A stretch of DNA of 64,000 nt from the IMG/VR virus record IMGVR_UViG_3300033148_005363, positions 22,605-86,604 of that record. The stretch is one strand, 5' to 3'. Below, piece by piece: positions 1-64,000 of this stretch. This DNA comes from a virus. The notes beneath the pieces were generated by a model. It was not told where the DNA came from. It worked only from the letters and a program-made list of their open reading frames with translations, and searched no databases. The stretch's first letter is position 1, and every line of letters starts with the position of its first letter. The position numbers were made by a program, and so were the translations under genes.

Positions 1-276
1 CAATTTCAGGAGCATCGGCTTGCTGAGCCCCAATTTTCCACCGCCGGGGATCTTGTAGACCCAGCCATCTTTCACGCCCAACGACGGCACGGATACGGTG
101 GTCACCGCGGGGGCAAACATCGGAGGGCATCGCTGCAACATCGCTGGGGTCACCAGGATATTGTGATTCGCCTCCATGCTCTTCCGCACCCGCGTCAACG
201 CCTCGCGTACCGGGTCGGCGAGTACCAACTCCATCCCCTCCATCTCCCGCTCTGGCCCCTTGGTCTGATCGTTCAC
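1..276 (-). CDS. putative recombination-associated phage protein, N-terminal part (runs off window)
   Basis: The gene starts at a GTG that overlaps the TGA of the upstream gene (GTGA), so the two are translationally coupled. About 92 residues are visible and the frame is still open at position 1. The visible part has a charged N-terminus, then a segment ending in a GGGKLGLSKPML motif. That motif resembles a stretch I associate with phage proteins sitting beside RecB/Cas4-like nucleases, such as single-strand annealing proteins. The catalytic or annealing core would lie outside the window, so the function is inference only. Confidence 0.55.
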   Translation of the reverse strand, partial: MNDQTKGPEREMEGMELVLADPVREALTRVRKSMEANHNILVTPAMLQRCPPMFAPAVTTVSVPSLGVKDGWVYKIPGGGKLGLSKPMLLKL

Positions 277-1145
277 TTGGATCCCTCCCGCTTGATAAGT
301 TTCGTGGCCGGCAGACGCTCCGTCACCTGCTCGTGCAAACGACAGACGCTCTGGAACTCGCACTTCCCGAGAAGGGTCATGCACTGGAATCCGCGGATCT
401 TCCGCTCGATCGCGTCCTCGTAGAACGCCGCAGCCTTGATCGCTTCCGAATGCTCTTCAGCCGTGACCGTCCGATCTGCCTCCGTCACGCCGCCGCCCAT
501 GGTCCGCAGGATCCCGATCCCGTGGATACTCCAGCACCCGAGGAAACCCGCAGTCAGGACCGGCCCGAAGCCCTCAATGAGGAGCGCCTCACTTCCCGTC
601 CGGTTGATCGGGCCGATGATGTAGATGTCCTTCGTGTCGTCGGTGAAGGCTGCCACCCGCGCCTGGATCTTCTGCGTCCGTCCGCCCGCGCAGGCAAACT
701 CCCAATCGCTCTTCCAGCCGAAGTGAACATCGCCGGGGTGACGACTGGCAATGGTGACCACCTGCTGAGCGAGGGTGTCCACCATGCCCGCAAGGCAATC
801 GTATACCGCTTCCACGCTCTTCTCCACGCCCCGGCCCGAAAGGTTGCGGAGCGCGCGGCCCTTCTCTGCGATCATCACGTGCGCTCCGTGGCCAAGGTCA
901 CAGAAGTGCCCCCTGATCGTTTTGTCGCCGACGTGGCTGAGAAATTCCAAATCCTCGTCGGGGTCATCGAGGTCGCCGCCTTCGCGGTTTTCCTCGTACG
1001 CGTCCAGCATGGCCCACGTCGCCTGTTCGAAGACCCGGTTCATCCATGCCCCGACCGTCTCCTCCGCGCGCTGGTACTCGCTCATGAACGCCGCCGCACG
1101 CGGGCACTCCGCCGCCCGATCCAAGACTCCAAACGTCAACCTCAT
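273..1145 (-). CDS. putative degenerate RecB/Cas4-like (PD-(D/E)XK) protein with Cys cluster
   Basis: 290 residues, with a strong AGGAGGG ribosome-binding site before the ATG. An N-terminal ECPRA segment (Cys14) and a C-terminal C-x6-C-x5-C cluster (Cys255, 262, 268) recall the split four-cysteine iron-sulphur ligands of AddB/Cas4-type nucleases. A clear catalytic D...(D/E)xK core is not visible; the region around residues 175-205 is the only candidate. It is coupled to the next gene, and the pair sits behind its own promoter, as expected for a nuclease/annealase recombination module. The assignment rests on the cysteine pattern and context. Confidence 0.45.
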   Translation of the reverse strand: MRLTFGVLDRAAECPRAAAFMSEYQRAEETVGAWMNRVFEQATWAMLDAYEENREGGDLDDPDEDLEFLSHVGDKTIRGHFCDLGHGAHVMIAEKGRALRNLSGRGVEKSVEAVYDCLAGMVDTLAQQVVTIASRHPGDVHFGWKSDWEFACAGGRTQKIQARVAAFTDDTKDIYIIGPINRTGSEALLIEGFGPVLTAGFLGCWSIHGIGILRTMGGGVTEADRTVTAEEHSEAIKAAAFYEDAIERKIRGFQCMTLLGKCEFQSVCRLHEQVTERLPATKLIKREGSK

Positions 1146-1229
1146 CGGTCCCTCCTCTTGACAGTTCTGTTGGTGATGCGATACAAGAAGTACATCGAAG
1201 ACGATCCCCTGTCGTCTACGAAGCCCAAG

Positions 1230-1260
1230 CGCCTCGGGTGCCCTCCAGCCCCGGGGCGCT
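1230..1260 (-). terminator. GC-rich hairpin, terminator- or attenuator-like
   Basis: Nine-base-pair stem (GCGCCTCGG with CCGGGGCGC, one G-T pair) and a 13-nt loop. It lies between the membrane-protein gene ending at 1360 and the gene starting at 1145, inside the leader downstream of the promoter near 1300. There is no clear T-tract. It could end the late transcript or attenuate the leader. Confidence 0.4.
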
Positions 1261-1287
1261 TACGCGTCTGGCCTCTTCACGGGGACC

Positions 1288-1344
1288 ACCGTAGACCCAG
1301 CAGCGAACCCATGTCAAGGGAAATTCGTCGATCCGTTCGTCGAA
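1288..1344 (-). promoter_or_regulatory. sigma-70-like promoter with upstream TCGACGAA repeats
   Basis: Minus strand: -35 TTGACA (1317-1312) and a weak -10 (TCTACG/TACGGT, 1295-1288). Immediately upstream (1324-1344) lie two copies of TCGACGAA inside an A/T-flanked imperfect inverted repeat. The same CGACGAA element precedes promoters near 41.4, 42.9, 45.8, 50.1 and 62.9 kb, so this is probably a regulated early promoter for the recombination pair. The leader to the ATG at 1145 is about 140 nt. Confidence 0.55.
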
Positions 1345-1359
1345 TTTTGAGGAGGGGGA

Positions 1360-2055
1360 TTACTTGGCGAGGTAGAAGATCAGGACGGACAGGCCAGCGC
1401 CGGCAGCGACGCCCACGCCCGTTTCCAGCCAGCCCCAGCGGAATCCCCCAACGAGCGGGGACGGCGGGGGCTCTATATCCAAGCACTCGTCCAGGTTCTT
1501 CCGGCAGGACTTCAGCCGCTCCTGGCCAGCGTAAATCTTCTCCACATCGCGCCGGTGGAATCCGAAGACCTCCGCGGGCGTCACCAGTTCCCCGGCCCGC
1601 AACAGGTACGGTGCAAAGTAGTCCGCGGGGGTGGGCACCTCGTCCAGAACCACCACCGGGTCCGCAGGAGCCTCCGTAACGGCCTCCGGGGTTGGCGGGT
1701 CCATCGGATCAGCCACGGCCGGAACGGACGACAGGACCACCGAAGCGGCAACCAAGGCACCCAAGATGAAGGCGATCGCACCAGCGGGGCCGTCCAGGTT
1801 GCCCTTCACCGCGTTCAGCAATTCCTCCGAACTCATCCGCCCGGCGGCCGCTTCTGCCTGCGCACCAGCCGCCTCGTGCTCCGCTGCCACACGCCCCTTC
1901 TCCGCTACGTTGACGCGGGCCGCTGCGCGTCGAGCACGGACCGTCATAACGATCACCAGCACCACCAAGCCCACAGCGAACAGGGACAACACCACGATCG
2001 CCGCGATGGTCCCTGCGCTGCCAGCGGACGCGGCCAAGCTCACCAGATCACCCAT
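1360..2055 (-). CDS. membrane protein of unknown function (lysis-region type)
   Basis: 231 residues. Hydrophobic segments at about 14-40, 90-113 and 207-230 look membrane-spanning. Between the first two is an Ala/Glu-rich stretch likely to form a coiled coil, and a CRKNLDEC motif lies near 185. It is the last gene of the late operon and overlaps the preceding gene by 8 nt. Its position after the tail fibre and its membrane topology suit a lysis or envelope role (holin or spanin partner), but no family is recognised. Confidence 0.6.
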   Translation of the reverse strand: MGDLVSLAASAGSAGTIAAIVVLSLFAVGLVVLVIVMTVRARRAAARVNVAEKGRVAAEHEAAGAQAEAAAGRMSSEELLNAVKGNLDGPAGAIAFILGALVAASVVLSSVPAVADPMDPPTPEAVTEAPADPVVVLDEVPTPADYFAPYLLRAGELVTPAEVFGFHRRDVEKIYAGQERLKSCRKNLDECLDIEPPPSPLVGGFRWGWLETGVGVAAGAGLSVLIFYLAK

Positions 2056-2971
2056 CGTCCGCGGCCTCGTCCTTCTTCGCGCTGGCCTTCGTGATCGCCG
2101 CGTAGACCACAGCGATCCCGCCGCCCCCAGCCAAGCCCTTCACCAGGGATCCCACCACGTCACCGCCCACGGCGATCGCTACCAGGATCCCCAGGACCAC
2201 AGCTAGGCCGATCGGGATCACGCGGTACCACCCCGGCGAAATCCATTTTCCAAGGCCGTCACGCACCGGGCGCAGACGGAACACAGCGAACAGCACGAAG
2301 AAGGCCCCCAGCGTGATCGCCAGCGCGTCCTTGTCCTTGATCGCCTGCAACAGCGTCCCCGTCGCGCTCATGACCTCTTCCGCTGTAGCGTCTGACTCGG
2401 GGTCCGGTATGGCGGGGGGGAGTTCGTCTTCGGGGGCCGCGTCTTCCAGGATCGTAATCGTCGCTGGCCCGCCTTCTGGCATCGGGAGCGGGGGCTCTGC
2501 TTCCGCTTCGACCGCGGGGACTGGCTCCCCGATTGGCAGGGCCTCCCTTACTTCGCCGTCCGGAGCCTCGTCTTCCAGCACCGCGGCCTCCATCGCCGCC
2601 GCCTCTTCCGCCCGCTCGCTGGCCTCCGCCGTGCTCAGGAGGAGCGCGCCCACGGGGACCTCCTCTTCCTCGTACGCCGCAGCCGTCTGAACGTCGTCAC
2701 CGCGCACAGGCGGCACCACGTACGCGTACCACAGCACCAGCGCGGCCAGAATCGTCATCGTCATTCCGAATCGTCGCATGATCTCCCTCCGTTGTTCTCT
2801 ACCTTTACCAACGGGCACCGACTTCGGCACCCATGCCTCGATCTCCATTGACTCCGCGCGCCCAAGCGCTTTCGTCAGCGCCTCCCACGTGGACCGCATC
2901 CGAAAATGCCGGGACTCCACCACGATCACCAAGGCCCCGAAGGCGATGCAGTACAGAATTGTCCAGAGCAT
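2048..2971 (-). CDS. multi-pass membrane protein, unknown
   Basis: 307 residues. The start at 2971 has an AGAAGGAGG site about 8 nt away and overlaps the previous stop as TGATG. Hydrophobic segments occur at residues 1-20 and 68-88 and three more after residue 205. The middle (about 92-195) is a Glu/Pro/Ala-rich acidic linker. A second strong site (GGAGGGAG) lies just before Met65 (position 2779), so an in-frame shorter product is possible. It sits between a YvrJ/holin-like gene and another membrane protein. A lysis-cassette role is inferred from context only. Confidence 0.6.
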   Translation of the reverse strand: MLWTILYCIAFGALVIVVESRHFRMRSTWEALTKALGRAESMEIEAWVPKSVPVGKGREQRREIMRRFGMTMTILAALVLWYAYVVPPVRGDDVQTAAAYEEEEVPVGALLLSTAEASERAEEAAAMEAAVLEDEAPDGEVREALPIGEPVPAVEAEAEPPLPMPEGGPATITILEDAAPEDELPPAIPDPESDATAEEVMSATGTLLQAIKDKDALAITLGAFFVLFAVFRLRPVRDGLGKWISPGWYRVIPIGLAVVLGILVAIAVGGDVVGSLVKGLAGGGGIAVVYAAITKASAKKDEAADDG

Positions 2972-3270
2972 CAGGGATCCTCCTTCTCACCAGCGGCGAT
3001 CCGCCGGATTCGTTCCAGCGCCACAGGGTCGTTCTTCGCGCATTTCAGCGCAGCCATGATTTCCACCACGGCCAAAGTGCGCTGGCTCACGTCGATCAGT
3101 TGTTGAAGCAGGGGTTGCACTCGCCACAGAAGGTAGACCGCTACCGCTGCCGGAAACCCCACCGTTTGAAAGAATTGCCCGATCTCCTGAAGGTCCACGT
3201 CCGCTTCTCCCGCTGCTGCTGCTGCGCTGTTGTCCCGTCCGTGAATGCACAGGGCACCTTCCTTGGTCAC
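2971..3270 (-). CDS. YvrJ-like / holin-like small membrane protein
   Basis: 99 residues from a GTG at 3270. A second GTG at 3198, with a GGGAGA site 7 nt upstream, would give 75 residues and fits the small family better. The core (GFPAAVAVYLLWRV, then an amphipathic helix with QLIDVSQRTLAVVE) has the pattern of YvrJ-family proteins: one short membrane helix followed by a coiled-coil-like helix. A run of five alanines precedes it. It lies just after the tail-fibre gene and before two membrane proteins, so a holin role is plausible. Confidence 0.55.
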   Translation of the reverse strand: MTKEGALCIHGRDNSAAAAAGEADVDLQEIGQFFQTVGFPAAVAVYLLWRVQPLLQQLIDVSQRTLAVVEIMAALKCAKNDPVALERIRRIAAGEKEDP

Positions 3271-3273
3271 CGA

Positions 3274-5691
3274 TTACTGATCCTGGAACACCACGAAGCT
3301 GAAATCCTCGTCAACGTACGAGATGTCCACAGCCCCGGCTGTGTCGTTGATCTTCCGCAGTTTCACCACGATCGGGTTCGTCAGAGGGTCAGTCACGCAG
3401 GCCATGATCGCGTCCTTCTCCGTCCCGCGGTCGCTGCATGTCACCACCACGGCGCGTCCTGTCATCGCCGCGCCCGCGTCTATGTCCAGCACGATAGAGT
3501 AGGTCCCGACTGCCGTGTTTGTCACGCTCAACACGTTGAAGTGCCCGCCGGTAATTCCTCCGGCGGCAGCGCACTGAGCCCAGGCCGTGGCGATCCGGCG
3601 CTTGCTTACGTGGTTGCGTTGAGTTACATTGAGAGGCACTTCCAGATCCCGATCCAGTTGCACATAGTCGCAGGCCAGCCCAGTCCACGCCCCGGCCAAC
3701 TTCGCCTGCCACTGCATCCCGCTCCACGATGCCACGTCGTCCTGCGTTCCCAGGGTGAATACATCCGCGTCCATGGTGGACTTCGCAGCAAACAGCCCTT
3801 TCTCCGCGTAGAAGGCATAACCAGCGTCCGTCCGCGTCTTGCCCCAGAACGGCACTGGATCGTTTGAGGTAGCCGCCGAATGGTCAACTTTGATTCCGGC
3901 CTTCGTAGAATCGCCAGCAGCGACGCGGCTGGTCAGCACGATCGAATCCTGTGCCGGATCCATCTCGCCAGACAGGAGTAGCCCGTTCCCGTTCTGCGCC
4001 AGCCGCACCAGAGCGGTAAACGTGTCCGCCGAATCGCTGGCGTACATGCTCAGGCCGTACGTGGTGGAATCGTCCACCTCGATAGCCAGACCGCCAATCC
4101 CGGCTGTCCCGGCCCGGAGAGTTCCAAGGTTGCCAGTCCCGCCGACCACGTCGAAGAACTGTCCGCCGACCACGTTAGCGTAGATCCCCGTCCCGTCCTT
4201 CGGAAGCAGGTGCAGGGCCTCGTAGCCGTTCGCCCCAGCGTCGTTGTTCTCCAGCCACGCCCCATAGGACGCTGTAGCGTACTGAGCGCTTCTGGTGAGG
4301 GCATGGAACGCGTAACCCTTGTCCGGATCCTCCGCAAAGGGGGACTCGTCCGCAACTGACACGCCCCAACTGGAACTGGCCGAATCCGCCCCCCGGTTCA
4401 CCACCTTCACGCCGAACGGATTATCAGCATTCAACCCACCGAAGAAGGCATTGACCGCCGTGCCCTTCGCTGTGGATGCCAGCAACGCCACGGACAGATC
4501 CGAAGGTGTGCCCACGTAGCAGGATAGCGCCGACGGGTCTCCGCCGTCGTCGAACAGATTGTAGACCAGTCCGGCATACGCGTCCGAGTTCCCCTGGACA
4601 CTGAAAAAGCTACCGACGTTCGCCGCGTTGTCCGCCTGCGTCAGCAGCAGCCCGCCGTCCGCCGCCGGGGAGAACGCCAAGGTAGAGAACGTGCCAGCGC
4701 CAGCCCCGTCGTCGCCGCGCACGTACAACTGCCCAGCCGTCTTCCACAATTGGATATCGCCAGCCACCGGGGCCTGGTTCGTGCTGGGGTCCACCATCAG
4801 GCCGGAGAACCGCACGTCCGTGTCCCACATCGCAGCCCCGGCCACCAAGCCGTCCACCACCCCGTCGATCTCGTCCAGCGCTCCCTGCACCTCCGTCGCC
4901 GCCAAGCCCGAAGCCGCGTTGTCGAAATCAATGTCGTCCGCGTCGTGGTGGTCCCCCGTGCCGTCGAGGTGCCCCGTCATCCAGTCATCGATCTCGGCAA
5001 GTGCGTCGCTCACGCTCGGCCCCGTCGCGTCGCTGAACCCCGTCGTCGGGAAGTTGGTGAAAACCCCGTTGTCCTTCAGGGTAATCGCGCTGTCGTACCC
5101 CAGACGAAGGAGTTGTGTCCGATCGAATTCGATGTCGCCAGCCGCGATGGTCAGGTCGTTCCAATGCAGGAGAACATCGCACAGGACCACCCGATCCGTC
5201 GGCACGCTGGGTTTCACCGCAAAACCGATCAGTGCCTCAGCGCCCTGGTACACCTCGTACACGACCCCGGGGTCACGCTGGTAGTAGACCGTGTCCCCGT
5301 TGCCGTCCACGCGCGGATCCGAGAGGACCCAATCGAACGCCGCGCAAACAGCAATGTACTTTTCGTTTACGTTCAGGAGGACCGCCGTGGGAGTCCCCTG
5401 GTAGTCCTCCGAACAGTCAATGTTGATCACGAGAGACGGATCGTAGAGGAAGTTCCCGTCCACGTCCCACGCCCGCAGCGGACCCGGAACATCGATGGTC
5501 ATGTCCTCCGGCGCGTTGGGACCCGGAACCTCGGGGGCAGCAAGGGGAGGCTCGCCAAACCAATCGCCCAGCCAAACGCCCTTAGCCTGCGTCGCCCGCA
5601 AGGTCATCAGAGCGGTCTGAGCCGCCCCGAACGCCGCATCCATCTCACCCTCAGTGACCCGCTGCCGGTAGAACCAATCGTAAAGTCGCAT
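3274..5691 (-). CDS. tail fibre / receptor-binding protein
   Basis: 805 residues. The N-terminal 60 residues probably attach to the baseplate. At about 255-290 is a DFDNAASGLAATEVQGALDEID segment, a motif common in phage tail fibres. The rest is rich in Gly, Ala, Asp and Thr with beta-type periodicity, and the C-terminus has a compact domain ending FSFVVFQDQ. It follows the tail protein I-like gene, the usual place for the fibre, and is the largest distal tail gene. The receptor is unknown. Confidence 0.75.
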   Translation of the reverse strand: MRLYDWFYRQRVTEGEMDAAFGAAQTALMTLRATQAKGVWLGDWFGEPPLAAPEVPGPNAPEDMTIDVPGPLRAWDVDGNFLYDPSLVINIDCSEDYQGTPTAVLLNVNEKYIAVCAAFDWVLSDPRVDGNGDTVYYQRDPGVVYEVYQGAEALIGFAVKPSVPTDRVVLCDVLLHWNDLTIAAGDIEFDRTQLLRLGYDSAITLKDNGVFTNFPTTGFSDATGPSVSDALAEIDDWMTGHLDGTGDHHDADDIDFDNAASGLAATEVQGALDEIDGVVDGLVAGAAMWDTDVRFSGLMVDPSTNQAPVAGDIQLWKTAGQLYVRGDDGAGAGTFSTLAFSPAADGGLLLTQADNAANVGSFFSVQGNSDAYAGLVYNLFDDGGDPSALSCYVGTPSDLSVALLASTAKGTAVNAFFGGLNADNPFGVKVVNRGADSASSSWGVSVADESPFAEDPDKGYAFHALTRSAQYATASYGAWLENNDAGANGYEALHLLPKDGTGIYANVVGGQFFDVVGGTGNLGTLRAGTAGIGGLAIEVDDSTTYGLSMYASDSADTFTALVRLAQNGNGLLLSGEMDPAQDSIVLTSRVAAGDSTKAGIKVDHSAATSNDPVPFWGKTRTDAGYAFYAEKGLFAAKSTMDADVFTLGTQDDVASWSGMQWQAKLAGAWTGLACDYVQLDRDLEVPLNVTQRNHVSKRRIATAWAQCAAAGGITGGHFNVLSVTNTAVGTYSIVLDIDAGAAMTGRAVVVTCSDRGTEKDAIMACVTDPLTNPIVVKLRKINDTAGAVDISYVDEDFSFVVFQDQ

Positions 5692-5713
5692 GGCTATCCT
5701 CCCCAGTCCGATC

Positions 5714-7537
5714 TTAGTGGAGATCGGTATTCACGTCCAGATCCGACATTCCGAGTTCCCAGTGATCCACGTCCTCCGGGACAGCGGGCTCAATGAAGTT
5801 CACGAAGTGCTCCTCCGCCCGCTTCATCCAATTCACTACCCATCGGACTTTCTTCTTCGTCTCCGCGTCCAGTACCACCGGCACCTCGAGGCCGAAGGAG
5901 AACTTCCCCTTCAGCCCGCTTGGTCCCAGAATCCACTCGTCTGTCCCCAACTCCGAACCGTCCCCCACCCCAGCGTCACCGCCCCAGGATCCGAGGGTCA
6001 TTGTCGTCGTCAGTGACGGCACCACGGTTACCGGATCGAGGTCGAACAGGAACCGCACCGCCGCCTCGATCCCCGCAGCGACCCCCTTCATGGAGTAGAA
6101 ATACCAGAGGTTCACGGCCAGGATCCGCTTCTTCGCCACGTCGAGGCCCAGCCAATGGAACGGATTTCCCATGTCAGCCAAGATCAGATCCAGCCACTCC
6201 TCCGGCGCCGTATCGGGATCCTCAAGGACAGCAGGGTACGAATCGGCCAGCATCATCCCGATGTCAAACTGATCCTGAAGGACGCCGAAGATCCGCCGCA
6301 AGTCACCCGAGATGTCGTCACCGCGCCGGTCCTCTTCGTTCGCTGCCCGCAGGTACAGGTTGTAATGCGGTCGCCGACCCAGCACCGTGAACTGCATCTG
6401 CCCCGCGTCGAGCCCCGAAAGCACCGCCTCGTCCGACACCAGAAGGTCCGGGATCGAAGCGGGGTCACCAGACAAAACGGTGTTCGGCACCGGATACGCG
6501 AGGTCCACGATGTTCTCGCAATTGAGCACGTAGAGGCCGTCAGGTGAAAGGTACGCGTCAAGCGTGAGCAGGAAGCCCGTGGCGCTCGTCGCCAACACGC
6601 TCGCCACCGTCGGCTCATTGGCGGGGATATACCGATCGGTCTGGAGTTGCGGCACCCCCGTGATCACCCAGTTAGCAGGGTTCAGCGCGTCGGTTGCTCC
6701 CCCCGCGTCCTCAGCTAGCACCGCCTCAGACATCTCGACCCGGATCATCGTGAGCCCGTCGGACGCCACGGATGTCGGAACGGGCGCCGTTTCCTCCGCA
6801 GTGCTGAATCGCCACGTGTACGACGTGAGCGCGCCCACCACGGGGAGGATCTCCAGCACCACCTCCACGTCCTCATCGGGGTCGAACGCCACGACGCGCC
6901 GGAACGTGAACCGGACACCGCTCCCGGGCAGGGTATCCTCGTACCCCTCCCAGCCCGCTTCCCAGGCCAGCCCGTTGCGAACGATCACCCCGTTCACCGT
7001 CACCACCGTGTCGGCAAGCGAGATCCCTGTGCTGTGGAATGCCTCAAAAGAAATCCAAGTCGCCTTGTCCGCGAATGGGGAATTCGACTCAGGGGTCTCG
7101 TTCAGGATCACAGGGGTCGCAGCCCCCGGGTTGGATTCGGTTACGCGCCCCAAGAAGAGAGACGGGAGGAAGTGGTCCTCAGCAGCGTCCAATTCCACGC
7201 CCAAGAAGTTCGCAGTGTCACCCGCCCCGCCTGCCACGGGATCACCCGCCGCGCTCCAGATGGTACCGCTCGCCTCAGCCTGGTACCCCACCCCGTCAGC
7301 AAGCGCCCCGTCAAACGTGATCCTGAAGTGCTGCCCGTCCCCGAAGTCCGGGTCCTCACCCACTGCCAGGATAGTCAGCCCGGCAACAGGGAGCCCCGTC
7401 GCCAGCACCAAAACCCGCCAACTCGACACGGCCAACGCCGAATGATCCCCCTGTGTCTCCATCGCCTGATCGAATGCCACGAGCACCAAGTCGGTGGGCG
7501 TGCCGTGAACAGCCGATGTAAGTAGGGGGTTCGCCAT
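5714..7537 (-). CDS. baseplate/tail protein, P2 gpI-like C-terminal domain
   Basis: 607 residues. The first ~360 residues look like repeated beta-sandwich (Big/FN3-like) domains. The last ~240 contain the features of phage tail protein I: QDQFDIGMMLADSYPAV, then a WLDLILADMGNPF segment and a helix-rich stretch around YFYSMKGVAAGIEAAVRFLF. In P2-like phages gpI lies between baseplate J and the fibre and links fibre to baseplate, and the gene order here agrees. The extended N-terminus is longer than in classic gpI (~176 residues). Confidence 0.75.
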   Translation of the reverse strand: MANPLLTSAVHGTPTDLVLVAFDQAMETQGDHSALAVSSWRVLVLATGLPVAGLTILAVGEDPDFGDGQHFRITFDGALADGVGYQAEASGTIWSAAGDPVAGGAGDTANFLGVELDAAEDHFLPSLFLGRVTESNPGAATPVILNETPESNSPFADKATWISFEAFHSTGISLADTVVTVNGVIVRNGLAWEAGWEGYEDTLPGSGVRFTFRRVVAFDPDEDVEVVLEILPVVGALTSYTWRFSTAEETAPVPTSVASDGLTMIRVEMSEAVLAEDAGGATDALNPANWVITGVPQLQTDRYIPANEPTVASVLATSATGFLLTLDAYLSPDGLYVLNCENIVDLAYPVPNTVLSGDPASIPDLLVSDEAVLSGLDAGQMQFTVLGRRPHYNLYLRAANEEDRRGDDISGDLRRIFGVLQDQFDIGMMLADSYPAVLEDPDTAPEEWLDLILADMGNPFHWLGLDVAKKRILAVNLWYFYSMKGVAAGIEAAVRFLFDLDPVTVVPSLTTTMTLGSWGGDAGVGDGSELGTDEWILGPSGLKGKFSFGLEVPVVLDAETKKKVRWVVNWMKRAEEHFVNFIEPAVPEDVDHWELGMSDLDVNTDLH

Positions 7538-7539
7538 GT

Positions 7540-7980
7540 CTAGCCCTCAAGTTGCAGGCGCATCGTCAGATCGTGATCGCCAGCCAAGTCCTCAACGAAG
7601 ATCCCGCGCCGGGTGTAGAACCCCTCGGTCCCCGCCGCCGGCCTATGCCGGTACCGCTCTTCCCCGTCAACCAACACCACCACCGACCAAAGAAGCCCGT
7701 CCGCGTTCGCCGGGACCTGCGTGAGGTGGTACCCGAAAGAAATGGTCTCCGCGTCGGTGAGGTCCACGGTCTGTTGCACCTGGACCAACTCCCCAGCCCG
7801 GGCGGCGATCTGATCCACCGCTACCCGCCGACTTCCCATGACCATCACAAACTCGGTCTCCGGTGAACTCTCGAATGCACCGTCAGGCCCCGTACCCGCC
7901 CGCGTAGGCCATCCCGACGCGGACGCACCCATGCGCCCATGCAAAAACCCTTTCGCGTGCAGAGTGCCGGGCTGGGACAC
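7540..7980 (-). CDS. small tail-associated protein, unknown
   Basis: 146 residues from a GTG with a GGAGG site. It is mostly beta-type sequence with a Gly-rich N-terminus and no recognisable motif. Its place in the distal tail cluster, between the gpI-like and jelly-roll-like genes, suggests a baseplate- or fibre-associated part. Confidence 0.6.
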   Translation of the reverse strand: MSQPGTLHAKGFLHGRMGASASGWPTRAGTGPDGAFESSPETEFVMVMGSRRVAVDQIAARAGELVQVQQTVDLTDAETISFGYHLTQVPANADGLLWSVVVLVDGEERYRHRPAAGTEGFYTRRGIFVEDLAGDHDLTMRLQLEG

Positions 7981-7989
7981 GGAGGCCTC

Positions 7990-8682
7990 CTAGAGTTGAC
8001 GCGCCAGGGTGAAGTGATCGACAGCGCCGCGCCTGGTCACGTCCGTCGCCGCGAAGCCGAACCCCGATCGGCCAGTGGTGTACGGCTGGCTCCCCGTGGC
8101 GATCCCGAGCTGGTCATCCGTGAAATCAGCCATGCCATCCACGGCTGCCCATACGGGCGCGGTGACAGGATTCGCACCGAGGTCGTTCCTCCAGACCTTC
8201 AGCACCACGTCGTCGTTCGGCTGCCGGATCACGTCCAGTCGGAGGTGCGCCCATTCGTCGATGTCCACCGCGTCGTCGGACACGCGCAACACCTGCACGT
8301 CCACGGGCTCAGGGACCCCCGTGATAATGGCCCCCTTCGCCAGCACGATCTTGCTCGGGTTGCTGTCGCTCAGCCCCAGCAGATACGCGTTGTCCGACAC
8401 GTCCGGCCCCTGCGCGCAAGCGATCAAAAACGTCGAGAACCCGATAGGCCCCCCCGACGTGATCCGTTGCACGGCCCCCGTGATCTTGCAGCCCTTCGCG
8501 TGGGGCACGAAGTTCACCAAATCAGTGAAGAGTGCCACCGCCCCGGAGACAATCTCCAGACTGTTGAAGCCGTAGCAGTAGCTCCCCCCCCCGTTGGGTG
8601 GCGTGATGCCCGCCGTTGCCCCGCGGTCCAGAACGGACTGATCGAGGCTGTTGGTGAAAAATGTCCAGTCCGCTGCGCCCAT
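7990..8682 (-). CDS. tail protein with probable concanavalin-like jelly-roll fold
   Basis: 230 residues. The composition and spacing (alternating beta strands, a Gly/Ser/Cys-rich start, a WAHLRLDVIRQPNDDVVLKVWRN segment, and a closing SGFGFAATDV...VDHFTLAR) resemble lectin/LamG-like jelly-roll domains used in phage adhesion. This is pattern-based. The gene is in the baseplate-fibre region, so a carbohydrate-binding accessory role is a fair guess. Confidence 0.55.
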   Translation of the reverse strand: MGAADWTFFTNSLDQSVLDRGATAGITPPNGGGSYCYGFNSLEIVSGAVALFTDLVNFVPHAKGCKITGAVQRITSGGPIGFSTFLIACAQGPDVSDNAYLLGLSDSNPSKIVLAKGAIITGVPEPVDVQVLRVSDDAVDIDEWAHLRLDVIRQPNDDVVLKVWRNDLGANPVTAPVWAAVDGMADFTDDQLGIATGSQPYTTGRSGFGFAATDVTRRGAVDHFTLARQL

Positions 8683-8692
8683 GGCGTCCCCC

Positions 8693-9265
8693 TTACATCG
8701 TCGTCATTTGATCGTCCGGGTTGCCCCAGAACGTGTCGATACTGAAACTCTCCCAGAGCGAAGCGCCCTCGAAGATCGCCGCCGTCGCAGGCAGGACGCT
8801 GCCGTCCGGGGTCCGCTCAAAGTCCTCAAACACCTGCGATCCACCGTTCACGTCGTCCACGTAGAGGGCTCCGGCGATGGCAAACACCGGCTCGTCGCGC
8901 TCAAAGTCGTCGACCGGCTGGGTCCCGCCGCCTACCTCGTCCACAAACTCCGCACCCACGATGTTCACCAGGTCATCAATGAACACCGATCCCGCCGGCC
9001 ACTCAGCCTCGAAATCCTCGACCCGATCATCTGGATCGTCTGCCTCGTTCTGCGTGTACTCAGCGACGCCAGCCAGCATTGGATCGACCCAGTCCGGCAC
9101 CGAGAATGTGTCGCTGCATGTGACTACCAGATCGCCAGCGCCCGGGGGATCCGTCTCCACGTACTCAGCGCTAACCTCACCCTTCGGAATCCCCGTAAGA
9201 TCCCAGGACTCTGCGTCCCCGGGGCCGGGTCCACCGATTGACCAGTCGCCGTTTCCAACAGGCAT
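8693..9265 (-). CDS. tail protein with repeated D-F-E motif, unknown
   Basis: 190 residues, strongly acidic. A short motif repeats: VEDFEAEW, VDDFERDEP, VFEDFERTP and a final WESFSIDTFWGN, with hydrophobic beta segments between (about residues 83, 118, 147 and 171). Similar repeated motifs occur in unknown proteins next to phage baseplate J genes. The start overlaps the baseplate J stop (TGATG). Confidence 0.6.
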   Translation of the reverse strand: MPVGNGDWSIGGPGPGDAESWDLTGIPKGEVSAEYVETDPPGAGDLVVTCSDTFSVPDWVDPMLAGVAEYTQNEADDPDDRVEDFEAEWPAGSVFIDDLVNIVGAEFVDEVGGGTQPVDDFERDEPVFAIAGALYVDDVNGGSQVFEDFERTPDGSVLPATAAIFEGASLWESFSIDTFWGNPDDQMTTM

Positions 9266-10782
9266 CAGAACTCCAATCCGGTGTCGCCGTTGATGAGGGT
9301 CAGCGTCCCGAGCTTCGGGAACTCCCGCAGAGCCAGGACCACGTCATCCACAGGAATGAAATCATCCTCTTCCACCTTCCGAACGCCCCCCGCCTGCTTC
9401 ACGGTCACGAACAGATCGCCCCAAGTCATCATCGGCTCAGGCTCGCCATTCTCGTCGAACCGATAATACCCGAAGTCGACCCCGTCGTTAGCCGTACCGT
9501 CCGCGTTGTTGGGCCGGAACTGCGCCTGCAACGCTGCCAGGATATTGGCACGCACCTGGGACTCCGTGTACCCCTGCTGTGGCCACACCCGGGCCGAGAT
9601 ATCAATGGTATTGAAGACCGCTGCCTGCACCTGGAAATCAAAGGTCGCGGGCCAGGGGTAGTTGTCCTCAAGGTAATCGTAGACCTGCTCAAGCAATTCA
9701 GGAGGCGCGGTGTCCGCGGTCACCGAGTTCGGCATGACGTAGAGGATCCCCGAATTCTCGTCCACCGTAGGATCGATGTCAGCAACGGCCATGAACACGC
9801 GGCCCACGGAGGTCAGCCGCAAGGCATTCACCTCGTAGTCCTCGCGGCCCACGCACCTGGTCAGCGCCGTAGCGTAGAGCGGGATCAGGGCCTTGCCCAT
9901 TTCCTTGCTCATCATGTTCCCGCCGCCGTCCGCGTCCGTGGTGTTGGTCACCGCCAAGAGCACCGGCGCTCCGTCCGCATCCGAAATCGGATCCAGCACC
10001 CGGGTCAGCATCCCGGCCGTGACCTGGTTGCCGTCACTGCCGCCCCCCGTCCTGTACGCCACGGCGATGTTGCTCACGGGAACGCTCCCCGTGATCCCGT
10101 TCCCGAATTGGAACCGGGCCTTCCCGTTCGCGTCCGTCTTCCGCGCGTAGTGGCGATCCGTGCTCGTCGACAAGGACAGCGCTGCGACCTTGACATAAAG
10201 CCCGTCCCCCGCCTGCACCGTCTCTGAATCGTCCAGGTAGGGCGTAGAGGGCAACTCGATCTGTTGCCAGGCCCGCTCCGTCGATGTGAAGTTCGCCGCG
10301 TGCAAGGTGCTGTGCGATGCGTCCACCGCCACCGAGGCCACCCCCGCCGGGAGCACGGTGACCACCGAGGTCGAGAAAATCAGCGGATCGGCAAGGCCCT
10401 GGGTGCGGACTTGGGTACCAGCAGGAATCGGGATGTCCTTGTCGTGTGTCCCCCCGCCGCTGATCGTGAACAGCAGCGCCGTCTCCGCGGCGATGGCACC
10501 CGGCAGATCGAACCCGATCAGCCCCGCCTTCGCCACGATCGATCGCCGCAACCGCGCCGTCCCGTACTTGCTCTCCAGGCTCTCGTTGTCCACCCGGCAC
10601 ACCACGATCTCGCCTACATGAAACATCGTCTCCATCAGGAGGGTCTCAATACCAGGCACCATGACCAGGGACGGGAACGCCTGCTGAATGAGTTGCAGGA
10701 CCCGGGCGCGCATGGAGTCGTAATCCATGGCCGTGAAATCAGGATGCGGGTCAGGGACATAGTAGGGGCTCGGCTGCGGCAT
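9265..10782 (-). CDS. baseplate J-like protein
   Basis: 505 residues from the ATG at 10782, which directly follows the upstream stop and has a GGAGGTG site; the longer in-frame extension overlaps the upstream gene and is rejected. Typical features of the Baseplate_J family are a helical N-terminus (YDSMRARVLQLIQQAFPS), an AKAGLIGFDLP-AIAAETALL segment, the IPIPAGTQV loop and a late FDFQVQAAVFNTIDISARVW region. The protein builds the outer baseplate wedge in P2/Mu-type tails. Confidence 0.88.
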   Translation of the reverse strand: MPQPSPYYVPDPHPDFTAMDYDSMRARVLQLIQQAFPSLVMVPGIETLLMETMFHVGEIVVCRVDNESLESKYGTARLRRSIVAKAGLIGFDLPGAIAAETALLFTISGGGTHDKDIPIPAGTQVRTQGLADPLIFSTSVVTVLPAGVASVAVDASHSTLHAANFTSTERAWQQIELPSTPYLDDSETVQAGDGLYVKVAALSLSTSTDRHYARKTDANGKARFQFGNGITGSVPVSNIAVAYRTGGGSDGNQVTAGMLTRVLDPISDADGAPVLLAVTNTTDADGGGNMMSKEMGKALIPLYATALTRCVGREDYEVNALRLTSVGRVFMAVADIDPTVDENSGILYVMPNSVTADTAPPELLEQVYDYLEDNYPWPATFDFQVQAAVFNTIDISARVWPQQGYTESQVRANILAALQAQFRPNNADGTANDGVDFGYYRFDENGEPEPMMTWGDLFVTVKQAGGVRKVEEDDFIPVDDVVLALREFPKLGTLTLINGDTGLEF

Positions 10783-10783
10783 T

Positions 10784-11203
10784 CTACACCTCCACCTCAA
10801 ACTCACCGGACATCGTCCGCTCGATCGGGGCACCCGTCATCGCCCGCGCAAGCGCCTGACCAATCGCCCACTTCACCGTGATGTAAAACGCCGCACCGTC
10901 CACCCGGTACGAGGTCCGAACCCGGACGCCCGGGAGGTCGCGCTCAAAGGCGTCGAGGATAAAATGCTGCGCGAGCTCCGCAGTGGCGATCGAACGTCCC
11001 CGCCGATGCTTCAGGAGATGGACGGCTGTCCCCCGCCCTGGATCCCAGGGGGTTTCCCCGACGCTACGTGTTGTGGTGCATCTCGTCCCGGTCACGCGCT
11101 GAACGGCTTGCTGGATGATCACCGCGGGGGTCCGGGTCTGCGCGAACCCTTTCCCGCTCGCCACGAACGGCGTTCGCAGTGCTACGATATCGCCGGTCAC
11201 CAT
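10784..11203 (-). CDS. baseplate wedge protein, gp25/gpW-like
   Basis: 139 residues. The mid-region (VGETPWDPGRGTAVHLL, then a helix SIATAELAQHFILDAFERDLPGVRV) matches the pattern of the GPW/gp25 family, which joins wedge subunits to the hub in contractile tails. The next gene encodes baseplate J, the usual order. The ribosome-binding site is GGAGGTGG. Confidence 0.75.
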   Translation of the reverse strand: MVTGDIVALRTPFVASGKGFAQTRTPAVIIQQAVQRVTGTRCTTTRSVGETPWDPGRGTAVHLLKHRRGRSIATAELAQHFILDAFERDLPGVRVRTSYRVDGAAFYITVKWAIGQALARAMTGAPIERTMSGEFEVEV

Positions 11204-11258
11204 CCCGCCACCTCCACCGCAATGATCCTACATGAACACAGGCGCACCCTACAACCCC

Positions 11259-11795
11259 CTAGATCGGATCGATCCCCGTCGCTACCGGGCGTCCCCTAAT
11301 GGTCACCAGGGGCGCGTCAATATCGATCTGGCCCACTGACTCCAACAGCAACTTTGTGATCCCCGACAACCGGACAGTCCCGGCCTTGCCGTCCATGTCC
11401 AGAATCTCCGTCCCCCCCGTAGACCGCAGCGTCCACCGCGGGGACTCCTCGCGCTCGTCTATGATCATGACAAAGGGATCCCATTTGAAAACCTGTACAT
11501 CGGGGTACCCGTCCCGGGCCTCCTCGGGGAGATCATCCTCCCCGAACCCAGCGGGCATGTACCACGCATGTTCCGGGTTGTTGCCCGCGAACCACACGGC
11601 AACCGCGTCCTCCTTCTTGAGGCTCCACACCTGCCCCCGCTTCTGGCCCCCGAGCCCGAGCGGACGCGCCCACCCCGTCGGCTCTGCGATCCCAGGGAGG
11701 TACACCTGGACCCGGCCCTGCTCATCGGGATCGTCCACGCTCCAGACTTCGCCTACGTGCATACCCGCCAGGTGCTTATTGAATCCGGCTGTCAT
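11259..11795 (-). CDS. baseplate spike protein, gpV/gp5 OB-fold-like
   Basis: 178 residues. The N-terminal GEVWSVDDPDEQGRVQVYLPG is the hallmark start of the gpV/gp5/VgrG OB-fold. The C-terminal ~60 residues (beta-rich, TEILDMDGKAGTVRLSG and so on) fit a short beta-helix spike. The start overlaps the stop of the hub gene (ATGA). It punctures the host envelope when the sheath contracts. Confidence 0.82.
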   Translation of the reverse strand: MTAGFNKHLAGMHVGEVWSVDDPDEQGRVQVYLPGIAEPTGWARPLGLGGQKRGQVWSLKKEDAVAVWFAGNNPEHAWYMPAGFGEDDLPEEARDGYPDVQVFKWDPFVMIIDEREESPRWTLRSTGGTEILDMDGKAGTVRLSGITKLLLESVGQIDIDAPLVTIRGRPVATGIDPI

Positions 11796-13267
11796 TTCTT
11801 GCCCTGGAATTCCAGCACTGTTTCGCCGCTCTCCAGATCCACCATCTCCACCACCTCCACCGCGGGGTCGCTCTGCGTGGACTCATCAAGGAGGTTGTAC
11901 TTGGCCCCCTCTGGCGTCGCGGGCCCCATGGCCTCGTCGGGGGTGCTCGCCTCCTTGCCCTTGGTCTTGACCTTCGCGGGGCCAGCAGCTTTCTTCAGCC
12001 CGTCAGAATCCAGTTTCAGGATCGTCTTGTACCCGCCCCCCGCCTTCCGATCATGGACGCAGCTGGTAACGTAGTATTTCCCCTCGAACATCGGCGCCCC
12101 GGGGACCTTGAACCCGACCACCTGCCGGGCCTCGCGCTGCGGATCCCCGATGATCACCAGCGTCCCCTTCACGACGGCCTGCCTTGCCCGCTGGTACGCC
12201 GCACGGGCAACCCTGCGTGCGTCTGCCCTCGTACCCATGGGAAGCGCTATCACGCGCTCGTGCGTGGCTCTGTCCACCTCCTCGGTGAGTTGGACGCTGG
12301 TCTTCAGCACGTCCTCAGTGAAGCCGCTCTCCATGTCCACCACTTCAATCGTCTCGGGCGCGATGGTGCTCCGCGGAGGGGCTGGCTGGTTCAGGGTCAC
12401 GCCGTAGCTCTGATGGAGAACGTCGACCATCGCCGCGGGCATACCCTGCAGCGCCAGTTCGTTCTCCGTAGCGAACTCGTCCCCGTCCACGTCCCCCTCG
12501 TAGCCCACCGGGGAGTAGCCGCCCGTCGTCGGGAGGTCCGTGGTGTTCTCGTTGTCAGCCACCTCTTCGATCGTCTCCCGCGTGTTCGGATCATAGGTCC
12601 GCACCCGCACCCGCGCTGGCACGATCGCCACGTCGGTGTCCGGTGTGAACGAAAGCACCCGCGCGTTGCCCCCTCCCAGGTGGTACACGTACACGTCCGC
12701 TGGCTCCTGATCCGCGGGCCGCTGCTTCCAGTGCAGCCCGTCCGGATCAATCCAGAACTCGAACCCCTCCCGCCGTGCCAGCCACGTGAGAAACTGAGCG
12801 TCGGTCATCTGGCTTTGGATGATATGCGGGAAAACCTCGTCGGTCTCCTGGACGTACTGCATCGCCGGAGGGTATCCGAGATCCAGCGCTATCCCTTCCG
12901 CCACCTCGGACCGTCGCAGGCCCTCCCAGGTCCGCGTCCGCGTGTCCCCGTGGGCCAGGATCTTCTTGCCGAACAGTTCAAGGGTGAGTTTGCGAAACCC
13001 CTTCACGTGCTTCAACTCGAAGTGCCACTCCCGGCTCAGGTTCCCGGGGTACCCCCAGCGACAACCCAGGATGGTACCTGGCACCAGCCACTTTGAAAGG
13101 GGCGGGGAGAAGCACTGAAGGCTCCCGTTGTCGACCTGGAAAGTTGCCTTGGCCACCTTCCGCTCGTCATCCTCCACCCGGAACGACAGGAGCCGGAGCG
13201 GGAAAGGCTCGAAGTCGCCCGACTTGCGGATCGCACGAATGAGCAGGATGGGAGCATCGGGGTCCAT
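11792..13267 (-). CDS. baseplate hub protein, gpD/gp27-like
   Basis: 491 residues from the ATG at 13267, chosen because it overlaps the upstream stop (TGATG). The region WLARREGFEFWIDPDGLHWKQR and the preceding GIALDLGYPP belong to the late-control-protein D / gp27-like hub pattern, which holds the spike trimer. The last ~100 residues (KTKGKEAS onward) are charged and probably flexible. It is flanked by LysM-like and spike genes, as in other contractile systems. Confidence 0.82.
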   Translation of the reverse strand: MDPDAPILLIRAIRKSGDFEPFPLRLLSFRVEDDERKVAKATFQVDNGSLQCFSPPLSKWLVPGTILGCRWGYPGNLSREWHFELKHVKGFRKLTLELFGKKILAHGDTRTRTWEGLRRSEVAEGIALDLGYPPAMQYVQETDEVFPHIIQSQMTDAQFLTWLARREGFEFWIDPDGLHWKQRPADQEPADVYVYHLGGGNARVLSFTPDTDVAIVPARVRVRTYDPNTRETIEEVADNENTTDLPTTGGYSPVGYEGDVDGDEFATENELALQGMPAAMVDVLHQSYGVTLNQPAPPRSTIAPETIEVVDMESGFTEDVLKTSVQLTEEVDRATHERVIALPMGTRADARRVARAAYQRARQAVVKGTLVIIGDPQREARQVVGFKVPGAPMFEGKYYVTSCVHDRKAGGGYKTILKLDSDGLKKAAGPAKVKTKGKEASTPDEAMGPATPEGAKYNLLDESTQSDPAVEVVEMVDLESGETVLEFQGKK

Positions 13268-13626
13268 CAGATCCCCGCGACACCGAGGCTCAGCCGCCAA
13301 CGCATCAGATCAGGTACGATGTCCTCAGACGGCGCGTAGACCGTCCGGCTGCCGTCCATGAGCTCGGTAGGGTCCACCGCGGGCACGGGCTGAAACTCCA
13401 TCAGCAGCCAGACCAAGCACGTCCCCCCACGCGGGTAGTTGGGGAATGCACGCGCCGCCAGTTGGTACCAGGTCTCACCACCGCGGACGTCCAAAACCCT
13501 GTTGCCTGACAGGTCCCGGAACCCCACTGGATCGGGGAGATCGAGGTAGAGGATGGTCCCCCGCTTCGGATCCTCGATATGCCGAGCCCGGTACCCGATA
13601 AATCTGCTCCATGCCCGGGGACCCAT
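13267..13626 (-). CDS. LysM-like tail protein (gpX/gp53-like)
   Basis: 119 residues from the ATG at 13626, which overlaps the upstream stop as TAATG. The VRGGETWYQLAARAFPNYPRG segment has LysM-type character as in P2 gpX and T4 gp53, and follows a short beta N-terminus. In contractile tails such proteins cap the hub or clamp wedges. The family call is moderate because the motif is short. Confidence 0.65.
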   Translation of the reverse strand: MGPRAWSRFIGYRARHIEDPKRGTILYLDLPDPVGFRDLSGNRVLDVRGGETWYQLAARAFPNYPRGGTCLVWLLMEFQPVPAVDPTELMDGSRTVYAPSEDIVPDLMRWRLSLGVAGI

Positions 13627-14231
13627 TAGAAAGCAATCTCCCCCGGCCACTGAAGGCCGGTCTCGCGCATCTCCTCAGAGGACACCCTGCTACCACGAAT
13701 GGGCGTAATGCTCATCGTCGCCTCCGACAGTATCGACCGCAGATCCGTGTTGCGGAACTGCCGGCGGGTCAGCGTCAGCTTCTCCACGCGGGCCACCACG
13801 CTGATCTCGTTCGGCCAGATCACCAGAACCCGGGGGGGAGCGCTGGACGCCACGGTGCTCGCCATTTCCACCGGGTACATCAGGCTCATGAGGAACCGCT
13901 GGATCTCCTGAATGTCCTGCAAGAACCCGCTGCCAGCTACGCCGTCCAGGGCCTTCCTGAAGATCATCAATTCCAGCGGGATAGCGGGGCTGTGGGTCCC
14001 GTCGTAGTGCATCGTATCGCTAGTGTCCCCCGCGGGCAGGAACTTCGTATACTTGGCAGTGAAGGTCGTGACGAGGTTCGTCGGGTTGTACGGGACCTCG
14101 AACTCATCGCCGTTCGCCATGTCTGCCAGAATGAGCTTCGGCTTCACGCTCGCTGTGGCACCGAAGGACAGCCCCAACTGCTCACGGAGTTCTTGCTGGA
14201 TCGCGGTTTCCTGTTCTTCGATGGTCGCCAT
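13626..14231 (-). CDS. CIS tube-initiator-like protein
   Basis: 201 residues. PYNPTNLVTTFTAKYTKF near the start and the closing ILSEATMSITPIRG resemble the N-terminal domain of contractile-injection-system tube proteins, a tube-like fold that starts tube assembly on the hub, often paired with a LysM protein as here. It directly precedes the LysM-like and hub genes and follows the tape measure. Confidence 0.7.
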   Translation of the reverse strand: MATIEEQETAIQQELREQLGLSFGATASVKPKLILADMANGDEFEVPYNPTNLVTTFTAKYTKFLPAGDTSDTMHYDGTHSPAIPLELMIFRKALDGVAGSGFLQDIQEIQRFLMSLMYPVEMASTVASSAPPRVLVIWPNEISVVARVEKLTLTRRQFRNTDLRSILSEATMSITPIRGSRVSSEEMRETGLQWPGEIAF

Positions 14232-14233
14232 TA

Positions 14234-16975
14234 CTACCTCGACCAGTCTATGTCGAACAGGTCATACTCTTCCTGCTCAAGCTGGCGAATCCGCCGATCT
14301 CTTCCCCTGCTCGCTACGATTTCAGCAATTTTGTCGTCACCGATCTGGATAATAATCCGCTCCTCAACTACCCCGCCCTCGGTGACCCCCGTTTCCACGG
14401 CGGGGAATATGGGCGTCTCGGGAGTTGCGCGCCCTGTGTAGATCGGAACATCGTGGGCAGCGCTCACGCTCTCCTCGATATGGGGGGCGACCCAGTTCTC
14501 CGGTGTCCCGGACACGCCCATTCCAGATTTGTCCGACCCGGTGACCGTCTTTGCCCAACTCACCAATTCGTCAGGAAGGTATCTGGCAGGCAAAAACAAC
14601 ACGATGTCAGCCAGGATAGACGATATCTGGTCAATGGCATCCTTGAGCGCATCGCCTATCGCTTTTCCGAGCCCGAGAACAGGCTGAACAACCCATTCAT
14701 CTATTGCGTCACTGAAATCCATAAACGCGGCAGGAAGCGTCTCATCGAAGAACGTGGCGATGCCTGGGAAGTCCTCCCATATGACGTCTTTGAGTTTGCC
14801 GAAATAGTTGATCGCCATCTGAATGAAATCAACCACGCCCTCAATGGCAACGCCAATGCCCTCGAATACAAGAGCGACCCCCTTGATCGCCAGGCCAAAG
14901 GCCCCGCCCAGGAACTCAGCGAAGTCACCGAAAAACGATCTCAGGTCCCCAGTGCCGCCCATCAGATCCGAGAAAATACCCCCCACCTTTTTCACCGCGC
15001 TCCAGATATGGTCGAACCCGCTCACGAGATTATCGATCGGGCTGCCGAGATTCTCGAAGACCGACGCCACGCCACCCGTGAAACGCTCTACGAGTCCCAG
15101 GGCAACCTCCACACCAGCGGCGATGAATTCGAAGACCTTCCCGATGGACAAAGCGACCGTGGTCCCGAAGGCCTTCCAGGTTGCGGAACTCTCACCAACG
15201 ACGCTCTTGCCGCCCAAAAGAGCACCGAACAACCTCTCCACCGCGCTGAAGACCCCGCCCACCGCCTTGCCGACCGCGATGAGCGCGGGCTGCGCAGACT
15301 CCCAGGCCTGAGCGAACCCTTCCATTACCCCAGCCCACAACGCCTTGAAACGGTGCAACAGCATCCCCACGCCGATCACGAACTGCTTGATCCCCTGGTT
15401 CTCTGCCTTCCCGAACTCCTCGCGCACGGCCCCCGAGAACCCGCCCTGGGTGAAGATCTGCGTCAGCCCGTTCCAAGCAAGCCGGATCCTGTCCACCCAC
15501 CCGTCTACCCAGTCGGCGAACCCGCCCAGGTTCTCCATGTACGCCTGCCGGATCAGGAGCGCGGCACCCACCACCACCCCGATAGGAACGGACAAAGCGA
15601 GGAACGACCGGCCCACGGCAAGCGCCGCCACGCGGACCGCACCGAGCGCCCTGCCCAGCAGTGGAAGCGCACCGGCCAAGAGGGTGGCCGCGCCGCCCAT
15701 CATCAGGATGACCCCCGCCAGACTGATGTACCGACCTATCGAGTCCCGCGTGTCCTGTGACAGCGCCTGCCACCGCACGATCAGGGTGTTCAGCACGGCG
15801 ATGATCTTCTCCACCGCCGGCCGGATCGCCGTGGCCATGTCCTTGCCCACCACGGTAATGAACGTCTGCACCGAACCCCGGGCCAGCGTCAACTGCCCCT
15901 GGAAGGTATCAAGCAACCGCTCCTTGAACTCCTTCGCCGTGCCCCCCGCCTTCCCCAGCTCGCCGCGCAGGTGCGCGATCGCGTCCGCGCCCTTCAGCGT
16001 TTGCTTCGTGCCATCGGGGAGGATTCGGGTAGCGGTCGCCTTCATCACCGCGTTGAAGGCCAGCAAACCACGGGCACCGAACGCCCTGGCGATCGTGGCG
16101 TTCCGTTCCTTCTCCGTCACGTCACCCATCGCCAGACCCATGTCCTGAATGACATTGATCATGGGACGAATCGCGCCCGTCTGCTTGTCGTAGATGTCCA
16201 CCCCGAGTTTGGTGACAGCGGCCTGCGCGTTCTGGTCCGCGGCCAGCCGGCGCGTCGCCTCCCTGTACGCGGTGGCTGAACTGCTCGCTTCGATGTTCAT
16301 ATTCCTGAGCTGTCCCACCACGATCAGCGTGTCCTCAAGGCTCTGCCCGAATGTTGCCCCCGCCGCCGCTGCCTTCGCCAGCCCGATAGAAAAATCCTTC
16401 GCCTGGAAGTTCGTAAGTTGCGTCGTGCGCAGCAGTTTGTCCGTCACCGCCCCCGCATTCTCCGCCGCTATCCCGTACGCGTTGAGGGTACCGACCACGG
16501 CCTCCGCGGACCCTGCGACCCCCAGTTGACCCAGGGACCCCGCCGCCAAGTCAAGCACGGGGATCAAGGTCGCCGTCGCCTGTTGCGCGGACTGCCCCGC
16601 CGTGGCCAAACTCGTCAGCCCCTCCACCGCTTCCTTCGGGCTGAACTGCGTGGCGATGCCCGCCTGGATCGCCGCGTTCTCCAGCCCCTTCAGTTCTGCG
16701 CTGGTTGCCCGCGTCACCGCCCCCACCGCGGCAAGGCCCTGCTCAAACTCACCCGCTGCCTTGGCGAGCTTGAACTGCCCTGCCAGGAGCAACCCCCCCG
16801 CGGCCAGGCCAGCGATGCCAGCCCCCATTGTTGCGATGTTGCGAGTGAATGAAGCGCGGGTCTTATCTACGTCCGTGCGGAGGCCCGTGAAGTCGTTGCG
16901 GAGGCCCCTGACCTTGCCTGACGCCAGATTCTTTGCAGTGAAGAGGAAGCCAAGCCCCATGTTGTTGAGCGCCAT
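14234..16975 (-). CDS. tape measure protein (TP901 family)
   Basis: 913 residues. The TP901 core is clear at about 75-330 ([23 protein letters not shown], then [12 protein letters not shown]). Hydrophobic segments follow at about 415-490 and Gly/Val-rich helices after 650. The protein sets tail length and probably moves into the host membrane with the DNA. It starts 10 nt after the end of the frameshifted chaperone reading frame, the standard place for a tape measure. Confidence 0.92.
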
Positions 16976-16985
16976 ACGACCCCCC

Positions 16986-17360
16986 TCATTTTCCCTCCAG
17001 CGCCTTCTTCTCCGCAGCCCTGCGATCCTGGATCATGTCCATGTAGGCACCCGCCTCATCCGAGGCCAAGCCCTTGACCCATTCCGGCGTAGCGCCCAAG
17101 CCCTGCCCGCCGTGCGACTGCCACAGGAGTCCAAAGAACGTCCGGCGAACCGCCTCGCCGGTAATCGGGAAGAGCTGCTCCGCGGGGTACGGAGTGCCTC
17201 CCTCCTCATCGTCTACTCCGCGTCCACCGGGTCCGGGAGAGCCGGAGGAGCCGCCTCCTCGACCACCGGAACTTCCTGGAGTTGGGCCTCGCCCTCCTCC
17301 ACGTCGTCTTTCACCCTCCTCTTCCCAGAGCGCGGAGAGAAGAAAGTCCGATCGAAAGGG
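16986..17360 (-). CDS. tail assembly chaperone C-terminal part, reached by probable -1 frameshift
   Basis: This reading frame lies -1 to the gp26-like gene and has no usable ATG, GTG or TTG in its conserved part. It is open from inside that gene and ends 10 nt before the tape measure. The last ~74 residues ([55 protein letters not shown]) look like a real helical protein; the preceding part is a Gly/Arg/Ser-rich linker. A C CCT TTC heptamer (minus strand, 17360-17354) fits the X XXY YYZ slip pattern in the right phase. This parallels lambda G/GT and P2 E/E'. The slip site itself is inferred. Confidence 0.65.
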
Positions 17361-18091
17361 AGTTCACGCTCGATCATGGTATCGCACCGGCGACACACAA
17401 CCTCGATCGTCGTCTCCACCCCGCAGTCGTGCTTCTCCATCTCGGCACGGAGCCAGTCAGCCTCGTCGCTGTCCAGTTCCTGGATCCAGTTGACAACCTG
17501 CGAAGGCTTCAACCCCCCCACCTCGACGATCCGCATCATCAGGTTGAGGGTCGACTGCCGAGCAGAGAACCGCTCCTGCTTCTCAAGCATGTCCCGCTCG
17601 ATCTGGCCAATCGGCAGGCTGTAGACGATCTTTGTGCCCTCCCCGGGGAGCTCGCACTCGAAGCGGTTTCCACCCGAGAACCGAGCCCTGTCCGCCGCCG
17701 CCAGCTTCTGCACCGGACGCTTCAGCAGATCCAGCGTCCAAGGCACCATGGCCTTACAAGTCGGGCTGGTGCATCGGACATCGAAGTCGTAGTCCTTACC
17801 GTAGGTGGCCACCCGAAGCATCATCAGCGCGTAGTACCGATCCCCTTGCAGTATCTTCGCCCAATCAACCTGGACGCCGCTCCCTGCCTCAAGGTGCCCG
17901 TAGGGACCGGGATCAACCACCTGGACGGTGCAGGCACGAAGGACATCGTCCAACGCCACACCCAGGCGATGCGCCTCAACATCGGCAAGGACATCCTCGT
18001 CACGGACCTTCATCTTGCGTACGACGATCACCAGCCCCGAAGGGCACTCGATTTTCCTGGTCTTGGGTCGGATGGTGGGTTGATGGCTCAT
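17213..18091 (-). CDS. tail/baseplate assembly chaperone, T4 gp26/gp51-like
   Basis: 292 residues. It fits the T4 baseplate assembly family: an N-terminal [18 protein letters not shown] start, [19 protein letters not shown], a first cysteine pair (CTSPTC, about 107-112), a helical middle, and a second pair (VCRRC, about 235-239) before FFSP. The cysteines probably bind zinc. After residue ~255 the sequence is acidic and low in complexity. There a -1 shift would replace the tail with the separate C-terminal frame ending at 16986. It lies between the tube and tape-measure genes. Confidence 0.78.
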
Positions 18092-18163
18092 GCTCTACCT
18101 CTCACGCCGTGGTGTACTCTACCTGGAGCCTCCGCGCCCCATGCGCGAGGGTTCTTTACCTGG

Positions 18164-18179
18164 GTGGCCGGACGGCCAC
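18164..18179 (-). terminator. strong hairpin between tube and chaperone genes
   Basis: Perfect 7-bp stem GTGGCCG/CGGCCAC with a 2-nt loop in the 95-nt gap after the tube gene; there is no T-run. It could reduce read-through so that sheath and tube are made in excess over the chaperone and tape measure, or it could protect the mRNA 3' end. Confidence 0.45.
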
Positions 18180-18186
18180 GGGGGGG

Positions 18187-18636
18187 CTACTCAGCCCAGT
18201 CGGGGTAGCGGAACTTGAGGGTCAGCGACTCCATGCGGACCTCGCCCGACTTGTTGTCCCATTTGCCCGAAGACCAGTCAGCGACCTGGCATTCCTTGAG
18301 GATGAACTCCTCCTCCCGCTCGTCGTCGTATCCGAGTTGCACGATCGTAGCGGTGAAGGTCTCAGTCGATCCCTTGTTGGACGAGGAATTGGCAGACGCC
18401 TTGAAGAGGTTCCACATGTCCTTGTTCTCGGACGCGCCCTTGGAGAGGGTGATGTCCGCAAACTTGACATGCATCGGAATCTCTTCCGGGGTTATCGTTC
18501 CCCCCTCGAAGTACTCGGAGAAATCCTTGGTCCCCTTGATCTCTCCGCAATCGGTGAACTTCGCGGACTCAACCCCGTCGATCTCGACGAGGAACTTCAT
18601 CTCCTGATAACGATTGCGCGGCTTTCCAGTCCCCAT
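18187..18636 (-). CDS. tail tube protein, T4 gp19-like
   Basis: 149 residues with the gp19/Hcp-type pattern: KFLVEIDGVESAKFTDCGEIKG at the start, an EYFEGG loop, ITLSKGASENKDMWNLF, and a closing VRMESLTLKFRYPDWAE. It forms the inner tube through which DNA passes. It directly follows the sheath gene and has a GGAGGAG site. Confidence 0.9.
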   Translation of the reverse strand: MGTGKPRNRYQEMKFLVEIDGVESAKFTDCGEIKGTKDFSEYFEGGTITPEEIPMHVKFADITLSKGASENKDMWNLFKASANSSSNKGSTETFTATIVQLGYDDEREEEFILKECQVADWSSGKWDNKSGEVRMESLTLKFRYPDWAE

Positions 18637-18656
18637 GCGATTCTCCTCCGCGGGCC

Positions 18657-20918
18657 TTAGCCCACGAGCATCTGCTCGTATTCGTTGACGACCCAGTCGA
18701 TAGCGCTGGCAGCGTTGAAGCCAACGCGGACCAGGAGCTTGCCTGCCTTCTTCACCGCCGCGGTGTTCAGCGCCGTGCCCACGTCCACGTAGAACGCATC
18801 CTCGGGGACCTCCGAATCGAAGGCGCCCAGCTTCATCTGCTCCAGCAGGTACTTGTCGACAGCGTTATGGGCGTCCGACCGAACCCGATCCGAAGGGCGC
18901 TCGTGCCGGAACACGTCCAGGCCCGCGTCGATGATCTTCTCCATCCGGGCCGTGCCGCGCCGCTGCGCGATGGTGGTCCAGTTGCCGTCACCCTTCAGGT
19001 TGCGATGACCGTCCATGAAGACCTGGCCACCCTCGGGCTGCCAGATCGGATTGATCCGACGCGGGTAGACGATATCCCGCTTCTTGACGTCGTTGCTCTC
19101 CGGGGTCTCGCGGCCAGCGATGATCTCCAGACCGGTGGCACCCTTCAGGTACCCGCGGGTCTCACCCGCCGGCTCGTCGTAGATCCCGCCCTCGCGGCCA
19201 GCATCCGTCCGCGCCATCATCCCAGCGACTGACGCTGCCGGATCCACGAGGATGTTCTCCGTGTCACCGAAGACCGCCTTGTCCGGGTTGCCGATCTTGA
19301 TCCGGGGCCAGGCGATCGAACCCTCCTCACGGTAGTTCTCGATCCCAGCCGACACCACGTGCGACACCATGGCCGCTGCGGTCATGCCCGCGGGGGTCCC
19401 CAGCACGGGGAACACCTTCCAGTCACGGTCATCATGGCAGTAGTCCACCATGCCCTTCTGCATGGTCTCGGAGGTCTGGTTCGGGATCACGAGGAGGTCG
19501 AAGTCCGTCACCGTGCCGAGCGCGTAGAGCCCGACCTCCGACACAGCGGACCCGAGGAAATCGTTGTCCACGATCCCCGCTATCGCATCCGCTCCGCCCG
19601 TGAACGGCCCGAAAGTCCCGTTGGCAGGCCGGTCCAGGAGGGGGGTCCCCAGGCCAGCGACGAGATCCGTCGGCACCACCAGATCAGACCCAGTGGTCTC
19701 CTGCGTGATCTTCGTCACGACGTGGTCCGTGCTCGTAGTGTCCACGATGCAATTCGGGAACGTCTCCAGCACCACCCCGTCCACGAGGAACGAAATGTTG
19801 AAGTACGCCGCCTCACCGCTGCTAGCGTCGGCGACTACCGTGGTCATGTCGTCCGAGTCGATCCCGAACCAGTTGGCCGTCAGGAGCACGGTGTCCGACT
19901 GCGCGACATCCGATCCCTCATGGAGAACGGTATCGAACCCGAAGCGATCCAGGGCCGTGCTTGTCGCGTCGAACTTGAAGGACGCTGCGGCGCCCGTGTC
20001 GATGGTCGAGATCCGGGCGGTGAGGTTCGCGTTCTGCGTCACCGTAACACCGACGGGGACGGCATCCTCGAAGGTTGCCTCAGCCAGCGCCTTGAATTCC
20101 GCAAAGGTCACCGCGCTCAGGTCAGCCACGTTCCCCGTCCCGCTGCCATCGGCGCCCGTCAGGCCCAAGGTCGCTGCGGCGGTCCCGCCGGTCACACGGA
20201 AGCGGGCGCCAGAGCCCTGCTGTCCCGTCTCGAAGGTCAGGTCAGGGCCAGCAACCCCCTCGTACGCGTAGGCATCCTGAAGCTGTGCCTGGACCGCGTC
20301 TGCAACATCCTGAGCACTCGCGTAAGCGATCATCCCGTCGCCGGGGATCGTGAGGATCTGGGTATGCGTGAGATCCGCGCCCACCACCACGATCAGGGTC
20401 GTATCCCCAGCGGGGGTCCACGGGTACGGGTTAGGGGCTGGGGCCGCCAACACAGAGGCGGACGTCCCGGCAAAGGTGAGGGTGTTGTCGGGATCCACAT
20501 TGACCGACCCAACCAGGGTCTCGCCGTTCTGGACCAGCCAGGGAGCGGCCACCGTGCCGTCGATGACGGCTGCGGACGGGGCCACCGCCTCGGTCTGGAG
20601 GGTGAGTTCCCCCTTCGCCGCGCTGTGGGTTCCCGCGTTGAGGTCGTCGTAGTGGACGGTCCGGAGGCAGTAAACCTTCGTCCCCTCATCCACCTCCTCG
20701 TAGAACTGCCAGGCAGCCAGGATCAGGCTGTAGTCCGCTCCGTACCCGCCGAACTTGGCGAGCACCTCTGCGAAACTGTAGCACGCGAAGGCCACCCCGA
20801 TCGGACCGCGGCCGGCCAAACCCACCAGGGTCGTCACGCCGGTCTGGCCGCGGTTGCCCAGTTTCTTGGCCGCGGCCTTCTCAAACGAAATCACCTTACT
20901 CGCGAGAAGTTGATTCAT
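18657..20918 (-). CDS. tail sheath protein
   Basis: 753 residues, longer than most sheaths, because of a large insertion of beta/Ala-rich sequence between about residues 90 and 420. The N-terminal GLAGRGPIGVAFACYSFAEVLAKFGG and the C-terminal domain (RRINPIWQPEGGQVFMDG, IAQRRGTARMEKIIDAGL, DVGTALNTA) are the conserved sheath regions that interlock neighbouring subunits and contract. It sits just upstream of the tube gene in a cluster starting near 20,950. Confidence 0.92.
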   Translation of the reverse strand: MNQLLASKVISFEKAAAKKLGNRGQTGVTTLVGLAGRGPIGVAFACYSFAEVLAKFGGYGADYSLILAAWQFYEEVDEGTKVYCLRTVHYDDLNAGTHSAAKGELTLQTEAVAPSAAVIDGTVAAPWLVQNGETLVGSVNVDPDNTLTFAGTSASVLAAPAPNPYPWTPAGDTTLIVVVGADLTHTQILTIPGDGMIAYASAQDVADAVQAQLQDAYAYEGVAGPDLTFETGQQGSGARFRVTGGTAAATLGLTGADGSGTGNVADLSAVTFAEFKALAEATFEDAVPVGVTVTQNANLTARISTIDTGAAASFKFDATSTALDRFGFDTVLHEGSDVAQSDTVLLTANWFGIDSDDMTTVVADASSGEAAYFNISFLVDGVVLETFPNCIVDTTSTDHVVTKITQETTGSDLVVPTDLVAGLGTPLLDRPANGTFGPFTGGADAIAGIVDNDFLGSAVSEVGLYALGTVTDFDLLVIPNQTSETMQKGMVDYCHDDRDWKVFPVLGTPAGMTAAAMVSHVVSAGIENYREEGSIAWPRIKIGNPDKAVFGDTENILVDPAASVAGMMARTDAGREGGIYDEPAGETRGYLKGATGLEIIAGRETPESNDVKKRDIVYPRRINPIWQPEGGQVFMDGHRNLKGDGNWTTIAQRRGTARMEKIIDAGLDVFRHERPSDRVRSDAHNAVDKYLLEQMKLGAFDSEVPEDAFYVDVGTALNTAAVKKAGKLLVRVGFNAASAIDWVVNEYEQMLVG

Positions 20919-20993
20919 GACTTCCTCCGTCAGATCTGACGCTGATACCGTATCACGCCAGATTCACAATCCACAAGACCCAATTTCCAGATC
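20919..20993 (-). promoter_or_regulatory. short gap with TGATAC-G-GTATCA palindrome before the sheath gene
   Basis: The 75-nt gap upstream of the sheath holds a 13-bp palindrome (about 20,946-20,958) and a GGAGG site. The palindrome could be an operator or part of a weak promoter. No good -35/-10 pair is seen. Confidence 0.3.
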
Positions 20994-22004
20994 CTAATCG
21001 TCGCTCAAAACCTGGGCATCCAACTCGGACACCTCGCCGTCCACTCCGCTACCGAGGATACCGCTGATCACCTGTGGCAGGAAGGACTCGATATCGATCT
21101 CCTTCACCACCCACGTCTGCCGAAAATACTGGACGTTGCTGTTGCCCTTCGCCGCACCGAAAGCCATCTCCGTGTCAGGCAGGATCGGGTATATCTTGTC
21201 GCCGCGATCAGCATCGTCCGGGTCAGCCGCAACGGTCAGCGTCCGATTCATCTTGAAAAACCGCGTCACAGCGGAGGACAGATTCATCAGATGCTTGTCG
21301 TTGTTCACCACCCCGATCACTTGGAACCGAAGATCCACCGTCTCCGGGGTCTCGATCTCTACCGTCCCCAGCGCACTATCCAACGTCTCCGCGCCCCGCT
21401 CCAGTGTCATGCCCATCCGGTCGAACGGGATCCCCTGGATACTGAGGCTGATCGCCGGGAGCTCCGAGAGTTGCGTAACCGCCGATCCGTCCACCGTGTC
21501 GTCGTAGTCCGTGTGGACCGTGGTCACCACGTTCCGCATCACCTGCCTGCGCATCAACTGAATGAGTTGGCGAATCACCCGCATGGCCATGCTGTCGCGC
21601 TTCAGGTCCGGGTACTCGTAGGAGAAGGCCTCCTCAAGCGTGGCCTCCTCGTCGGGAATCGGGTCGCCATCTTCGTCGATGTTCCGAACGGTGATGTCCA
21701 CCGCGCCCTTCACCGCCCCGGTTTTCCTGTCCGTCACGTACGTCGCTGGGGTCCCCCCTGGGACACGGCAGAAGAGGATGCGGTCCCCGGGATCACCATC
21801 GGGATCATCGATCACCCCCGTGTGTTTCCAGTTGCATTCAACGCCGTCGAAGAGGACAGCCACGTGCTTCTTCAGGTCTCCAGCGGGGCCTGTCGCCGGT
21901 GGTGCGTGCGGAAAGGCGATGTTCGCCCCCCGGATCGTCACCAGGTAGTTCCCGTGGCTCAGGCCAACGACGGGGGTCACGGATGTAATCGTGGGCACTG
22001 CCAT
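20994..22004 (-). CDS. tail terminator/connector-like protein with N-terminal IPT/TIG domain
   Basis: 336 residues. Residues 1-115 read as an IPT/TIG immunoglobulin-like domain (PTITSVTPVVG, LVTIRGANI, VAVLFDGVECNW, FCRVPGG). The rest (RVIRQLIQLMRRQVMRNVV, then LPAISLSIQGIPFDRMG and a beta-rich C-terminus) resembles neck or tail-completion proteins that lie just before the sheath gene. The Ig-like domain is probably exposed on the virion. Confidence 0.65.
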   Translation of the reverse strand: MAVPTITSVTPVVGLSHGNYLVTIRGANIAFPHAPPATGPAGDLKKHVAVLFDGVECNWKHTGVIDDPDGDPGDRILFCRVPGGTPATYVTDRKTGAVKGAVDITVRNIDEDGDPIPDEEATLEEAFSYEYPDLKRDSMAMRVIRQLIQLMRRQVMRNVVTTVHTDYDDTVDGSAVTQLSELPAISLSIQGIPFDRMGMTLERGAETLDSALGTVEIETPETVDLRFQVIGVVNNDKHLMNLSSAVTRFFKMNRTLTVAADPDDADRGDKIYPILPDTEMAFGAAKGNSNVQYFRQTWVVKEIDIESFLPQVISGILGSGVDGEVSELDAQVLSDD

Positions 22005-22619
22005 CTATGGCCTCCCTGCCACGCCGTTCAGCAGGACAGCGACCCGAGCAGCATACCGGCGCTTGAGCCCGATACGCCACTTCTTGAACGCGGGCTCCAT
22101 GAACGGATAGGGGGGGATGCTATAGGTCAGGACCGTAGTACTCGCCTTCAGCGGGGCCTTGATCGTGCCCTGAATGAACAACGCGAGGAAGAGCCGCCGC
22201 ACCGCCGGGGTCACTGGCACCACCACCACCGGGACCCCGTACTCAAGGGCCTTGGCTACATTCACCAGCCCCTGCCCGTCCCTACCCACTGCCGACCTCT
22301 TGACACCCACGAAATACGCAGCGCGGCCACCCATGTACATATGCGTAACGCTAACGTTGTTCCGCAGGTCCCCGTGCCGCATCAACGCCTTCGTCCCGCT
22401 GAACCCCTGCAACTTTCGGATACCCAACGTGATCGGAGACAGGGACGAGAACGCCCGCCCGCCCGGGGCTTGGTTCGTAATCCCCTGGACGATCTCGCGC
22501 CGGAGTGCGTGGGCCTCCAGCGCGGCCGCCCGCGTCTGCGCTCGCTCCATTTTCTCAGGGAGGGTACGCAGGATACGCCCGGTCTTCCGCCAGTCGCCTG
22601 TGAGTTGGATCTCTGACAT
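22005..22619 (-). CDS. tail completion / virion morphogenesis protein (Mu gpG / HK97 gp10-like)
   Basis: 204 residues. The central LGIRKLQGFSGTKALMRHGDLRNNVSV matches the conserved 'L.rTG.L..SI' motif of phage virion morphogenesis proteins, preceded by a helical N-terminus. The C-terminal YPFMEPAF is also typical. It acts at the head-tail joint. The start overlaps the upstream stop. Confidence 0.75.
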   Translation of the reverse strand: MSEIQLTGDWRKTGRILRTLPEKMERAQTRAAALEAHALRREIVQGITNQAPGGRAFSSLSPITLGIRKLQGFSGTKALMRHGDLRNNVSVTHMYMGGRAAYFVGVKRSAVGRDGQGLVNVAKALEYGVPVVVVPVTPAVRRLFLALFIQGTIKAPLKASTTVLTYSIPPYPFMEPAFKKWRIGLKRRYAARVAVLLNGVAGRP

Positions 22620-23101
22620 CAGACCCGTGCCCCCTGCTCCCGGACATCGAGGGCCACCTGCCAGAAATTCATGCCCCCCTCGAGCACCGCGGGCCGCACC
22701 TCAGTGACGTAGACCGGCACGCGGTCGAAGGACACCGCCGGGCGCTTGAATCGATCCAGCAACCTGCTCACCCTGTCATTGACCCGGATGCTGATCCCGC
22801 CCGTGCCATCGAGGAGGCCAGCCCGTTGCAGGTCGCGTTTGTGGGCAAAAAACTTCAGATTGGTGGACGGGACATTCCCCGTCGCCACCTGGGCCAAACC
22901 CTCGAAATCCTGCATGTCGATGGTCGCCTTCAGCAGGATCGCATCCGCCTCCGGACGCTTGAGGGTGCCGACCTTGTCGTCGTCATCGGCGACGAAGAGG
23001 GCCTCGCTCAGGTCGTCGTCGTAGATGTCCACGTCCTCGATCTCGGTGACGAGTTGCCGCAGCTCCACGTAGAACGGATGGATGGCTCGTCCCGATGCCA
23101 T
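22619..23101 (-). CDS. head-tail joining protein, unknown family
   Basis: 160 residues with a helical acidic N-terminus (VTEIEDVDIYDDDLSEALF) and a beta-rich second half ending NFWQVALDVREQGA. Its position between the connector-like gene and the gpG-like gene suggests a neck or stopper component. Confidence 0.6.
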   Translation of the reverse strand: MASGRAIHPFYVELRQLVTEIEDVDIYDDDLSEALFVADDDDKVGTLKRPEADAILLKATIDMQDFEGLAQVATGNVPSTNLKFFAHKRDLQRAGLLDGTGGISIRVNDRVSRLLDRFKRPAVSFDRVPVYVTEVRPAVLEGGMNFWQVALDVREQGARV

Positions 23102-23103
23102 GA

Positions 23104-24126
23104 CTACACGACCACCACACGCGGGGGCCGGACGTACTCAAGAAGGAGGTCATCGATCTCCGCGTCCCCGGTAATGGCACCGGCGCGCCCCCGGAAAAAC
23201 GCGGTGCCGTGGCTGCCCATGCGATCGCTCTGGACAAGGTGCCGCGTCGTCCGATCCTCAACGTCGTCGTAGAACTTCTGCGGCGAAGACTGCCGAACCG
23301 CGAGCAATACCGCGGCCCGCCGCAACGGAAGCGGGAGGTGACCCGGCCCCGGCACTCCGACATCAGGATCCGTGTAGCCGAACACTCCGCTCAACCAGTA
23401 AAGGTACCCTGTCGACCACGTGCCGCCATGAATCAGAAGCCCGGGGAGTACCCGGTCGTCGCGCTGCCCAGCCCCCTGGGTTCGGAGATGACGATTCAGG
23501 ACCTCGACCTCGTCCAGGTCGTAGTCATCGGAATCCCGGACTCCACTGGCGATCATCCCCTCCTGTACCGACTCCAGACCGATGATCGGGTCGGGCAGTA
23601 CCAAAAGATCATTACCGGTGCCGCGCGCCTCCACCTCGGTCCCCACGGGGCCGAACCACTGCCGTCCAGTCACGCCCCGGATATGCTGCGCAACCCGCGA
23701 AAGGACGCCCTGCAGCCGCTCGTCCGAGATGTCATCGGAATCGAACCCCTCGGCCCTCACCTCGTACGGGAGGCAAAGCCAAGTAGTGGGGTCCTCCCAA
23801 AGCACGGAGGCCACCTCAAAGTCGCGCCGGACGCTGTACTGTGCCCCGCCATCCACCACGGTCCACTGCCAGCGGACCTGCCATCTCCCGGCAGTCGCGT
23901 CCTCAGCGATCTCCTCGTCCACGCAATACCGCCCGGTGGACACCTTCACGGCGTCCGTCCAGCCCGCGGTAATGTGCGCCGGGGCATCGCCAGCCATGTC
24001 CCAGAGTTGATACTGAATTGAATAGGGGTCGATCAATCGACCGGTTTCTGGATCGATGACCCAAAGATCGAGGAGAAATTCGGCTGCCCCGGATCCGAGG
24101 CTACTTCCCTGCACCACCGTCAGCAT
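23104..24126 (-). CDS. head-tail connector-like protein with N-terminal beta-sandwich
   Basis: 340 residues. Residues 1-108 look like an Ig/FN3-type domain (LLDLWVIDPETGRLIDPYSIQYQLW, RWQVRWQWTV). The following part (DDISDERLQGVLSRVAQHIRGVTGRQWFGPVG, LPDPIIGLESV, LPLPLRRAAVLLAVRQ) has the helical pattern of gp6-like adaptor proteins that sit under the portal. The added beta-sandwich is unusual for an adaptor. Confidence 0.62.
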   Translation of the reverse strand: MLTVVQGSSLGSGAAEFLLDLWVIDPETGRLIDPYSIQYQLWDMAGDAPAHITAGWTDAVKVSTGRYCVDEEIAEDATAGRWQVRWQWTVVDGGAQYSVRRDFEVASVLWEDPTTWLCLPYEVRAEGFDSDDISDERLQGVLSRVAQHIRGVTGRQWFGPVGTEVEARGTGNDLLVLPDPIIGLESVQEGMIASGVRDSDDYDLDEVEVLNRHLRTQGAGQRDDRVLPGLLIHGGTWSTGYLYWLSGVFGYTDPDVGVPGPGHLPLPLRRAAVLLAVRQSSPQKFYDDVEDRTTRHLVQSDRMGSHGTAFFRGRAGAITGDAEIDDLLLEYVRPPRVVVV

Positions 24127-24559
24127 CGGCCTTCCCCTCTGCCCCGCCTGCGTCAGCGCCGGGGGGCTTCTCCTCCGACTCCGCCGCCTGTTCGATCATG
24201 GTCTGGAGTTGCTTCGCCGTCATCGCCGCCTCGCGAGCCTGGCCCGTCCTCTCGTCGGAGAGTTTCATCTGCGCGCCAGCCTCGGCAAACAGCTCCTGCC
24301 CGACACCGTCGACCAAGTCGAGACACATCTTCCGCAGAGCCGCCTGGGTGTCCCCATCCTTCTCGTTGAGCACCTTGTCCCAGGCAATCCGCAGTTCGTC
24401 CTGCGCCGCCTCGCCCTCCATCCGTGCCCGCATCTTCGCTGGCAACGCTTGCGAGAGTTTGGCCAGCACCGTGGACGCGCCCCTATGCTGCGTCGACACC
24501 TGCATGTACTGCGCCGCAGCCGCTTTCTTGGTCTTCACGAATTCATCAGTCCCTTGCAC
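24101..24559 (-). CDS. small helical head-region protein, unknown
   Basis: 152 residues from a GTG with a GGAG site, overlapping both neighbours. It is almost entirely alpha-helical with a Gly/Ala/Asp-rich C-terminal tail (EEKPPGADAGGAEGKADADG). No family is recognised; it lies in the head-completion cluster. Confidence 0.55.
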   Translation of the reverse strand: MQGTDEFVKTKKAAAAQYMQVSTQHRGASTVLAKLSQALPAKMRARMEGEAAQDELRIAWDKVLNEKDGDTQAALRKMCLDLVDGVGQELFAEAGAQMKLSDERTGQAREAAMTAKQLQTMIEQAAESEEKPPGADAGGAEGKADADGGAGK

Positions 24560-24803
24560 GATCTTTCTCCCCCGGACCCAGCGGCCGCGTCAACTTCTTC
24601 ATCGCCCGCTGGCTCGAATCGAACCGCGCAGACTCCGAATTGGCAAACTCGATCCTGAGTCCTTCTGCTTTACCTTGGGGATCTGCGAATGCGAAGCGGT
24701 ACCGGCGACGATCGAGCTTGACGGCGCTGAGCACCTCCAACCCCCGCATGTGCCAGAACGCAGCGATCGACAGATCCGGGGTCGTTGCGACCCTGTCACT
24801 CAC
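24546..24803 (-). CDS. DUF5659-like small protein
   Basis: 85 residues from a GTG overlapping the upstream stop. The pattern FWHMRGLEVLSAVKLDRRRYRFAFAD...GLRIEFANSESARFDSSQRAMKKL matches the DUF5659 layout found in phage head clusters. The function is unknown. Confidence 0.6.
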   Translation of the reverse strand: MSDRVATTPDLSIAAFWHMRGLEVLSAVKLDRRRYRFAFADPQGKAEGLRIEFANSESARFDSSQRAMKKLTRPLGPGEKDRARD

Positions 24804-25456
24804 TTCGAACCGCCCTGGCCGCCCTTCTTCCGGGGCTGCCGCTTCTTGGGCGCCTTCTTCGCCGGGGCCTTCTTCTTCGCCGGGGCAGGCTTGGGCGCGG
24901 GCTTCGGACCGGACGAGAACGATGTCCTGAGAACAGGGACAGGATCGGAGGCAGACAGCGGATCGACCACGGGGGCCGCGTCCGCCTTCTCGCTCTCCGC
25001 ACCGTCCGGCTCGTCCCCGCCGTCACCGTCCAGGCGCTCAGCCAGCCGCGCGTTCTGCCGGCGCTCCTCGCGCAATTCGGTGCCCTGCGCCTCGACCTGA
25101 GCCCGCAGTTTCCGAAGTTCATCCATGACCACGGGATCGCCGCCCATCAGTTCTGACGGGTGCTGAATCTCCATATCGGTAGCGCCGACCACGGGAAACG
25201 CGTCCTCGTTCTTCCGCCGCTGCTCCACCTCCCACTGCCGCGCCTGGGATTCGGACATCACCAGGAACGCAAGCGGGCTGGACGGGTCTTCGGGGCTGGA
25301 CCGAACCTTGCGCAGCTCAGCCGCCAACTCCGGGGCGACCGAACGCCAGTTCCCATCGTTGAGGAATATGGTCCCGCGGTAGTTGAGCCGCCGCAGCATG
25401 TGCCGAGTTGCCCGATTGTACGGGACCATCTTGACCAGGATTTTCTCGCTCATCAT
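24800..25456 (-). CDS. head-region protein with basic, histone-like C-terminal tail
   Basis: 218 residues. The N-terminal ~100 residues are compact, 115-150 is a charged coiled coil, and the last ~35 residues are Pro/Ala/Lys repeats (PAKKKAPAKKAPKKRQPRKKGG) like the tail of a linker histone. Such a tail could bind packaged DNA or RNA. It lies next to the capsid genes. No family is recognised for the globular part. Confidence 0.6.
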   Translation of the reverse strand: MMSEKILVKMVPYNRATRHMLRRLNYRGTIFLNDGNWRSVAPELAAELRKVRSSPEDPSSPLAFLVMSESQARQWEVEQRRKNEDAFPVVGATDMEIQHPSELMGGDPVVMDELRKLRAQVEAQGTELREERRQNARLAERLDGDGGDEPDGAESEKADAAPVVDPLSASDPVPVLRTSFSSGPKPAPKPAPAKKKAPAKKAPKKRQPRKKGGQGGSK

Positions 25457-25479
25457 CGTCTCCTCTACCTGTGAGCGCG

Positions 25480-25497
25480 CCCCCGGTTGCCCGGGGG
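25480..25497 (-). terminator. hairpin after the capsid-adjacent gene
   Basis: Stem of seven perfect pairs (CCCCCGG/CCGGGGG) closed by a GCAA tetraloop on the minus strand, in the 62-nt gap between 25519 and 25456. There is no T-tract. It probably attenuates transcription after the highly expressed capsid genes or stabilises the upstream mRNA. Confidence 0.5.
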
Positions 25498-25518
25498 AAC
25501 GCTGGTTCGATCAGCCTA

Positions 25519-27189
25519 TCAGGCGCTGCCGATCTCGTGGTTGTGGTCCGCCTCACCGGTGATAACGTGCGTGTGCGCGCTCTCCGCGTCGGTGGTCGCA
25601 GGCAGGCCGTGCGTGTGCGTGGACTCCGCGTCGGCGGTGACGCCCGTAGCACCAGCCGCGATTGCATGGGTGTGCGTGGATTCGGCCGCGTTGGTGCCCG
25701 CAGCCACCATCCCGTACTGCGCCCGCTCGTCGTCGGTCGCGCTGTACTTGTCGCCAGCATCGCCAGCGCCGGTGAAGTCCGCGTTGAGGCGGTTGGTGTC
25801 CGCCACCGCACCGTCGTCGAAACTCACAGCGATCCCGCTGGGGGCGGCCTCATGAACAATCTTCACCAGCAGACCAGTGGTGGTCGGGATGTAGATGTCC
25901 TTGCCGTCCCGGGTGTTGTTGCACCGGAACCGCTCACCGTCGGCCAGGTCCTTGTCGAAATTCACAGCGAAACCAGCAGGCACACCCTGATGATCGACTT
26001 CGATCAGGCTGCCGTCAGCCAGCTCGTAGTCCATGGGGGTACCGGCAACAGCGTTGTTGGCGTTCATGACCCCGAACATGCCCATTACGCTCACAACGTG
26101 CAACGCGTTGCCTGCCACCACACCGGCGTTGTCCTCCACTTTCGCGTTCGTGGTCGGCAGAGCCGTACCGGTGAACGCGTGGTTGTGGGCCGCGCCTGCG
26201 GCAGTCGCCGCGCCGTGATCGTGGTTCGGATCCGTCACCGCGTGGGTGTGCGCCGCACCAGCGTCGGACGGCCCCGTGATCGGGTGGCTGTGTGCTCCAC
26301 CCGCCCCGGTTGCCGCGCCGTGATCATGCGCGCCTGCGTCCTTGGCCTGAGCCAGTGCCCACGCCGCGCCGGTATAGACGTAGATCCGATCCTCGTCCGC
26401 CACCCACACGGTCAGCCCCTCGGTGGAGACGACCTCGATCCAGGCCGAGCCGTCGTAGACGTAGCAATTGCCGTCCGTCCAGCCGTTCGCCGTCGCCGTA
26501 GCGATGTAGGCATCCCAGTCCGCGGGGCCGGCCGGAGTTGCCGCAGTGGGATCGAACCGATCCAGGACCCCTTCCAACGCCAGGATGGTCAGGGCCGCGT
26601 GCTGCGCCTCCGTCAGGTGGTAGTACTCACCAGCGGTACCGCCCTGGAGCGACGCCAGGATCCCATGCACCAGGCCCTTCTCCAAGTAGTCCCAGGCCGC
26701 ACCGTCGAAGGTGTACCAGCGATCCTCGTCCTCCACCCGCATGGCCGCACCCTCGTCGGGGACAAACTCATCCCACGCGCCGGTGCTGTTGCAGGTGTAG
26801 ATGTAGTTCTCGGTCCAGGTGTTGGCCGTCGCCGTCGCCAGGTACCGGTCTCCCTCGGTGGGAGTCACCGGCAGGTTGGGGGTCGGATCATACCGATCCA
26901 GGACGCTTTCCTGGGGATCCTTGTCCCCCATCAGCCCGGATTCCAGACTGCCACGATCCACGCCCAGCACCACGAGCTGCGTGGCGCCCGTCGCCGTGAC
27001 GAACGTCAGGTATGTGGTCTTCAGCGCGTTGAGGTACAGGGTTATGTCCCCCGTCACCGCATCGACGTCGACCGTCAGATTCTGCCGGGCGATGGACGCT
27101 CGCAGGGCCGCCACAGCATCGGGCGCATGGCGCACCGACAGATGGGTCCCGGGGACGCCTCGCTCGGGAAGGTTGGTCAAGTTAGCCAT
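25519..27189 (-). CDS. capsid-adjacent protein with tandem DUF2793-like domains and nine H-x-H motifs
   Basis: 556 residues. Two copies of a ~95-residue domain start at about 96 (LDRYDPTPNLPVTPTEGDRY) and 207 (LDRFDPTAATPAGPADWDAY); both carry ATATAN-W and DEDR-Y(V)-GAAW segments of DUF2793 type. Two His-rich tracts follow, at about 285-345 and 495-556, with nine H-x-H motifs (HDH, HSH, HTH, HNH). In T4 gp37 and gp12, H-x-H repeats bind metal in trimeric fibres. Its place directly after the major capsid gene suggests a capsid decoration or head fibre. Confidence 0.7.
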   Translation of the reverse strand: MANLTNLPERGVPGTHLSVRHAPDAVAALRASIARQNLTVDVDAVTGDITLYLNALKTTYLTFVTATGATQLVVLGVDRGSLESGLMGDKDPQESVLDRYDPTPNLPVTPTEGDRYLATATANTWTENYIYTCNSTGAWDEFVPDEGAAMRVEDEDRWYTFDGAAWDYLEKGLVHGILASLQGGTAGEYYHLTEAQHAALTILALEGVLDRFDPTAATPAGPADWDAYIATATANGWTDGNCYVYDGSAWIEVVSTEGLTVWVADEDRIYVYTGAAWALAQAKDAGAHDHGAATGAGGAHSHPITGPSDAGAAHTHAVTDPNHDHGAATAAGAAHNHAFTGTALPTTNAKVEDNAGVVAGNALHVVSVMGMFGVMNANNAVAGTPMDYELADGSLIEVDHQGVPAGFAVNFDKDLADGERFRCNNTRDGKDIYIPTTTGLLVKIVHEAAPSGIAVSFDDGAVADTNRLNADFTGAGDAGDKYSATDDERAQYGMVAAGTNAAESTHTHAIAAGATGVTADAESTHTHGLPATTDAESAHTHVITGEADHNHEIGSA

Positions 27190-27233
27190 TGGTCTCTCCT
27201 TCCTCCATGGGGATTTCTACGCAGCCCAAGGGC

Positions 27234-28169
27234 TTACGCGTAGGTGATCCCGGTCCCCTTCACGATCCCTTCCTCTTCGCCGAACGTGCAATCCGCACGC
27301 ACGGAGATCAGGATGTAGACCACGCCGTCCCGCTTGGACACCTCGTGCTCCACGTCGATCTTCCGCTGGAAGCCGACGATGAAGTTCTTGCCCGCACCCA
27401 TCAGCGCCGTGGAATCGGCGCCGGTGCCCTGGGTGTCAGGCATGACCGGCACGCCCACGACAGGCATACCCTGCCAGCGCGGGGTCATCCCCTCGATCGC
27501 TGCCCGGTCACCCGCGGGGGTGCCGCGCTCACCGATCTGGTCCGCGTACTCGGACTCGGCATCGGAGCCCGTGTAGCAGGTCATCGTCTTCTTGCCGCGA
27601 CGCTGGGCCTTGGGCATGGTTGCCCACATGGCCTTGAAGACATCCTTGGAAACGATGTCCCCGCCCGCGGCGTAGACATTCGAGGTCGCCTTCTTGATCC
27701 AGCCGTTGAGGACGGCCAGGAAGGTGTCCACAGACGCGTCGTCCCCGTTGAGGAAGAGCTCGTCGAGGTCCAGCCCCGCGCGCTCCACCATCAGGGAGGT
27801 GATGAGGGCCTGGAACTTCTTGCCCTCGATGTTGTCCTCGAAGACCTCACGGGGGATGTCGCACTCCCCCTTCAGGAGCTTCGCGGTCAGGGTGTCCCGA
27901 CCGAGATCCGGCTTGACCCGGCTGCCCGAACCCACGGCCGCCCCGGAGGTACCCGCAGCCAGCACGCGGGAGCTGGTGAAGCCCACGTTCTCGACCCGGC
28001 GCTCGTTGCTCTTCATCGTGAGCACTCGGGCCCGCGGGAGGATGGTTGACGAAGCGATCAGCTTCTTGAGGAATTGCTTGGCCTGCTCGGGGACCAACAC
28101 ACCACCATCGGTGGTCAGGTCAGCGAGGGCCATGTCGGCTTTCTGAACCCAGGTGCGCGCGTCTTTCAT
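27234..28169 (-). CDS. major capsid protein (HK97 fold)
   Basis: 311 residues. The pattern fits HK97-type capsid proteins: TTDGGVLVPEQAKQFLKKLIASSTILPRARV (start of the mature fold), GECDIPREVFEDNIEG (E-loop/P-domain side), then ALITSLMVERAGLDLDELFLNGD, and a C-terminal FIVGFQRKIDVEHEVSKRDGVVYILISVRADC strand region. The N-terminus is short, so the scaffold is a separate gene. It lies downstream of the protease fusion and the scaffold-like gene. Confidence 0.88.
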   Translation of the reverse strand: MKDARTWVQKADMALADLTTDGGVLVPEQAKQFLKKLIASSTILPRARVLTMKSNERRVENVGFTSSRVLAAGTSGAAVGSGSRVKPDLGRDTLTAKLLKGECDIPREVFEDNIEGKKFQALITSLMVERAGLDLDELFLNGDDASVDTFLAVLNGWIKKATSNVYAAGGDIVSKDVFKAMWATMPKAQRRGKKTMTCYTGSDAESEYADQIGERGTPAGDRAAIEGMTPRWQGMPVVGVPVMPDTQGTGADSTALMGAGKNFIVGFQRKIDVEHEVSKRDGVVYILISVRADCTFGEEEGIVKGTGITYA

Positions 28170-28242
28170 CGGTCTCTCCTAGAGATTGAAGTTGTCATCT
28201 GCGCCTACCCGATCCCCCCTGACTACATCAGCCCACCGAGGC

Positions 28243-29121
28243 TCAACTGCCCGAAGCAGCCCCACCCCCCTCTTCATCGCTGGCCAGATCAGCCGGCCAA
28301 TCCGTATCCCCGTCTCCGTTTTCGTCCTTTCGGACATGGGAGGCATTGAATCCGTCATCTGGATCCAGCGCTCCCGGGCTGAAGACTCGCGCCTTCAGAG
28401 CACGCACCTGGCGATTTGCGTCTGCAACTTGACCCGCCAGTCGGTCGCTGCGGCCCTCCAGAGCCTTGCAGACTGTCTGGTAACCCTCGACGAGGCCCGT
28501 GGCCTTCGTGAGGTCGTCACGGAGATCGGCGCCCTGCACTGCCTTGCTCAACAGGCCTTGCAGAACCGCACGGAGTTCACTCATGTCCTTCTTCTCGTCG
28601 GTGCCCGCAGGGGCCGCTGCCTTGCCGTGGATCAGCCCGGGGTGCTCACCCTTGTGGATATCCAGCACGATCCCGAAGGCCTTCCCGATGGTGGCCAGGC
28701 TCTCGCTCACCTCAGTCGGGAACACCACGTCGTCGGGGAAAAGCCCCGCGTCCTTCTGGACCTTCCCGAGTGCGTCGTCGAACTTCACGAAGAACTCACC
28801 GATATGCTTCAGCATCATCTGCAAATTCTCGGCCACGACGGGATGGCACTTCATCGTCGAGAGGTCAGGGACCACCAGATCCGACAGCCCCCAGAGCGGC
28901 ATGAGGGGCATCCGCTCCCAGCCGCCCTTCTCCACATCCACGCCCTTGGCCAGGGCGCTGGAATAGGCCACGCTCTTCTCGACCATGTCCACCACGTCAT
29001 CGCCCGGGAGATCGGACTTGATGACCACGAACTTCTCGCCGTTCGCTGCCCGCCCAACGATGGAGACCTCTTCGATGTCCATGTCGGTCAGTCGCGTCCG
29101 TTTGACTACACTTCGCAGCAT
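28243..29121 (-). CDS. scaffold-like head protein with XkdF-type N-terminus
   Basis: 292 residues from the ATG at 29121 (GGAGGGG site, just after the upstream stop). The first ~40 residues (TRLTDMDIEEVSIVGRAANGEKFVVIKS) match the segment that opens XkdF-type phage proteins. The remainder is helical and charged with an acidic Gly/Ser-rich end, typical of scaffolding proteins. It sits between the protease fusion and the major capsid gene. Confidence 0.65.
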   Translation of the reverse strand: MLRSVVKRTRLTDMDIEEVSIVGRAANGEKFVVIKSDLPGDDVVDMVEKSVAYSSALAKGVDVEKGGWERMPLMPLWGLSDLVVPDLSTMKCHPVVAENLQMMLKHIGEFFVKFDDALGKVQKDAGLFPDDVVFPTEVSESLATIGKAFGIVLDIHKGEHPGLIHGKAAAPAGTDEKKDMSELRAVLQGLLSKAVQGADLRDDLTKATGLVEGYQTVCKALEGRSDRLAGQVADANRQVRALKARVFSPGALDPDDGFNASHVRKDENGDGDTDWPADLASDEEGGGAASGS

Positions 29122-29125
29122 CGTC

Positions 29126-31291
29126 TCACCCCTCCGGCGTCCGGTTGGCCCGCCCACCGATTGAGAACCCTGTCAATTTACCGACCTGCACATCGGCCCA
29201 CATCTTGTCGTCGAGGATCTTCCAGCCCTGGAGCCAGTCACCCTTCTTGATCGCCTCGGCCTTGCCGTCCGCTGTCTCTGACCCCGGGATCTCAAAGTCT
29301 GCCAGCGCCTGGAAATTCTCGATCAGGACGACGCGGTTCCCCGCCGCCTCGCGGTGCAGGAACCCTTCCTTGTGGCCCTTCTCCATCCAAGAGAACATCG
29401 CCTCTCGGACCGCTGCCTCGTCGTAGATATCGCCCTGCTTGTCCTCGACATTCGCCCGCAGAACGAAGCCCAGGACATACCGCTCCTCTTTGGATGGATC
29501 GGCCTTGAGGAGGGTGACGTCCCACGCCTTGGTGGTATCGCCCGGTGCATCCTTCCCCGTCATGGCCGCGCCGCACTTGGGGCACTTCGTTTCGTTGCAT
29601 GGCGCGCCGCGATCATGGGGCGTTTCATGCCCGCACGCTGGGCATACACAGCGATCAGCGCCCCCGGTGCCTTCGGGAAGGCCGCCCTGACCCAGCCCCT
29701 TCTCCATCCGTCCCCGGAGGGCCTCGGGGAGCAGGAGATCCAGCGCGTCCTTCTCGTCGAAGGCGGGCTTGATCCCGAGCTTCAACTCTGCCTCGACAAT
29801 CCGGGTGTGTACGGTCTTGCGGTCGCCGTCGTTCGGGTACCCATCTGCGAACTGCTTGAACCGCACCCGCGCGTTGCGGGCTCGCTCCACCGTGTCGCAA
29901 GGGTACATAAGGTTCACGGGATCCCCGTAGTCCTCAAGGGTGGTCGACCACTTGGGCGGGAACGTCAGGCGTTCGCCCTGACCGTCGAGCGCGGTGATCC
30001 CCCACTTCTTCGACCGGAGGGCCTGGGACTCCCGCTTCTCTTCGGTGGTCATCCCCGCCGCGGGCTCAAGAGCCACGGCCTTCTCAATGTGCTCAGCCAG
30101 GGACTTCACCGCCGCGGCGTCCATGCCCAGCAGTTCAGCCAGACCGACAATGCCCTTCTGGACCCCGGCGAGCTCTTCGTCCGGCACCTGCCCCTTCAGG
30201 ACCTGATGCGCCGCCAACGCGGACTGCAAGATCACTTCCAGCGACACAGCGTCGTCGGACACCTCGGAGGGCTGGAGCCTGCCGATCCCCGTGTTCAGAT
30301 CCTTCAGGACACGGAGGAGGTCGCCGACCATCGGGACCCCGGAGGCCAGCACTTCGGCCTGCGCCTCGGTGATCTGGACCCGCTGATCCTTCCGCATCAT
30401 GGACACGGTCTTCGCATCGAAGTTGGTGATAACCAGCATGGTCCCGGTCTTCGAGTGAGCGCCAGTCTTCGCCCACGGGACCGGCACCTTGTGGGACTTC
30501 ACGTTCAGCCCCTTCCAGATCCCGGGATCTCCCTTCTCTCCACACGTCACCAGCACGCGGCTCTTCAAGCCCTTGACCACGTCGGCGTGCTTCGCCTCAT
30601 CCCATTTCTCCTCACCCACGAACTGCCGGAACCCGTGATAGGGAGGATCGTGGAACTGGAAGGTATCCGGCCCGTCGAACTCCTTGCAGACCTTCTCGAA
30701 ATCCTCGTTGCGAATCACCACGCCAGCCAGGCGCTCCCGGGCCACTGCCATCCGCTTCACGGACATCGGAACACTGGTACGCGCAGATCCGATCCGCTCC
30801 ATCGCAGGCGACGGGGTGCGACCGATCCCCATGAACGAGGCCAGTTTCAGAAGCAGGAACTTGTGGAACCGCGCTACGTCACCCTTCGGAGACGAGTCAC
30901 GCAGCTTCTGGAAATCCGCTACGGTGTCCAACCACCACTGCATCCCCTCAAGTTTCTTGATCTGCGCATCGGTGACCTTCTGGACGAACCCGAACGCGAA
31001 GGCGATCTCCGCGTCCAGGTCGTTCAGGACTTCCTTCTCCGCCGGTTCCTTGGCGAAGAACATCGCCCCGCTGCCAGCGAAGGGCTCGACGTAGGTCTTG
31101 TGCTCGGGGAACATCTTCAGCAGTGGCTTAGCGATCGCGCTCTTGCCCGCGGGGGACTGCCACATCACGGCCATTTTCTGGACGTGTTCCAGCCCGAACA
31201 TCTGAACCAGAGCGCGCTCGTCCTCAAGGAAATCCTTGCACAGGAATTCCACCAAGCCGCCGCTGCCAGTGTAGTCGAACTGTGGATCCAT
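29126..31291 (-). CDS. fusion: D12-class DNA adenine methyltransferase + Zn ribbon + XkdF-type prohead protease
   Basis: 721 residues from the ATG at 31291 (GGAGG site; the ATG 15 nt upstream has none). Residues ~40-295 are a D12-class N6-adenine methyltransferase: EPFAGSG (69-75) binds AdoMet and HDPPY (214-218) is catalytic. A helical linker and a DUF6582-like segment (~425-510) follow. Two cysteine pairs (550/553 and 570/573) form a zinc ribbon. The C-terminal ~120 residues have the XkdF protease pattern with candidate His646 (GFLHRE) and Ser710 (LTGFSIGGRA). It sits where the prohead protease belongs. No stop or frameshift separates the domains. Confidence 0.8.
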   Translation of the reverse strand: MDPQFDYTGSGGLVEFLCKDFLEDERALVQMFGLEHVQKMAVMWQSPAGKSAIAKPLLKMFPEHKTYVEPFAGSGAMFFAKEPAEKEVLNDLDAEIAFAFGFVQKVTDAQIKKLEGMQWWLDTVADFQKLRDSSPKGDVARFHKFLLLKLASFMGIGRTPSPAMERIGSARTSVPMSVKRMAVARERLAGVVIRNEDFEKVCKEFDGPDTFQFHDPPYHGFRQFVGEEKWDEAKHADVVKGLKSRVLVTCGEKGDPGIWKGLNVKSHKVPVPWAKTGAHSKTGTMLVITNFDAKTVSMMRKDQRVQITEAQAEVLASGVPMVGDLLRVLKDLNTGIGRLQPSEVSDDAVSLEVILQSALAAHQVLKGQVPDEELAGVQKGIVGLAELLGMDAAAVKSLAEHIEKAVALEPAAGMTTEEKRESQALRSKKWGITALDGQGERLTFPPKWSTTLEDYGDPVNLMYPCDTVERARNARVRFKQFADGYPNDGDRKTVHTRIVEAELKLGIKPAFDEKDALDLLLPEALRGRMEKGLGQGGLPEGTGGADRCVCPACGHETPHDRGAPCNETKCPKCGAAMTGKDAPGDTTKAWDVTLLKADPSKEERYVLGFVLRANVEDKQGDIYDEAAVREAMFSWMEKGHKEGFLHREAAGNRVVLIENFQALADFEIPGSETADGKAEAIKKGDWLQGWKILDDKMWADVQVGKLTGFSIGGRANRTPEG

Positions 31292-31352
31292 CGGAGGAGC
31301 CTCCATGCGGGCTAGAGCAATCGATCAACCAAGGAAGCCAGGGAGGAGGCCG

Positions 31353-32063
31353 CTAGTCGTCGTCGCCAGCCTCGGCCATGTCGTAGTCCCACGCCTCGTC
31401 GCCGCCGCCGCCGAAACCCTTGGTGATGGCCTCGAGGTCCTCGCCCGCCTTCTTCAGGCCCGCGTCGTCCTTGCCCTTGTCGGTGCCGTTGAGCTGACCG
31501 AGCCGTTCCTGGAGCTTCGCCTTCTCGTCGTCGGTCAGGGTCTTGCCCTTGGCCTTGGCCTTCTCGAGGTCAGCCTGGAAGTCGGAGACGGCCTTCTCGA
31601 AGCCCTTCTTCTCGTCGCCGCCAGCGGCAGCGATCTTCGCGCCGCACTCAGGACAGGCACCGTTCTTGAGCATGTCGGTCGTGCCCTTCCAGCCGCAAGC
31701 CTTGCACGCCGCGTCTTCCTTGGCGAGCCCTGCCTGCATGGCCTTGAGGATCTTGGCCGCCTTCTCCAGGTTGTCGTTGCCCGCGCCGTCGCCGTCGGAC
31801 TTCGCCACCTTGAAGGTGATCGAGTCCGTCTCTGCCTTGCCGTCCTCGATGGCCTTCAGGATCGCCTCGATCTTCGGGGCCATCTCCTTGGCGACCGTCT
31901 GGACCTTCGCAGCGTCGCCACCCGTGGCTGCCACCGCGGTGGTGACCTCTTCGATGGCCTTGCCCAGGGTCGTCTTGGTCTCGTCGCCCGCACCGCCGCC
32001 GCTGGCCGCCATGCCGAGCAGTTTCTTGAGCAGGTCCGCGCTCGTCTTCAGTTCGTCGCTCAT
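31353..32063 (-). CDS. scaffold-like head protein with internal zinc ribbon
   Basis: 236 residues from the ATG at 32063 (GGAGG site). It is mostly helical, rich in Lys, Ala, Asp and Gly, with a four-cysteine ribbon in the middle (CKACGW and CPECG, about residues 120-142), a coiled coil after it and an acidic C-terminus (WDYDMAEAGDDD). It lies immediately upstream of the protease fusion, which has its own zinc ribbon. A scaffolding role is inferred from composition and place. Confidence 0.6.
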   Translation of the reverse strand: MSDELKTSADLLKKLLGMAASGGGAGDETKTTLGKAIEEVTTAVAATGGDAAKVQTVAKEMAPKIEAILKAIEDGKAETDSITFKVAKSDGDGAGNDNLEKAAKILKAMQAGLAKEDAACKACGWKGTTDMLKNGACPECGAKIAAAGGDEKKGFEKAVSDFQADLEKAKAKGKTLTDDEKAKLQERLGQLNGTDKGKDDAGLKKAGEDLEAITKGFGGGGDEAWDYDMAEAGDDD

Positions 32064-32085
32064 AGTTCCTCCACGGCTTCCAGCC

Positions 32086-32457
32086 TCACAAAGGTCTTCC
32101 GTCCGCGCCGACAACAACGTCGTGCCGCGGTCTCAAAACAACAGGAGCATACGCCTTACGACGCAGATCCGGTTCCCACTCGTTCCCATCGATCGACAGC
32201 AACAGCCAATGCAACAGGTGGTCAGCGATTCGGTACGGACTCATTTTGCAGTCGAACCGAGCCACCTTCACCATCTCCTTGACTACCCCGAACCGATGAT
32301 TCAACTCCGCCCTGGTCATCGCCGCAGCCATCGGACGCTCAGCAAAACTGGTGAGGATCGCCTCCTCCACTGCGCGGTCAAGATACCTCTTGGCCTTCGC
32401 AGATTCAGCGACCTCGTCGTTGCCTATGAGCGTCAGTGAGGGGACGGTTCGTTGCAT
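32086..32457 (-). CDS. small protein of unknown function
   Basis: 123 residues, helical and rich in Ala/Arg, with two cysteines at most and no motif. It has a GAGG site and lies 83 nt downstream of the Mu F-like gene, behind a promoter-like sequence of its own. Confidence 0.55.
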   Translation of the reverse strand: MQRTVPSLTLIGNDEVAESAKAKRYLDRAVEEAILTSFAERPMAAAMTRAELNHRFGVVKEMVKVARFDCKMSPYRIADHLLHWLLLSIDGNEWEPDLRRKAYAPVVLRPRHDVVVGADGRPL

Positions 32458-32473
32458 GCTTGACCTCGCTCCC

Positions 32474-32504
32474 TATTCTCAGGAACGAAACGCTACGTTG
32501 TCAA
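32474..32504 (-). promoter_or_regulatory. possible internal late promoter
   Basis: TTGACA (32504-32499) with GAGAATA as the -10 at 18-19 nt (32480-32474), 17 nt upstream of the ATG at 32457. It would raise expression of the head-assembly genes. The -10 fit is modest. Confidence 0.45.
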
Positions 32505-32540
32505 GACCCAATTTCAGAAGTCGCGATACGATAAATATTA

Positions 32541-33932
32541 TCAGATCTCCGGCACCGTCGTCGTACGACAATATCCGTGGTACGGCGGGGGACCGATGCC
32601 CTGTCCCTGCAGCGCCTTGTCGGAGAGCAAAAACTTGAACGCCCCGTCCTTTCCCCTGGTGGCGATGGGTGTCACCTTCCCGCTGGGTGGCTTGAGGAAC
32701 ATCTCCCCGCCGCTCAGCCTGATCCACGGTGCCGCCTGCTTGATCTCCCGGGGGTCGGACATACCAGCCCGGTCCCCGAAAGCCTTCATCGCCGTCCCGA
32801 CCTCGAAGACCTTCCCGTGCAGCCCCACGCAGATAGGCGTCGTCGCCTCGTCCAGTACCGCCTCGATCCGGTACCGCTGGATCCCCGCCTCCGAGTACCC
32901 GGCGATCTGCGCGTAGCTTCTGGCGTCCTGTACCCAAGCCTGCGCGCAGAGTTCCGCGTAGGCCCGATTCCGCCCGAAGGTTTCGTCCGACAGCCACGTC
33001 CCCTCCAGTCGCCGCGCTATCTCCTTCGCGCCCAAACCGTCGGCAACCGCGGACTCCACCACCCGCATCCCATCGCGGGTCAACCGATCCCGCAGGTTCC
33101 CCCGCCTGTCGGTGAGGTAGTGCCCTGTCCGTCCCTTGATCCCGTCCACGATCCGCTGATCCATGTGGTTCAGCGAGGTCCGCAGCCGAATACTCAGCGC
33201 CGTCCCCACGCTCTTCGTGGTCCCGCTCACCACGGAGGTAGACGTAGTCGCCACCACGGCACCCACTGCCACCGCTGCCCGGCGATGCGTCGCCTGTACC
33301 CCCACCGCAGCCACAGCAGCGCTGATAACCTTCTCCCTGTCAGCAACGCTCAGCCCCGTCCAGTCGACGCCCTCAAGCCCCTTCAGCGACAGCCTAATCG
33401 CTGCCCGCTCCTCGCGCTCCGGCAGATCGCCGATGTCCTTCGTCAGTTGCCGCACGATCTTCGCGAAGTCTCCCGTCTTGTTGGGATCCAGCGCCTTCTT
33501 CGCCTTCTCCACCTCCACCGGGACACCGAAGGCCCCCAGTATCTCGTCAGCGGCCGCGATGCCCGCCTCAATGAGGTCCGCCTCCCAGCACGGGACCATT
33601 CGGCCCACCGTCTCGCCCACGGCCCCCAGCGAGCTGCTCGCCCGCACCCGCACCAAGTCAACAGGGTTCAGGGTCCTGCGCACGATGCGCTCCGCCGCCA
33701 CCTTCGCCCCGCTCTGCACCACGTGAACGACCGGCCCCTCAAGGGCGTGCTCCACCAACACGAACCGCCGTCCCTGGGTGACGACCCGCTCCCCGCCCAA
33801 GAGGAGGATGCCCTCCCCCGCGGTGGCGAGTTTCCGCACCCCAGCCGCTCCCCAGATCCAATGCCCTGCGCCCTTCGTGATCATGGTCGTTCGATCCCGC
33901 GGCCGGACCTCAATGCTGATACCGTCGATCAC
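32541..33932 (-). CDS. phage Mu gpF-like minor head protein
   Basis: 463 residues from a GTG overlapping the terminase stop (GTGA). The C-terminal part has the Mu F-like head-morphogenesis signature: RYRIEAVLDEATTPICVGLHGKVFEVG, and a closing GPPPYHGYCRTTTVP. The N-terminal ~80 residues are beta-rich and the middle is helical. Such proteins lie next to the portal and take part in procapsid assembly or DNA injection. Confidence 0.8.
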   Translation of the reverse strand: MIDGISIEVRPRDRTTMITKGAGHWIWGAAGVRKLATAGEGILLLGGERVVTQGRRFVLVEHALEGPVVHVVQSGAKVAAERIVRRTLNPVDLVRVRASSSLGAVGETVGRMVPCWEADLIEAGIAAADEILGAFGVPVEVEKAKKALDPNKTGDFAKIVRQLTKDIGDLPEREERAAIRLSLKGLEGVDWTGLSVADREKVISAAVAAVGVQATHRRAAVAVGAVVATTSTSVVSGTTKSVGTALSIRLRTSLNHMDQRIVDGIKGRTGHYLTDRRGNLRDRLTRDGMRVVESAVADGLGAKEIARRLEGTWLSDETFGRNRAYAELCAQAWVQDARSYAQIAGYSEAGIQRYRIEAVLDEATTPICVGLHGKVFEVGTAMKAFGDRAGMSDPREIKQAAPWIRLSGGEMFLKPPSGKVTPIATRGKDGAFKFLLSDKALQGQGIGPPPYHGYCRTTTVPEI

Positions 33933-35896
33933 CAGTCCCCTCCCCCGGCGACGGTCACGCCAACGTCTGCCCCGTCGTCGTCCTCCCAGTCAAGCCACAT
34001 CCCGTCCTCCTCCGAATACTCGGACATCATATCAGCGAGGAGGCCCTGGCTGTACACGTCGATCAGGCAAATCAGGCCCTCGACAAATGCGTCCATCACG
34101 TCGTCGGTCACGTACAGCGGGAACTCCGTGAGCTCTGAAACCAGGTCCCCACGCTCCTGTGTCGCCTGGTCCCGCTCCGGATCCAGGTGGTCGGCGAAGA
34201 TCACGTTCCCGGTCTCAATGTACGGCGACACCTCAAGCAACCGCGTCCCCTTGTCCGCGCTCGGCTTGAATCCGTACACGGGCAACATCGTCACCCGATC
34301 CAGTTCCTGAGCCAGGGCAGCCTGGTACCCGATGGTCTCGATGATAATCCGCCGCGCTCGCCACTTCAGCCAGTCAGCCACCACGCGCTTGAATTGCTGG
34401 AAGAAAGACAGTTTCGCGTGCCCAGCCGACAGCACGAACATCTTCTTCTCGCTGGGTGACCAGCCCTCCACGCACCACGCAAAGTAGTCGCTGCTCTTCT
34501 TCCCCGAAATCGCCAGGTCGTATGCAACGACCAAGTGCAGGTCATCGGGGAACTGCCTGAGCGGTCGGTACTTGATCCAGTGAGGCTGAATGACGATCAC
34601 GTCCCCGCTCAGCGCGATGTTCCTGAACCCGCGGTCGAACTCCACCTTCCCGATCTTCTTCCGCTGCCGGGACAGCGCAGCCCGCGGCCACATCGCCTCC
34701 CAGATCGGATCGAGGTTCTCGTTGATCGCGTACTCGCGAATAGCGTAGATCCTGTCCTTGTTCCGCAGGAGATCGTGGGTCAGGTCGTCTTTGTGCCACT
34801 TCGTCGCGATGTACCACGTCCGCCCCCCGGGGAGGAGGAGGTTAGAGAAATCGCCCTTGAACGACATCTTCACGTTCTCGCGCTGCTTCGGTTGCAGGAT
34901 CGCGTTCCGCCGGTCCACCACGTCGTCGCAGATGTTCAGGTCAGACCGTCCGCCCGTCGCAGTCGACAGGATCCCCAGCGCGTGCACCGACGCATCGCGG
35001 GCCACGATGGTACGGCGCACGTACATCTTGTGCTTCGACCACTCGCCCTTTCCCGCCGGCAGCAAGTTCGGGAACACGAACTTCAGCCGCGGGTTTTCCT
35101 CAATATGCCTCTGGACCTCGTACAGACGCTCTTTCGCCTTGTCATCCGATTGGCAGACGATCTTGATACGCAGGTTCTGATTGTTGCCCAACTCCCAGAG
35201 CACCCGGCCCACGAGGATCGTCGTGTTGTGGGTGACGATCCCGCCGGTCACATGCGAGTGCAACCCCGGGACCTCGATCCCGAACGTCTGCCGCAGACCA
35301 ACAGGCGTCACGGACACCAGTTCATCCCACCCATGCCGCCCGTCGTCTTCCAGGACGCACACCGGATTCCCGGGGCAAAGTCTTCCAGCGTACACCCATT
35401 CGGCCCGCGTCCACACAGGGTGGTCCGTCGTCACCGTCAGCCGCCGGCCAGCGCCGGTCTCCAGTTCCACGCACTCCTGCACTCCCGAGTCGAATACAGC
35501 GGAGCACGCCGCCGGCTTGAACTTCAACCCCCCATCGTCCCAGGCCAGCACCTCGTCCGGCTCCGTGATCTCCTCCACTGGCAAGCGGCGACCATCCGCC
35601 ATCTGCACAGGCGTCCCGGCGACCATGCATTTTCCATGACCCCTTGGCGCTATGATTATGCAGTCCAGATGCTCACTCAGCAGGTCCAACCACTCCCGGT
35701 GGAACCACGCCAGCTTCAGCGGTTCACCGGTCTCGGTCTCGATCACGTATTCGATGAAAAGTTGAGGGTCCCGCCGCAATCGCCGCCTGAACAACTCGCG
35801 CCTGGCCAGGAACCGAAGGAACGCCAGCCGCACCATCTTCTGCCGGGGCGTCAGTGGCTCGTAGCGGGCCTCCGCAGTGGGGTCCGGGGTAGGCAC
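33929..35896 (-). CDS. terL: terminase large subunit interrupted by an intein
   Basis: 655 residues from a GTG just after the portal stop. The P-loop is split: APRGHGK, then an intein (residues 90-224), then TTILVGR; splicing restores GHGKTT and gives a 520-residue terminase. Other features are a Walker-B-like LNICDDVVD (320-328), the nuclease start VAYDLAISGKKSSDYFAW (457-474) and a late DDVMDAFVEGL (598-608). It packages DNA into the procapsid. Without splicing the ATPase should be inactive, because the nucleotide loop is broken. The small terminase lies apart, at 39.4 kb. Confidence 0.92.
   Translation of the reverse strand: MPTPDPTAEARYEPLTPRQKMVRLAFLRFLARRELFRRRLRRDPQLFIEYVIETETGEPLKLAWFHREWLDLLSEHLDCIIIAPRGHGKCMVAGTPVQMADGRRLPVEEITEPDEVLAWDDGGLKFKPAACSAVFDSGVQECVELETGAGRRLTVTTDHPVWTRAEWVYAGRLCPGNPVCVLEDDGRHGWDELVSVTPVGLRQTFGIEVPGLHSHVTGGIVTHNTTILVGRVLWELGNNQNLRIKIVCQSDDKAKERLYEVQRHIEENPRLKFVFPNLLPAGKGEWSKHKMYVRRTIVARDASVHALGILSTATGGRSDLNICDDVVDRRNAILQPKQRENVKMSFKGDFSNLLLPGGRTWYIATKWHKDDLTHDLLRNKDRIYAIREYAINENLDPIWEAMWPRAALSRQRKKIGKVEFDRGFRNIALSGDVIVIQPHWIKYRPLRQFPDDLHLVVAYDLAISGKKSSDYFAWCVEGWSPSEKKMFVLSAGHAKLSFFQQFKRVVADWLKWRARRIIIETIGYQAALAQELDRVTMLPVYGFKPSADKGTRLLEVSPYIETGNVIFADHLDPERDQATQERGDLVSELTEFPLYVTDDVMDAFVEGLICLIDVYSQGLLADMMSEYSEEDGMWLDWEDDDGADVGVTVAGGGDW
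35225..35629 (-). other. mini-intein in the terminase P-loop
   Basis: 135 codons, from Cys90 to Asn224 of the precursor. Block A is CMVAGTPVQMADGRRLPVEE, block B holds TTDHPVW with its conserved T-x-x-H, and the C-terminal block is GIEVPGLHSHVTGGIVTHN, ending His-Asn with Thr as the first downstream extein residue. The length is near the lower limit for inteins and leaves no room for a homing endonuclease. All residues needed for cis-splicing are present. Confidence 0.9.
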
Positions 35897-35897
35897 A

Positions 35898-37835
35898 TCA
35901 GTCCTCGGCCCCGTCGTCGTCGTCGGGTGTGGCCACCATGCGCACCATCTCAGCCCACGGGATCTCTAGCCGAACGACATCCTCACCGCCCGCCGCGTTC
36001 CGAAGGGCCTCAGCGCCGTCCAGCCCGTCTGCCAGCGCATTCCGCAGTGCCACCACGCGGTTCACCGCCTCGTTCAGCCGCCCTGGATCGACTCCCCGCG
36101 TCGCCTGGGTGCCCTGGACGCCCGCGCCCTCAGCGGCCCCGTCGCCGTCCGGCGCAATGCCTGCCAACGTGAAGAGCATGGGCTGCTTCGTCCACGCCTT
36201 GTGGATCTCCGGCAACTCAGCATTCAGGATGTCCGCCGCCTGCTCCCGCACCTCCCCAGGTACCAGGCCACCGGCCTTCGCCAGGATGTCAACGATCTTC
36301 GCCTGGGTCTCGGGGTCCCTGGTAATGGGTGACCTGCTCCGCGTCCGAACCAGCCGGTACCCGCGGTCACGGCAGAAGGTATCGAACTCATCGTCCCACG
36401 CCTCACGCAGCGGGCCAGCCACCATGTTCTCAAACATCGTCAAGGCGGACATCGCGGTCGCGCGATTGTAGTCCCCGCCCGCTGCCCGCAGGATGCGCGG
36501 CACCCGCATGGTCTCCGCCGCCTTGTCCCGGTTCTCCTGATCGTACTTGATGAACGCCGCCTCGTCCGGCTGGAACAACCGCTCCAGTACGATCTCCACC
36601 TTCCCCGTGCTCCCGGCGTTCACACCCCCCTTGCTCTTGGGCGGCAGGGCCTCGATGACCAGCATCTTATGCCGGCCCTTCCGGCCCTTGAGCCCCTTGA
36701 AGTGCTCGGCGATGACATCCGCCGCCCCGCTCTTCAGTTTCCCGCCGTTCACCAGCACCACATACGGCGGGATCCCCGACTCCGAGAAGTGCAGGAGGTT
36801 CGTGTCCTCCATCGCCGTGCTACCCATCACGGACCGCAGCCCGCCGAACCAGAGCGGGAACCCCCACACGCTCCGCGAATCCGGGATCACAAAGTGGTAG
36901 ATCTCCGTTGCCTCATGATCCGTCTCCTCGTCCCTGCCCAACTCCCGAAGGTGCGACTCCCACGCCTCCCTGTCCTCGAAGTACTTCCCCGTCGCCCTCG
37001 ACATGATCCGCGGGTCACCGTACTCCCTGAACCAGATCTCCCGACCGCTCTCCAGCACCTGCGCCCACCGACGGAACCGACGCCACACCCCACGCGTCTC
37101 GATCCGCAGGCCCACCCGGATCTTCTCCTGGACCTCCACCGCCTGCTCATCCTGCTTCGTGGGCCGCAAACGCAGCATCGATACCCACTGGAACCGCGCC
37201 GGCCCCCCCGCACCTTCCTCATCACCAGCGTCGCGCATGACCTCCACAGCCGCATTGCCCAGACCCACCCACTCGTCACGGATCCGGCTCCGCAGGTAAA
37301 CGAGGGACCGCCCCTTGTCCACGCAGTTCCGCATCCACACCCGGCAGCTCGCTGTCTCAAACCGCAGGCGCGCCATGTAAGCGGTCTTCGCCGTCTCCAG
37401 GTCATCGCCCTCCGGGTACACCGGCGCATCCTTGAGCTCGCCCTGCTCGTACAGCCACACCCGATCCTCGAAAACGAGATCCGCCAGCTTCTCCTCGAAA
37501 TCCTCGGCATCCGGCGACAGGACCGGCACCACCGCCGCACCGAACGCGTCCACCGTTGAGAAGTAGGCGGCCATGCACTGACGAAGCACATTCGAATTCA
37601 CGTACACGACCCACAGGCCGTCCATGGGCATCGGAGGCGCGACGAACCCACGCTCCGCCCACGTATCCTCCCCCAGGGCCTCGGCGCCCCACATCTGCGT
37701 GTCCTCCACGCCCACGCTCAGCGCCTTCATCACCTGCAACGGGGTGCCGCCATCCAGCCAGCTATCGCCGGTCTCAACGGTCTCAACGTCGCTCCCGCCC
37801 CGCATCGACTCCGCCTTCGACTTCCGCTCACTCAT
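35898..37835 (-). CDS. portal protein
   Basis: 645 residues. The pattern of PBSX/SPP1-type portals is seen: YVNSNVLRQCMAAYFSTVDAFG near the start, WGFPLWFGGLRSVMGSTAMED in the centre, and IPPYVVLVNGGKL, PDEAAFIKYDQENRDKAAETMRVPRILRA and MSALTMFENMVAGPLREAWDDEFD in the stem/crown region. It forms the dodecameric DNA port and the base for the terminase, whose gene follows directly. Confidence 0.85.
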   Translation of the reverse strand: MSERKSKAESMRGGSDVETVETGDSWLDGGTPLQVMKALSVGVEDTQMWGAEALGEDTWAERGFVAPPMPMDGLWVVYVNSNVLRQCMAAYFSTVDAFGAAVVPVLSPDAEDFEEKLADLVFEDRVWLYEQGELKDAPVYPEGDDLETAKTAYMARLRFETASCRVWMRNCVDKGRSLVYLRSRIRDEWVGLGNAAVEVMRDAGDEEGAGGPARFQWVSMLRLRPTKQDEQAVEVQEKIRVGLRIETRGVWRRFRRWAQVLESGREIWFREYGDPRIMSRATGKYFEDREAWESHLRELGRDEETDHEATEIYHFVIPDSRSVWGFPLWFGGLRSVMGSTAMEDTNLLHFSESGIPPYVVLVNGGKLKSGAADVIAEHFKGLKGRKGRHKMLVIEALPPKSKGGVNAGSTGKVEIVLERLFQPDEAAFIKYDQENRDKAAETMRVPRILRAAGGDYNRATAMSALTMFENMVAGPLREAWDDEFDTFCRDRGYRLVRTRSRSPITRDPETQAKIVDILAKAGGLVPGEVREQAADILNAELPEIHKAWTKQPMLFTLAGIAPDGDGAAEGAGVQGTQATRGVDPGRLNEAVNRVVALRNALADGLDGAEALRNAAGGEDVVRLEIPWAEMVRMVATPDDDDGAED

Positions 37836-37953
37836 CGCAACCCCCGCGCTCAGCGTCCGCGCACCGTCCCGACAATACCAGGGCGCACCACCCCAACACC
37901 GCCAGCACGCCGCCGCCCACCAAGACCATCGCTACTTCGATTGGAATGCTCAC
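37828..37953 (-). CDS. 41-residue membrane protein
   Basis: A GTG start with a GAGG site 7 nt upstream and an 8-nt overlap with the portal start. One hydrophobic helix (VAMVLVGGGVLAVLGWCALVL) is followed by a short Cys-containing tail. The tight fit in the operon supports it. The function is unknown. Confidence 0.5.
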   Translation of the reverse strand: MSIPIEVAMVLVGGGVLAVLGWCALVLSGRCADAERGGCDE

Positions 37954-37976
37954 CGCTCAACCTCGAGACCGACCAA

Positions 37977-38309
37977 CTACCGTGCCACCATCCACCCGTA
38001 CAGCGTCACCGTACACGGGTTCGTCACCGGATCAGCCGGCACGCCGCCCGCATTCGTCACCACCCGGACGTGCGTACACACCAAAGGCCACCCGTTGCCG
38101 TCCGCCAGCAACGTCTCCCCCGCAGCAGTCACACCCGCAGCGAAGTCCACCCACGTCACGCCCTCGTCATAAGACACCTGCAAATCGATGTCCCAGTCCG
38201 CACCCGTCGGACGGGTCACCAACTGCTTCTCGCGCAGATGCTTCACGCTCTTGCTCGCACCCTCGGTACCAGCCACCACCGGAACGTCCAACACGTGGTC
38301 CCTCAACAT
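37977..38309 (-). CDS. small protein at head of the structural operon, unknown
   Basis: 110 residues with a GGAGG site before the ATG. It is beta-rich (DIDLQVSYDEGVTWVDF, CTHVRVVTNAGG) and similar in feel to small virion surface domains. It is the first protein gene after the tRNA cluster. Confidence 0.6.
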   Translation of the reverse strand: MLRDHVLDVPVVAGTEGASKSVKHLREKQLVTRPTGADWDIDLQVSYDEGVTWVDFAAGVTAAGETLLADGNGWPLVCTHVRVVTNAGGVPADPVTNPCTVTLYGWMVAR

Positions 38310-38436
38310 TGCACACCTCCATCATTCATTCACTACCGCGCACTACACTACCACCGCCAGGGAGGCACGCGCAAGAGACGAGCGTGGAGAGGACGCGGAG
38401 GGACTGCGACGACGGACGATCATGCACGGGGAAAAG

Positions 38437-38510
38437 TCGGGGTGGCCGGATTCGAACCGACGACGTCCTGGCCCCGAACCAGGCGCGCTACCAGACTGCG
38501 CTACACCCCG
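38437..38510 (-). tRNA. tRNA-Pro(CGG)
   Basis: 74-nt cloverleaf with acceptor CGGGGTG/CACCCCG and an anticodon stem CCTGG/CCAGG around loop TTCGGGG (anticodon CGG). The T arm GTCGG-TTCGAAT-CCGGC is good. CCA is not encoded. It would read CCG codons, which are common in this high-GC genome. Confidence 0.93.
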
Positions 38511-38514
38511 AAAG

Positions 38515-38586
38515 CAAGCCGACCGGGAATCGAACCCAGGATCTGCGGTTTTGGAGACCGCTGTTCTACCACTGAACTATCGGCCC
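38515..38586 (-). tRNA. tRNA-Trp(CCA)
   Basis: 72-nt cloverleaf with anticodon stem GCGGT/ACCGC and loop CTCCAAA (anticodon CCA), and T arm CTGGG-TTCGATT-CCCGG. The acceptor GGGCCGA/TCGGCTT has two G-T pairs at its end. CCA is not encoded. It lies 4 nt from the Pro gene. Confidence 0.9.
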
Positions 38587-38602
38587 AGACAAACACACCC
38601 AG

Positions 38603-38675
38603 AGCACCGGGAGGGGATCGAACCCACTGCCTGCTGATTACGAAACAGCCGCTCTGCCAAGTGAGCTACCGGTGC
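38603..38675 (-). tRNA. tRNA-Thr(CGT)
   Basis: 73-nt cloverleaf with perfect acceptor GCACCGG/CCGGTGC. The anticodon loop TTCGTAA (anticodon CGT) has a U-U pair at the top of its stem. It would read ACG codons. It is the first of the three tRNA genes in the transcript. Confidence 0.92.
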
Positions 38676-38797
38676 CTAATTTTCCGATTGAGTCGAAATC
38701 AGGTTGTCACAGAACAGACCGAACGCCAGGCCATGTGCCTGGCACCATCGGTGTCGTGTGACGGGGGGGAGTGTGGTTTGTGACCTTCATGGCCCGC

Positions 38798-38827
38798 AGT
38801 GTAGACCGGGGAGAGGGACGGTGTCAA
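38798..38827 (-). promoter_or_regulatory. promoter upstream of tRNAs and late operon
   Basis: TTGACA (38827-38822), 18-nt spacer and TACACT (38803-38798). It directs transcription into the tRNA genes and the portal-to-fibre operon, and is the second of two promoters in tandem. Confidence 0.6.
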
Positions 38828-38921
38828 GGGGGAAAGGGGGGGTAGTGCCCCTCCAGACGTAGCGAAGCCCGGGACAAATCTTGGCAGATCCCCGGACTCG
38901 CTAAAGGATTCTCACATGCGC

Positions 38922-38950
38922 AATCTAGCGTGGTCCGCGTGGTGTGTCAA
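38922..38950 (-). promoter_or_regulatory. promoter upstream of tRNAs and late operon (distal)
   Basis: TTGACA (38950-38945), 17-nt spacer and TAGATT (38927-38922), a close match to the sigma-70 consensus. It is the first of two tandem promoters reading toward the tRNAs and structural genes. Confidence 0.68.
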
Positions 38951-39402
38951 CCCTCAGTTGCGAGAGGACGCGGACGGGGTTCACGGACGGGAGGTCTACA
39001 CGAAGAAAAGGGAGAGGCGCAGGAAAGAGGAAGGTCGGAGAGGAGAGGGGGCGCGGGACGAAGAGGGGGGCCGGAGGACGGGGAGAGGGACACAGACGGC
39101 TGGGAGGGGCGCGCAGGAGGTGGGCGCAGACGGGGTGCGCGAGGTTTGCGATTTTTTCGGGAGGCTCGGAGGTGGGGGGGCTATGCCTGTCCGGCCCCCC
39201 ATTTGCCCGGTTTTTTGACCCCCCGGCCCCCTCCCGGGCTGCCCCGATGTATCACTATTCGTACCCTTGAACCGGCCCCTCCCTGTCCCCATTGAGAGGG
39301 GTGGGGACACTTCAAAACGCTGAAGTCTGCGACGGAGCCAGCGCCGGGGACAGCGGGGGTACACTGGTTGACGCGGCGGGTAGGACCACCCCCCGGACAA
39401 AT
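38951..39402. other. gene-poor purine-rich region between small terminase and late promoters
   Basis: Several short frames are open here, but they have low-complexity Arg/Gly/Pro composition and no good start sites, so I call no gene. The plus strand is almost pure purine at about 38,990-39,120. A GGGGGGC/GCCCCCC inverted repeat (about 39,174-39,200), followed by TTTTTT at about 39,212, could stop plus-strand transcription. The hairpin at 39,284-39,309 is listed separately. Confidence 0.5.
39284..39309 (-). terminator. hairpin downstream of the small terminase gene
   Basis: Perfect TGTCCCC/GGGGACA stem with a 12-nt loop, about 95 nt after the small-terminase stop on the minus strand. There is no T-run. 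It is likely to mark the end of that transcript. Confidence 0.45.
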
Positions 39403-40233
39403 TCAAGCAGACCCCCCGGGTGCATCGTTAAGGACGCCCGCTGCGAGCCGGTCCAGGTCCAGGGGATCACCGCTGCCCACAGGGGCCGCCTGTGTCACAG
39501 GGGCCGAACTGGGCTGCGACGGCAGGGGTTCCGAGGTAGAGGCAAGGAGGTCCGGCAGGTCCGGCATGGGGGGCGGCGCAACACCCTTCGGTGCATCGTC
39601 GCCAGACGGAGGCACGTATCCCCCGCTGTCAGGGTCGGTCTCGGGGCGGTATCCGGGGGCGAAGTACGAGAACAGCTCAGCGGGGATCTCCCCCTCTGTG
39701 GCCAGGGCCTCAAGGTCCGCATCATCCAGGCCAGCGATCTGATCCTCGAGGGATCCACCGCCTGCCACCCCCGCGTCAATCGCCGACTGGAGTAGGGCGT
39801 GCTCCCGGGTCAGCACCCTGTCGAGCTCGTTGGAGATCCGCATGAGCTCCGCATTGGAGATGTCGGGATCCATCGCAGCATCCCGGAGCCTGCCCTTGAT
39901 CTTGCGGACGAGGCCCAGGTTCTCTCCCAGGACCGTGGCAGGGTCATTGCTCTCCCGTCGCTGGGCTTCCTGGACCACCCGCGCAAAGCGGTCACGGATC
40001 GCCTCGAAGCCCCGCTCAGGCCATCCCTCGTCTACCGCCTTTTTCGCAGTACTATAAGCTATCCCAAGTGTCTCAGAAAGCCGAGAGATAGACGGATTTC
40101 GGACGTAAGCTTTAAACATCCTCTCATAGAGTTCCCTTGTTATAGACTTCCCCTTTCGCGCGGGCGATCCTGGAAATCGAGCCTTCCTCCCCCTCGCGCG
40201 CTCCTGCGCTGTAGTCTTATCTTCAGGCTTCAT
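39403..40233 (-). CDS. terminase small subunit-like DNA-binding protein
   Basis: 276 residues. The N-terminal 30 residues are basic. Residues ~30-75 form a helix-turn-helix (RELYERMFKAYVRNPSISRLSETLGIAYSTAKKAVDEGWPE) as in small terminases that recognise the packaging site. Helical oligomerisation sequence follows, and the last ~80 residues are Pro/Asp-rich and probably contact the large subunit. It lies 1 kb before the portal and next to a repeat-rich region that might hold the packaging site. Confidence 0.72.
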   Translation of the reverse strand: MKPEDKTTAQERARGRKARFPGSPARKGKSITRELYERMFKAYVRNPSISRLSETLGIAYSTAKKAVDEGWPERGFEAIRDRFARVVQEAQRRESNDPATVLGENLGLVRKIKGRLRDAAMDPDISNAELMRISNELDRVLTREHALLQSAIDAGVAGGGSLEDQIAGLDDADLEALATEGEIPAELFSYFAPGYRPETDPDSGGYVPPSGDDAPKGVAPPPMPDLPDLLASTSEPLPSQPSSAPVTQAAPVGSGDPLDLDRLAAGVLNDAPGGSA

Positions 40234-40703
40234 GGGTGTTGCCCTCCCCTTGTTCCGTGGTGTTCTTCCCGCGCGTTCCCGTCGCTCCGCTCCGCTCTAC
40301 CCCTTGCTTCTTCGCTGTCCTCTCCGCGCGTTGCCCTCGCTCCGCTCTTCACGTTCCTCGCGCTGCCCTCCCCTTGCTCCTCGCTGCCCTTCGTTCTCCT
40401 TCCCATCGCTCCGCTCTTCAACCCTTTGCTCCTCGCTGTCCTCCATCGGTTCCTCTTGCCGCTCCCTGTGTCCGTCTCCTCCGGGGTCCTACACCTCCGC
40501 AGTTGACCTGTCCCGCGCGTTCCTCCCCGTACCCCATGCAGTGGGACGGGGTTTCGCGTCCGGTTGATCGGAAGTCCGCAGTAGTCGTTCGTTCCCAGCG
40601 CCTTGCTTCCTTGCCGCCTGGCTCCCTTGCTTCTGGTTCGCGGGGCCTCACCCATCGCTTCGGTCCCCGGTCGTCTGTGGTCGCTTCGTTGCAGGTCGCT
40701 CAC
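40230..40703 (-). CDS. doubtful basic low-complexity protein coupled to the small terminase
   Basis: 157 codons from a GTG, ending in an ATGA overlap with the small-terminase start. A further short frame upstream (GTG at 40762, GGAGG site) ends in a GTGA overlap with it, and such overlaps are typical of real genes here. Against it, the product is very rich in Arg, Gly, Ser and Glu, follows DNA repeats, and has a poor start. An alternative frame (40446-40297, 49 codons, RBS AGAGGA) is equally possible. Confidence 0.3.
   Translation of the reverse strand: MSDLQRSDHRRPGTEAMGEAPRTRSKGARRQGSKALGTNDYCGLPINRTRNPVPLHGVRGGTRGTGQLRRCRTPEETDTGSGKRNRWRTARSKGLKSGAMGRRTKGSEEQGEGSARNVKSGARATRGEDSEEARGRAERSDGNAREEHHGTRGGQHP
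40282..40470. repeat. degenerate tandem repeats near the small terminase
   Basis: The unit core TCGCTCCGCTCT recurs at 40282 (with an extra CCGCT), 40337 and 40406. Each is followed at a roughly constant distance by a second element, TTGCTYCTCGCTG (about 40313, 40375 and 40424). Spacings of 55 and 69 bp show imperfect duplication. The location next to the small terminase makes a packaging (pac/cos) or regulatory role possible. Confidence 0.55.
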
Positions 40704-40785
40704 TGCTTAGCCTCTTGCCTTTGCTCTTCCCGTCGTAGTCCCTTCGTTCCGCTGTGCTCCACTTGGGCCGTCCTCCGTAAGTCTG

Positions 40786-40808
40786 TCCTTTAACCGCTAC
40801 TTAGTCAA
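40786..40808 (-). promoter_or_regulatory. weak promoter-like sequence for the small terminase transcript
   Basis: TTGACT (40808-40803) and CAGACT as a poor -10 at 17 nt. It lies at the edge of the intergenic control region and is the only candidate found upstream of the small terminase. Confidence 0.35.
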
Positions 40809-40932
40809 GCCGCGGGCGGGCGGGGCTGCGCGCGTGTTTTACGGCGCGTGCGTGGGCGCGTTGGCGCTCAGTAACGCGCGTGCGTGCGGGGGTGGATTCG
40901 CGGTGCGTCATGGGTGCGTCATTTTGGGTGGG

Positions 40933-41022
40933 GTCCGCGCGGGATGGGTGGTCCACTATGTCTGTGTCCGCGCGGGATGCAGTGGGGTTTCGCGCGCTGG
41001 TTGGGAGGTGGGGTCCGCGCGG
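40933..41022. repeat. three direct repeats GTCCGCGCGG(GATG)
   Basis: Copies at 40933-40946 and 40966-40979 are identical over 14 bp; a third at 41013-41022 keeps the first 10 bp (41012 also G). Spacings are 33 and 47 bp. Each contains a short CCGCGCGG palindrome. They may be protein-binding sites. Confidence 0.6.
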
Positions 41023-41159
41023 TTCTGTGTCTTGTGTTCTGTGTCCTGTAGCCGTTCACCTAGAATGTGTTCTGTGTGGGGTGGGGTTCTCCGGGGGTCC
41101 TCGCGTACGCGTATGGCGCGCGCCCTCGCGTGCACAGGCGCGTTTGTGTTTAAGTTTAC

Positions 41160-41203
41160 TTAACCACAGGACACAGAAGTTAACTACAGGACTTAACCAC
41201 AAG
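41160..41203. repeat. iteron-like repeats TTAACYACAGGAC
   Basis: TTAACCACAGGAC (41160-41172), TTAACTACAGGAC (41180-41192) and a partial TTAACCACA (41193-41201) lie in direct orientation. They follow an A/T-richer stretch (GTTTAAGTTTACTTAA) that is unusual in this GC-rich DNA. The arrangement is typical of initiator or repressor binding arrays. Confidence 0.6.
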
Positions 41204-41213
41204 TTTAGAGTCT

Positions 41214-41232
41214 ACGCGTCGGCGCGACGCGT
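41214..41232. promoter_or_regulatory. 19-bp palindrome
   Basis: ACGCGTCG-GCG-CGACGCGT is perfect over 8+8 bp with a 3-bp centre. It lies 11 bp after the iteron-like repeats. Its arms contain CGACG/CGTCG, the core of the promoter element found elsewhere in the window. Confidence 0.5.
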
Positions 41233-41357
41233 GCAGGGCTGCGCGCGGAACATGCGCCGACGGATGCGCGGGGGCATGTCACGCGTACGCGAGGGCCGGG
41301 GCGTGGATTGGGAGGGGTAGACGTGGTGGGCGGTGGCTGAGCAGTGCGGGTGGGGAC

Positions 41358-41415
41358 TCGTCGAATGGCTCGACGAATAAAAGGGCTTGACAGGGGGTGG
41401 GCGGTAAGGTAGACG
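41358..41415 (+). promoter_or_regulatory. promoter with TCGTCGA-ATGGC-TCGACGA operator
   Basis: A 7-bp inverted repeat (41358-41376) lies 10 bp upstream of TTGACA (41387-41392); the -10 is TAGACG (41410-41415), with a 17-nt spacer. It reads into the nuclease gene at 41456. A 7-codon frame (ATG at 41436, inside the leader) ends in a TGA overlapping that gene's ATG and contains its AGGAGG site. Confidence 0.6.
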
Positions 41416-41455
41416 TTGGGGGAGGTTGGGCGGTGATGAACAACAGGAGGGCGGG

Positions 41456-42045
41456 ATGACTACCGATAAATCAGAAGACCCGACGTTGTTCCCGCCCACC
41501 CACGATCGGCTTGTGGAGTTGGCCGCGCAGTGGCTCTTGAAGGGCGCTGTGGTGCCGTGCTCGTACACCAAGACGGGGACGCGGCGCGTGTCGTGCTCCG
41601 TGGTTGCCGCGGACGTGACCAGTTCCGCCGGGGAAACACCGGACGCTATCGGGTGGGCTGGCTGGGGATCCGTGCTGGTAGAGTGCAAGACCAGTCGGTC
41701 AGACTTCCTGGCAGACCGGAAGAAGCCCTACCGCCGACTACTGGAGTCAGGCATGGGACGGGCGCGGTACTTCCTCGTCCCGAAGGGGCTGGTAACCACT
41801 GCGGAACTCCCATGGGCTGGGGGCTCCTGGAGTACAACGGGAAGACCGTGCGGGTGGCAAAGCTGGCGACCCGGCTCGATCAGTACGCGCCTGAAGACGA
41901 GACGCGCCTACTGGTCTCGCTACTGCGTCGGCTGCCAGCCGGGATCGACGGGGTGCGGGTGCGGTACTACACCGACGACGACAAGACGAAGCGGCCCAGG
42001 GGGGCCGTGCATGTTCAGACGGCGGACACCGCGGACCCCAAATAA
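41456..42045 (+). CDS. MmcB-like PD-(D/E)XK nuclease, interrupted by a -1 frameshift
   Basis: It starts at ATG 41456 (AGGAGG site). The frame reads through VVPCSYTKTGTRRVS and DAIGWAGWGSVLVECKTSRSDFLADRKK, giving the catalytic set Asp63, Glu76 and Lys78, then GMGRARYFLVPKGLVTTAELPW. At about 41,809-41,817 the homologous continuation (GWGLLEYNGKTVRVAKLATRLD...) is in the -1 frame, which ends at 42045. One extra G in the GGG run would restore a ~197-residue protein. Without a shift the original frame adds unrelated residues. It may be mutation, sequence error or programmed slippage. Confidence 0.7.
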
Positions 42046-42270
42046 AACCCCTCCCCGCTACAGCCCCTCACTCGAACAAATAGCAGACACCCATCCCCGG
42101 CAGGGCATTGACGCCCACGGTCGCCAGCGCAGGGGGCAGGTGGCCGCGTAGGAGGGTGGCCGGTGGGGTCGGAGGGGGTCAGGGGTTGCGGGCGGTAGAG
42201 GGGCTCGTGGGGACTCGGTTATCGTTTCGGTTATATCGCGCTGTCGGATTTGCAAACGGGGGGGGGTGGG
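42046..42270. other. convergent intergenic region
   Basis: About 225 bp between the ends of two converging genes. It is G-rich on the plus strand, with one A/T-richer patch (GTTATCGTTTCGGTTATAT, about 42,219-42,237) and a GGGGGGGG run near 42,258. No gene or clear terminator is seen. Confidence 0.4.
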
Positions 42271-42798
42271 TCAGGAGCTGGGCACCTTCTTCGGGCGCCG
42301 CGTCCTGCGCGCGTGGCTCATCCGCTCACGACGGCGGGCGCTCTCCGGCGGGGCCTCGGTGCCGGGGGTATGATCGGGGTGCATGGCGCAGTCCTGGTCG
42401 GGGCAGTTGGCGCAGTCGTGGACATCACCATCCGTCCATGCGTCTAGTCTCGGCACGTAGTGGTATCTGGTCCTGGGATCATCGGGCTCATCATCGCAGT
42501 CCGCTACCTCGCATGGCGACACGGCCTCGTTGTCGCAGGACCCCACGTCGGGGCAGCCGGTGCAGCGGTCGGGGTCCTCGCGGGTGCCTGCCGTGGCCGA
42601 CGCGGGCCGTTCGTCGTTGTCGCTGTTCCACGATGGTCCCCAGGACTCGAAGGCGATGGACCCAGCGCCCCAGCCCGCGGGGGCCACCGTGAAGTGTCCA
42701 AGGGGTTCGTCCAGTGGCTCAATGCTGTCTGCCAAGTCGTTGAAGTCCTCAGCGATCGCCAAGAGATCCTCGCTGGTAGGCGTGCATTCGTCTTTCAT
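42271..42798 (-). CDS. acidic Cys-rich protein, unknown
   Basis: 175 residues from the ATG at 42798. Eight cysteines fall in CTGCPDVGSC, SPCEVADC and CANCPDQDC (about residues 77-150), suggesting two zinc-binding or 4Fe-type knuckles. The N-terminus is acidic and the C-terminus basic (RRRERMSHARRTRRPKK). A further ATG at 42837, 9 nt after the promoter -10, is in frame and would add 13 residues. Confidence 0.6.
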   Translation of the reverse strand: MKDECTPTSEDLLAIAEDFNDLADSIEPLDEPLGHFTVAPAGWGAGSIAFESWGPSWNSDNDERPASATAGTREDPDRCTGCPDVGSCDNEAVSPCEVADCDDEPDDPRTRYHYVPRLDAWTDGDVHDCANCPDQDCAMHPDHTPGTEAPPESARRRERMSHARRTRRPKKVPSS

Positions 42799-42846
42799 CC
42801 GTGTCTCCTCGTAGCGCCCCGGAGGGCGGTGGTTCATCCTGCGTGC

Positions 42847-42876
42847 AGAGTACCGGGGCACCTGAGCGCCCGTCAA
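42847..42876 (-). promoter_or_regulatory. promoter for the Cys-rich gene (divergent pair)
   Basis: TTGACG (42876-42871), 18-nt spacer, TACTCT (42852-42847). It is back to back with the plus-strand promoter at 42907 and shares the TTCGACGA element between them. The transcript carries CAGGATGAAC 6 nt after the -10, like the divergent partner. Confidence 0.58.
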
Positions 42877-42880
42877 GAGA

Positions 42881-42935
42881 ATTCGACGATGCGGCGAAAA
42901 TAAGTGTTGACAGCCCGACAAGGGGACGGTAGAAG
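42881..42935 (+). promoter_or_regulatory. promoter with upstream CGACGA...CGGCGAAAATAA element
   Basis: The element at 42881-42902 ends 10 nt before TTGACA (42907-42912), the same phasing as in the copies at 45.8, 50.1 and 62.9 kb. The -10 is TAGAAG (42930-42935), with a 17-nt spacer. It drives the plus-strand operon 42994-44712. Confidence 0.62.
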
Positions 42936-42944
42936 TGGATCAGG

Positions 42945-42980
42945 ATGAACGAACGACGCGCCGCCCGGCGGTCAAACTGA
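42945..42980 (+). CDS. 11-codon leader reading frame
   Basis: The ATG lies 9 nt after the -10, at the start of the transcript, and encodes MNERRAARRSN before a TGA at 42978. The GGAGGAG site of the next gene follows at once. It may be a leader peptide or a by-product of a conserved CAGGATGAAC start sequence. Translation is unproven. Confidence 0.35.
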   Translation: MNERRAARRSN

Positions 42981-42993
42981 GGAGGAGACGACC

Positions 42994-43344
42994 ATGAAGA
43001 TCACACGCACAGAAGGCCAGCACATCGGACTCCCGGGAGATCGCGTCGACTACTACCCGCAGGCCGAAGCCAGGGGCGAGGAATTCAACGTCGTGGTCCT
43101 CCCCGCTGAGGATGAGGCAGCACCCGCGTGGACGGGGGAGAAGGCGGCTGCGCGGGCGCTGGATTACGCATTGCGAATCGTCGCCAGCGCGCGGAGATAT
43201 GGTCTCGATGTCCCATGCGTAGAGATGCTGGCTGAGATAGTACGCGACAGGGCCAGGGTGGGCGCAGAGACAGCGATCTCTGCCGCCCGAAGAGCACTGA
43301 CCACGGAGGGCGGCGGTGAATCAACGGAGGTGCCACGTGGCTAA
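42994..43344 (+). CDS. early protein, unknown
   Basis: 116 residues, GGAGGAG site. It has a short beta N-terminus (MKITRTEGQHIGLPGD), then helical sequence (AARALDYALRIVASARRYGL). It is the first gene of a five-gene plus-strand operon. No family is recognised. Confidence 0.65.
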   Translation: MKITRTEGQHIGLPGDRVDYYPQAEARGEEFNVVVLPAEDEAAPAWTGEKAAARALDYALRIVASARRYGLDVPCVEMLAEIVRDRARVGAETAISAARRALTTEGGGESTEVPRG

Positions 43345-43927
43345 CTGCTACGAAACCAGCAAAATCAAGTTCCGCACCGGCCCGGTGAACCCGTACTATC
43401 TACGACTGCGGCCGCGGTTGTCCTTCTGGCAGCGCGTCAGGCTCCTCTTCGGCGCGCAGGTCACGGCCTACGTGGAGATGGACTCGGACGGCGCAGGGCC
43501 GTACCGCGCCCGCTGCTACATGGACGGCGACACGCGGATTCCCGCGGACCTCGACCACGGCGACGACTGGGAAGCCCTAGCGCCCGGGGGACTGCTCTCC
43601 CCGTCGCAGGCCGATCGGTTCTGCGGGCTGCTGATCCTCGACGCGATGAAGAGGCGGACACGTGAGGACATCGAAGAGGCGCATCGGGCACTGGTGCAGC
43701 CGTGGGGTGGGCCGGAGAAGTGCCCGGACTGCGGGGGGCAGTTGCTTCACAGTAAGACGGACCTCGGAGCCGCCGGATTGGTTCGGTGCAAAGAGTGCGG
43801 GAAGGTAGGGGCTGTTCAGACTGGCCTGGACGAGAGAGGGCTACCTTACTGCCCTGGGATCTCGTGGGGGAACGACGAAGAGCGATCAGTGCGGGAAATC
43901 GTTGAGGAGATGGACCATGACGACTGA
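43337..43927 (+). CDS. early protein with C-terminal zinc ribbon, unknown
   Basis: 196 residues from the GTG at 43337 (GGAGG site, 8-nt overlap with the previous gene). CPDCGG (about 133) and CKECGK (about 154) form a zinc ribbon. The N-terminal half is aromatic and basic (LRPRLSFWQRVRLLFGAQ). The function is unknown. Confidence 0.65.
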   Translation: MANCYETSKIKFRTGPVNPYYLRLRPRLSFWQRVRLLFGAQVTAYVEMDSDGAGPYRARCYMDGDTRIPADLDHGDDWEALAPGGLLSPSQADRFCGLLILDAMKRRTREDIEEAHRALVQPWGGPEKCPDCGGQLLHSKTDLGAAGLVRCKECGKVGAVQTGLDERGLPYCPGISWGNDEERSVREIVEEMDHDD

Positions 43928-44114
43928 GCCCAGCACAGACGATCGCATCCCAAGCAGCGAGGAAGTGCAGCACATGATCAGGGACGCTGACGTTGCGGCA
44001 GACGAGCACCACGCGGACGGCAACGGCGCCCTGTCTGTCTGGTATCGCAAGGTGGCCCTGGCCTTGGTGGAGTTGAATCACCGGAGACGGTGCGAGGACG
44101 GGGAGATCCCATGA
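43917..44114 (+). CDS. small early protein, unknown
   Basis: 65 residues from the ATG at 43917, overlapping the previous stop. It is acidic at the start (PSSEEVQHMIRDADVAADEHHADG), then a basic helix. Its place between coupled genes supports it as real. Confidence 0.58.
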   Translation: MTTEPSTDDRIPSSEEVQHMIRDADVAADEHHADGNGALSVWYRKVALALVELNHRRRCEDGEIP

Positions 44115-44521
44115 AGACCATCATCGCAGGCAGCCGCGGACTCAAGAACATCGCGCTTGTGCGTGCAGCGGTGGACCTCGCAGGATTCGAGATCACGGAG
44201 GTCTTCTCCGGCGGTGCCCAGGGCGTGGACCAGCTCGGGGAGTCGGTGGCTCACAGCCGTCACCTCCCCGTCCGCAAGTTCCCCGCTGACTGGACCAAGC
44301 ACGGCCGCTCTGCGGGGCCGATCCGCAACCTCGAGATGGCAGCCGCGGCCGACGCGCTGATCGCCGTGTGGGACGGACAGAGCCGGGGGACGCGGCACAT
44401 GATCGAGACAGCCGTGAGGGTCGGGATCCCCGTGTTCCTGCTTGGCCCTGGCGAGGGGGTGTTGCCTGCGAACGATCGGCGGTATCGGTGGTTGGAAGCG
44501 GTGGGGAAGGGCTCCTCATGA
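44111..44521 (+). CDS. SLOG-family (YspA-like, DprA/LOG-related) protein
   Basis: 136 residues from the ATG at 44111 (GGGGAG site, ATGA overlap). IIAGSRG at the start, VFSGGAQGVDQLGESVA and RNLEMAAAADALIAVWDGQSRGTRHMIETA are the nucleotide-binding motifs of the SLOG superfamily. Phage YspA-like proteins are common; they may bind nucleotides or nucleotide-derived signals, but no reaction is established here. Confidence 0.82.
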   Translation: MKTIIAGSRGLKNIALVRAAVDLAGFEITEVFSGGAQGVDQLGESVAHSRHLPVRKFPADWTKHGRSAGPIRNLEMAAAADALIAVWDGQSRGTRHMIETAVRVGIPVFLLGPGEGVLPANDRRYRWLEAVGKGSS

Positions 44522-44712
44522 CTTGGCCCGAGGGCTGCGCCCACGCCTTCGTGTGGGCCTCGTGCTGTGCGCTGGGGGTGACGGAGATGCTGCCCGGGTG
44601 GGGTGCCCTGCTCGGTGCGCTGGTAGGGTCCGTGATGATGATCAGTGGTCGAAACGTGGGGCCTGGGAAAGGCTCTGGCTCGAATACAAAACGGCAACTT
44701 CCCAAAGCCTAA
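44518..44712 (+). CDS. small membrane protein
   Basis: 64 residues from the ATG at 44518 (ATGA overlap with the SLOG gene). Residues ~9-43 are hydrophobic (FVWASCCALGVTEML, WGALLGALVGSVMMI), followed by a basic tail. It is the last gene of the operon. The tight pairing suggests it may work with the SLOG protein. Confidence 0.6.
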   Translation: MTWPEGCAHAFVWASCCALGVTEMLPGWGALLGALVGSVMMISGRNVGPGKGSGSNTKRQLPKA

Positions 44713-44798
44713 CTCCCACCCACCACACGCGCCCACGCGGCCCCTACGGCATTCCGGTCCTCTCGCTGGCAGGTGGGGGGCTGGGGTCTCAGGGGCGG

Positions 44799-45005
44799 TC
44801 ACCCGGACGCGGTCGCCACCGGGAAACACTCCGGGCAGCGGTTGTCATCGTCCAGGAACACCTTGCTCAGGCCATGCCGCCAGCGCGGGCCGAAGTGCGC
44901 CTTGCTGCACGCGAGCCGGTACGGATACCGCTTGTCGCCGGTCTCGCAGATGCGGTGCGCCGTCGAGTGTCCGCGGATCTTCCAGGCCATAGGTTTTGCT
45001 TTCAT
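44799..45005 (-). CDS. small Cys/His-containing protein, unknown
   Basis: 68 residues from the ATG at 45005 (GGGAGG site). It is basic, with Cys and His spaced as in a possible zinc site (HRICETG, LACSKAH, CPEC). It is last of the minus-strand operon driven from 45.8 kb. Confidence 0.58.
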   Translation of the reverse strand: MKAKPMAWKIRGHSTAHRICETGDKRYPYRLACSKAHFGPRWRHGLSKVFLDDDNRCPECFPVATASG

Positions 45006-45007
45006 AC

Positions 45008-45118
45008 TCACCTCCCCTCTGTTGCTTCAATCAACATCGTCCATGCAGCCGCCGCGCAGGCCGGGACCTGCCCGGCCCCCTGCGCTGCCAGTGCTCTTTT
45101 CAGTCGTGCGTTCATCAT
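45008..45118 (-). CDS. 36-residue protein
   Basis: Begins ATGATG with a GGGAGG site; its stop lies 2 nt before the next start. The short basic helix contains ARLKRALAAQGAGQ and a single Trp. Spacing and ribosome-binding site are the only support. Confidence 0.42.
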   Translation of the reverse strand: MMNARLKRALAAQGAGQVPACAAAAWTMLIEATEGR

Positions 45119-45135
45119 CGCCTCCCTGCGCTGTT

Positions 45136-45708
45136 TCACGCCGCCACTTCCTTTCCCCCAATCGCCACCAGCGTAGCAACGCGTCGCTCGTAGTGGATGG
45201 TCTCAATTTGGGCAGTGGCCACGGCCAGGTCCGCTGCGTCTCGTCCGACGAGCCCGAAGTCGTCGAACGAATCGAGGCTGACGACCCCGGGAAGGGACAG
45301 CATGTCTGCCCCTCCCATCGCCATGGCTCCGTCGAGCGTGAAGCACAGCGTGGCGTCTTCGATGTTTTTCCCTGGGGGGACCATTGCCCACTCCGGGACA
45401 GCCAAGTTCGCCTGCCAGCCGTCGTTCAGCTCGTCCAGGCTGGTCGTGTACCAGCCGTCAGAAGGAAGCGCTAAATTCGGGGAGAAACGCTGGTCCTTGC
45501 CCATGAGAAGGCAGGGACGACCGGGGCGATCCTCGCCCAGCCGCTTGGCCCGCGCTGCCGCAATGAGCAGAGCGACCTGCTCAGGCGGGAAGATGATCTG
45601 GTCAGCGCTGGCCGGGATGTCTGTGGAGATCTCGACGATCTCCGTGTCGGGGTTGGCCCATTTCTGGGCGAAATTGATTGAGATTACGGCCGCTGTCCTG
45701 TTGCTCAT
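45136..45708 (-). CDS. early protein, unknown (first gene behind repeated promoter 1)
   Basis: 190 residues from the ATG at 45708. An in-frame ATG at 45753 would add 15 residues (MKRETQTSKTNRGDG) encoded by the shared promoter-leader. It is soluble and mixed alpha/beta; TAAVISINFAQKWANPDTEIVEISTDIP and LAVPEWAMVPPGKNIEDATLCFTLDGAMAMGG are notable but match no family I know. Confidence 0.68.
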   Translation of the reverse strand: MSNRTAAVISINFAQKWANPDTEIVEISTDIPASADQIIFPPEQVALLIAAARAKRLGEDRPGRPCLLMGKDQRFSPNLALPSDGWYTTSLDELNDGWQANLAVPEWAMVPPGKNIEDATLCFTLDGAMAMGGADMLSLPGVVSLDSFDDFGLVGRDAADLAVATAQIETIHYERRVATLVAIGGKEVAA

Positions 45709-45750
45709 CCCGTCCCCCCGGTTGGTCTTGCTGGTTTGTGTTTCCCTCTT

Positions 45751-45810
45751 CATGCCCACACTTTACCGCGTGGACACAGGGAGTCAACAACTTTATTCGA
45801 CGATACGTTG
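45751..45810 (-). promoter_or_regulatory. repeated early promoter, copy 1, with CAACG-TAT-CGTCG element
   Basis: TTGACT (45787-45782), 16-nt spacer, TAAAGT (45765-45760). The sequence GTGGGC then puts an ATG (45753) at the expected transcription start. The near-palindrome at 45798-45810 ends 10 nt upstream of the -35. The promoter and ~45-nt leader are almost identical to the copy at 49,993-50,095. Confidence 0.72.
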
Positions 45811-45848
45811 ATTTATTTATTCGGGGAGGGGAGCAGACCGGAGAACGG

Positions 45849-46079
45849 TCAGTTCATCGTGTGAGCGCCGATGACGCACCTGAACGCGCCCGTGTCGGAG
45901 TCGACCACGATATCCCCGTTGGTCGGAGCGAGGTGTTCCGCCATGCAGTCTTCGCAGTACCACGCGTCCTCGCTGGGACCGAACCAGCCGCCGCCCGCCT
46001 CGTGCCAGGTCTTACCGCAGCCTCCGAAGCACGGGCGCTCCATCGCCTGGGCCTTGGTAAGTCCGGTGCGATCGTCCAC
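45849..46079 (-). CDS. small zinc-binding protein, unknown
   Basis: 76 residues from the GTG at 46079, just after the previous stop. CFGGC and CEDC pairs (about residues 17-21 and 42-45) with a nearby His suggest a zinc site. The end is beta-rich (DIVVDSDTGAFRCVIG). Confidence 0.58.
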   Translation of the reverse strand: MDDRTGLTKAQAMERPCFGGCGKTWHEAGGGWFGPSEDAWYCEDCMAEHLAPTNGDIVVDSDTGAFRCVIGAHTMN

Positions 46080-46080
46080 G

Positions 46081-46377
46081 TCAATCCCCGTCGCAGACAG
46101 GGGGCCGGGTAGGCAGCGTCCCCCGATCCGTGCCAGCCTGCGACTCCCTGATCGCCCCGCCGATGTCACCGCGGGTGATGATGCTCGACCCCTCCGGGAC
46201 GAGGTGGGTGCCGCAACTGGTGCAGTAGCCGTGGACCACGCCCATGGAGGCCATAACGACGATGTCCGTGCTCCGGCACTGGGGGCAGGCGGGCATGGGG
46301 GCCTGGTCAGCGATCACCCACTTGAAACCGTCGTCGAAGGTGAAGAGCCGCCGCTTCTGCGCTTGCGCTATGTCCAT
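46081..46377 (-). CDS. zinc-ribbon protein, unknown
   Basis: 98 residues. ACPQC (about 30-34) and CTSC (about 52-55) form a ribbon; the first 25 residues (RRLFTFDDGFKWVIADQ) are beta-type. It lies first behind the promoter at 46,435 and has a GGAGGACG site. Confidence 0.65.
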   Translation of the reverse strand: MDIAQAQKRRLFTFDDGFKWVIADQAPMPACPQCRSTDIVVMASMGVVHGYCTSCGTHLVPEGSSIITRGDIGGAIRESQAGTDRGTLPTRPPVCDGD

Positions 46378-46404
46378 GGTTGCGTCCTCCTGTGCTCACC
46401 GCCT

Positions 46405-46435
46405 GGACGATACGTTGAATCGCGCAGCCTGTCAA
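46405..46435 (-). promoter_or_regulatory. promoter with operator overlapping the -10
   Basis: TTGACA (46435-46430), 17-nt spacer, TATCGT (46412-46407). The element CAACGTATCGTCC (46417-46405) covers the -10, whereas in the repeated promoters the same sequence lies upstream of the -35. That position would suit repression. Confidence 0.6.
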
Positions 46436-46439
46436 CCGC

Positions 46440-46468
46440 TTGCATTGCGTCGCCGGATCGATTACAAG
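46440..46468 (+). promoter_or_regulatory. promoter for the lipoprotein gene
   Basis: TTGCAT (46440-46445), 17-nt spacer, TACAAG (46463-46468), divergent from the minus-strand promoter next to it. It serves a single-gene transcription unit. Confidence 0.5.
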
Positions 46469-46492
46469 GGAAACAGAGGATGGAGGTTGACC

Positions 46493-46858
46493 ATGAGACG
46501 ACGATCGATTCAGATTCTGGTGCTCGCTGCCCTGGCCCTGGCCCTGAGCGGATGCGGGACCACGGTGGACATGAGCTACGTCATGGACTCAATGGACGCG
46601 GCGAACCCCGTAGTTCAGGACTACGCGGCGCGCGGATGCAAGCAGATCACGGTTGCACCGGCCTTCACCGTGAACTGGGAGGGCGAGGGGAATACCACCT
46701 TCGGGGGCGGCGTCTTCGTCGGCTGCGCGCAGGAGGGACGCCTCGTCGAGTTCCAGTGTCACAGGGCAGCGACCCCAGAGGACAAGGCGTGGTGTCAGAA
46801 GCTCCGCTTGTGGGTCCTGAAGATACAAGGCGAGGAGCCGCCCCGAACGCCCCGGTAA
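46493..46858 (+). CDS. phage lipoprotein (single-gene unit)
   Basis: 121 residues with a GGAGG site. The signal peptide is MRRRSIQILVLAALALALSG, then Cys21 of the lipobox LSGC, so the mature protein should be lipid-anchored. Four further cysteines could form disulphides. It is alone on the plus strand among minus-strand genes with its own promoter, a 'moron'-like layout. Lipoproteins of this type often block superinfection or alter the cell surface; this is inference. Confidence 0.72.
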   Translation: MRRRSIQILVLAALALALSGCGTTVDMSYVMDSMDAANPVVQDYAARGCKQITVAPAFTVNWEGEGNTTFGGGVFVGCAQEGRLVEFQCHRAATPEDKAWCQKLRLWVLKIQGEEPPRTPR

Positions 46859-46868
46859 CCGCCCCGCC

Positions 46869-47099
46869 TCAGACTTCCCCGCGCACCACAGCGATCGCCA
46901 CGTCGAGGCCCACGCGCTCCGCCGTCCGGCAGACGTAGACCGGTACGCAGACCACGGAAATGGCGAGGGGCAACCACTGCCACGTCGAGGCCCCGATCGC
47001 CCGCTGAACATTCGGATTCAGGAGGTGCCGCAGTGCCCGCCGATCGTGGTCGACTTGCTCCCAGCGCCATTCGAGCAAGGCGAGAGTTCGTTGTCTCAT
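46869..47099 (-). CDS. small membrane protein
   Basis: 76 residues from the ATG at 47099. It has a basic/aromatic helix (RTLALLEWRWEQVDHDRRALRHLL), then a membrane segment (WLPLAISVVCVPVYVC). It converges with the lipoprotein gene 10 nt away. Confidence 0.55.
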   Translation of the reverse strand: MRQRTLALLEWRWEQVDHDRRALRHLLNPNVQRAIGASTWQWLPLAISVVCVPVYVCRTAERVGLDVAIAVVRGEV

Positions 47100-47112
47100 G
47101 GCGTAGTCCTTG

Positions 47113-47448
47113 TCATGGATGGAGCGCGGCCAGTTCGTCGATTGCCTCTTGTACCGTCGTCGCTGCCAGCCCGGAAACCGAGTTGTCGTATGAAATCGCC
47201 GATGCCGGATGCTGATCCAAAGCATCCCGATCGGTCAGGGAGGTGTGCGACAGGACTTCAAATTCCAGTTTGTCGCCGCGGGCCACCGGCACCTTTCCCT
47301 CCCCGAAATCTGTATCGTCGAATACATGCCCGAGGATCGCCTCCCAGAGCATTCGGCCCGCCTCAGCCATCTGCTCATCTTCCGGCAGATCGTCTATGGC
47401 GTCTTTGAATGCCTGGATTGCTGCCGGGATGCCGTCGAATAGGGCCAT
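47113..47448 (-). CDS. small protein with tail-fibre-type C-terminal motif
   Basis: 111 residues. The N-terminal helix region is FKDAIDDLPEDEQMAEAGRMLWEAI. The C-terminal 32 residues (HPASAISYDNSVSGLAATTVQEAIDELAAL) are the repeat commonly found in phage tail fibres, also seen in the fibre gene at 3274-5691. It lies far from the tail genes with its own promoter. Confidence 0.65.
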   Translation of the reverse strand: MALFDGIPAAIQAFKDAIDDLPEDEQMAEAGRMLWEAILGHVFDDTDFGEGKVPVARGDKLEFEVLSHTSLTDRDALDQHPASAISYDNSVSGLAATTVQEAIDELAALHP

Positions 47449-47473
47449 GGTGGTGTCTCCCTCAGTGCCTAAT

Positions 47474-47502
47474 TGGTATCACGGGGCCGGAGAGCGCGTC
47501 AA
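47474..47502 (-). promoter_or_regulatory. promoter for 47448-46869
   Basis: TTGACG (47502-47497), 17-nt spacer, ATACCA (47479-47474), ending 25 nt before the ATG at 47448. It overlaps the stop region of the upstream gene. Confidence 0.5.
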
Positions 47503-47810
47503 CCGCGCTCGTCTTCCGCGAACCTGGTACCGTCTGCAAGCGTCACCGCCGTCCCCGGCAGGTCGTCGGGGTTTGACCCGTCGTGTACTGCCCCCGTCAC
47601 GTACGGCGAATCCAAGAGGCTCGGGCGCGGGCACTTCTGCGCGGGGAGCCGGTCTACGCCCGGTGGCATCCCCGGAGGCCGGTACGCGCTACCAGGCCCT
47701 TTCTTGGGAGGGAGGACCCGCGTGCCCCTGTCGCCACAGCCGGGGCAGACCGATCGCCGCGGGCGTTCCTGGTACTCGAATCCGAACAGGCATTGTCGGC
47801 AGAGGAACAA
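47499..47810 (-). CDS. zinc-ribbon protein, unknown
   Basis: 103 residues from a TTG start. CRQC (about 4-7) and CPGC (about 22-25) make a compact ribbon at the N-terminus, followed by Pro/Gly-rich sequence. It follows the holin-like gene after 1 nt. Confidence 0.5.
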   Translation of the reverse strand: MFLCRQCLFGFEYQERPRRSVCPGCGDRGTRVLPPKKGPGSAYRPPGMPPGVDRLPAQKCPRPSLLDSPYVTGAVHDGSNPDDLPGTAVTLADGTRFAEDERG

Positions 47811-47811
47811 C

Positions 47812-48189
47812 TCAGTTCGTCCCGGACCGCCTGCGCCCCAGCCTGGTGCTCAAGGCCTTGGATGCCCAGGAAACGATCCACGGGCTCCCCAGCGCCCCCG
47901 CAGCGGCCACCGTAGCGCCAAGCCAGGGATCCCAGACCCGCCAGCCAGCGATGCCCCCGCCCGCCGCACAGAGGACCACGGCGACGATCGTGGTTGCCAG
48001 CTCAAGCCAGGCGTGCCCCTCAAGTTGGTCCACCACCCACCGAAGCCGCCGCTGGATCCCGAAGGCAGCTACCGCGGCACCCACCCAGATCACAGCGGCG
48101 ATGGTCGTCCAGGGGACATCGTTGGGGACAGGTGCTAGATGCTGGACAGCGTCGGCGCCGGGTGCCACCTGCGCGAGTAGATCGAACAT
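47812..48189 (-). CDS. holin-like three-helix membrane protein
   Basis: 125 residues from the ATG at 48189 (GAGGAGG site). Three hydrophobic segments at about 25-43, 57-78 and 86-112 with short turns, then a basic end (STRLGRRRSG), give the topology of class I phage holins. No endolysin gene is recognisable beside it, so the call rests on size and topology. Confidence 0.5.
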   Translation of the reverse strand: MFDLLAQVAPGADAVQHLAPVPNDVPWTTIAAVIWVGAAVAAFGIQRRLRWVVDQLEGHAWLELATTIVAVVLCAAGGGIAGWRVWDPWLGATVAAAGALGSPWIVSWASKALSTRLGRRRSGTN

Positions 48190-48383
48190 GCGGGTCCTCC
48201 TCGGTTGCAGGCATTGTATCGGGGCTGAATGGGAGGGGCAAGGAGCAGGGGACGCCCCAGGGCACAAGAGGCAAGCGAGTTCCAAACCACAAGGAGGCTC
48301 GAGTTCTGAGCCCCGGGGTTCCCCCGTTGAGTCGAATGTGCCAGGGCGAGGGAGGCGATGCAAGCACTTCTCAAGAGGCTGGA

Positions 48384-48422
48384 CAAAGAGAAGCCCCGGC
48401 GGGGGGGGCACCCGGCCGGGGC
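48384..48422 (-). terminator. intrinsic terminator in the leader of the holin-like gene
   Basis: On the minus strand, GCCCCGGC (48422-48415) pairs with GCCGGGGC (48400-48393), followed by TTCTCTTTG. A second inverted repeat, GGGGGTC/GACCCCC, precedes it (48424-48447). It lies only ~30-70 nt after the promoter at 48,487-48,460, so it would release a short RNA or attenuate the gene. Confidence 0.6.
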
Positions 48423-48459
48423 AGGGGGTCAGTGGTCGGGGACCCCCGGGGTGAGTAGA

Positions 48460-48487
48460 AGACTACCACCAATCAGCGTTCCGTCAA
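48460..48487 (-). promoter_or_regulatory. promoter upstream of the leader terminator
   Basis: TTGACG (48487-48482), 16-nt spacer, TAGTCT (48465-48460). It reads through two hairpins toward the holin-like gene at 48189. Confidence 0.5.
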
Positions 48488-48506
48488 GGAAACCGAACTG
48501 GAATTC

Positions 48507-48821
48507 TCACGCGTCGATGCAGTCAGCGCAGACGCCACCCATGAGTTCGTCCCGCGGGAAGACCAGCCCGCAGTCGTTGCAGACCCCGTGGAGTTCCCAG
48601 ACCGCACGAGCGGCCGCAGCCACGGCGTTGCAGCCCGGCGCCGTCGCCCCCGCCAAGACGCTGGCTGTCTCGATCGGCAACTCGGGGCACGCCTGATAAG
48701 CCAACGTGAGCGCCTCTACGAGCGTTTGAGCGCGGACCTGGACAACGAGGTCCACCGATAGCACGTCGGGGTGATCGGGCTCCCTGAGCGGTCCTGTGAC
48801 TCTGTAGATCTCTCTTCCCAT
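48507..48821 (-). CDS. small protein with C-terminal CxxC pairs
   Basis: 104 residues. A beta-alpha N-terminus (VLSVDLVVQVRAQTLVEALTLAYQACPELP) is followed by CNDCG and CADC near the end, a likely zinc knuckle. It is part of a minus-strand run from 50.0 kb. Confidence 0.6.
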   Translation of the reverse strand: MGREIYRVTGPLREPDHPDVLSVDLVVQVRAQTLVEALTLAYQACPELPIETASVLAGATAPGCNAVAAAARAVWELHGVCNDCGLVFPRDELMGGVCADCIDA

Positions 48822-48832
48822 CTTGTTCTCCC

Positions 48833-49102
48833 CTACCGTCTCGGGTCGTTGAGGTCGTGGTCAGGGTCAACCGGCTTGCGGACGGTGAACTTCCACAACG
48901 TGTGCGGCCCCTGGATCGTGAGGGTAGTCCCGTCGCGCTTGAGGCTCTTGACGTGCCACGTGAGCGGCGAACTGCCGACCGCCGGTGTCAGCGTTGCCCA
49001 GTCCGCGCCCTGCATGCGGTAGAGATCCAGCGTTGCCCGCTCGCCTTTGAGGTCGTACTTGCCGCACTCCAGGATATCGACTTCAACAACGATCGGGGTC
49101 AT
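48833..49102 (-). CDS. small beta-rich protein, unknown
   Basis: 89 residues, GGGAGG site. Strand-rich sequence (IVVEVDILECGKYDLKG, TWHVKSLKRDGTTLTIQGPHTLWKFTV). No motif is recognised. Confidence 0.58.
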   Translation of the reverse strand: MTPIVVEVDILECGKYDLKGERATLDLYRMQGADWATLTPAVGSSPLTWHVKSLKRDGTTLTIQGPHTLWKFTVRKPVDPDHDLNDPRR

Positions 49103-49205
49103 GGCGTCCTCCCTTGCTGTTTCGTTTGCAGGCCCATATCTGCGCGATGATGGTGCCCAACAGAAAGGCCACCGCCCACGCTACGCCTGTCCAGTAGTCA
49201 GTCAT
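49083..49205 (-). CDS. 40-residue membrane protein
   Basis: The ATG lies directly after the upstream stop. One helix (WTGVAWAVAFLLGTIIAQIWAC) and a basic tail that overlaps the start of the next gene by 20 nt. The coding potential is supported by the tight spacing. Confidence 0.48.
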   Translation of the reverse strand: MTDYWTGVAWAVAFLLGTIIAQIWACKRNSKGGRHDPDRC

Positions 49206-49207
49206 GG

Positions 49208-49438
49208 CTACACCCCCCCGCAGTCGACCCAGCGCGAGCCGGGCCGGTTGCTCTTCGTCGCGATCTTGACGATCTCCCCGCTGTCGTAGCGGATCCCCAC
49301 GGCCAACACGTCGTCAGCAAAACCACCGACGCCAAACTCGCGCGTTGCGTAGCGCTTGGCGTCGGTGATCGTGTCGGCCTTGGCGTCTTCCCAGTATAGA
49401 GCACTCGTTGACGTAATCATCAGTATTGATGGGTTCAT
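49208..49438 (-). CDS. small protein, paralogue of 62128-62355
   Basis: 76 residues from the ATG at 49438 (GGGAGGG site). The core reads ITDAKRYATREFGVGGFADDVLAVGIRYDSGEIVKIATKSN, which aligns along its length with the protein at 62128 (AAAKRAATRECGAGYRDS...VGIKHDDGEIEPVAKKAN). Both copies lie downstream of a repeated promoter. The function is unknown. Confidence 0.65.
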   Translation of the reverse strand: MNPSILMITSTSALYWEDAKADTITDAKRYATREFGVGGFADDVLAVGIRYDSGEIVKIATKSNRPGSRWVDCGGV

Positions 49439-49439
49439 T

Positions 49440-49670
49440 TCAGCCCTCCCCGTCGTCATTGATGAACCGAGCCGCTTCAGCCAGCAGCTCGTTGAGCGCC
49501 TGGATATCGCCCACGTCCCCCCAATCGGGCTGGCGGTCGTACATGCCCGCTGGCGTGATCACCGTCTTGACGATGTGGGCACCGAGCCCCTCAGTGATCC
49601 GCTTCAGGTGCTGACGGGCCTGCTCGGTATTCTCGTTGTAGGCTCGGGCCGCTGTGCGCTTGGTGGTCAT
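49440..49670 (-). CDS. small helical protein, unknown
   Basis: 76 residues. Two helical stretches (TEQARQHLKRITEGLGAHIVKTV and IQALNELLAEAARFI) flank a Pro/Asp turn. Start and stop overlap both neighbours. Confidence 0.58.
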   Translation of the reverse strand: MTTKRTAARAYNENTEQARQHLKRITEGLGAHIVKTVITPAGMYDRQPDWGDVGDIQALNELLAEAARFINDDGEG

Positions 49671-49834
49671 TGGCTGTCTCCCAGCGCCTCATTGACCGCC
49701 GTCCTCCACTCCTCATGCGTCAGGCCCCATTCCTGGCAGTCGCCGTCGTCGGGGCCGTCTGCGAGGGCGTCCCTGAGTTCCTGCGCCGTGTTCATGTCCA
49801 TGCACGCTTCTGCGAATTCCGTTGTTTTGCTCAT
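49667..49834 (-). CDS. 55-residue acidic protein
   Basis: ATG at 49834 with an AGGAG site. The sequence is acidic and helical (TEFAEACMDMNTAQELRDALADGPDDGD, EEWRTAVNEALGD), and its stop overlaps the next ATG. Confidence 0.52.
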   Translation of the reverse strand: MSKTTEFAEACMDMNTAQELRDALADGPDDGDCQEWGLTHEEWRTAVNEALGDSQ

Positions 49835-49849
49835 ATCGTCCTCTCCTGG

Positions 49850-49993
49850 TCAGCCGTACATTTCCTCGTCATCGTCGCAGTCGTAGAGCCTCCGGTTGCG
49901 TCGCTCCGACTCTGCCACCGCCGCCTCGAATTTGCGGTCCTGCTCGTTGATGATTTTGTCGTCTTTCGTCCAGGTCTCGTCATAGTTCTTCAT
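49850..49993 (-). CDS. small charged protein behind repeated promoter 2
   Basis: 47 residues from the ATG at 49993; an in-frame ATG at 50038 adds the same 15 leader residues as in copy 1 (MKRETQTSKTNRGDG). The product is a charged helix (INEQDRKFEAAVAESERRNRR) with an acidic end. Only the leader is shared with the gene behind promoter 1. Confidence 0.55.
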   Translation of the reverse strand: MKNYDETWTKDDKIINEQDRKFEAAVAESERRNRRLYDCDDDEEMYG

Positions 49994-50035
49994 CCCGTCC
50001 CCCCGGTTGGTCTTGCTGGTTTGTGTTTCCCTCTT

Positions 50036-50095
50036 CATGCCCACATAATACCGCGTGGGCAGGGGGAGTCAATAGTTATTTTCGACGATACGTCG
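50036..50095 (-). promoter_or_regulatory. repeated early promoter, copy 2, with CGACG-TAT-CGTCG palindrome
   Basis: TTGACT (50072-50067), 16-nt spacer, TATTAT (50050-50045), then GTGGGC and ATG (50038). The perfect 13-bp palindrome is at 50083-50095, ending 10 nt upstream of the -35. It is the best consensus match of the three copies. Confidence 0.75.
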
Positions 50096-50097
50096 AT

Positions 50098-50862
50098 TTA
50101 TTTATTCGGGGAGGGGAGCGGGGGTCCGGTGGTCGGGGTGGCCTCAGCCTCCCGCGCTGGCTGCTTGGCCAGCCACGCCTTGAATTCGCGGTCATGGCGA
50201 TCGAAGTCGATCCGCAGCCGACGCTCTGCCTCCTGCGCGTCCTTGGTCAGATACCGCTTCGCTGCCACCCCGAACACCCGCGATTGCAGGAGGGTCCAGA
50301 GGACGCGGACCACGCGGATGCAGTCGGCAGACCCCTTCACGGGAGCACCGTCACCCGCTACGTCCGGGATGTCTGAGCAGTCGATCCCCAGCCGTTCGCA
50401 GATCGCAGGCAGTTTGTGCCGCCCGCTACCACGCCAGTACCGCCCGATGTCGTCGTGCTTCACCAGGGGCCAGGTATCGAGGATCGGGCGCATGGCCACG
50501 AGCCGCTGCCACCCCTCCCCCAGCTCCCGGTCCAGGATAGGCACGTCGAAGCCGTAGACGTTCTGACCCACGAGGATGTCCGCACCCTCAAGGAACGAGA
50601 TGAACCGCGGCGCTACCTCCACAAGGGGCGGCTTGCCGCGTACCATCTCATCAGTGATCCCGTTGTGTGCGGACGCCTCTTCCTCGATCGGGATCCCGGG
50701 GTCCACCAACATCGAGGCGCGGTAGAGGACCTCCCCGCGCCGGAACTTCACCGCGGCGATCTGGCAGATCCGAGACTTCTCCAGGTCAAGCCCCGTAGTC
50801 TCCAGATCGAAGGCGCACCACGTCTCATCCCACCAGGGGGATCCGTCGAAGAGGTCAGCCAT
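50098..50862 (-). CDS. DnaQ-like 3'-5' exonuclease with altered active site
   Basis: 254 residues. Exo I FDLETTG (Asp19, Glu21), HNGIT, and exo II GQNVYGFDVPIL (Asp106) are clear. In exo III the aspartate is present (Asp180), but the position of the catalytic His in HxxxxD is Val175, so it is not a standard DEDDh enzyme. The C-terminal 60 residues are a charged helix and a Pro-rich end. It may act in DNA proofreading or trimming, or bind without cutting. Confidence 0.82.
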   Translation of the reverse strand: MADLFDGSPWWDETWCAFDLETTGLDLEKSRICQIAAVKFRRGEVLYRASMLVDPGIPIEEEASAHNGITDEMVRGKPPLVEVAPRFISFLEGADILVGQNVYGFDVPILDRELGEGWQRLVAMRPILDTWPLVKHDDIGRYWRGSGRHKLPAICERLGIDCSDIPDVAGDGAPVKGSADCIRVVRVLWTLLQSRVFGVAAKRYLTKDAQEAERRLRIDFDRHDREFKAWLAKQPAREAEATPTTGPPLPSPNK

Positions 50863-51184
50863 CGCTGGCCTCCCCCCGCGCTGGCCGGCGGAACTTCACC
50901 CCCGCGTCCGTCGGCTCGTAGTAGCAGAGCAGCTCCACCCCCATGAACACCGAGAACGTATCCCGGTACTCCTTGGCCAGCGCCCGGGCCATGGCCTTCG
51001 CCCTCGGGATCGGGGTGGGCTTCGTCGTCGCCTGCTGATCGGGGGCTCGCACCGTGCCGTGGAAGACGTGCCCCCTGGGCTTCGCTATGCTGGTTCGCTT
51101 GACGGGCCTCTTCACGCGCCGCTTGCGGACCACGGGGGTCCCTGCACGGACAGGCTGCGGAGTATCTCGTTGTCGTTCATCCAT
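50855..51184 (-). CDS. basic early protein, unknown
   Basis: 109 residues. The first ~60 are Arg/Lys/Pro-rich and likely disordered and nucleic-acid-binding (RKRRVKRPVKRTSIAKPRG); a helix-strand C-terminus follows. It overlaps the exonuclease start by 8 nt, so the two may work together. Confidence 0.6.
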   Translation of the reverse strand: MDERQRDTPQPVRAGTPVVRKRRVKRPVKRTSIAKPRGHVFHGTVRAPDQQATTKPTPIPRAKAMARALAKEYRDTFSVFMGVELLCYYEPTDAGVKFRRPARGEASDG

Positions 51185-51201
51185 CGTCGTCTCCTCTTCA
51201 G

Positions 51202-51642
51202 TTAGAACGGGTTGTCTCCGCCGTTGTTGGCGCTGTCGTCGTCGTCTTTCTTCGCCGCGTGCCCCGTGGCCGCGTTGCCTGACAGGAGGTCCTTGGACGC
51301 CGGTGCCGGCTTGGGCTTCGGTTTGGGTGCGACCTTGGCCGCGGGCTTCGGCTCAGGGGCCTTGGCGGTCTCCGGCTCGGGCTCCGGCTCGGGATCGTCC
51401 TCCCCGTTGCCGTCCCCCCCGATGGACTCCACAGTCGCAGTGTTGGTCATCGCGCTGGTGACCGTCACGCGGGCCATGTCCCGGGTGACCACGTACGCGA
51501 AGCCCTGGATCTCCGGCTGATCCCGCGCCCACCGCACAGCGTCCTGGGTGTTGCCTCCCAGGTCCGGGTGTTCCACCGGCACGCGGATCTTGCTCGTCTT
51601 GTGCTCCAACATCACCACCAACTTTCCGTAATTCTTGGCCAC
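51202..51642 (-). CDS. early protein with acidic SSB-like C-terminal tip
   Basis: 146 residues from a GTG with an AAGGAGG site. The N-terminal ~75 residues are compact (KLVVMLEHKTSKIRVPVEHP, GFAYVVTRDMARVTV). A long Glu/Pro/Lys linker follows. The last six residues, GGDNPF after an Asp run, resemble the acidic hydrophobic tip by which SSB proteins recruit partners. A DNA-replication accessory role is suggested. Confidence 0.6.
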   Translation of the reverse strand: MAKNYGKLVVMLEHKTSKIRVPVEHPDLGGNTQDAVRWARDQPEIQGFAYVVTRDMARVTVTSAMTNTATVESIGGDGNGEDDPEPEPEPETAKAPEPKPAAKVAPKPKPKPAPASKDLLSGNAATGHAAKKDDDDSANNGGDNPF

Positions 51643-51662
51643 CTTTGCACCTCCTTGGTTGC

Positions 51663-52625
51663 TTATTCGGCCATCAATACAGCGAAATCCTCCGGGACCT
51701 CGCGGATACGCTCACCGTCAAGGGTGCCATTCACGTCGCCAGCGGGGGCCTTCCCCCGTCCCCACTGCTTGAACCACATTGGGACGCCAGCCGCCTTGCA
51801 GACGTCCCGGATGCTACGCACCCAGCCGGGTTCAATGGGCCGCAGGCTCCCCGTCTCGCCTCCCACCAGCACCCAATCAATGGACGGGGCCTGCCGAAAT
51901 TCGCTGTCCCCTGGGCGCCCAACCGTCCTGACACCGCGGACGGCGATCTTCGGGAACAACGCGTGGGCCAGGATCACCGGCTCGATCTCCCTGAGCAGGG
52001 GCTCCAGTGACAGGACGCGGTGTGCCACCTCAGTATCATTCAGGAACCGCGCCCGTTCGTTGAGGGTCGCCGCGTTCTCCGCCGATGTCCCGAGCCAGAG
52101 GTTCGGGAGCGGGAACGATATCCGGCGCATCAGGCCGCCGCAGCCGTGCGAGCAAGGCTGCTCATCGCTGAGCCCCGCCGACCACGAGTCGAGCCCGCCG
52201 CAGTCCCGGCAGATCCCCAGGACATCGCCGTGCTGATCCCGCATCTCCCGCTCCTGATCCACCAACGCGTTCAGGAAGTCCCGCGCCCGCTGGATCCGCT
52301 TCGTGAGGACAATGAACGTATGCTGCGGGCAAACAGCGATCACCGCAAGGACCCGGCGAAGCACCGCATCAGGCACGTCCACGTGGAAAGGGTCCCCCAT
52401 GCTCGGCGCGAAGTACACCGTGGGCTTCTTGCGTTCGAGCGGCGCGGCGATCTTCGCTTCCTCGATCACCACAGAGAACTGATCGGGCTTGGGCGGATAC
52501 CCTGCGCGGCCTTGCAACCGATGAGCCATCTTCTTGGCGAAACAGAATTTACAGCCGTCCGAGACCTGGGTGCAGCCGTGCATCCAATTCCAGCTCGTTT
52601 TCCACCACTCGCTACCGTTAGACAT
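51663..52625 (-). CDS. DUF5131 (phage Gp37/Gp68) family protein
   Basis: 320 residues from the ATG at 52625 (AGGAGG site). WWKTSWNWMHGCTQVSDGCKFCFAKKMA near the start gives three cysteines in the C-x6-C-x2-C pattern of this family, which is related to radical-SAM folds. PTVYFAPSMGDPFHVDVP, an internal zinc-type insert (CRDCG...CSHGCG) and DWVLVGGETG also fit. Such genes are frequent in phages; the reaction is not known. Confidence 0.85.
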   Translation of the reverse strand: MSNGSEWWKTSWNWMHGCTQVSDGCKFCFAKKMAHRLQGRAGYPPKPDQFSVVIEEAKIAAPLERKKPTVYFAPSMGDPFHVDVPDAVLRRVLAVIAVCPQHTFIVLTKRIQRARDFLNALVDQEREMRDQHGDVLGICRDCGGLDSWSAGLSDEQPCSHGCGGLMRRISFPLPNLWLGTSAENAATLNERARFLNDTEVAHRVLSLEPLLREIEPVILAHALFPKIAVRGVRTVGRPGDSEFRQAPSIDWVLVGGETGSLRPIEPGWVRSIRDVCKAAGVPMWFKQWGRGKAPAGDVNGTLDGERIREVPEDFAVLMAE

Positions 52626-52986
52626 CGGGGTCCTCCTGTTGTTGTTTCGTGACTGCGAAACTAGACTCACAATGTCCGCAGATTGCTACACCGTCCTCTT
52701 CATCGTCCTCTGTGACAGCAACAGGTTTGCCGCAGTCAGGACACGCAACCGCCCTCCCCGACAAGGTGAGCCATCTCGCAATCGCACCTGGCTTGTAATC
52801 CGGGTTCACGCTCTCATAATACGCGTCCACTGCAGCCTTGATAATTGCGGAATCGCCACCGCTTAGGTGCCGTATTACGAAGACACACTCCTCCAGTGAC
52901 TCATATGCGTCCCCTAGGTGGTCAAGCAATCCGCACCCCGTGAACTGACCATCCGCCGTTGCAACGTGTAAATAACTTCCTGACAT
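52618..52986 (-). CDS. zinc-ribbon protein, unknown
   Basis: 122 residues. CPDCG (about 82-86) and CGHC (about 102-105) form a C-terminal ribbon; the N-terminal half is helical (LLDHLGDAYESLEECVFVIRHL). It overlaps the DUF5131 start by 8 nt. Confidence 0.6.
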   Translation of the reverse strand: MSGSYLHVATADGQFTGCGLLDHLGDAYESLEECVFVIRHLSGGDSAIIKAAVDAYYESVNPDYKPGAIARWLTLSGRAVACPDCGKPVAVTEDDEEDGVAICGHCESSFAVTKQQQEDPDV

Positions 52987-53001
52987 CGTCTCCCCCTGTC
53001 G

Positions 53002-53325
53002 TCAATCCTCGTCCAGGTTCACAAGGCTCGTACGCCCCGCCTCCCGGTCGAGGGTCCTATCCACTTCCGCCTGTACCGTCGAGGCCACAATGAGCCCCAG
53101 CCACTGCGGGATCACCACGTCGCGCCCCTCCAGGTGCGCGGTCACCATCTCCAGTACGGCATTGCGTCGCTTCCCACGGGTCTCGTCATCGACGAACGCG
53201 CCCACCTCGTCGGCCTGGTACGCACCGGCCTTGTAGAGCGCTGTGTCCAACTGAGCGGAGAACGAGGTCACCCACGATCGAGCGCGGGCGCGGGCCACGT
53301 CTTCCACCGTGCGAGGGTCAGTCAT
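53002..53325 (-). CDS. small helical protein, unknown
   Basis: 107 residues from the ATG at 53325, overlapping the upstream stop. Helical (VEDVARARARSWVTSFSAQLDTALYKAG, NAVLEMVTAHL). No motif is seen. Confidence 0.58.
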   Translation of the reverse strand: MTDPRTVEDVARARARSWVTSFSAQLDTALYKAGAYQADEVGAFVDDETRGKRRNAVLEMVTAHLEGRDVVIPQWLGLIVASTVQAEVDRTLDREAGRTSLVNLDED

Positions 53326-53590
53326 CGGACACGTCGCAACGCGGGACGGGCCACCTGAAACTGACGAAATCCCACTCTTTCGCTTGAAGCGCGGCCAGTC
53401 GGGCACGCTCAGCCTTGACCACCCGCTTCGCCGCCGCCATGGCCTCGGGGGTACTGGCGACCATCTCGAACATGATCTCCAGCGCCTCCATCATGGACAT
53501 TCCCTCAGCGGTTTTCCGAGTCCACCCGAAGCGATCAATGCATTCTTGGGGCGGGGGCCACGGGAGCCCGCTGGGACCGGGGACTTTCAT
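53318..53590 (-). CDS. small helical protein, unknown
   Basis: 90 residues from the ATG at 53590 (GGTGGA site). A Pro/Trp-rich start (PSGLPWPPPQECIDRFGW) is followed by a long Ala/Met-rich helix. It is part of a chain of overlapping genes. Confidence 0.58.
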   Translation of the reverse strand: MKVPGPSGLPWPPPQECIDRFGWTRKTAEGMSMMEALEIMFEMVASTPEAMAAAKRVVKAERARLAALQAKEWDFVSFRWPVPRCDVSDD

Positions 53591-53802
53591 GGTTCCACCC
53601 GCACGCAGCGGACCTTGATCCGTGGGCCAGGCCATGGGCCAGTCCTGGGCATGGCGTCCCAGCACTTCCGCCACTCAGAGCAGAACTCAGGCCCGCCCTG
53701 CCAACGGTTCCCGAACTCCTCCCGCTCGTGGGGCTCCGCGTGGTGGCAGGTCTTGCATTGCTCTAGATCTCCAGCTCGTTTGCATTGGACGAGGTCAGTC
53801 AT
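53587..53802 (-). CDS. small Cys/His-rich protein
   Basis: 71 residues from the ATG at 53802. CKTCHHAEPHE and nearby cysteines (FCSEWRKC) suggest a zinc-binding fold. Phage proteins of this type are common and unassigned. Confidence 0.58.
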   Translation of the reverse strand: MTDLVQCKRAGDLEQCKTCHHAEPHEREEFGNRWQGGPEFCSEWRKCWDAMPRTGPWPGPRIKVRCVRVEP

Positions 53803-54032
53803 CGTGGTCTCCACGTCGTCGGCTCATGCCCGAGAAACTCCACCAACTCGTCCCATCCGAACCCGCCGCGCTCTGCGATCCGGGATGCAGATTGTCCGCA
53901 GTGCCACTTTTCGTCGTATGCTCTCCACGCGTCCTCGTGCTCCCACCAGTCGATGAGACCTGGCGAACGATAGTCTGGAGAATGCGGCGGAACCCCCTGG
54001 TCTCCCTGGACTGGCGCAGTACGCTCGGGCAT
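53799..54032 (-). CDS. small protein, unknown
   Basis: 77 residues; the start at 54032 overlaps the upstream stop (TGATG) with a GAGGTGGAG site. Trp-rich (LIDWWEHEDAWRAYDEKWHCGQSA). No family is recognised. Confidence 0.57.
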   Translation of the reverse strand: MPERTAPVQGDQGVPPHSPDYRSPGLIDWWEHEDAWRAYDEKWHCGQSASRIAERGGFGWDELVEFLGHEPTTWRPR

Positions 54033-54406
54033 CACTCCACCTCGCAGCCCTCAAGCCGCTCCTCACAAACCGCCCATCTCCAGTTGTCCCGGTAGTCGTC
54101 AGCGCTGTACCTCCCCGGCCTGAACGACGCCGCGCCCACGCATGCCGTAAGCACAGCGGTCATGTCGTCGAAAAGCGCCTGCGCCTTGGCCCTGGTGCCC
54201 TTGGGCCAATGTTTCTCGCCGTCGTCATCTTCCAGTTGCTCCCACCCGAGGATTTTGGCCACGTCCCGCCATGCTCCATCCGAGTTGCCAAGCGGGCGTT
54301 TGCTGTCCACTGTCGGGACCGGATCATATAAGGCGTCCTCGTCCAACATGAAGTTCAACCGCCGCAGAATCTTGAGGTGCTCCTCTGTGACCACTACCGT
54401 TCTCAT
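54032..54406 (-). CDS. early protein, unknown
   Basis: 124 residues from the ATG at 54406, overlapping the upstream stop. Mixed helix/loop sequence (TEEHLKILRRLNFMLDEDALYDPVP, AQALFDDMTAVLTACVG). No family is recognised. Confidence 0.58.
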   Translation of the reverse strand: MRTVVVTEEHLKILRRLNFMLDEDALYDPVPTVDSKRPLGNSDGAWRDVAKILGWEQLEDDDGEKHWPKGTRAKAQALFDDMTAVLTACVGAASFRPGRYSADDYRDNWRWAVCEERLEGCEVE

Positions 54407-54984
54407 CACTCCCCCTCCTTGCAATCATCAAGAGCAGCCTCACAGGCCAACGCTCCTAAATCAATGCGCCACCGCTGTTTTGATGTCGGCTCTAGTTTGC
54501 CCGACTTCCTCCCCCCTCGCGAATTCCACCCGCCCGCGGGGGAGGACACTTTGCCGTCTTTTCGCATGCCTGCCTTGCGGTATATTGTGCCGCTGTGGAG
54601 AGTGCGGTCATGCTTCGCAATGCCCGTCACTGCCCCGCGTCTCGCAGCTTCCGCCCACCCGGCCCGGAGCACCGCGGACGCAGTGCCGTACGGCAGGCCG
54701 TCGTCGAGCACGAGCCGCGTGTTTTCTACCACCGCGCCGCCCTGGGGGAGTTTGCGGCAAACGGGACGCCCGAATAGCCCTGCGCCAACGGGCTCCAACG
54801 GGGCCGCACCGAAAAGACCGGCACCCATCCTGCGAACCACCACGGCGAAGAACGCACCCGGGGGTGGGTTGTCGAGGTAGTGCCCCGACTGCGCCATGTA
54901 CCCGCGAACGTCCTTTGCATACGGCTCCACGCGGATTTCAATCGGCATGTCTCCGAATCTGGCAGTGGGTGCAGGGTGCATCAT
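54406..54984 (-). CDS. XF1762/Mom-like GNAT acetyltransferase-fold protein
   Basis: 192 residues from the ATGATG at 54984. The pattern HYLDNPPPGAFFAVVVRRMGAG, GLFGRPVCRKL, ENTRLVLDDGLPYGTASAVLRAGWAEAARRG, LHSGTIYRKAGMRKDGKV and a late GGWNSRGGRK fits the phage/XF1762 N-acetyltransferase group. This is a GNAT-fold set that also resembles the Mu Mom DNA-modification family. The substrate is unknown. Confidence 0.72.
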   Translation of the reverse strand: MMHPAPTARFGDMPIEIRVEPYAKDVRGYMAQSGHYLDNPPPGAFFAVVVRRMGAGLFGAAPLEPVGAGLFGRPVCRKLPQGGAVVENTRLVLDDGLPYGTASAVLRAGWAEAARRGAVTGIAKHDRTLHSGTIYRKAGMRKDGKVSSPAGGWNSRGGRKSGKLEPTSKQRWRIDLGALACEAALDDCKEGE

Positions 54985-55262
54985 TTTGCCTCTTCGTAAG
55001 CATCCAGTTGTTCCTCGCAGGCCGCCCACTTCGTCGTCCACCAGGCTAGCGCCTCGACGCTCATCACGACGCAACCGCCCGTCGTCAACCGCTGGCACTC
55101 CTCCAGGGGGTCAGGCTGGCCCGGCGCGTCCGTCCAGAGCTGGACGCTTACGGGGTCCTGGATGTGGATCGGGGTTGAGCAGGAGAGCAGACCAACCAGC
55201 AACGCCACAACCATCATTCCCGTCCCCAGTCCTGCCAGGAATCCGTATCGGTACTCGCTCAT
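54981..55262 (-). CDS. putative small lipoprotein / membrane protein
   Basis: 93 residues from the ATG at 55262. A hydrophobic N-terminal helix (FLAGLGTGMMVVALLVG) ends in LLSC (Cys28), a lipobox-like site. Residues after it would face the periplasm, with a helical C-terminus (ALAWWTTKWAACEEQLDAYEE). Size and layout recall an outer spanin, but no inner partner is seen. Confidence 0.58.
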   Translation of the reverse strand: MSEYRYGFLAGLGTGMMVVALLVGLLSCSTPIHIQDPVSVQLWTDAPGQPDPLEECQRLTTGGCVVMSVEALAWWTTKWAACEEQLDAYEEAK

Positions 55263-55263
55263 C

Positions 55264-55548
55264 TCAGAACTCCGATGATGCAAAGAGAAGAGGGAACTCG
55301 ACCCCGCTCTTGACCAACGCATCCAATTCGTCCCTGAACGACCGCGGATACGGGGGCTCCTCGACGCCCTCGCCCACGTGGATCATGCGCTCCATGGCCG
55401 CGGCTGTCAGTTCTGCGGGCTCGTTCTCTACCTCGCTGGGATCCATGCCGCAATCCACGATGCAGTAGTGACGGTACCATTTTTGAGCCTCGCTCGCTGT
55501 CCCCGCTGCAACGTACTCCGTCACCTCGTTCATCCTGTAAACCTTCAC
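55264..55548 (-). CDS. small protein, unknown
   Basis: 94 residues from a GTG (GGAGG site). The N-terminus MKVYRMNEVTEYVAAGTASEAQKWYRHYCIV resembles small phage proteins that begin with a beta hairpin and helix. No function is assigned. Confidence 0.58.
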   Translation of the reverse strand: MKVYRMNEVTEYVAAGTASEAQKWYRHYCIVDCGMDPSEVENEPAELTAAAMERMIHVGEGVEEPPYPRSFRDELDALVKSGVEFPLLFASSEF

Positions 55549-55988
55549 CTCGGCCCCTCCTCGTAGTCTGACAGCGCGGAAGCGGGGACGAACTCGACGA
55601 CGGTGCCGCCGTGCTTCTTGGCGATCAGGGCAGCGTGGGCCTGGACACCAGTCACGCAGCGGGATCCAATCAGCGTAGGAATGAAGACTCCGGCGTCAAA
55701 AGCGTACCATCTCGCTCTGTCGTCATGTTTTTTCTTCACCGCGTACAGCCTTGTCTCCTCACCTCCAGCCAAAAGAGCGCCGAACTCCAGAGCGTCTTCT
55801 TTGGTCCAGAACAGCCCTCTCCGGACGGTATCTCCCTCCAGCGTCCCGTCGCCCATTACAGCCACACAGTAGCCGTCTGGTCCGACAGCACTGGTCTCCT
55901 GTCCCGTGGCCCTGCTGACGTAGATCTCACCTGCGCAAGGCCAATCGCTCTTGGCGATCTCGTTCCATGGCGTGTCGTAGATTCTCAC
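55545..55988 (-). CDS. early protein, unknown
   Basis: 147 residues from the GTG at 55988 (GGAGG site 6 nt away). Mixed alpha/beta with a basic loop (YAVKKKHDDRARWYAF). No family is recognised. Confidence 0.58.
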   Translation of the reverse strand: MRIYDTPWNEIAKSDWPCAGEIYVSRATGQETSAVGPDGYCVAVMGDGTLEGDTVRRGLFWTKEDALEFGALLAGGEETRLYAVKKKHDDRARWYAFDAGVFIPTLIGSRCVTGVQAHAALIAKKHGGTVVEFVPASALSDYEEGPR

Positions 55989-56024
55989 TCTCCACCTCCA
56001 ATCAAAATCCAATCAAAAAACCAA

Positions 56025-56267
56025 TCAGCACCAGTCCACCGTGGCCCTCGGGAAGAGGAGCTTGTACAGCGGCTCAATGTCCGCCCACCCGTGCGCCTCT
56101 TCGACCCCGATCCTGTCCTCGTCCTCTCCGAACGGGTCATCTTCGGCCCCTGGCTCCCTGATGCAGAATGACGTCCAGTCGTTATCCAAGACGATGACGA
56201 GTTTCTCTTCGTCGATCTCGCCTGACTTTACTTTTTCGTACAGCTCTTTGAGCGTGTTCAGCTTCAC
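56025..56267 (-). CDS. small acidic protein, unknown
   Basis: 80 residues from a GTG with a GGAGG site. A charged helix (LNTLKELYEKVKSGEIDEEKLVIVLDND), then an acidic loop. It may be an early regulatory protein; nothing is recognised. Confidence 0.57.
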   Translation of the reverse strand: MKLNTLKELYEKVKSGEIDEEKLVIVLDNDWTSFCIREPGAEDDPFGEDEDRIGVEEAHGWADIEPLYKLLFPRATVDWC

Positions 56268-56297
56268 TTCCCAACCTCCTCAATCAAAAAGCCCGCC

Positions 56298-56947
56298 TCA
56301 GCCAACATCGGTTCGCTCAAATAGCGGGACGCCAGAGCGACGAAACTGCTCCAGTATGTGCCATGATTTGTTTCGCACGAAACTCGTCGAGTCAACGCTA
56401 TCTGCTCCCCACTTCTCAGCAAGGCGCAGTCTGTCGAGCGTGCCGCACCGTCCTATGTGCGCTTTCATGCCGACGCCGTGTGCATACTTGATCCACTCCT
56501 CCGCGGTGCTCCACTTCCAGTCTTCGGTGCCTCCGATAAAGAGATGCGAAAACCGGCGAGGAGCCCGCGTGTTGGATATGTCCCTCGGAGTCATTCCGTC
56601 CTGCACAGCCAGCGCCAGGTTTTGTGCGGTGAGTAGTTCGCCAAACGCCCACGAAAGCGAGAAGTCTAGGGACTGCTTGCCCCTTGTCACAATGTCCGGG
56701 GCAACTATGAAATCAAGCGAGAGGCCGACTGCGTATGCTTTGGCTATCGTGGCCATGAACACGTCAGCCATAAACGGAAACCGCGTTGCCAACACTGGAA
56801 CGCTCCGTTGTCGAGGGCGCAGGAAAACTGCTTATGCGTCTTATCTGGGCCGAACTGCGACGAGGACGACGCCAACATGATCCCGAGATCGTACTTGCGG
56901 TACATCTCCAAATCCTTGCCGTAGGCGTTGCCTGAGTAAATCTTCAT
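56298..56947 (-). CDS. tRNA-guanine transglycosylase/DpdA-like protein, interrupted by a -1 frameshift
   Basis: It starts at ATG 56947 (GGAGG site): MKIYSGNAYGKDLEMYRKYDL, then CALDNGAFQCWQRGF. Near 56,775 the homologous continuation (PFMADVFMATIAKAYAVGLSLDFIVAPDIV, LAVQDGM, LFIGGTEDWKW, IGRCGTLDRL, GADSVDSTSF) is in the other frame, ending at 56298. A single missing C (TTTCCG for TTTCCCG) explains the break. DNGAF corresponds to the DSGGF of transglycosylases. The family exchanges guanine for 7-deazaguanine in tRNA (TGT) or DNA (DpdA). Joined length is about 216 residues. Confidence 0.7.
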
Positions 56948-57168
56948 CTCCCGGCCTCCTCAAGAGCAACCCCGCTCTCAGCCAACATCACCCGAACCTC
57001 CACCGTCGACATCCCGCCCCGAGCCGCAGCCCGCGCGAACCTCGCAGCCGCCGCATTCGCCTCAGCCCTGGCCCGCTTGCGACGGTGATGCCTGACCGCT
57101 ACCAGGATCCGGGCGGTCACGTCTACCGCGGTGGAGAGGAGGGCTAGGGCTGTTGCTGCGGTTGTCAT
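56944..57168 (-). CDS. small membrane-associated protein
   Basis: 74 residues. An N-terminal hydrophobic helix (ATALALLSTAVDVTARILVAV) is followed by a basic stretch (RHHRRKRARAEAN) and an amphipathic helix. Overlaps on both sides support it. Confidence 0.57.
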   Translation of the reverse strand: MTTAATALALLSTAVDVTARILVAVRHHRRKRARAEANAAAARFARAAARGGMSTVEVRVMLAESGVALEEAGR

Positions 57169-57356
57169 GGGCGTTTCTCGACGTCGGGCACATCCATCGC
57201 CGCACGTAGACTCGCCTGCTCAGCCTTGATTCTCGTTGTCTCATGTTCATTGAGCAACCGCAACACCGCGTCAAGGGTCAGACTTTCGCCGCTCAGATGG
57301 TCGTAGAAGTACGCCCCGAATTTGCCGATGTATATCTCGTATCTTGGATCGTTCAC
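57165..57356 (-). CDS. small protein, unknown
   Basis: 63 residues from a GTG (GGGAGG site). YEIYIGKFGAYFYDHLSGESLTLDAVLRLLNEHE is a beta hairpin plus helix, a form common in small phage early proteins. Confidence 0.58.
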   Translation of the reverse strand: MNDPRYEIYIGKFGAYFYDHLSGESLTLDAVLRLLNEHETTRIKAEQASLRAAMDVPDVEKRP

Positions 57357-57544
57357 TCCTCACCTCCCGATCCCGAGACTACGAAGACGCGCGACCAGCG
57401 CGACTGTTTCCCGAAGTCAATCTCCACCACGAGGGCGGGGTCAATCTCCCCCAGGTCGAGGCGGGGGCGGTTGTGGAGCCGCAGACAGCCCCAGTCGATA
57501 TCAAAGCGGACGCTAGGCCAGAGAGCGCAGAGGAGCTTATTCAT
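57353..57544 (-). CDS. small protein, unknown
   Basis: 63 residues from the ATG at 57544 (GGAGG site). The sequence (LLCALWPSVRFDIDWGCLRLHNRPRLDLGEIDPALVVEIDFG) is strand-rich. It overlaps both neighbours by 4-8 nt. Confidence 0.57.
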   Translation of the reverse strand: MNKLLCALWPSVRFDIDWGCLRLHNRPRLDLGEIDPALVVEIDFGKQSRWSRVFVVSGSGGEE

Positions 57545-58550
57545 CAGGGCCTCCTTCCGCCTTGCGCTTGGGGCAGAAGTCAGGCGGAGGGCCAATGTCA
57601 ACGGCGGCCGTATAAAGAAATGCCCCTTTGCTTCCCCTTGCCGCAGCACAAACAGGGGTACCCAGGACGGCGCTGATCATGAATTCCCCGCACAGCCCGC
57701 ACCGCTCAGGCACGGGCTCAGGCGCTTCGGCGGGGGTGGGTACCGGGGGCGGGGCCTGCGAACACCCGTCAGCGTGCGTCGGGGCGTCGGTCCCGCCTAT
57801 GTAGCCCATGCCGCATTCGTCACAGCAGACGCCGTCGCAAACAGCGGGGTCGGGTGCGGTGGGGGTGGGTGCCGGGGGCGGGGTCAAGACGCGGGACATA
57901 AAGTCTTTCTCGATTGCCACAATGGACATCGTCGCTTCTTCTTCCGGTACACCGAGACTGATGACTTCTGCGATGTGATGGCACGCCAGATCCAACGCCC
58001 GCCGAAGCCGCACCACAACTCTCTGCGCGGTCAGGGCCTCGGCCTCTGCGTCGCGCGTGATGTCGGTTTGCTTTGCCAGGAGACCCCGCAGGTCCTTGAC
58101 TTCCCAGAACGAGGCCCTGTCCTCTCTTCGCAGGCGTTGGTTTTGGCGGGACAAGAGGTGGTACATGCGCGCCACCTCTTCCGCTGTCTGCACGATTTGT
58201 GAACCGTCCGGCGCGTCATCGATCCCGCAGGTGCCTCGCATGTGGCACGATGCCTGCCTGATCTTCACCAGGAGCGACGAGGCCCGGCTCCGCTCCTTCG
58301 CCAGCAGCGCCTCTAGCACCTCGACCTCCTCGTGGGCAGCGTACCCAGCCACGACGGCATCGTCTGAGCGCTTTTCGAGGTAGGCGTTGACGCGCTTTTC
58401 GTCCTCGAGGTCGGCCTTGAGGCGGTCGATTTCGTCGCGCAACACACCATGAGCCGCCTGTAGCTCGTCCGGCCCCTCCGTAGTCCTACCGACCCGCCGC
58501 GTCCGACTCAGCACCACGCCCAGGGCCTCTTCGACGGTCATGCGCTTCAT
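57537..58550 (-). CDS. coiled-coil protein with C-terminal Cys pairs, unknown
   Basis: 337 residues from the ATG at 58550. Residues ~25-220 are charged heptad-like sequence (VLRDEIDRLKADLEDEKRVNAYLEKR, ALLAKERSRASSLLVK). The C-terminal third is Pro-rich with CCDECGMGYIGG and CGLCGEF, likely zinc-binding. It may be a scaffold for host or phage proteins. Confidence 0.6.
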   Translation of the reverse strand: MKRMTVEEALGVVLSRTRRVGRTTEGPDELQAAHGVLRDEIDRLKADLEDEKRVNAYLEKRSDDAVVAGYAAHEEVEVLEALLAKERSRASSLLVKIRQASCHMRGTCGIDDAPDGSQIVQTAEEVARMYHLLSRQNQRLRREDRASFWEVKDLRGLLAKQTDITRDAEAEALTAQRVVVRLRRALDLACHHIAEVISLGVPEEEATMSIVAIEKDFMSRVLTPPPAPTPTAPDPAVCDGVCCDECGMGYIGGTDAPTHADGCSQAPPPVPTPAEAPEPVPERCGLCGEFMISAVLGTPVCAAARGSKGAFLYTAAVDIGPPPDFCPKRKAEGGPDE

Positions 58551-58798
58551 GGTGCCTCCGGGGGGTCGGGCATCGGGAGCCAGTGGGTCGGGTCCACCCG
58601 AAACCCAGCCCTCCACCACGTCCTGCTTGCGGCATTCCACGTCACTAGCCGCCAGCCGACCCCCCGTAACCAGCCCAAGAAATCTCCGCTTATCTTCGGC
58701 GGTGCGGTCAGAGCCTTGGGGCGGGCGATCCCGTCGCGCCTGTCCTTGCCGGCGTGACGGTCCCACGCCCGCAGATTGCATTCAAAATTGCTTCCCAT
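58547..58798 (-). CDS. small Trp/Arg-rich protein, unknown
   Basis: 83 residues with a GGAGGTGG site; its stop overlaps the next ATG (ATGA). Basic and Trp-rich (FLGWLRGVGWRLVTWNAASRTWWRAGFRVDP). No family is recognised. A structured RNA lies just before its start. Confidence 0.52.
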   Translation of the reverse strand: MGSNFECNLRAWDRHAGKDRRDGIARPKALTAPPKISGDFLGWLRGVGWRLVTWNAASRTWWRAGFRVDPTHWLPMPDPPEAP

Positions 58799-58816
58799 CG
58801 TCCACCTCCAGTCAGA

Positions 58817-58860
58817 GCCCCGGCAGGGTCCGATCCCTGCTTACGCCTTGCGGCCGGGGC
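58817..58860 (-). ncRNA. predicted compact three-way-junction RNA in a leader
   Basis: Outer stem GCCCCG/CGGGGC, then a hairpin GCAGGG/CCCTGC with a 6-nt loop and a small CGC-AAG-GCG hairpin fill 44 nt. It ends about 19 nt upstream of the ATG at 58798. It could regulate translation or be a processed element. The evidence is pairing only. Confidence 0.4.
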
Positions 58861-58868
58861 GGTTGTGG

Positions 58869-59135
58869 CTACGTCGCCAGCGATACGATGCCAACAACAA
58901 GCCCCCCGATCCCAGCGAGCCCGGTCAGAACTCCCGCGAATACCGACTTCGTACCCGCCGCTACCAGCACGCCGACGGCAATCGAAATACCGATGCCTGC
59001 GGAGACCCACAAAGGAGCCGAGACCCACCACCACGACCAGTCGATCGTGTCTGTCAGTTTGAGGACCATGAAGACAATGAAAAGCACCATGGGAACTCCG
59101 ATACCGTTGCTGGAACTGCTGTTGCTTGATGACAT
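58869..59135 (-). CDS. membrane protein with three helices
   Basis: 88 residues from the ATG at 59135 (GGAGGG site). A Ser/Asn-rich start, then hydrophobic segments at about 15-28, 36-58 and 64-86. Size and topology suit a holin or a small phage inner-membrane protein. Confidence 0.58.
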   Translation of the reverse strand: MSSSNSSSSNGIGVPMVLFIVFMVLKLTDTIDWSWWWVSAPLWVSAGIGISIAVGVLVAAGTKSVFAGVLTGLAGIGGLVVGIVSLAT

Positions 59136-59195
59136 CCTGTCCCTCCAATCGCGGACCATCCGCGTAAGCGCCCCTGCCGGGGCAGATGTGTCGCC

Positions 59196-59726
59196 TCATG
59201 GCGTTTTCAGCCATCCCCAAATGCTGCCATTCCTGATGAGATAGAACGTCGAATGGTGCATGTTGAAGTCTCTGGATATCGCCAGCGGAGACTCTCCGTT
59301 AGCGATTCGCTTTTTTATGTCAACCACTTGTTCCGTGGATAGTTTGGATATATTTCCTGCTACGTTGCCGGACATGCGAGCGTGTGTGTGCCTGTCCTTC
59401 AGGTTCTCCGACCGAGTACACCATTTCAGATTTTGCAGCCTGTTGTCGGCACGGACACCGTTTCTGTGTCCGCATTCATGCTTGGCGGTAGGCGGAACCC
59501 CCACGAAAGACAGCAGTACCATTCGGTGAACACGGCTTCTTTTGCTGTTGGTTTTGGCCACATAGAGATCGACGTAACAATACCCCTTCATGTCCACTCG
59601 TAACTTCAGCAGTCTTGCAGGCCTACGCAGCAGGGACCGAACACGCCCGGCAGACGACACCTCGTATCGGTCTTCGCCGCCAACAACCGGACGCCACTCT
59701 TCTTGTTCGGTGAATAGGTCTTTCAT
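59196..59726 (-). CDS. HNH homing endonuclease (NUMOD4-HNH)
   Basis: 176 residues from the ATG at 59726. EEWRPVVGGEDRYEVSSAGRVRSL is a NUMOD4 motif; HRMVLLSFVGVPPTAKHECGHRNGVRADNRLQNLKWCTRSEN is the HNH core. The C-terminus has a helix-turn-helix-type segment (IANGESPLAISRDFNMHHSTFYLI) for DNA binding. It is a free-standing mobile gene. A strongly folded leader precedes it. Confidence 0.88.
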   Translation of the reverse strand: MKDLFTEQEEWRPVVGGEDRYEVSSAGRVRSLLRRPARLLKLRVDMKGYCYVDLYVAKTNSKRSRVHRMVLLSFVGVPPTAKHECGHRNGVRADNRLQNLKWCTRSENLKDRHTHARMSGNVAGNISKLSTEQVVDIKKRIANGESPLAISRDFNMHHSTFYLIRNGSIWGWLKTP

Positions 59727-59744
59727 GGAGCACCTCTTGGTAAC

Positions 59745-59819
59745 GGAAGGTCCGAGAGGGGGACTACCAAGTACCCCCGACCCGGAACCTTCCAGGTAGT
59801 TGCGATAGCAAGTCGCAAC
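59745..59819 (-). ncRNA. folded leader RNA of the HNH gene
   Basis: Two hairpins on the minus strand: GTTGCGA/TCGCAAC (59819-59799), then a long stem GGAAGGT? in complementary form ACCTTCC/GGAAGGT at 59793-59745 with an inner GGGGG/CCCCC helix. The second ends about 19 nt from the ATG at 59726 and close to its GAGG site. Such hairpins delay translation of homing endonucleases in T4; a splicing or retained-intron origin is also possible. Confidence 0.45.
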
Positions 59820-59870
59820 ACCCATGCTGGCAGACTCTGTCCTCAAAGTCAAGTCCTCCAATCAGTCTCG

Positions 59871-59906
59871 CCAGGTCCGGGACTCGAACCCGGCTTGCCC
59901 ACCTGG
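59871..59906 (-). other. tRNA-like minihelix (acceptor-type stem plus perfect T arm)
   Basis: CCAGGT (59906-59901) pairs with ACCTGG (59876-59871) around a perfect T arm CCGGG-TTCGAGT-CCCGG. A full cloverleaf cannot be folded: only 31 nt separate a possible acceptor (GGAAGGT at 59931) from the T stem instead of about 41. It looks like a tRNA remnant between the methyltransferase and HNH genes. Confidence 0.5.
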
Positions 59907-59920
59907 GCGCGGCTGCCTCG

Positions 59921-60595
59921 CTACACCTTCCTCATCCTCTCCCCTGCCAACTCCACCGCGTCCCCCTTCACGTCTACCCCATGAAACCGCCGTCCCTGCC
60001 TTACCACGGCCTCCCCGAACGCGCCCGACCCCATGAAGGGATCCAGGATCAACTCGCCATCCTGCGTACTCTGACGCACCAGGAGCTCGCCGAAAGCGAC
60101 GGGCTTCTCCGTGGGGTAGCCGCCGCGTACGCGCTTGAACGCCTGGACGTTGGGTTCACCGAGGTCTGCCAGTTTGCGCTTTCCCTTCTCAAGGAACATC
60201 ACCAGCTCGTACCGGGACCGGTAGTGGTACCCCATGCCCATGGCGACCTTGTCCCACACGATCGGAGTCCAGACCTTGAACCCCACCGCCGAAGCTGTGC
60301 CCGCTACGCACCGCCAGGCCGTCTCCCAATCGCAAAAGACGTAGCAGTGCCGGTCAGGCTTGAGGATCCGGTAGAGGCCAGCGATCACCGCGGCGAGAGC
60401 CTCGTTGGAGATCACCGGGAACCAGTCGGCAGTCAACCGCGTGGTGGTGCCAACGCGCCGGTGCTTCTCCAGACTCTCATACGGGGGATCGGTCAGGATC
60501 AGATCGTAGTGCTCGTCGGGTGCCCACTGCAACCAGTCGAAAACATCCTGGCAGTAGAGCCGGAATCCGTCACCGGTTGCAGTGGGAATGTTCAT
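59921..60595 (-). CDS. DNA methyltransferase (beta-type, N6-adenine/N4-cytosine)
   Basis: 224 residues from the ATG at 60595. The order DPPY (36-39, LILTDPPYESL) first and the AdoMet motif DPFMGSG (about 191-197) later is the N6_N4 beta layout. GYPTEKP and GRRFHGVDV also fit. It modifies phage DNA, probably against restriction. It is only 4 nt after SSB and in the same operon. The recognition sequence is unknown. Confidence 0.88.
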   Translation of the reverse strand: MNIPTATGDGFRLYCQDVFDWLQWAPDEHYDLILTDPPYESLEKHRRVGTTTRLTADWFPVISNEALAAVIAGLYRILKPDRHCYVFCDWETAWRCVAGTASAVGFKVWTPIVWDKVAMGMGYHYRSRYELVMFLEKGKRKLADLGEPNVQAFKRVRGGYPTEKPVAFGELLVRQSTQDGELILDPFMGSGAFGEAVVRQGRRFHGVDVKGDAVELAGERMRKV

Positions 60596-60599
60596 CGGT

Positions 60600-61154
60600 C
60601 TAAGTGCAAGGACTGAAAGGGAAATCATCGTCGTCGGCGCTGCTCGGACGCGTCACCGGCTCGTTCCCCCCGCCCTCGTTCCCCTGGCCAGCGGGTGGCT
60701 GCTGGGGCTGCTGGGGTTGCCGCTGCTGGGGCTCGTTGCGGCCATCGTCGCGTCCCCCTCCCTGATCCCCGCGTCCACCGCCGCCGCCGCCGTAGTTGCG
60801 ATCCCCGCCGCCGCCGCCGCCGCCAGCCGCACCCAAGAACTGGACGGTGAAGGCCACGATCTCCGTGGTGTACCGATCCATCCCGTCCTTGTCCTGCCAC
60901 TTCCGGGTCTGGAGCCGCCCTTCCAGGTAGACCGAGCTGCCCTTGCGGAGATACTCGCTACAGCGCTCCGCGAGTTTGGTCCACACCGTGATTCTGTGCC
61001 ACTCGACGCGGTCCTTCCAGCCGTCTCCGTCCTTCTCGCTGTCGTTGGTGGCGAGACTGAAGTTGGCCACCGCGGTTCCCGATTGGGTGTACCGCAGTTC
61101 GGGGTCACTGCCGAGGTTCCCCAACAGGATGACCTTGTTCACTGATCCGCTCAT
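60600..61154 (-). CDS. ssb: single-stranded DNA-binding protein
   Basis: 184 residues. The OB-fold is clear ([66 protein letters not shown]). A Gly/Asn/Gln-rich linker follows, then the acidic tip DDDDFPF, which recruits partner proteins, here with five extra residues after it. It protects single-stranded DNA in replication and recombination. It has its own promoter. Confidence 0.95.
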
Positions 61155-61229
61155 GTTCTCCTCCGATGTAGTGGTGTGTTTTCCATGGCCCTGGGTCCTC
61201 CGGTTTCTCCGCCGCTCAACCTGGGATCA

Positions 61230-61258
61230 CTTATACGATGCGTCGATAAACGAGTCAA
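61230..61258 (-). promoter_or_regulatory. ssb promoter with operator-like spacer
   Basis: TTGACT (61258-61253), 17-nt spacer, TATAAG (61235-61230). The spacer contains ATCGACGCATCG (61247-61236), a relative of the CGACG/CGTCG element; its place between -35 and -10 suggests repression. The leader to the ATG at 61154 is about 70 nt. Confidence 0.65.
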
Positions 61259-61386
61259 GGGAAAAATCGTTGGGCAGATACACCGCTGCCCTGGGGTTGA
61301 ATCCGGGGCAGTGGCGAGGTTGAACGAAGATGACCCGAGGAGGCCACTCCGAGACTCCCTGACCGTAGTCGAGGTCTGGGAGGTTG

Positions 61387-62124
61387 TCAAGATCGATCTC
61401 CCTGCCTCGCGACGATCCCCCGCACGGTCTCAGGGTGCCAGCGTACGCCGGTCTTCGTGGGGACCGCGTCCTCGTCGAGTTGACGAGCGACCTTTGCCAG
61501 CGAAACCCCCTCCCTGCGCAGCCTGACCATCCGGTTGATCACCGCCTGCTCCGCGGCATTCTCGACCAACCCGATCACCCCGTCAGCAGCGGGTACAGCG
61601 TCGAACCCGTAGGGCACCGTCCCGCCCGTTTTCTCCCCGCGCTGGCGCTTCTCCGCAAGTGCCGCGGTGGTGCGCTCCCGCCCGAGGTTCCTCTCCATCT
61701 CAGCGACCCCCGCAAGGACCGTGAGCATGAATTTTCCCATTGCTGAGCTGGTGTCCATCGCTGACCCGCCCTGGTCAACGAGGTGGAGGGCCACGCCGCG
61801 CCGGTCCCAGTCCTCGACGACCTGGAGGGCGTCCCCGGCGTTGCGGAAGAGCCGGTCCAGTTTGAGTGCGATGACGTTGCCGCCCTTGCCGCTGGTCCCC
61901 GGTCCCTGGATCGAGTAGAGCAGATCAGCGCCCCCCGGGCGATCTCCCAGGGCCTTCCCCGCGCTCACGCCCTCGTCGCGGATCAGATCCACAAGATCGA
62001 AGCCCTTCATCTCGCAGTAGAGCCGGATCGCCCGCTCCTGCGCGTCGAGGCCCAGCCCCGACTCCGCCTGCTCTTGGGTCGATACGCGGACGTAGCCGAT
62101 GGCGCGCTGGGTTGCTTCAATCAT
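61387..62124 (-). CDS. serine site-specific recombinase (resolvase/invertase family)
   Basis: 245 residues. AIGYVRVSTQEQ gives catalytic Ser15. QERAIRLYCEMKGFDLVDLIRDEGVSAGK, ALKLDRLFRNAGD and MGKFMLTVLAGVAEMERNLGRERT complete the N-terminal domain and long helix. The end (GVSLAKVARQLDEDAVPTKTGVRWHPETVRGIV) is the DNA-binding domain. It is shorter than large serine integrases, so it may invert or resolve DNA rather than integrate it. Confidence 0.9.
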   Translation of the reverse strand: MIEATQRAIGYVRVSTQEQAESGLGLDAQERAIRLYCEMKGFDLVDLIRDEGVSAGKALGDRPGGADLLYSIQGPGTSGKGGNVIALKLDRLFRNAGDALQVVEDWDRRGVALHLVDQGGSAMDTSSAMGKFMLTVLAGVAEMERNLGRERTTAALAEKRQRGEKTGGTVPYGFDAVPAADGVIGLVENAAEQAVINRMVRLRREGVSLAKVARQLDEDAVPTKTGVRWHPETVRGIVARQGDRS

Positions 62125-62127
62125 GGG

Positions 62128-62355
62128 TCAGCCCTCCCACCCGTTCACCGACTCCCACTGACCGCCCCAGTAGTTGGCCTTCTTCGCTACTGGCTCGATC
62201 TCGCCGTCGTCGTGCTTGATGCCGACCATGAGCGTCGAATCCCTGTAGCCAGCGCCGCACTCGCGGGTCGCCGCCCGCTTGGCCGCGGCGAGCGTCTTGG
62301 CGTCGGTGGTTTCCCAGGCCCTCTGTGTGGAGTTGCTGATCATGTACTGGCTCAT
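62128..62355 (-). CDS. small protein, paralogue of 49208-49438
   Basis: 75 residues. It aligns throughout with the 49.2-kb protein (TDAKTLAAAKRAATRECGAGYRDSTLMVGIKHDDGEIEPVAKKAN). It lies directly downstream of the gene behind repeated promoter 3, just as the other copy lies in the unit of promoter 2. The function is unknown. Confidence 0.65.
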   Translation of the reverse strand: MSQYMISNSTQRAWETTDAKTLAAAKRAATRECGAGYRDSTLMVGIKHDDGEIEPVAKKANYWGGQWESVNGWEG

Positions 62356-62365
62356 CTAGTCCCCC

Positions 62366-62785
62366 TCAGTCAATCGTCATGTAGGCGTGCAATTTCTCCT
62401 GCTCACGCTCAAACCTGTCCATCTCGTCAGCGTGCAGACGGGTTGCCTCGTCCTGCACCGCCTGCGCCTGCATCTCGGGGGTCTCGTTGGCGGCGATGAC
62501 CATCGCCTGCACCTGAGCGTAGCGGTCAGCGTCGAGGCCAACGCGCCCGATGTGGCCAGCCACGCCCTCGGGGAGGCGGCGCATCGTGTACTTGCGGGAG
62601 AGAAGGCCGCCCTGCTCGGCTACCGTCGAGCCGCCCACGTAGGCCCGGCACTCTACCGAGTGCTTGCCGTTGCCCTTGGTCTGGCCCCATCCGATGCTGG
62701 TGGTACCCTCGGTGACACTGACGACGACCTTGACATCGTGCCCGGTTGCCGTCGTCCACTCCATGCTGTCCGTGTAAATCATCAT
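62366..62785 (-). CDS. early protein behind repeated promoter 3
   Basis: 139 residues from the ATGATG at 62785 (GGGAGG site). An in-frame ATG at 62833, at the expected transcription start, would add 16 residues (MKDATTNQTNAAREAD), diverged from but parallel to the leaders of copies 1 and 2. The protein is beta-rich, then helical (DEATRLHADEMDRFEREQEKLHAYM). No family is known. Confidence 0.65.
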   Translation of the reverse strand: MMIYTDSMEWTTATGHDVKVVVSVTEGTTSIGWGQTKGNGKHSVECRAYVGGSTVAEQGGLLSRKYTMRRLPEGVAGHIGRVGLDADRYAQVQAMVIAANETPEMQAQAVQDEATRLHADEMDRFEREQEKLHAYMTID

Positions 62786-62830
62786 GTCAGCCTCCCGGGC
62801 TGCGTTGGTCTGGTTTGTGGTTGCGTCCTT

Positions 62831-62890
62831 CATGCCCACATCATACCGCGCCAGGGACGGGTGTCAATAGTTATTTTCGACGAATCGTCG
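62831..62890 (-). promoter_or_regulatory. repeated early promoter, copy 3, with CGACG-ATT-CGTCG palindrome
   Basis: TTGACA (62867-62862), 16-nt spacer, TATGAT (62845-62840), then GTGGGC and ATG (62833). The palindrome at 62878-62890 and the A/T tract between it and the -35 match copy 2 almost exactly; the leader beyond the ATG has diverged. Confidence 0.75.
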
Positions 62891-62952
62891 ATTTATTTTG
62901 AGCGGTCCCCCCGCCGCTTGCGCCTCCCGCCCACCCCTGATATCCTCTCCCC

Positions 62953-63297
62953 ATGATCAGGAGCCAACGCAAGGACCTCGTGAAGCGCATCGAAGAAACC
63001 CCGGGGGCCGATGACCTCGTGCGGGACCTCTTCGCCGCCTTCGACCGCTTCCAGCGCGGCCCCGCCTTCACCAGCCTCTCCCGCTGCACTCCCATCGGGC
63101 TCCGGCAGATGGCTAACCGCGTGAGGCTCGGGGTTGACATCCTTCAGCACGTGACCCTCTGCGCTACCCGCCGCCGCCTGATCTCCCTCGAATACCTGAT
63201 TCCCATTCGCGCCCACGCGAAGCGCGAGCCCATAGGCGATCTCGCTGACCAGGTAGAAACCGATATCTTCCGCACCACGATCCCGGAGGGACCATGA
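62953..63297 (+). CDS. protein of unknown function, first gene of a plus-strand operon
   Basis: 114 residues. Helical and basic (RKDLVKRIEETPGADDLVRDLFAAFDRFQRG, GLRQMANRVRLGVDILQHV). It diverges from the promoter-3 unit. The start has no strong ribosome-binding site. No family is recognised. Confidence 0.6.
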   Translation: MIRSQRKDLVKRIEETPGADDLVRDLFAAFDRFQRGPAFTSLSRCTPIGLRQMANRVRLGVDILQHVTLCATRRRLISLEYLIPIRAHAKREPIGDLADQVETDIFRTTIPEGP

Positions 63298-63569
63298 ACA
63301 GCGTACTGATCCATCTGGAAGACAACGTGGAACCCGGCGAATTCAAGGAGATCGCAGACCAGATCGCAGGCTTCATGTCACAGGGCCACCACGTGCTCGT
63401 TGCCCACGCGCCGGAGGACATCCCCGAACCCATCGTCCGCGCAGCCATGAACGAACTCGCCCGCGCAGTACGCCGCGGCCGGCCCGTGGTAGTCGCCGAG
63501 GTTCCCGGGGGGATGGAGATCGAGGTTGCCCGCGCACGCGTCAGCGCGACCCTCACAGCCCGGAGGTAG
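63294..63569 (+). CDS. small protein, unknown
   Basis: 91 residues; the start overlaps the previous stop (ATGA) with a GGAGG site. Beta-alpha pattern (SVLIHLEDNVEPGEFKEIADQIAGFMSQGHHVLVAHAPEDI) suggests a small alpha/beta fold. The function is unknown. Confidence 0.62.
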   Translation: MNSVLIHLEDNVEPGEFKEIADQIAGFMSQGHHVLVAHAPEDIPEPIVRAAMNELARAVRRGRPVVVAEVPGGMEIEVARARVSATLTARR

Positions 63570-63572
63570 GCC

Positions 63573-64000
63573 ATGGCGTTCATTTGCATCGAGATCCGCA
63601 GTATCGATCTCTCGGACCTCACGATCCCGCTACCCGGGGGGATCGAGGTAGGCCCCGTGATAGGGAACCGCACGGCAAGCGTCACCGAACTCATCATGTC
63701 CACGATCTCGCAGGCCAGCCCCGCCCTGGCCGCGTTCGTGCCGTTCATGAAGATGCTCGCCACGATGGAGGCCGCCGCCGCGGTCCTGACGGTCATCCCA
63801 AAGGCAATCATCACCCTGAGCCCTAGCAAAGTCGTCGCCGCGCTGGTAGAAATGACAAAGGCGCTGGCTGAACTCCTCAAGCTCCTCCCCCCCCTGGTGC
63901 TCCCCCTGTCGATCATGCGGTTCATCGCCCTCGTGATCATGCTCCTCCAAGAGCTAATCGACAATCTCCACTCACTTGACCAGGCGATCACTGACGCAGA
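63573..64000 (+). CDS. hydrophobic-helix protein, N-terminal part (runs off window)
   Basis: The ATG at 63573 has a GGAGG site and the frame is open for 142 codons to the window end. After a short beta start (FICIEIRSIDLSDLTIPLPGG) come long Ala/Leu/Met-rich helices (TISQASPALAAFVPFMKMLATMEAAAAVLTV and LLKLLPPLVLPLSIMRFIALVIMLLQELI). It is possibly a virion or membrane-associated protein. It is coupled to the two genes before it. Confidence 0.65.
   Translation, partial: MAFICIEIRSIDLSDLTIPLPGGIEVGPVIGNRTASVTELIMSTISQASPALAAFVPFMKMLATMEAAAAVLTVIPKAIITLSPSKVVAALVEMTKALAELLKLLPPLVLPLSIMRFIALVIMLLQELIDNLHSLDQAITDA

Follow-up and report, generated by a model that had tools for sequence, protein, structure and literature searches.

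Polyvalent proteins are phage proteins in which enzyme domains are joined to a head component and which are encoded among structural genes; their co-delivery with the DNA has been proposed, their cargo includes an adenine methylase, a 2H phosphoesterase and others, and MuF, portal, vRNAP and metallopeptidase domains have been described as their anchors, XkdF being absent from the text (PMC5512222). The Dar proteins of phage P1 are proof that such a delivery route exists, as they are packaged and co-ejected with the DNA, and DarA is cut by the prohead protease (PMC12810830, PMC9024508). In this study, we analyzed a window of 64,000 nucleotides (positions 22,605 to 86,604 of the IMG/VR virus record IMGVR_UViG_3300033148_005363) in which a single gene joins a D12-class DNA methyltransferase to an XkdF head protease domain. 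Its product, P0001, is like polyvalent proteins in carrying several catalytic domains in one chain and in being encoded among head genes, but it has none of their described anchor or hub domains (Pfam), its anchor being XkdF instead, and its methyltransferase is of the D12 class, whereas the polyvalent protein methylase is mostly EcoKI/TaqI-like and fused to a helicase. The P1 Dar proteins offer a second parallel: they serve in antirestriction, are incorporated into the head, and include one member that has a methyltransferase domain (PMC12810830, PMC9024508, PMC5512222). However, DarB, a protein of about 250 kDa with an N-terminal capsid-targeting signal, combines an EcoKI/TaqI-like methyltransferase with an SF2 helicase and is not fused to a protease, whereas P0001 has no helicase domain. 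P0001 shares fold and motifs with the stand-alone Dam/D12 methyltransferases of phages (phiHAP-1, KS9 and others), but theirs are separate genes; with the XkdF head proteases of PAK_P3, Mufasa8, Lactococcus 50901 and Dulem virus 37 it shares the domain, the operon position and the His and Ser, but these are proteins of about 127-411 aa in which no methyltransferase was seen. We found no paper describing a methyltransferase-XkdF fusion in the literature covered, which leaves out most subscription journals and all bioRxiv preprints.

The family itself is already in PHROGs, without functional annotation, as phrog_13242 (PHROGs v4, "unknown function," 450 positions). Positions 309-430 of this profile match XkdF, both the methyltransferase and the XkdF stretches of P0001 pass against it, the phage orthologue on contig L004 matches profile positions 23-248 and 307-437, and myxobacterial prophage proteins match it end to end, but it has no room for P0001's long helical linker, DUF6582-like segment and zinc ribbon. 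The RHph_I4 "DNA methyltransferase/prohead protease," considered as a cultured fusion, and the proteins of PAK_P3, Boevelstad and Lactococcus 50901 labelled "DNA methyltransferase" are XkdF proteins in which no methyltransferase was seen. In many Pseudomonas phages, the XkdF protease is a bare 138-aa protein but carries the label "DNA methyltransferase" (PAK_P3; L005:2919-3335), as is phrog_1530, and our analysis corrects this mis-annotation of the Pseudomonas phage protein. The head genes of the window and the parts of the fusion are as follows.

35898..37835, minus strand: portal protein (phrog_12, PF04860)
33929..35896, minus strand: terminase large subunit, with a 135-aa intein (phrog_38, 2.9e-69)
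32541..33932, minus strand: MuF-type minor head protein (PF04233, phrog_115)
31353..32117, minus strand: 254-aa protein before the fusion, with a ribbon of its own, CKACGWKG...CPECG (sequence)
29126..31291, minus strand: fusion gene P0001, 721 aa (D12 methyltransferase, helical linker, DUF6582-like segment, zinc ribbon, XkdF protease)
30446..31207, minus strand: tract matching the module exchanged between contigs L002 and L003, codons 29-282 (mismatch map, dS)
30416..31171, minus strand: methyltransferase domain, residues 41-292 (Pfam PF02086, phrog_13242, AlphaFold2/Foldseek)
29771..29932, minus strand: DUF6582-like segment, residues 454-507, helical (weak Pfam match; L109)
29561..29650, minus strand: zinc ribbon, residues 548-577, CPxCG...CPxCG (sequence, conservation, model pLDDT about 62-85)
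29141..29500, minus strand: XkdF/Peptidase_S78_2 domain, residues 598-717 (Pfam; invariant H and S; separate model)
28243..29121, minus strand: next gene after the fusion, probable scaffold (conserved neighbour in relatives)
27234..28169, minus strand: major capsid protein (PF05065 8.8e-13, phrog_1623 8.5e-76)

The preliminary description of this locus, made from the DNA letters, had read one uninterrupted 721-residue frame at the protease locus of the capsid cluster, and both points hold: the frame runs on the minus strand from an ATG at 31291, with GGAGG 7 nt 5' of it, to a stop at 29126-29128, and it lies among the portal, terminase, MuF and major capsid genes. The same protein recurs full-length, at 73-74% identity, on three viral contigs from other metagenomes (IMG/VR) and is therefore no product of an assembly join; with these three contigs and 76 distinct fusion proteins in all, the probability of an assembly join or a chance open frame is practically nil. 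The linkers of five plain fusions hold no start codon with a ribosome-binding site. A frameshift fusion of P0001 into the next gene was also considered and dropped, because that gene starts from an ATG of its own, 4 nt past the stop, with GGAGGGG upstream. An AlphaFold2 model of P0001, built on 23 sequences, shows a confident methyltransferase at about residues 60-290 with a few weak loops, low-confidence linkers, a confident helical segment at about 471-530, the ribbon at about 547-580 and a protease domain of moderate confidence.

The N-terminal part, which the preliminary description had placed in the D12 family, matches Pfam PF02086 (MethyltransfD12) over residues 49-242 with 52.3 bits against a gathering cut-off of 22, and phrog_13242 over residues 31-292 (E 7e-73, profile positions 18-276). 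Its motifs X (WQSPAGK 44-50, with SPAGK at 46-50), I (FAGSG 71-75) and IV (DPPY 215-218) stand in alpha-class order, with a variable recognition region at about 105-205 before DPPY. The modelled domain has a Dam-like fold, matching E. coli Dam (4rtn) at E 1.3e-11 with a TM of 0.72 on the target (Foldseek), and DpnM is also among its PDB matches; in the Dam subfamily TIGR00571, P0001 scores 64.4 bits, below the NCBIfam curated cut-off of 114.85. The fused domain is of the D12/Dam type and would methylate adenine in DNA. Of 109 fused domains, 106 keep DPPY and most also have intact motifs X and I, the second tandem copy of L094 having motif IV changed to YPPY, and dN/dS is about 0.1-0.36. In a tree of 61 sequences, the 51 fused domains sampled cluster together, separate from ten stand-alone enzymes (support 100/97), the branches to the stand-alone enzymes being long, and the tandem copies comprise two old lineages.

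The methyltransferase part also behaves as a unit of exchange. Contigs L002 and L003 share 98% identity along 10.96 kb, and within their fusion genes nearly all differences are confined to codons 29-282, where dS is 0.75 and dN/dS is 0.22, against a dS of 0.013 downstream. We read this difference as a clean swap of the methyltransferase module under purifying selection, as expected for an enzyme whose target specificity matters. Elsewhere on these contigs, L003 and L004 are identical until about 11.08 kb and then diverge within the gene after the capsid gene, a relative of window 25519-27189, which forms a second variable cassette.

At the other end of the chain, residues 598-717 match Pfam PF14550 (Peptidase_S78_2/XkdF) with 63.8 bits against a gathering cut-off of 24, as the preliminary assignment to the S78/XkdF family had it, and the candidate His and Ser named there, His646 and Ser710, are invariant in an alignment of 54 XkdF sequences, part of which were picked by the Ser motif and none by the His. 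A separate model of this domain on the 54 sequences reaches a pLDDT of 81, better than within the full-length model; in the PDB it matches T4 gp21, the capsid protease, best, though weakly (E 0.054), and among its named BFVD matches other XkdF proteins predominate. The XkdF family is a putative protease, which would cleave head proteins. The zinc ribbon is likewise borne out, with six Cys at 548-573, including two CPxCG knuckles (550/553 and 570/573), all of them kept in P0001-P0003. The DUF6582-like segment stands in part: P0001 scores 16.1 bits against PF20223, below the gathering cut-off of 27.3, whereas the corresponding segment of L109, with 28.3 bits, lies above it, and the model shows helices from residue 471 at a pLDDT of about 76-89. 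The middle region of P0001 (290-600) has no match in phage records, and family matches to it are weak only.

The order portal-MuF-fusion-scaffold-capsid is common to the window and to Myxococcota prophages, including that of M. xanthus. The probable scaffold gene opens with an XkdF-associated motif, IEEVSIVGRAANGEKF, of the form EVS(I/L)V-RAAN. In Lactococcus 50901 and Dulem virus 37, a comparable motif stands ahead of the protease in one ORF with it; in the window, the scaffold-like gene may complete the protease fold in trans. In the terminase large subunit, the 135-aa mini-intein splits the Walker A motif (GHGK/T); the L004 terminase, 77% identical to that of the window, is without it. A second, separate DNA methyltransferase gene lies at window 59921-60628 on the minus strand (phrog_67, 4e-40), near an integrase/invertase at 61387-62124.

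The domain-order search that had been proposed in other genomes showed that the fusion is real but not a unique case; it is a recurrent architecture. At least 79 ORFs from IMG/VR and Myxococcota prophages, 76 of them distinct and falling into at least 40 clusters at 90%, carry D12 domains, always N-terminal to XkdF: one copy in 54 ORFs, two in 22 (one of which may hold a single broken domain) and three in tandem in 3 (L209, L210 and L216). Carriers are mostly myxobacterial prophages and include Myxococcus xanthus, with the fusion locus between MuF and the capsid gene. The scans were selective, so that their counts give no estimate of prevalence in phages at large: (i) an IMG/VR scan for the XkdF Ser motif gave at least 14 ORFs with an in-frame D12 domain among the 120 stretches listed; (ii) a second IMG/VR pattern scan, queried with another XkdF peptide only and no methyltransferase sequence, found the methyltransferase at 38 of 55 loci; (iii) a genome scan queried with methyltransferase peptides only found 50 loci, nearly all in Myxococcota, with XkdF present in every methyltransferase ORF that ends within its contig; and (iv) strong phrog_13242 matches occur in 29 of 195 Myxococcota genomes. 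A first genome scan with the ribbon and XkdF as query gave no match, and a methyltransferase-only query returned one ordinary stand-alone enzyme. Protein searches with P0001 and a plain fusion found no D12-XkdF fusion among 50,697 records of cultured phages, and the plasmid matches listed cover only the methyltransferase part.

Methyltransferases are not the only enzymes in this N-terminal slot. Acb1, an anti-CBASS enzyme that here has both of its HxT motifs, precedes XkdF in one frame in L027:1023-2351(+) and L044:4371-5606(+). An ATP-dependent DNA ligase is in frame with XkdF in L019, L021, L156:305-5524(-), L165:4786-10392(+) and L171, and L147:1689-6308(-) has both a methyltransferase and an ATP-dependent DNA ligase; a 2H phosphoesterase fills the slot in L091 and L172. 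ChaB was also found in the N-terminal part of scanned XkdF proteins, and some XkdF-like proteins among the BFVD matches take their name from a zeta-toxin domain. In L165 and L174, head genes (portal, MuF or capsid) are related to those of the window, and the XkdF proteins have other N-terminal parts in place of the methyltransferase. By eye, some ligase-XkdF ORFs also contain LigD phosphoesterase-like and nucleotidyltransferase-like sequence.

Because enzymes are swapped at one anchor, including a known anti-defence enzyme and a variable methyltransferase, a cargo-carrying head protein is the best explanation, and we hold it somewhat more probable than not that the fusion is a cargo-bearing head protease whose methyltransferase is an active, delivered antirestriction enzyme, by analogy with P1 Dar. 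The C-terminal XkdF domain would bring the protein to the head during assembly, where and when the protease normally enters, with the N-terminal D12 methyltransferase riding along as an active antirestriction enzyme of variable specificity. During maturation, the methyltransferase would probably be cut from the protease at the flexible linker, and once freed it would stay with the DNA, be ejected with it and work on the genome as this enters the next host, as Dar proteins do. The MuF-anchored polyvalent proteins follow the same logic with a different anchor (PMC5512222). The preliminary description had put forward three ideas, namely that DNA is methylated at the packaging vertex, that the methyltransferase is carried into the procapsid and that the protein's own protease releases it; of these, carriage with delivery is favoured over vertex methylation and over release by self-cleavage, both by the swapping of cargo in one slot and by the precedent of P1 Dar. 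Against delivery, a head protease may act early, be degraded or be lost, leaving no delivered cargo. A wider reading, to which we give a little less than even weight, is that XkdF is a general, previously undescribed loading platform, on which interchangeable enzymes of counter-defence and DNA processing (D12 methyltransferases in one to three copies, Acb1, ATP-dependent DNA ligase and 2H phosphoesterase) would be loaded at assembly and released at maturation for delivery. Within it, DNA ligase cargo fits genome repair or circularization as well as counter-defence.

D12 methyltransferases of phages commonly protect progeny DNA, and the fusion could serve only to bring an active methyltransferase to the procapsid at a late stage of infection, methylating progeny DNA just before or during packaging, with no delivery. 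The head-operon position, presumably a late one, speaks for this possibility, and the conserved active site and module exchange fit it equally well; yet it leaves Acb1 in the same slot unexplained, because degradation of cyclic nucleotides is useless to DNA being packaged, and the phage already has its separate methyltransferase gene, so that modification in trans needs no fusion. We consider it unlikely, though the most probable of the rival readings. A still less probable reading, and one that we doubt strongly, is that the fusion is a device of expression, in which two enzymes are made as one chain and the protease frees a methyltransferase that is cytoplasmic like any phage Dam. Linkers that are variable or poorly modelled and a protease in the same chain agree with this, but the fusion is kept across at least 40 clusters, duplicated and triplicated domains remain fused, and different enzymes converge on the one XkdF anchor. 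That the methyltransferase-like domain is an inactive, DNA-binding or structural part of the head, as the YPPY copy of L094 might suggest, is very improbable given that almost every copy retains motif IV and most retain motifs X and I, and given the low dN/dS of these domains and the exchange of the domain together with its recognition region.

If the cargo-bearing reading is true, the head protease ranks with MuF and the Dar proteins among the anchors of phage effectors that are delivered, and new anti-defence genes can be sought in the unassigned N-terminal regions of XkdF proteins. Relatives in culturable hosts (Myxococcus xanthus and Corallococcus) make virion content, cleavage and antirestriction directly testable. 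Taken together, our data suggest that the head protease may serve phages as a means of loading the particle with swappable enzymes of counter-defence.
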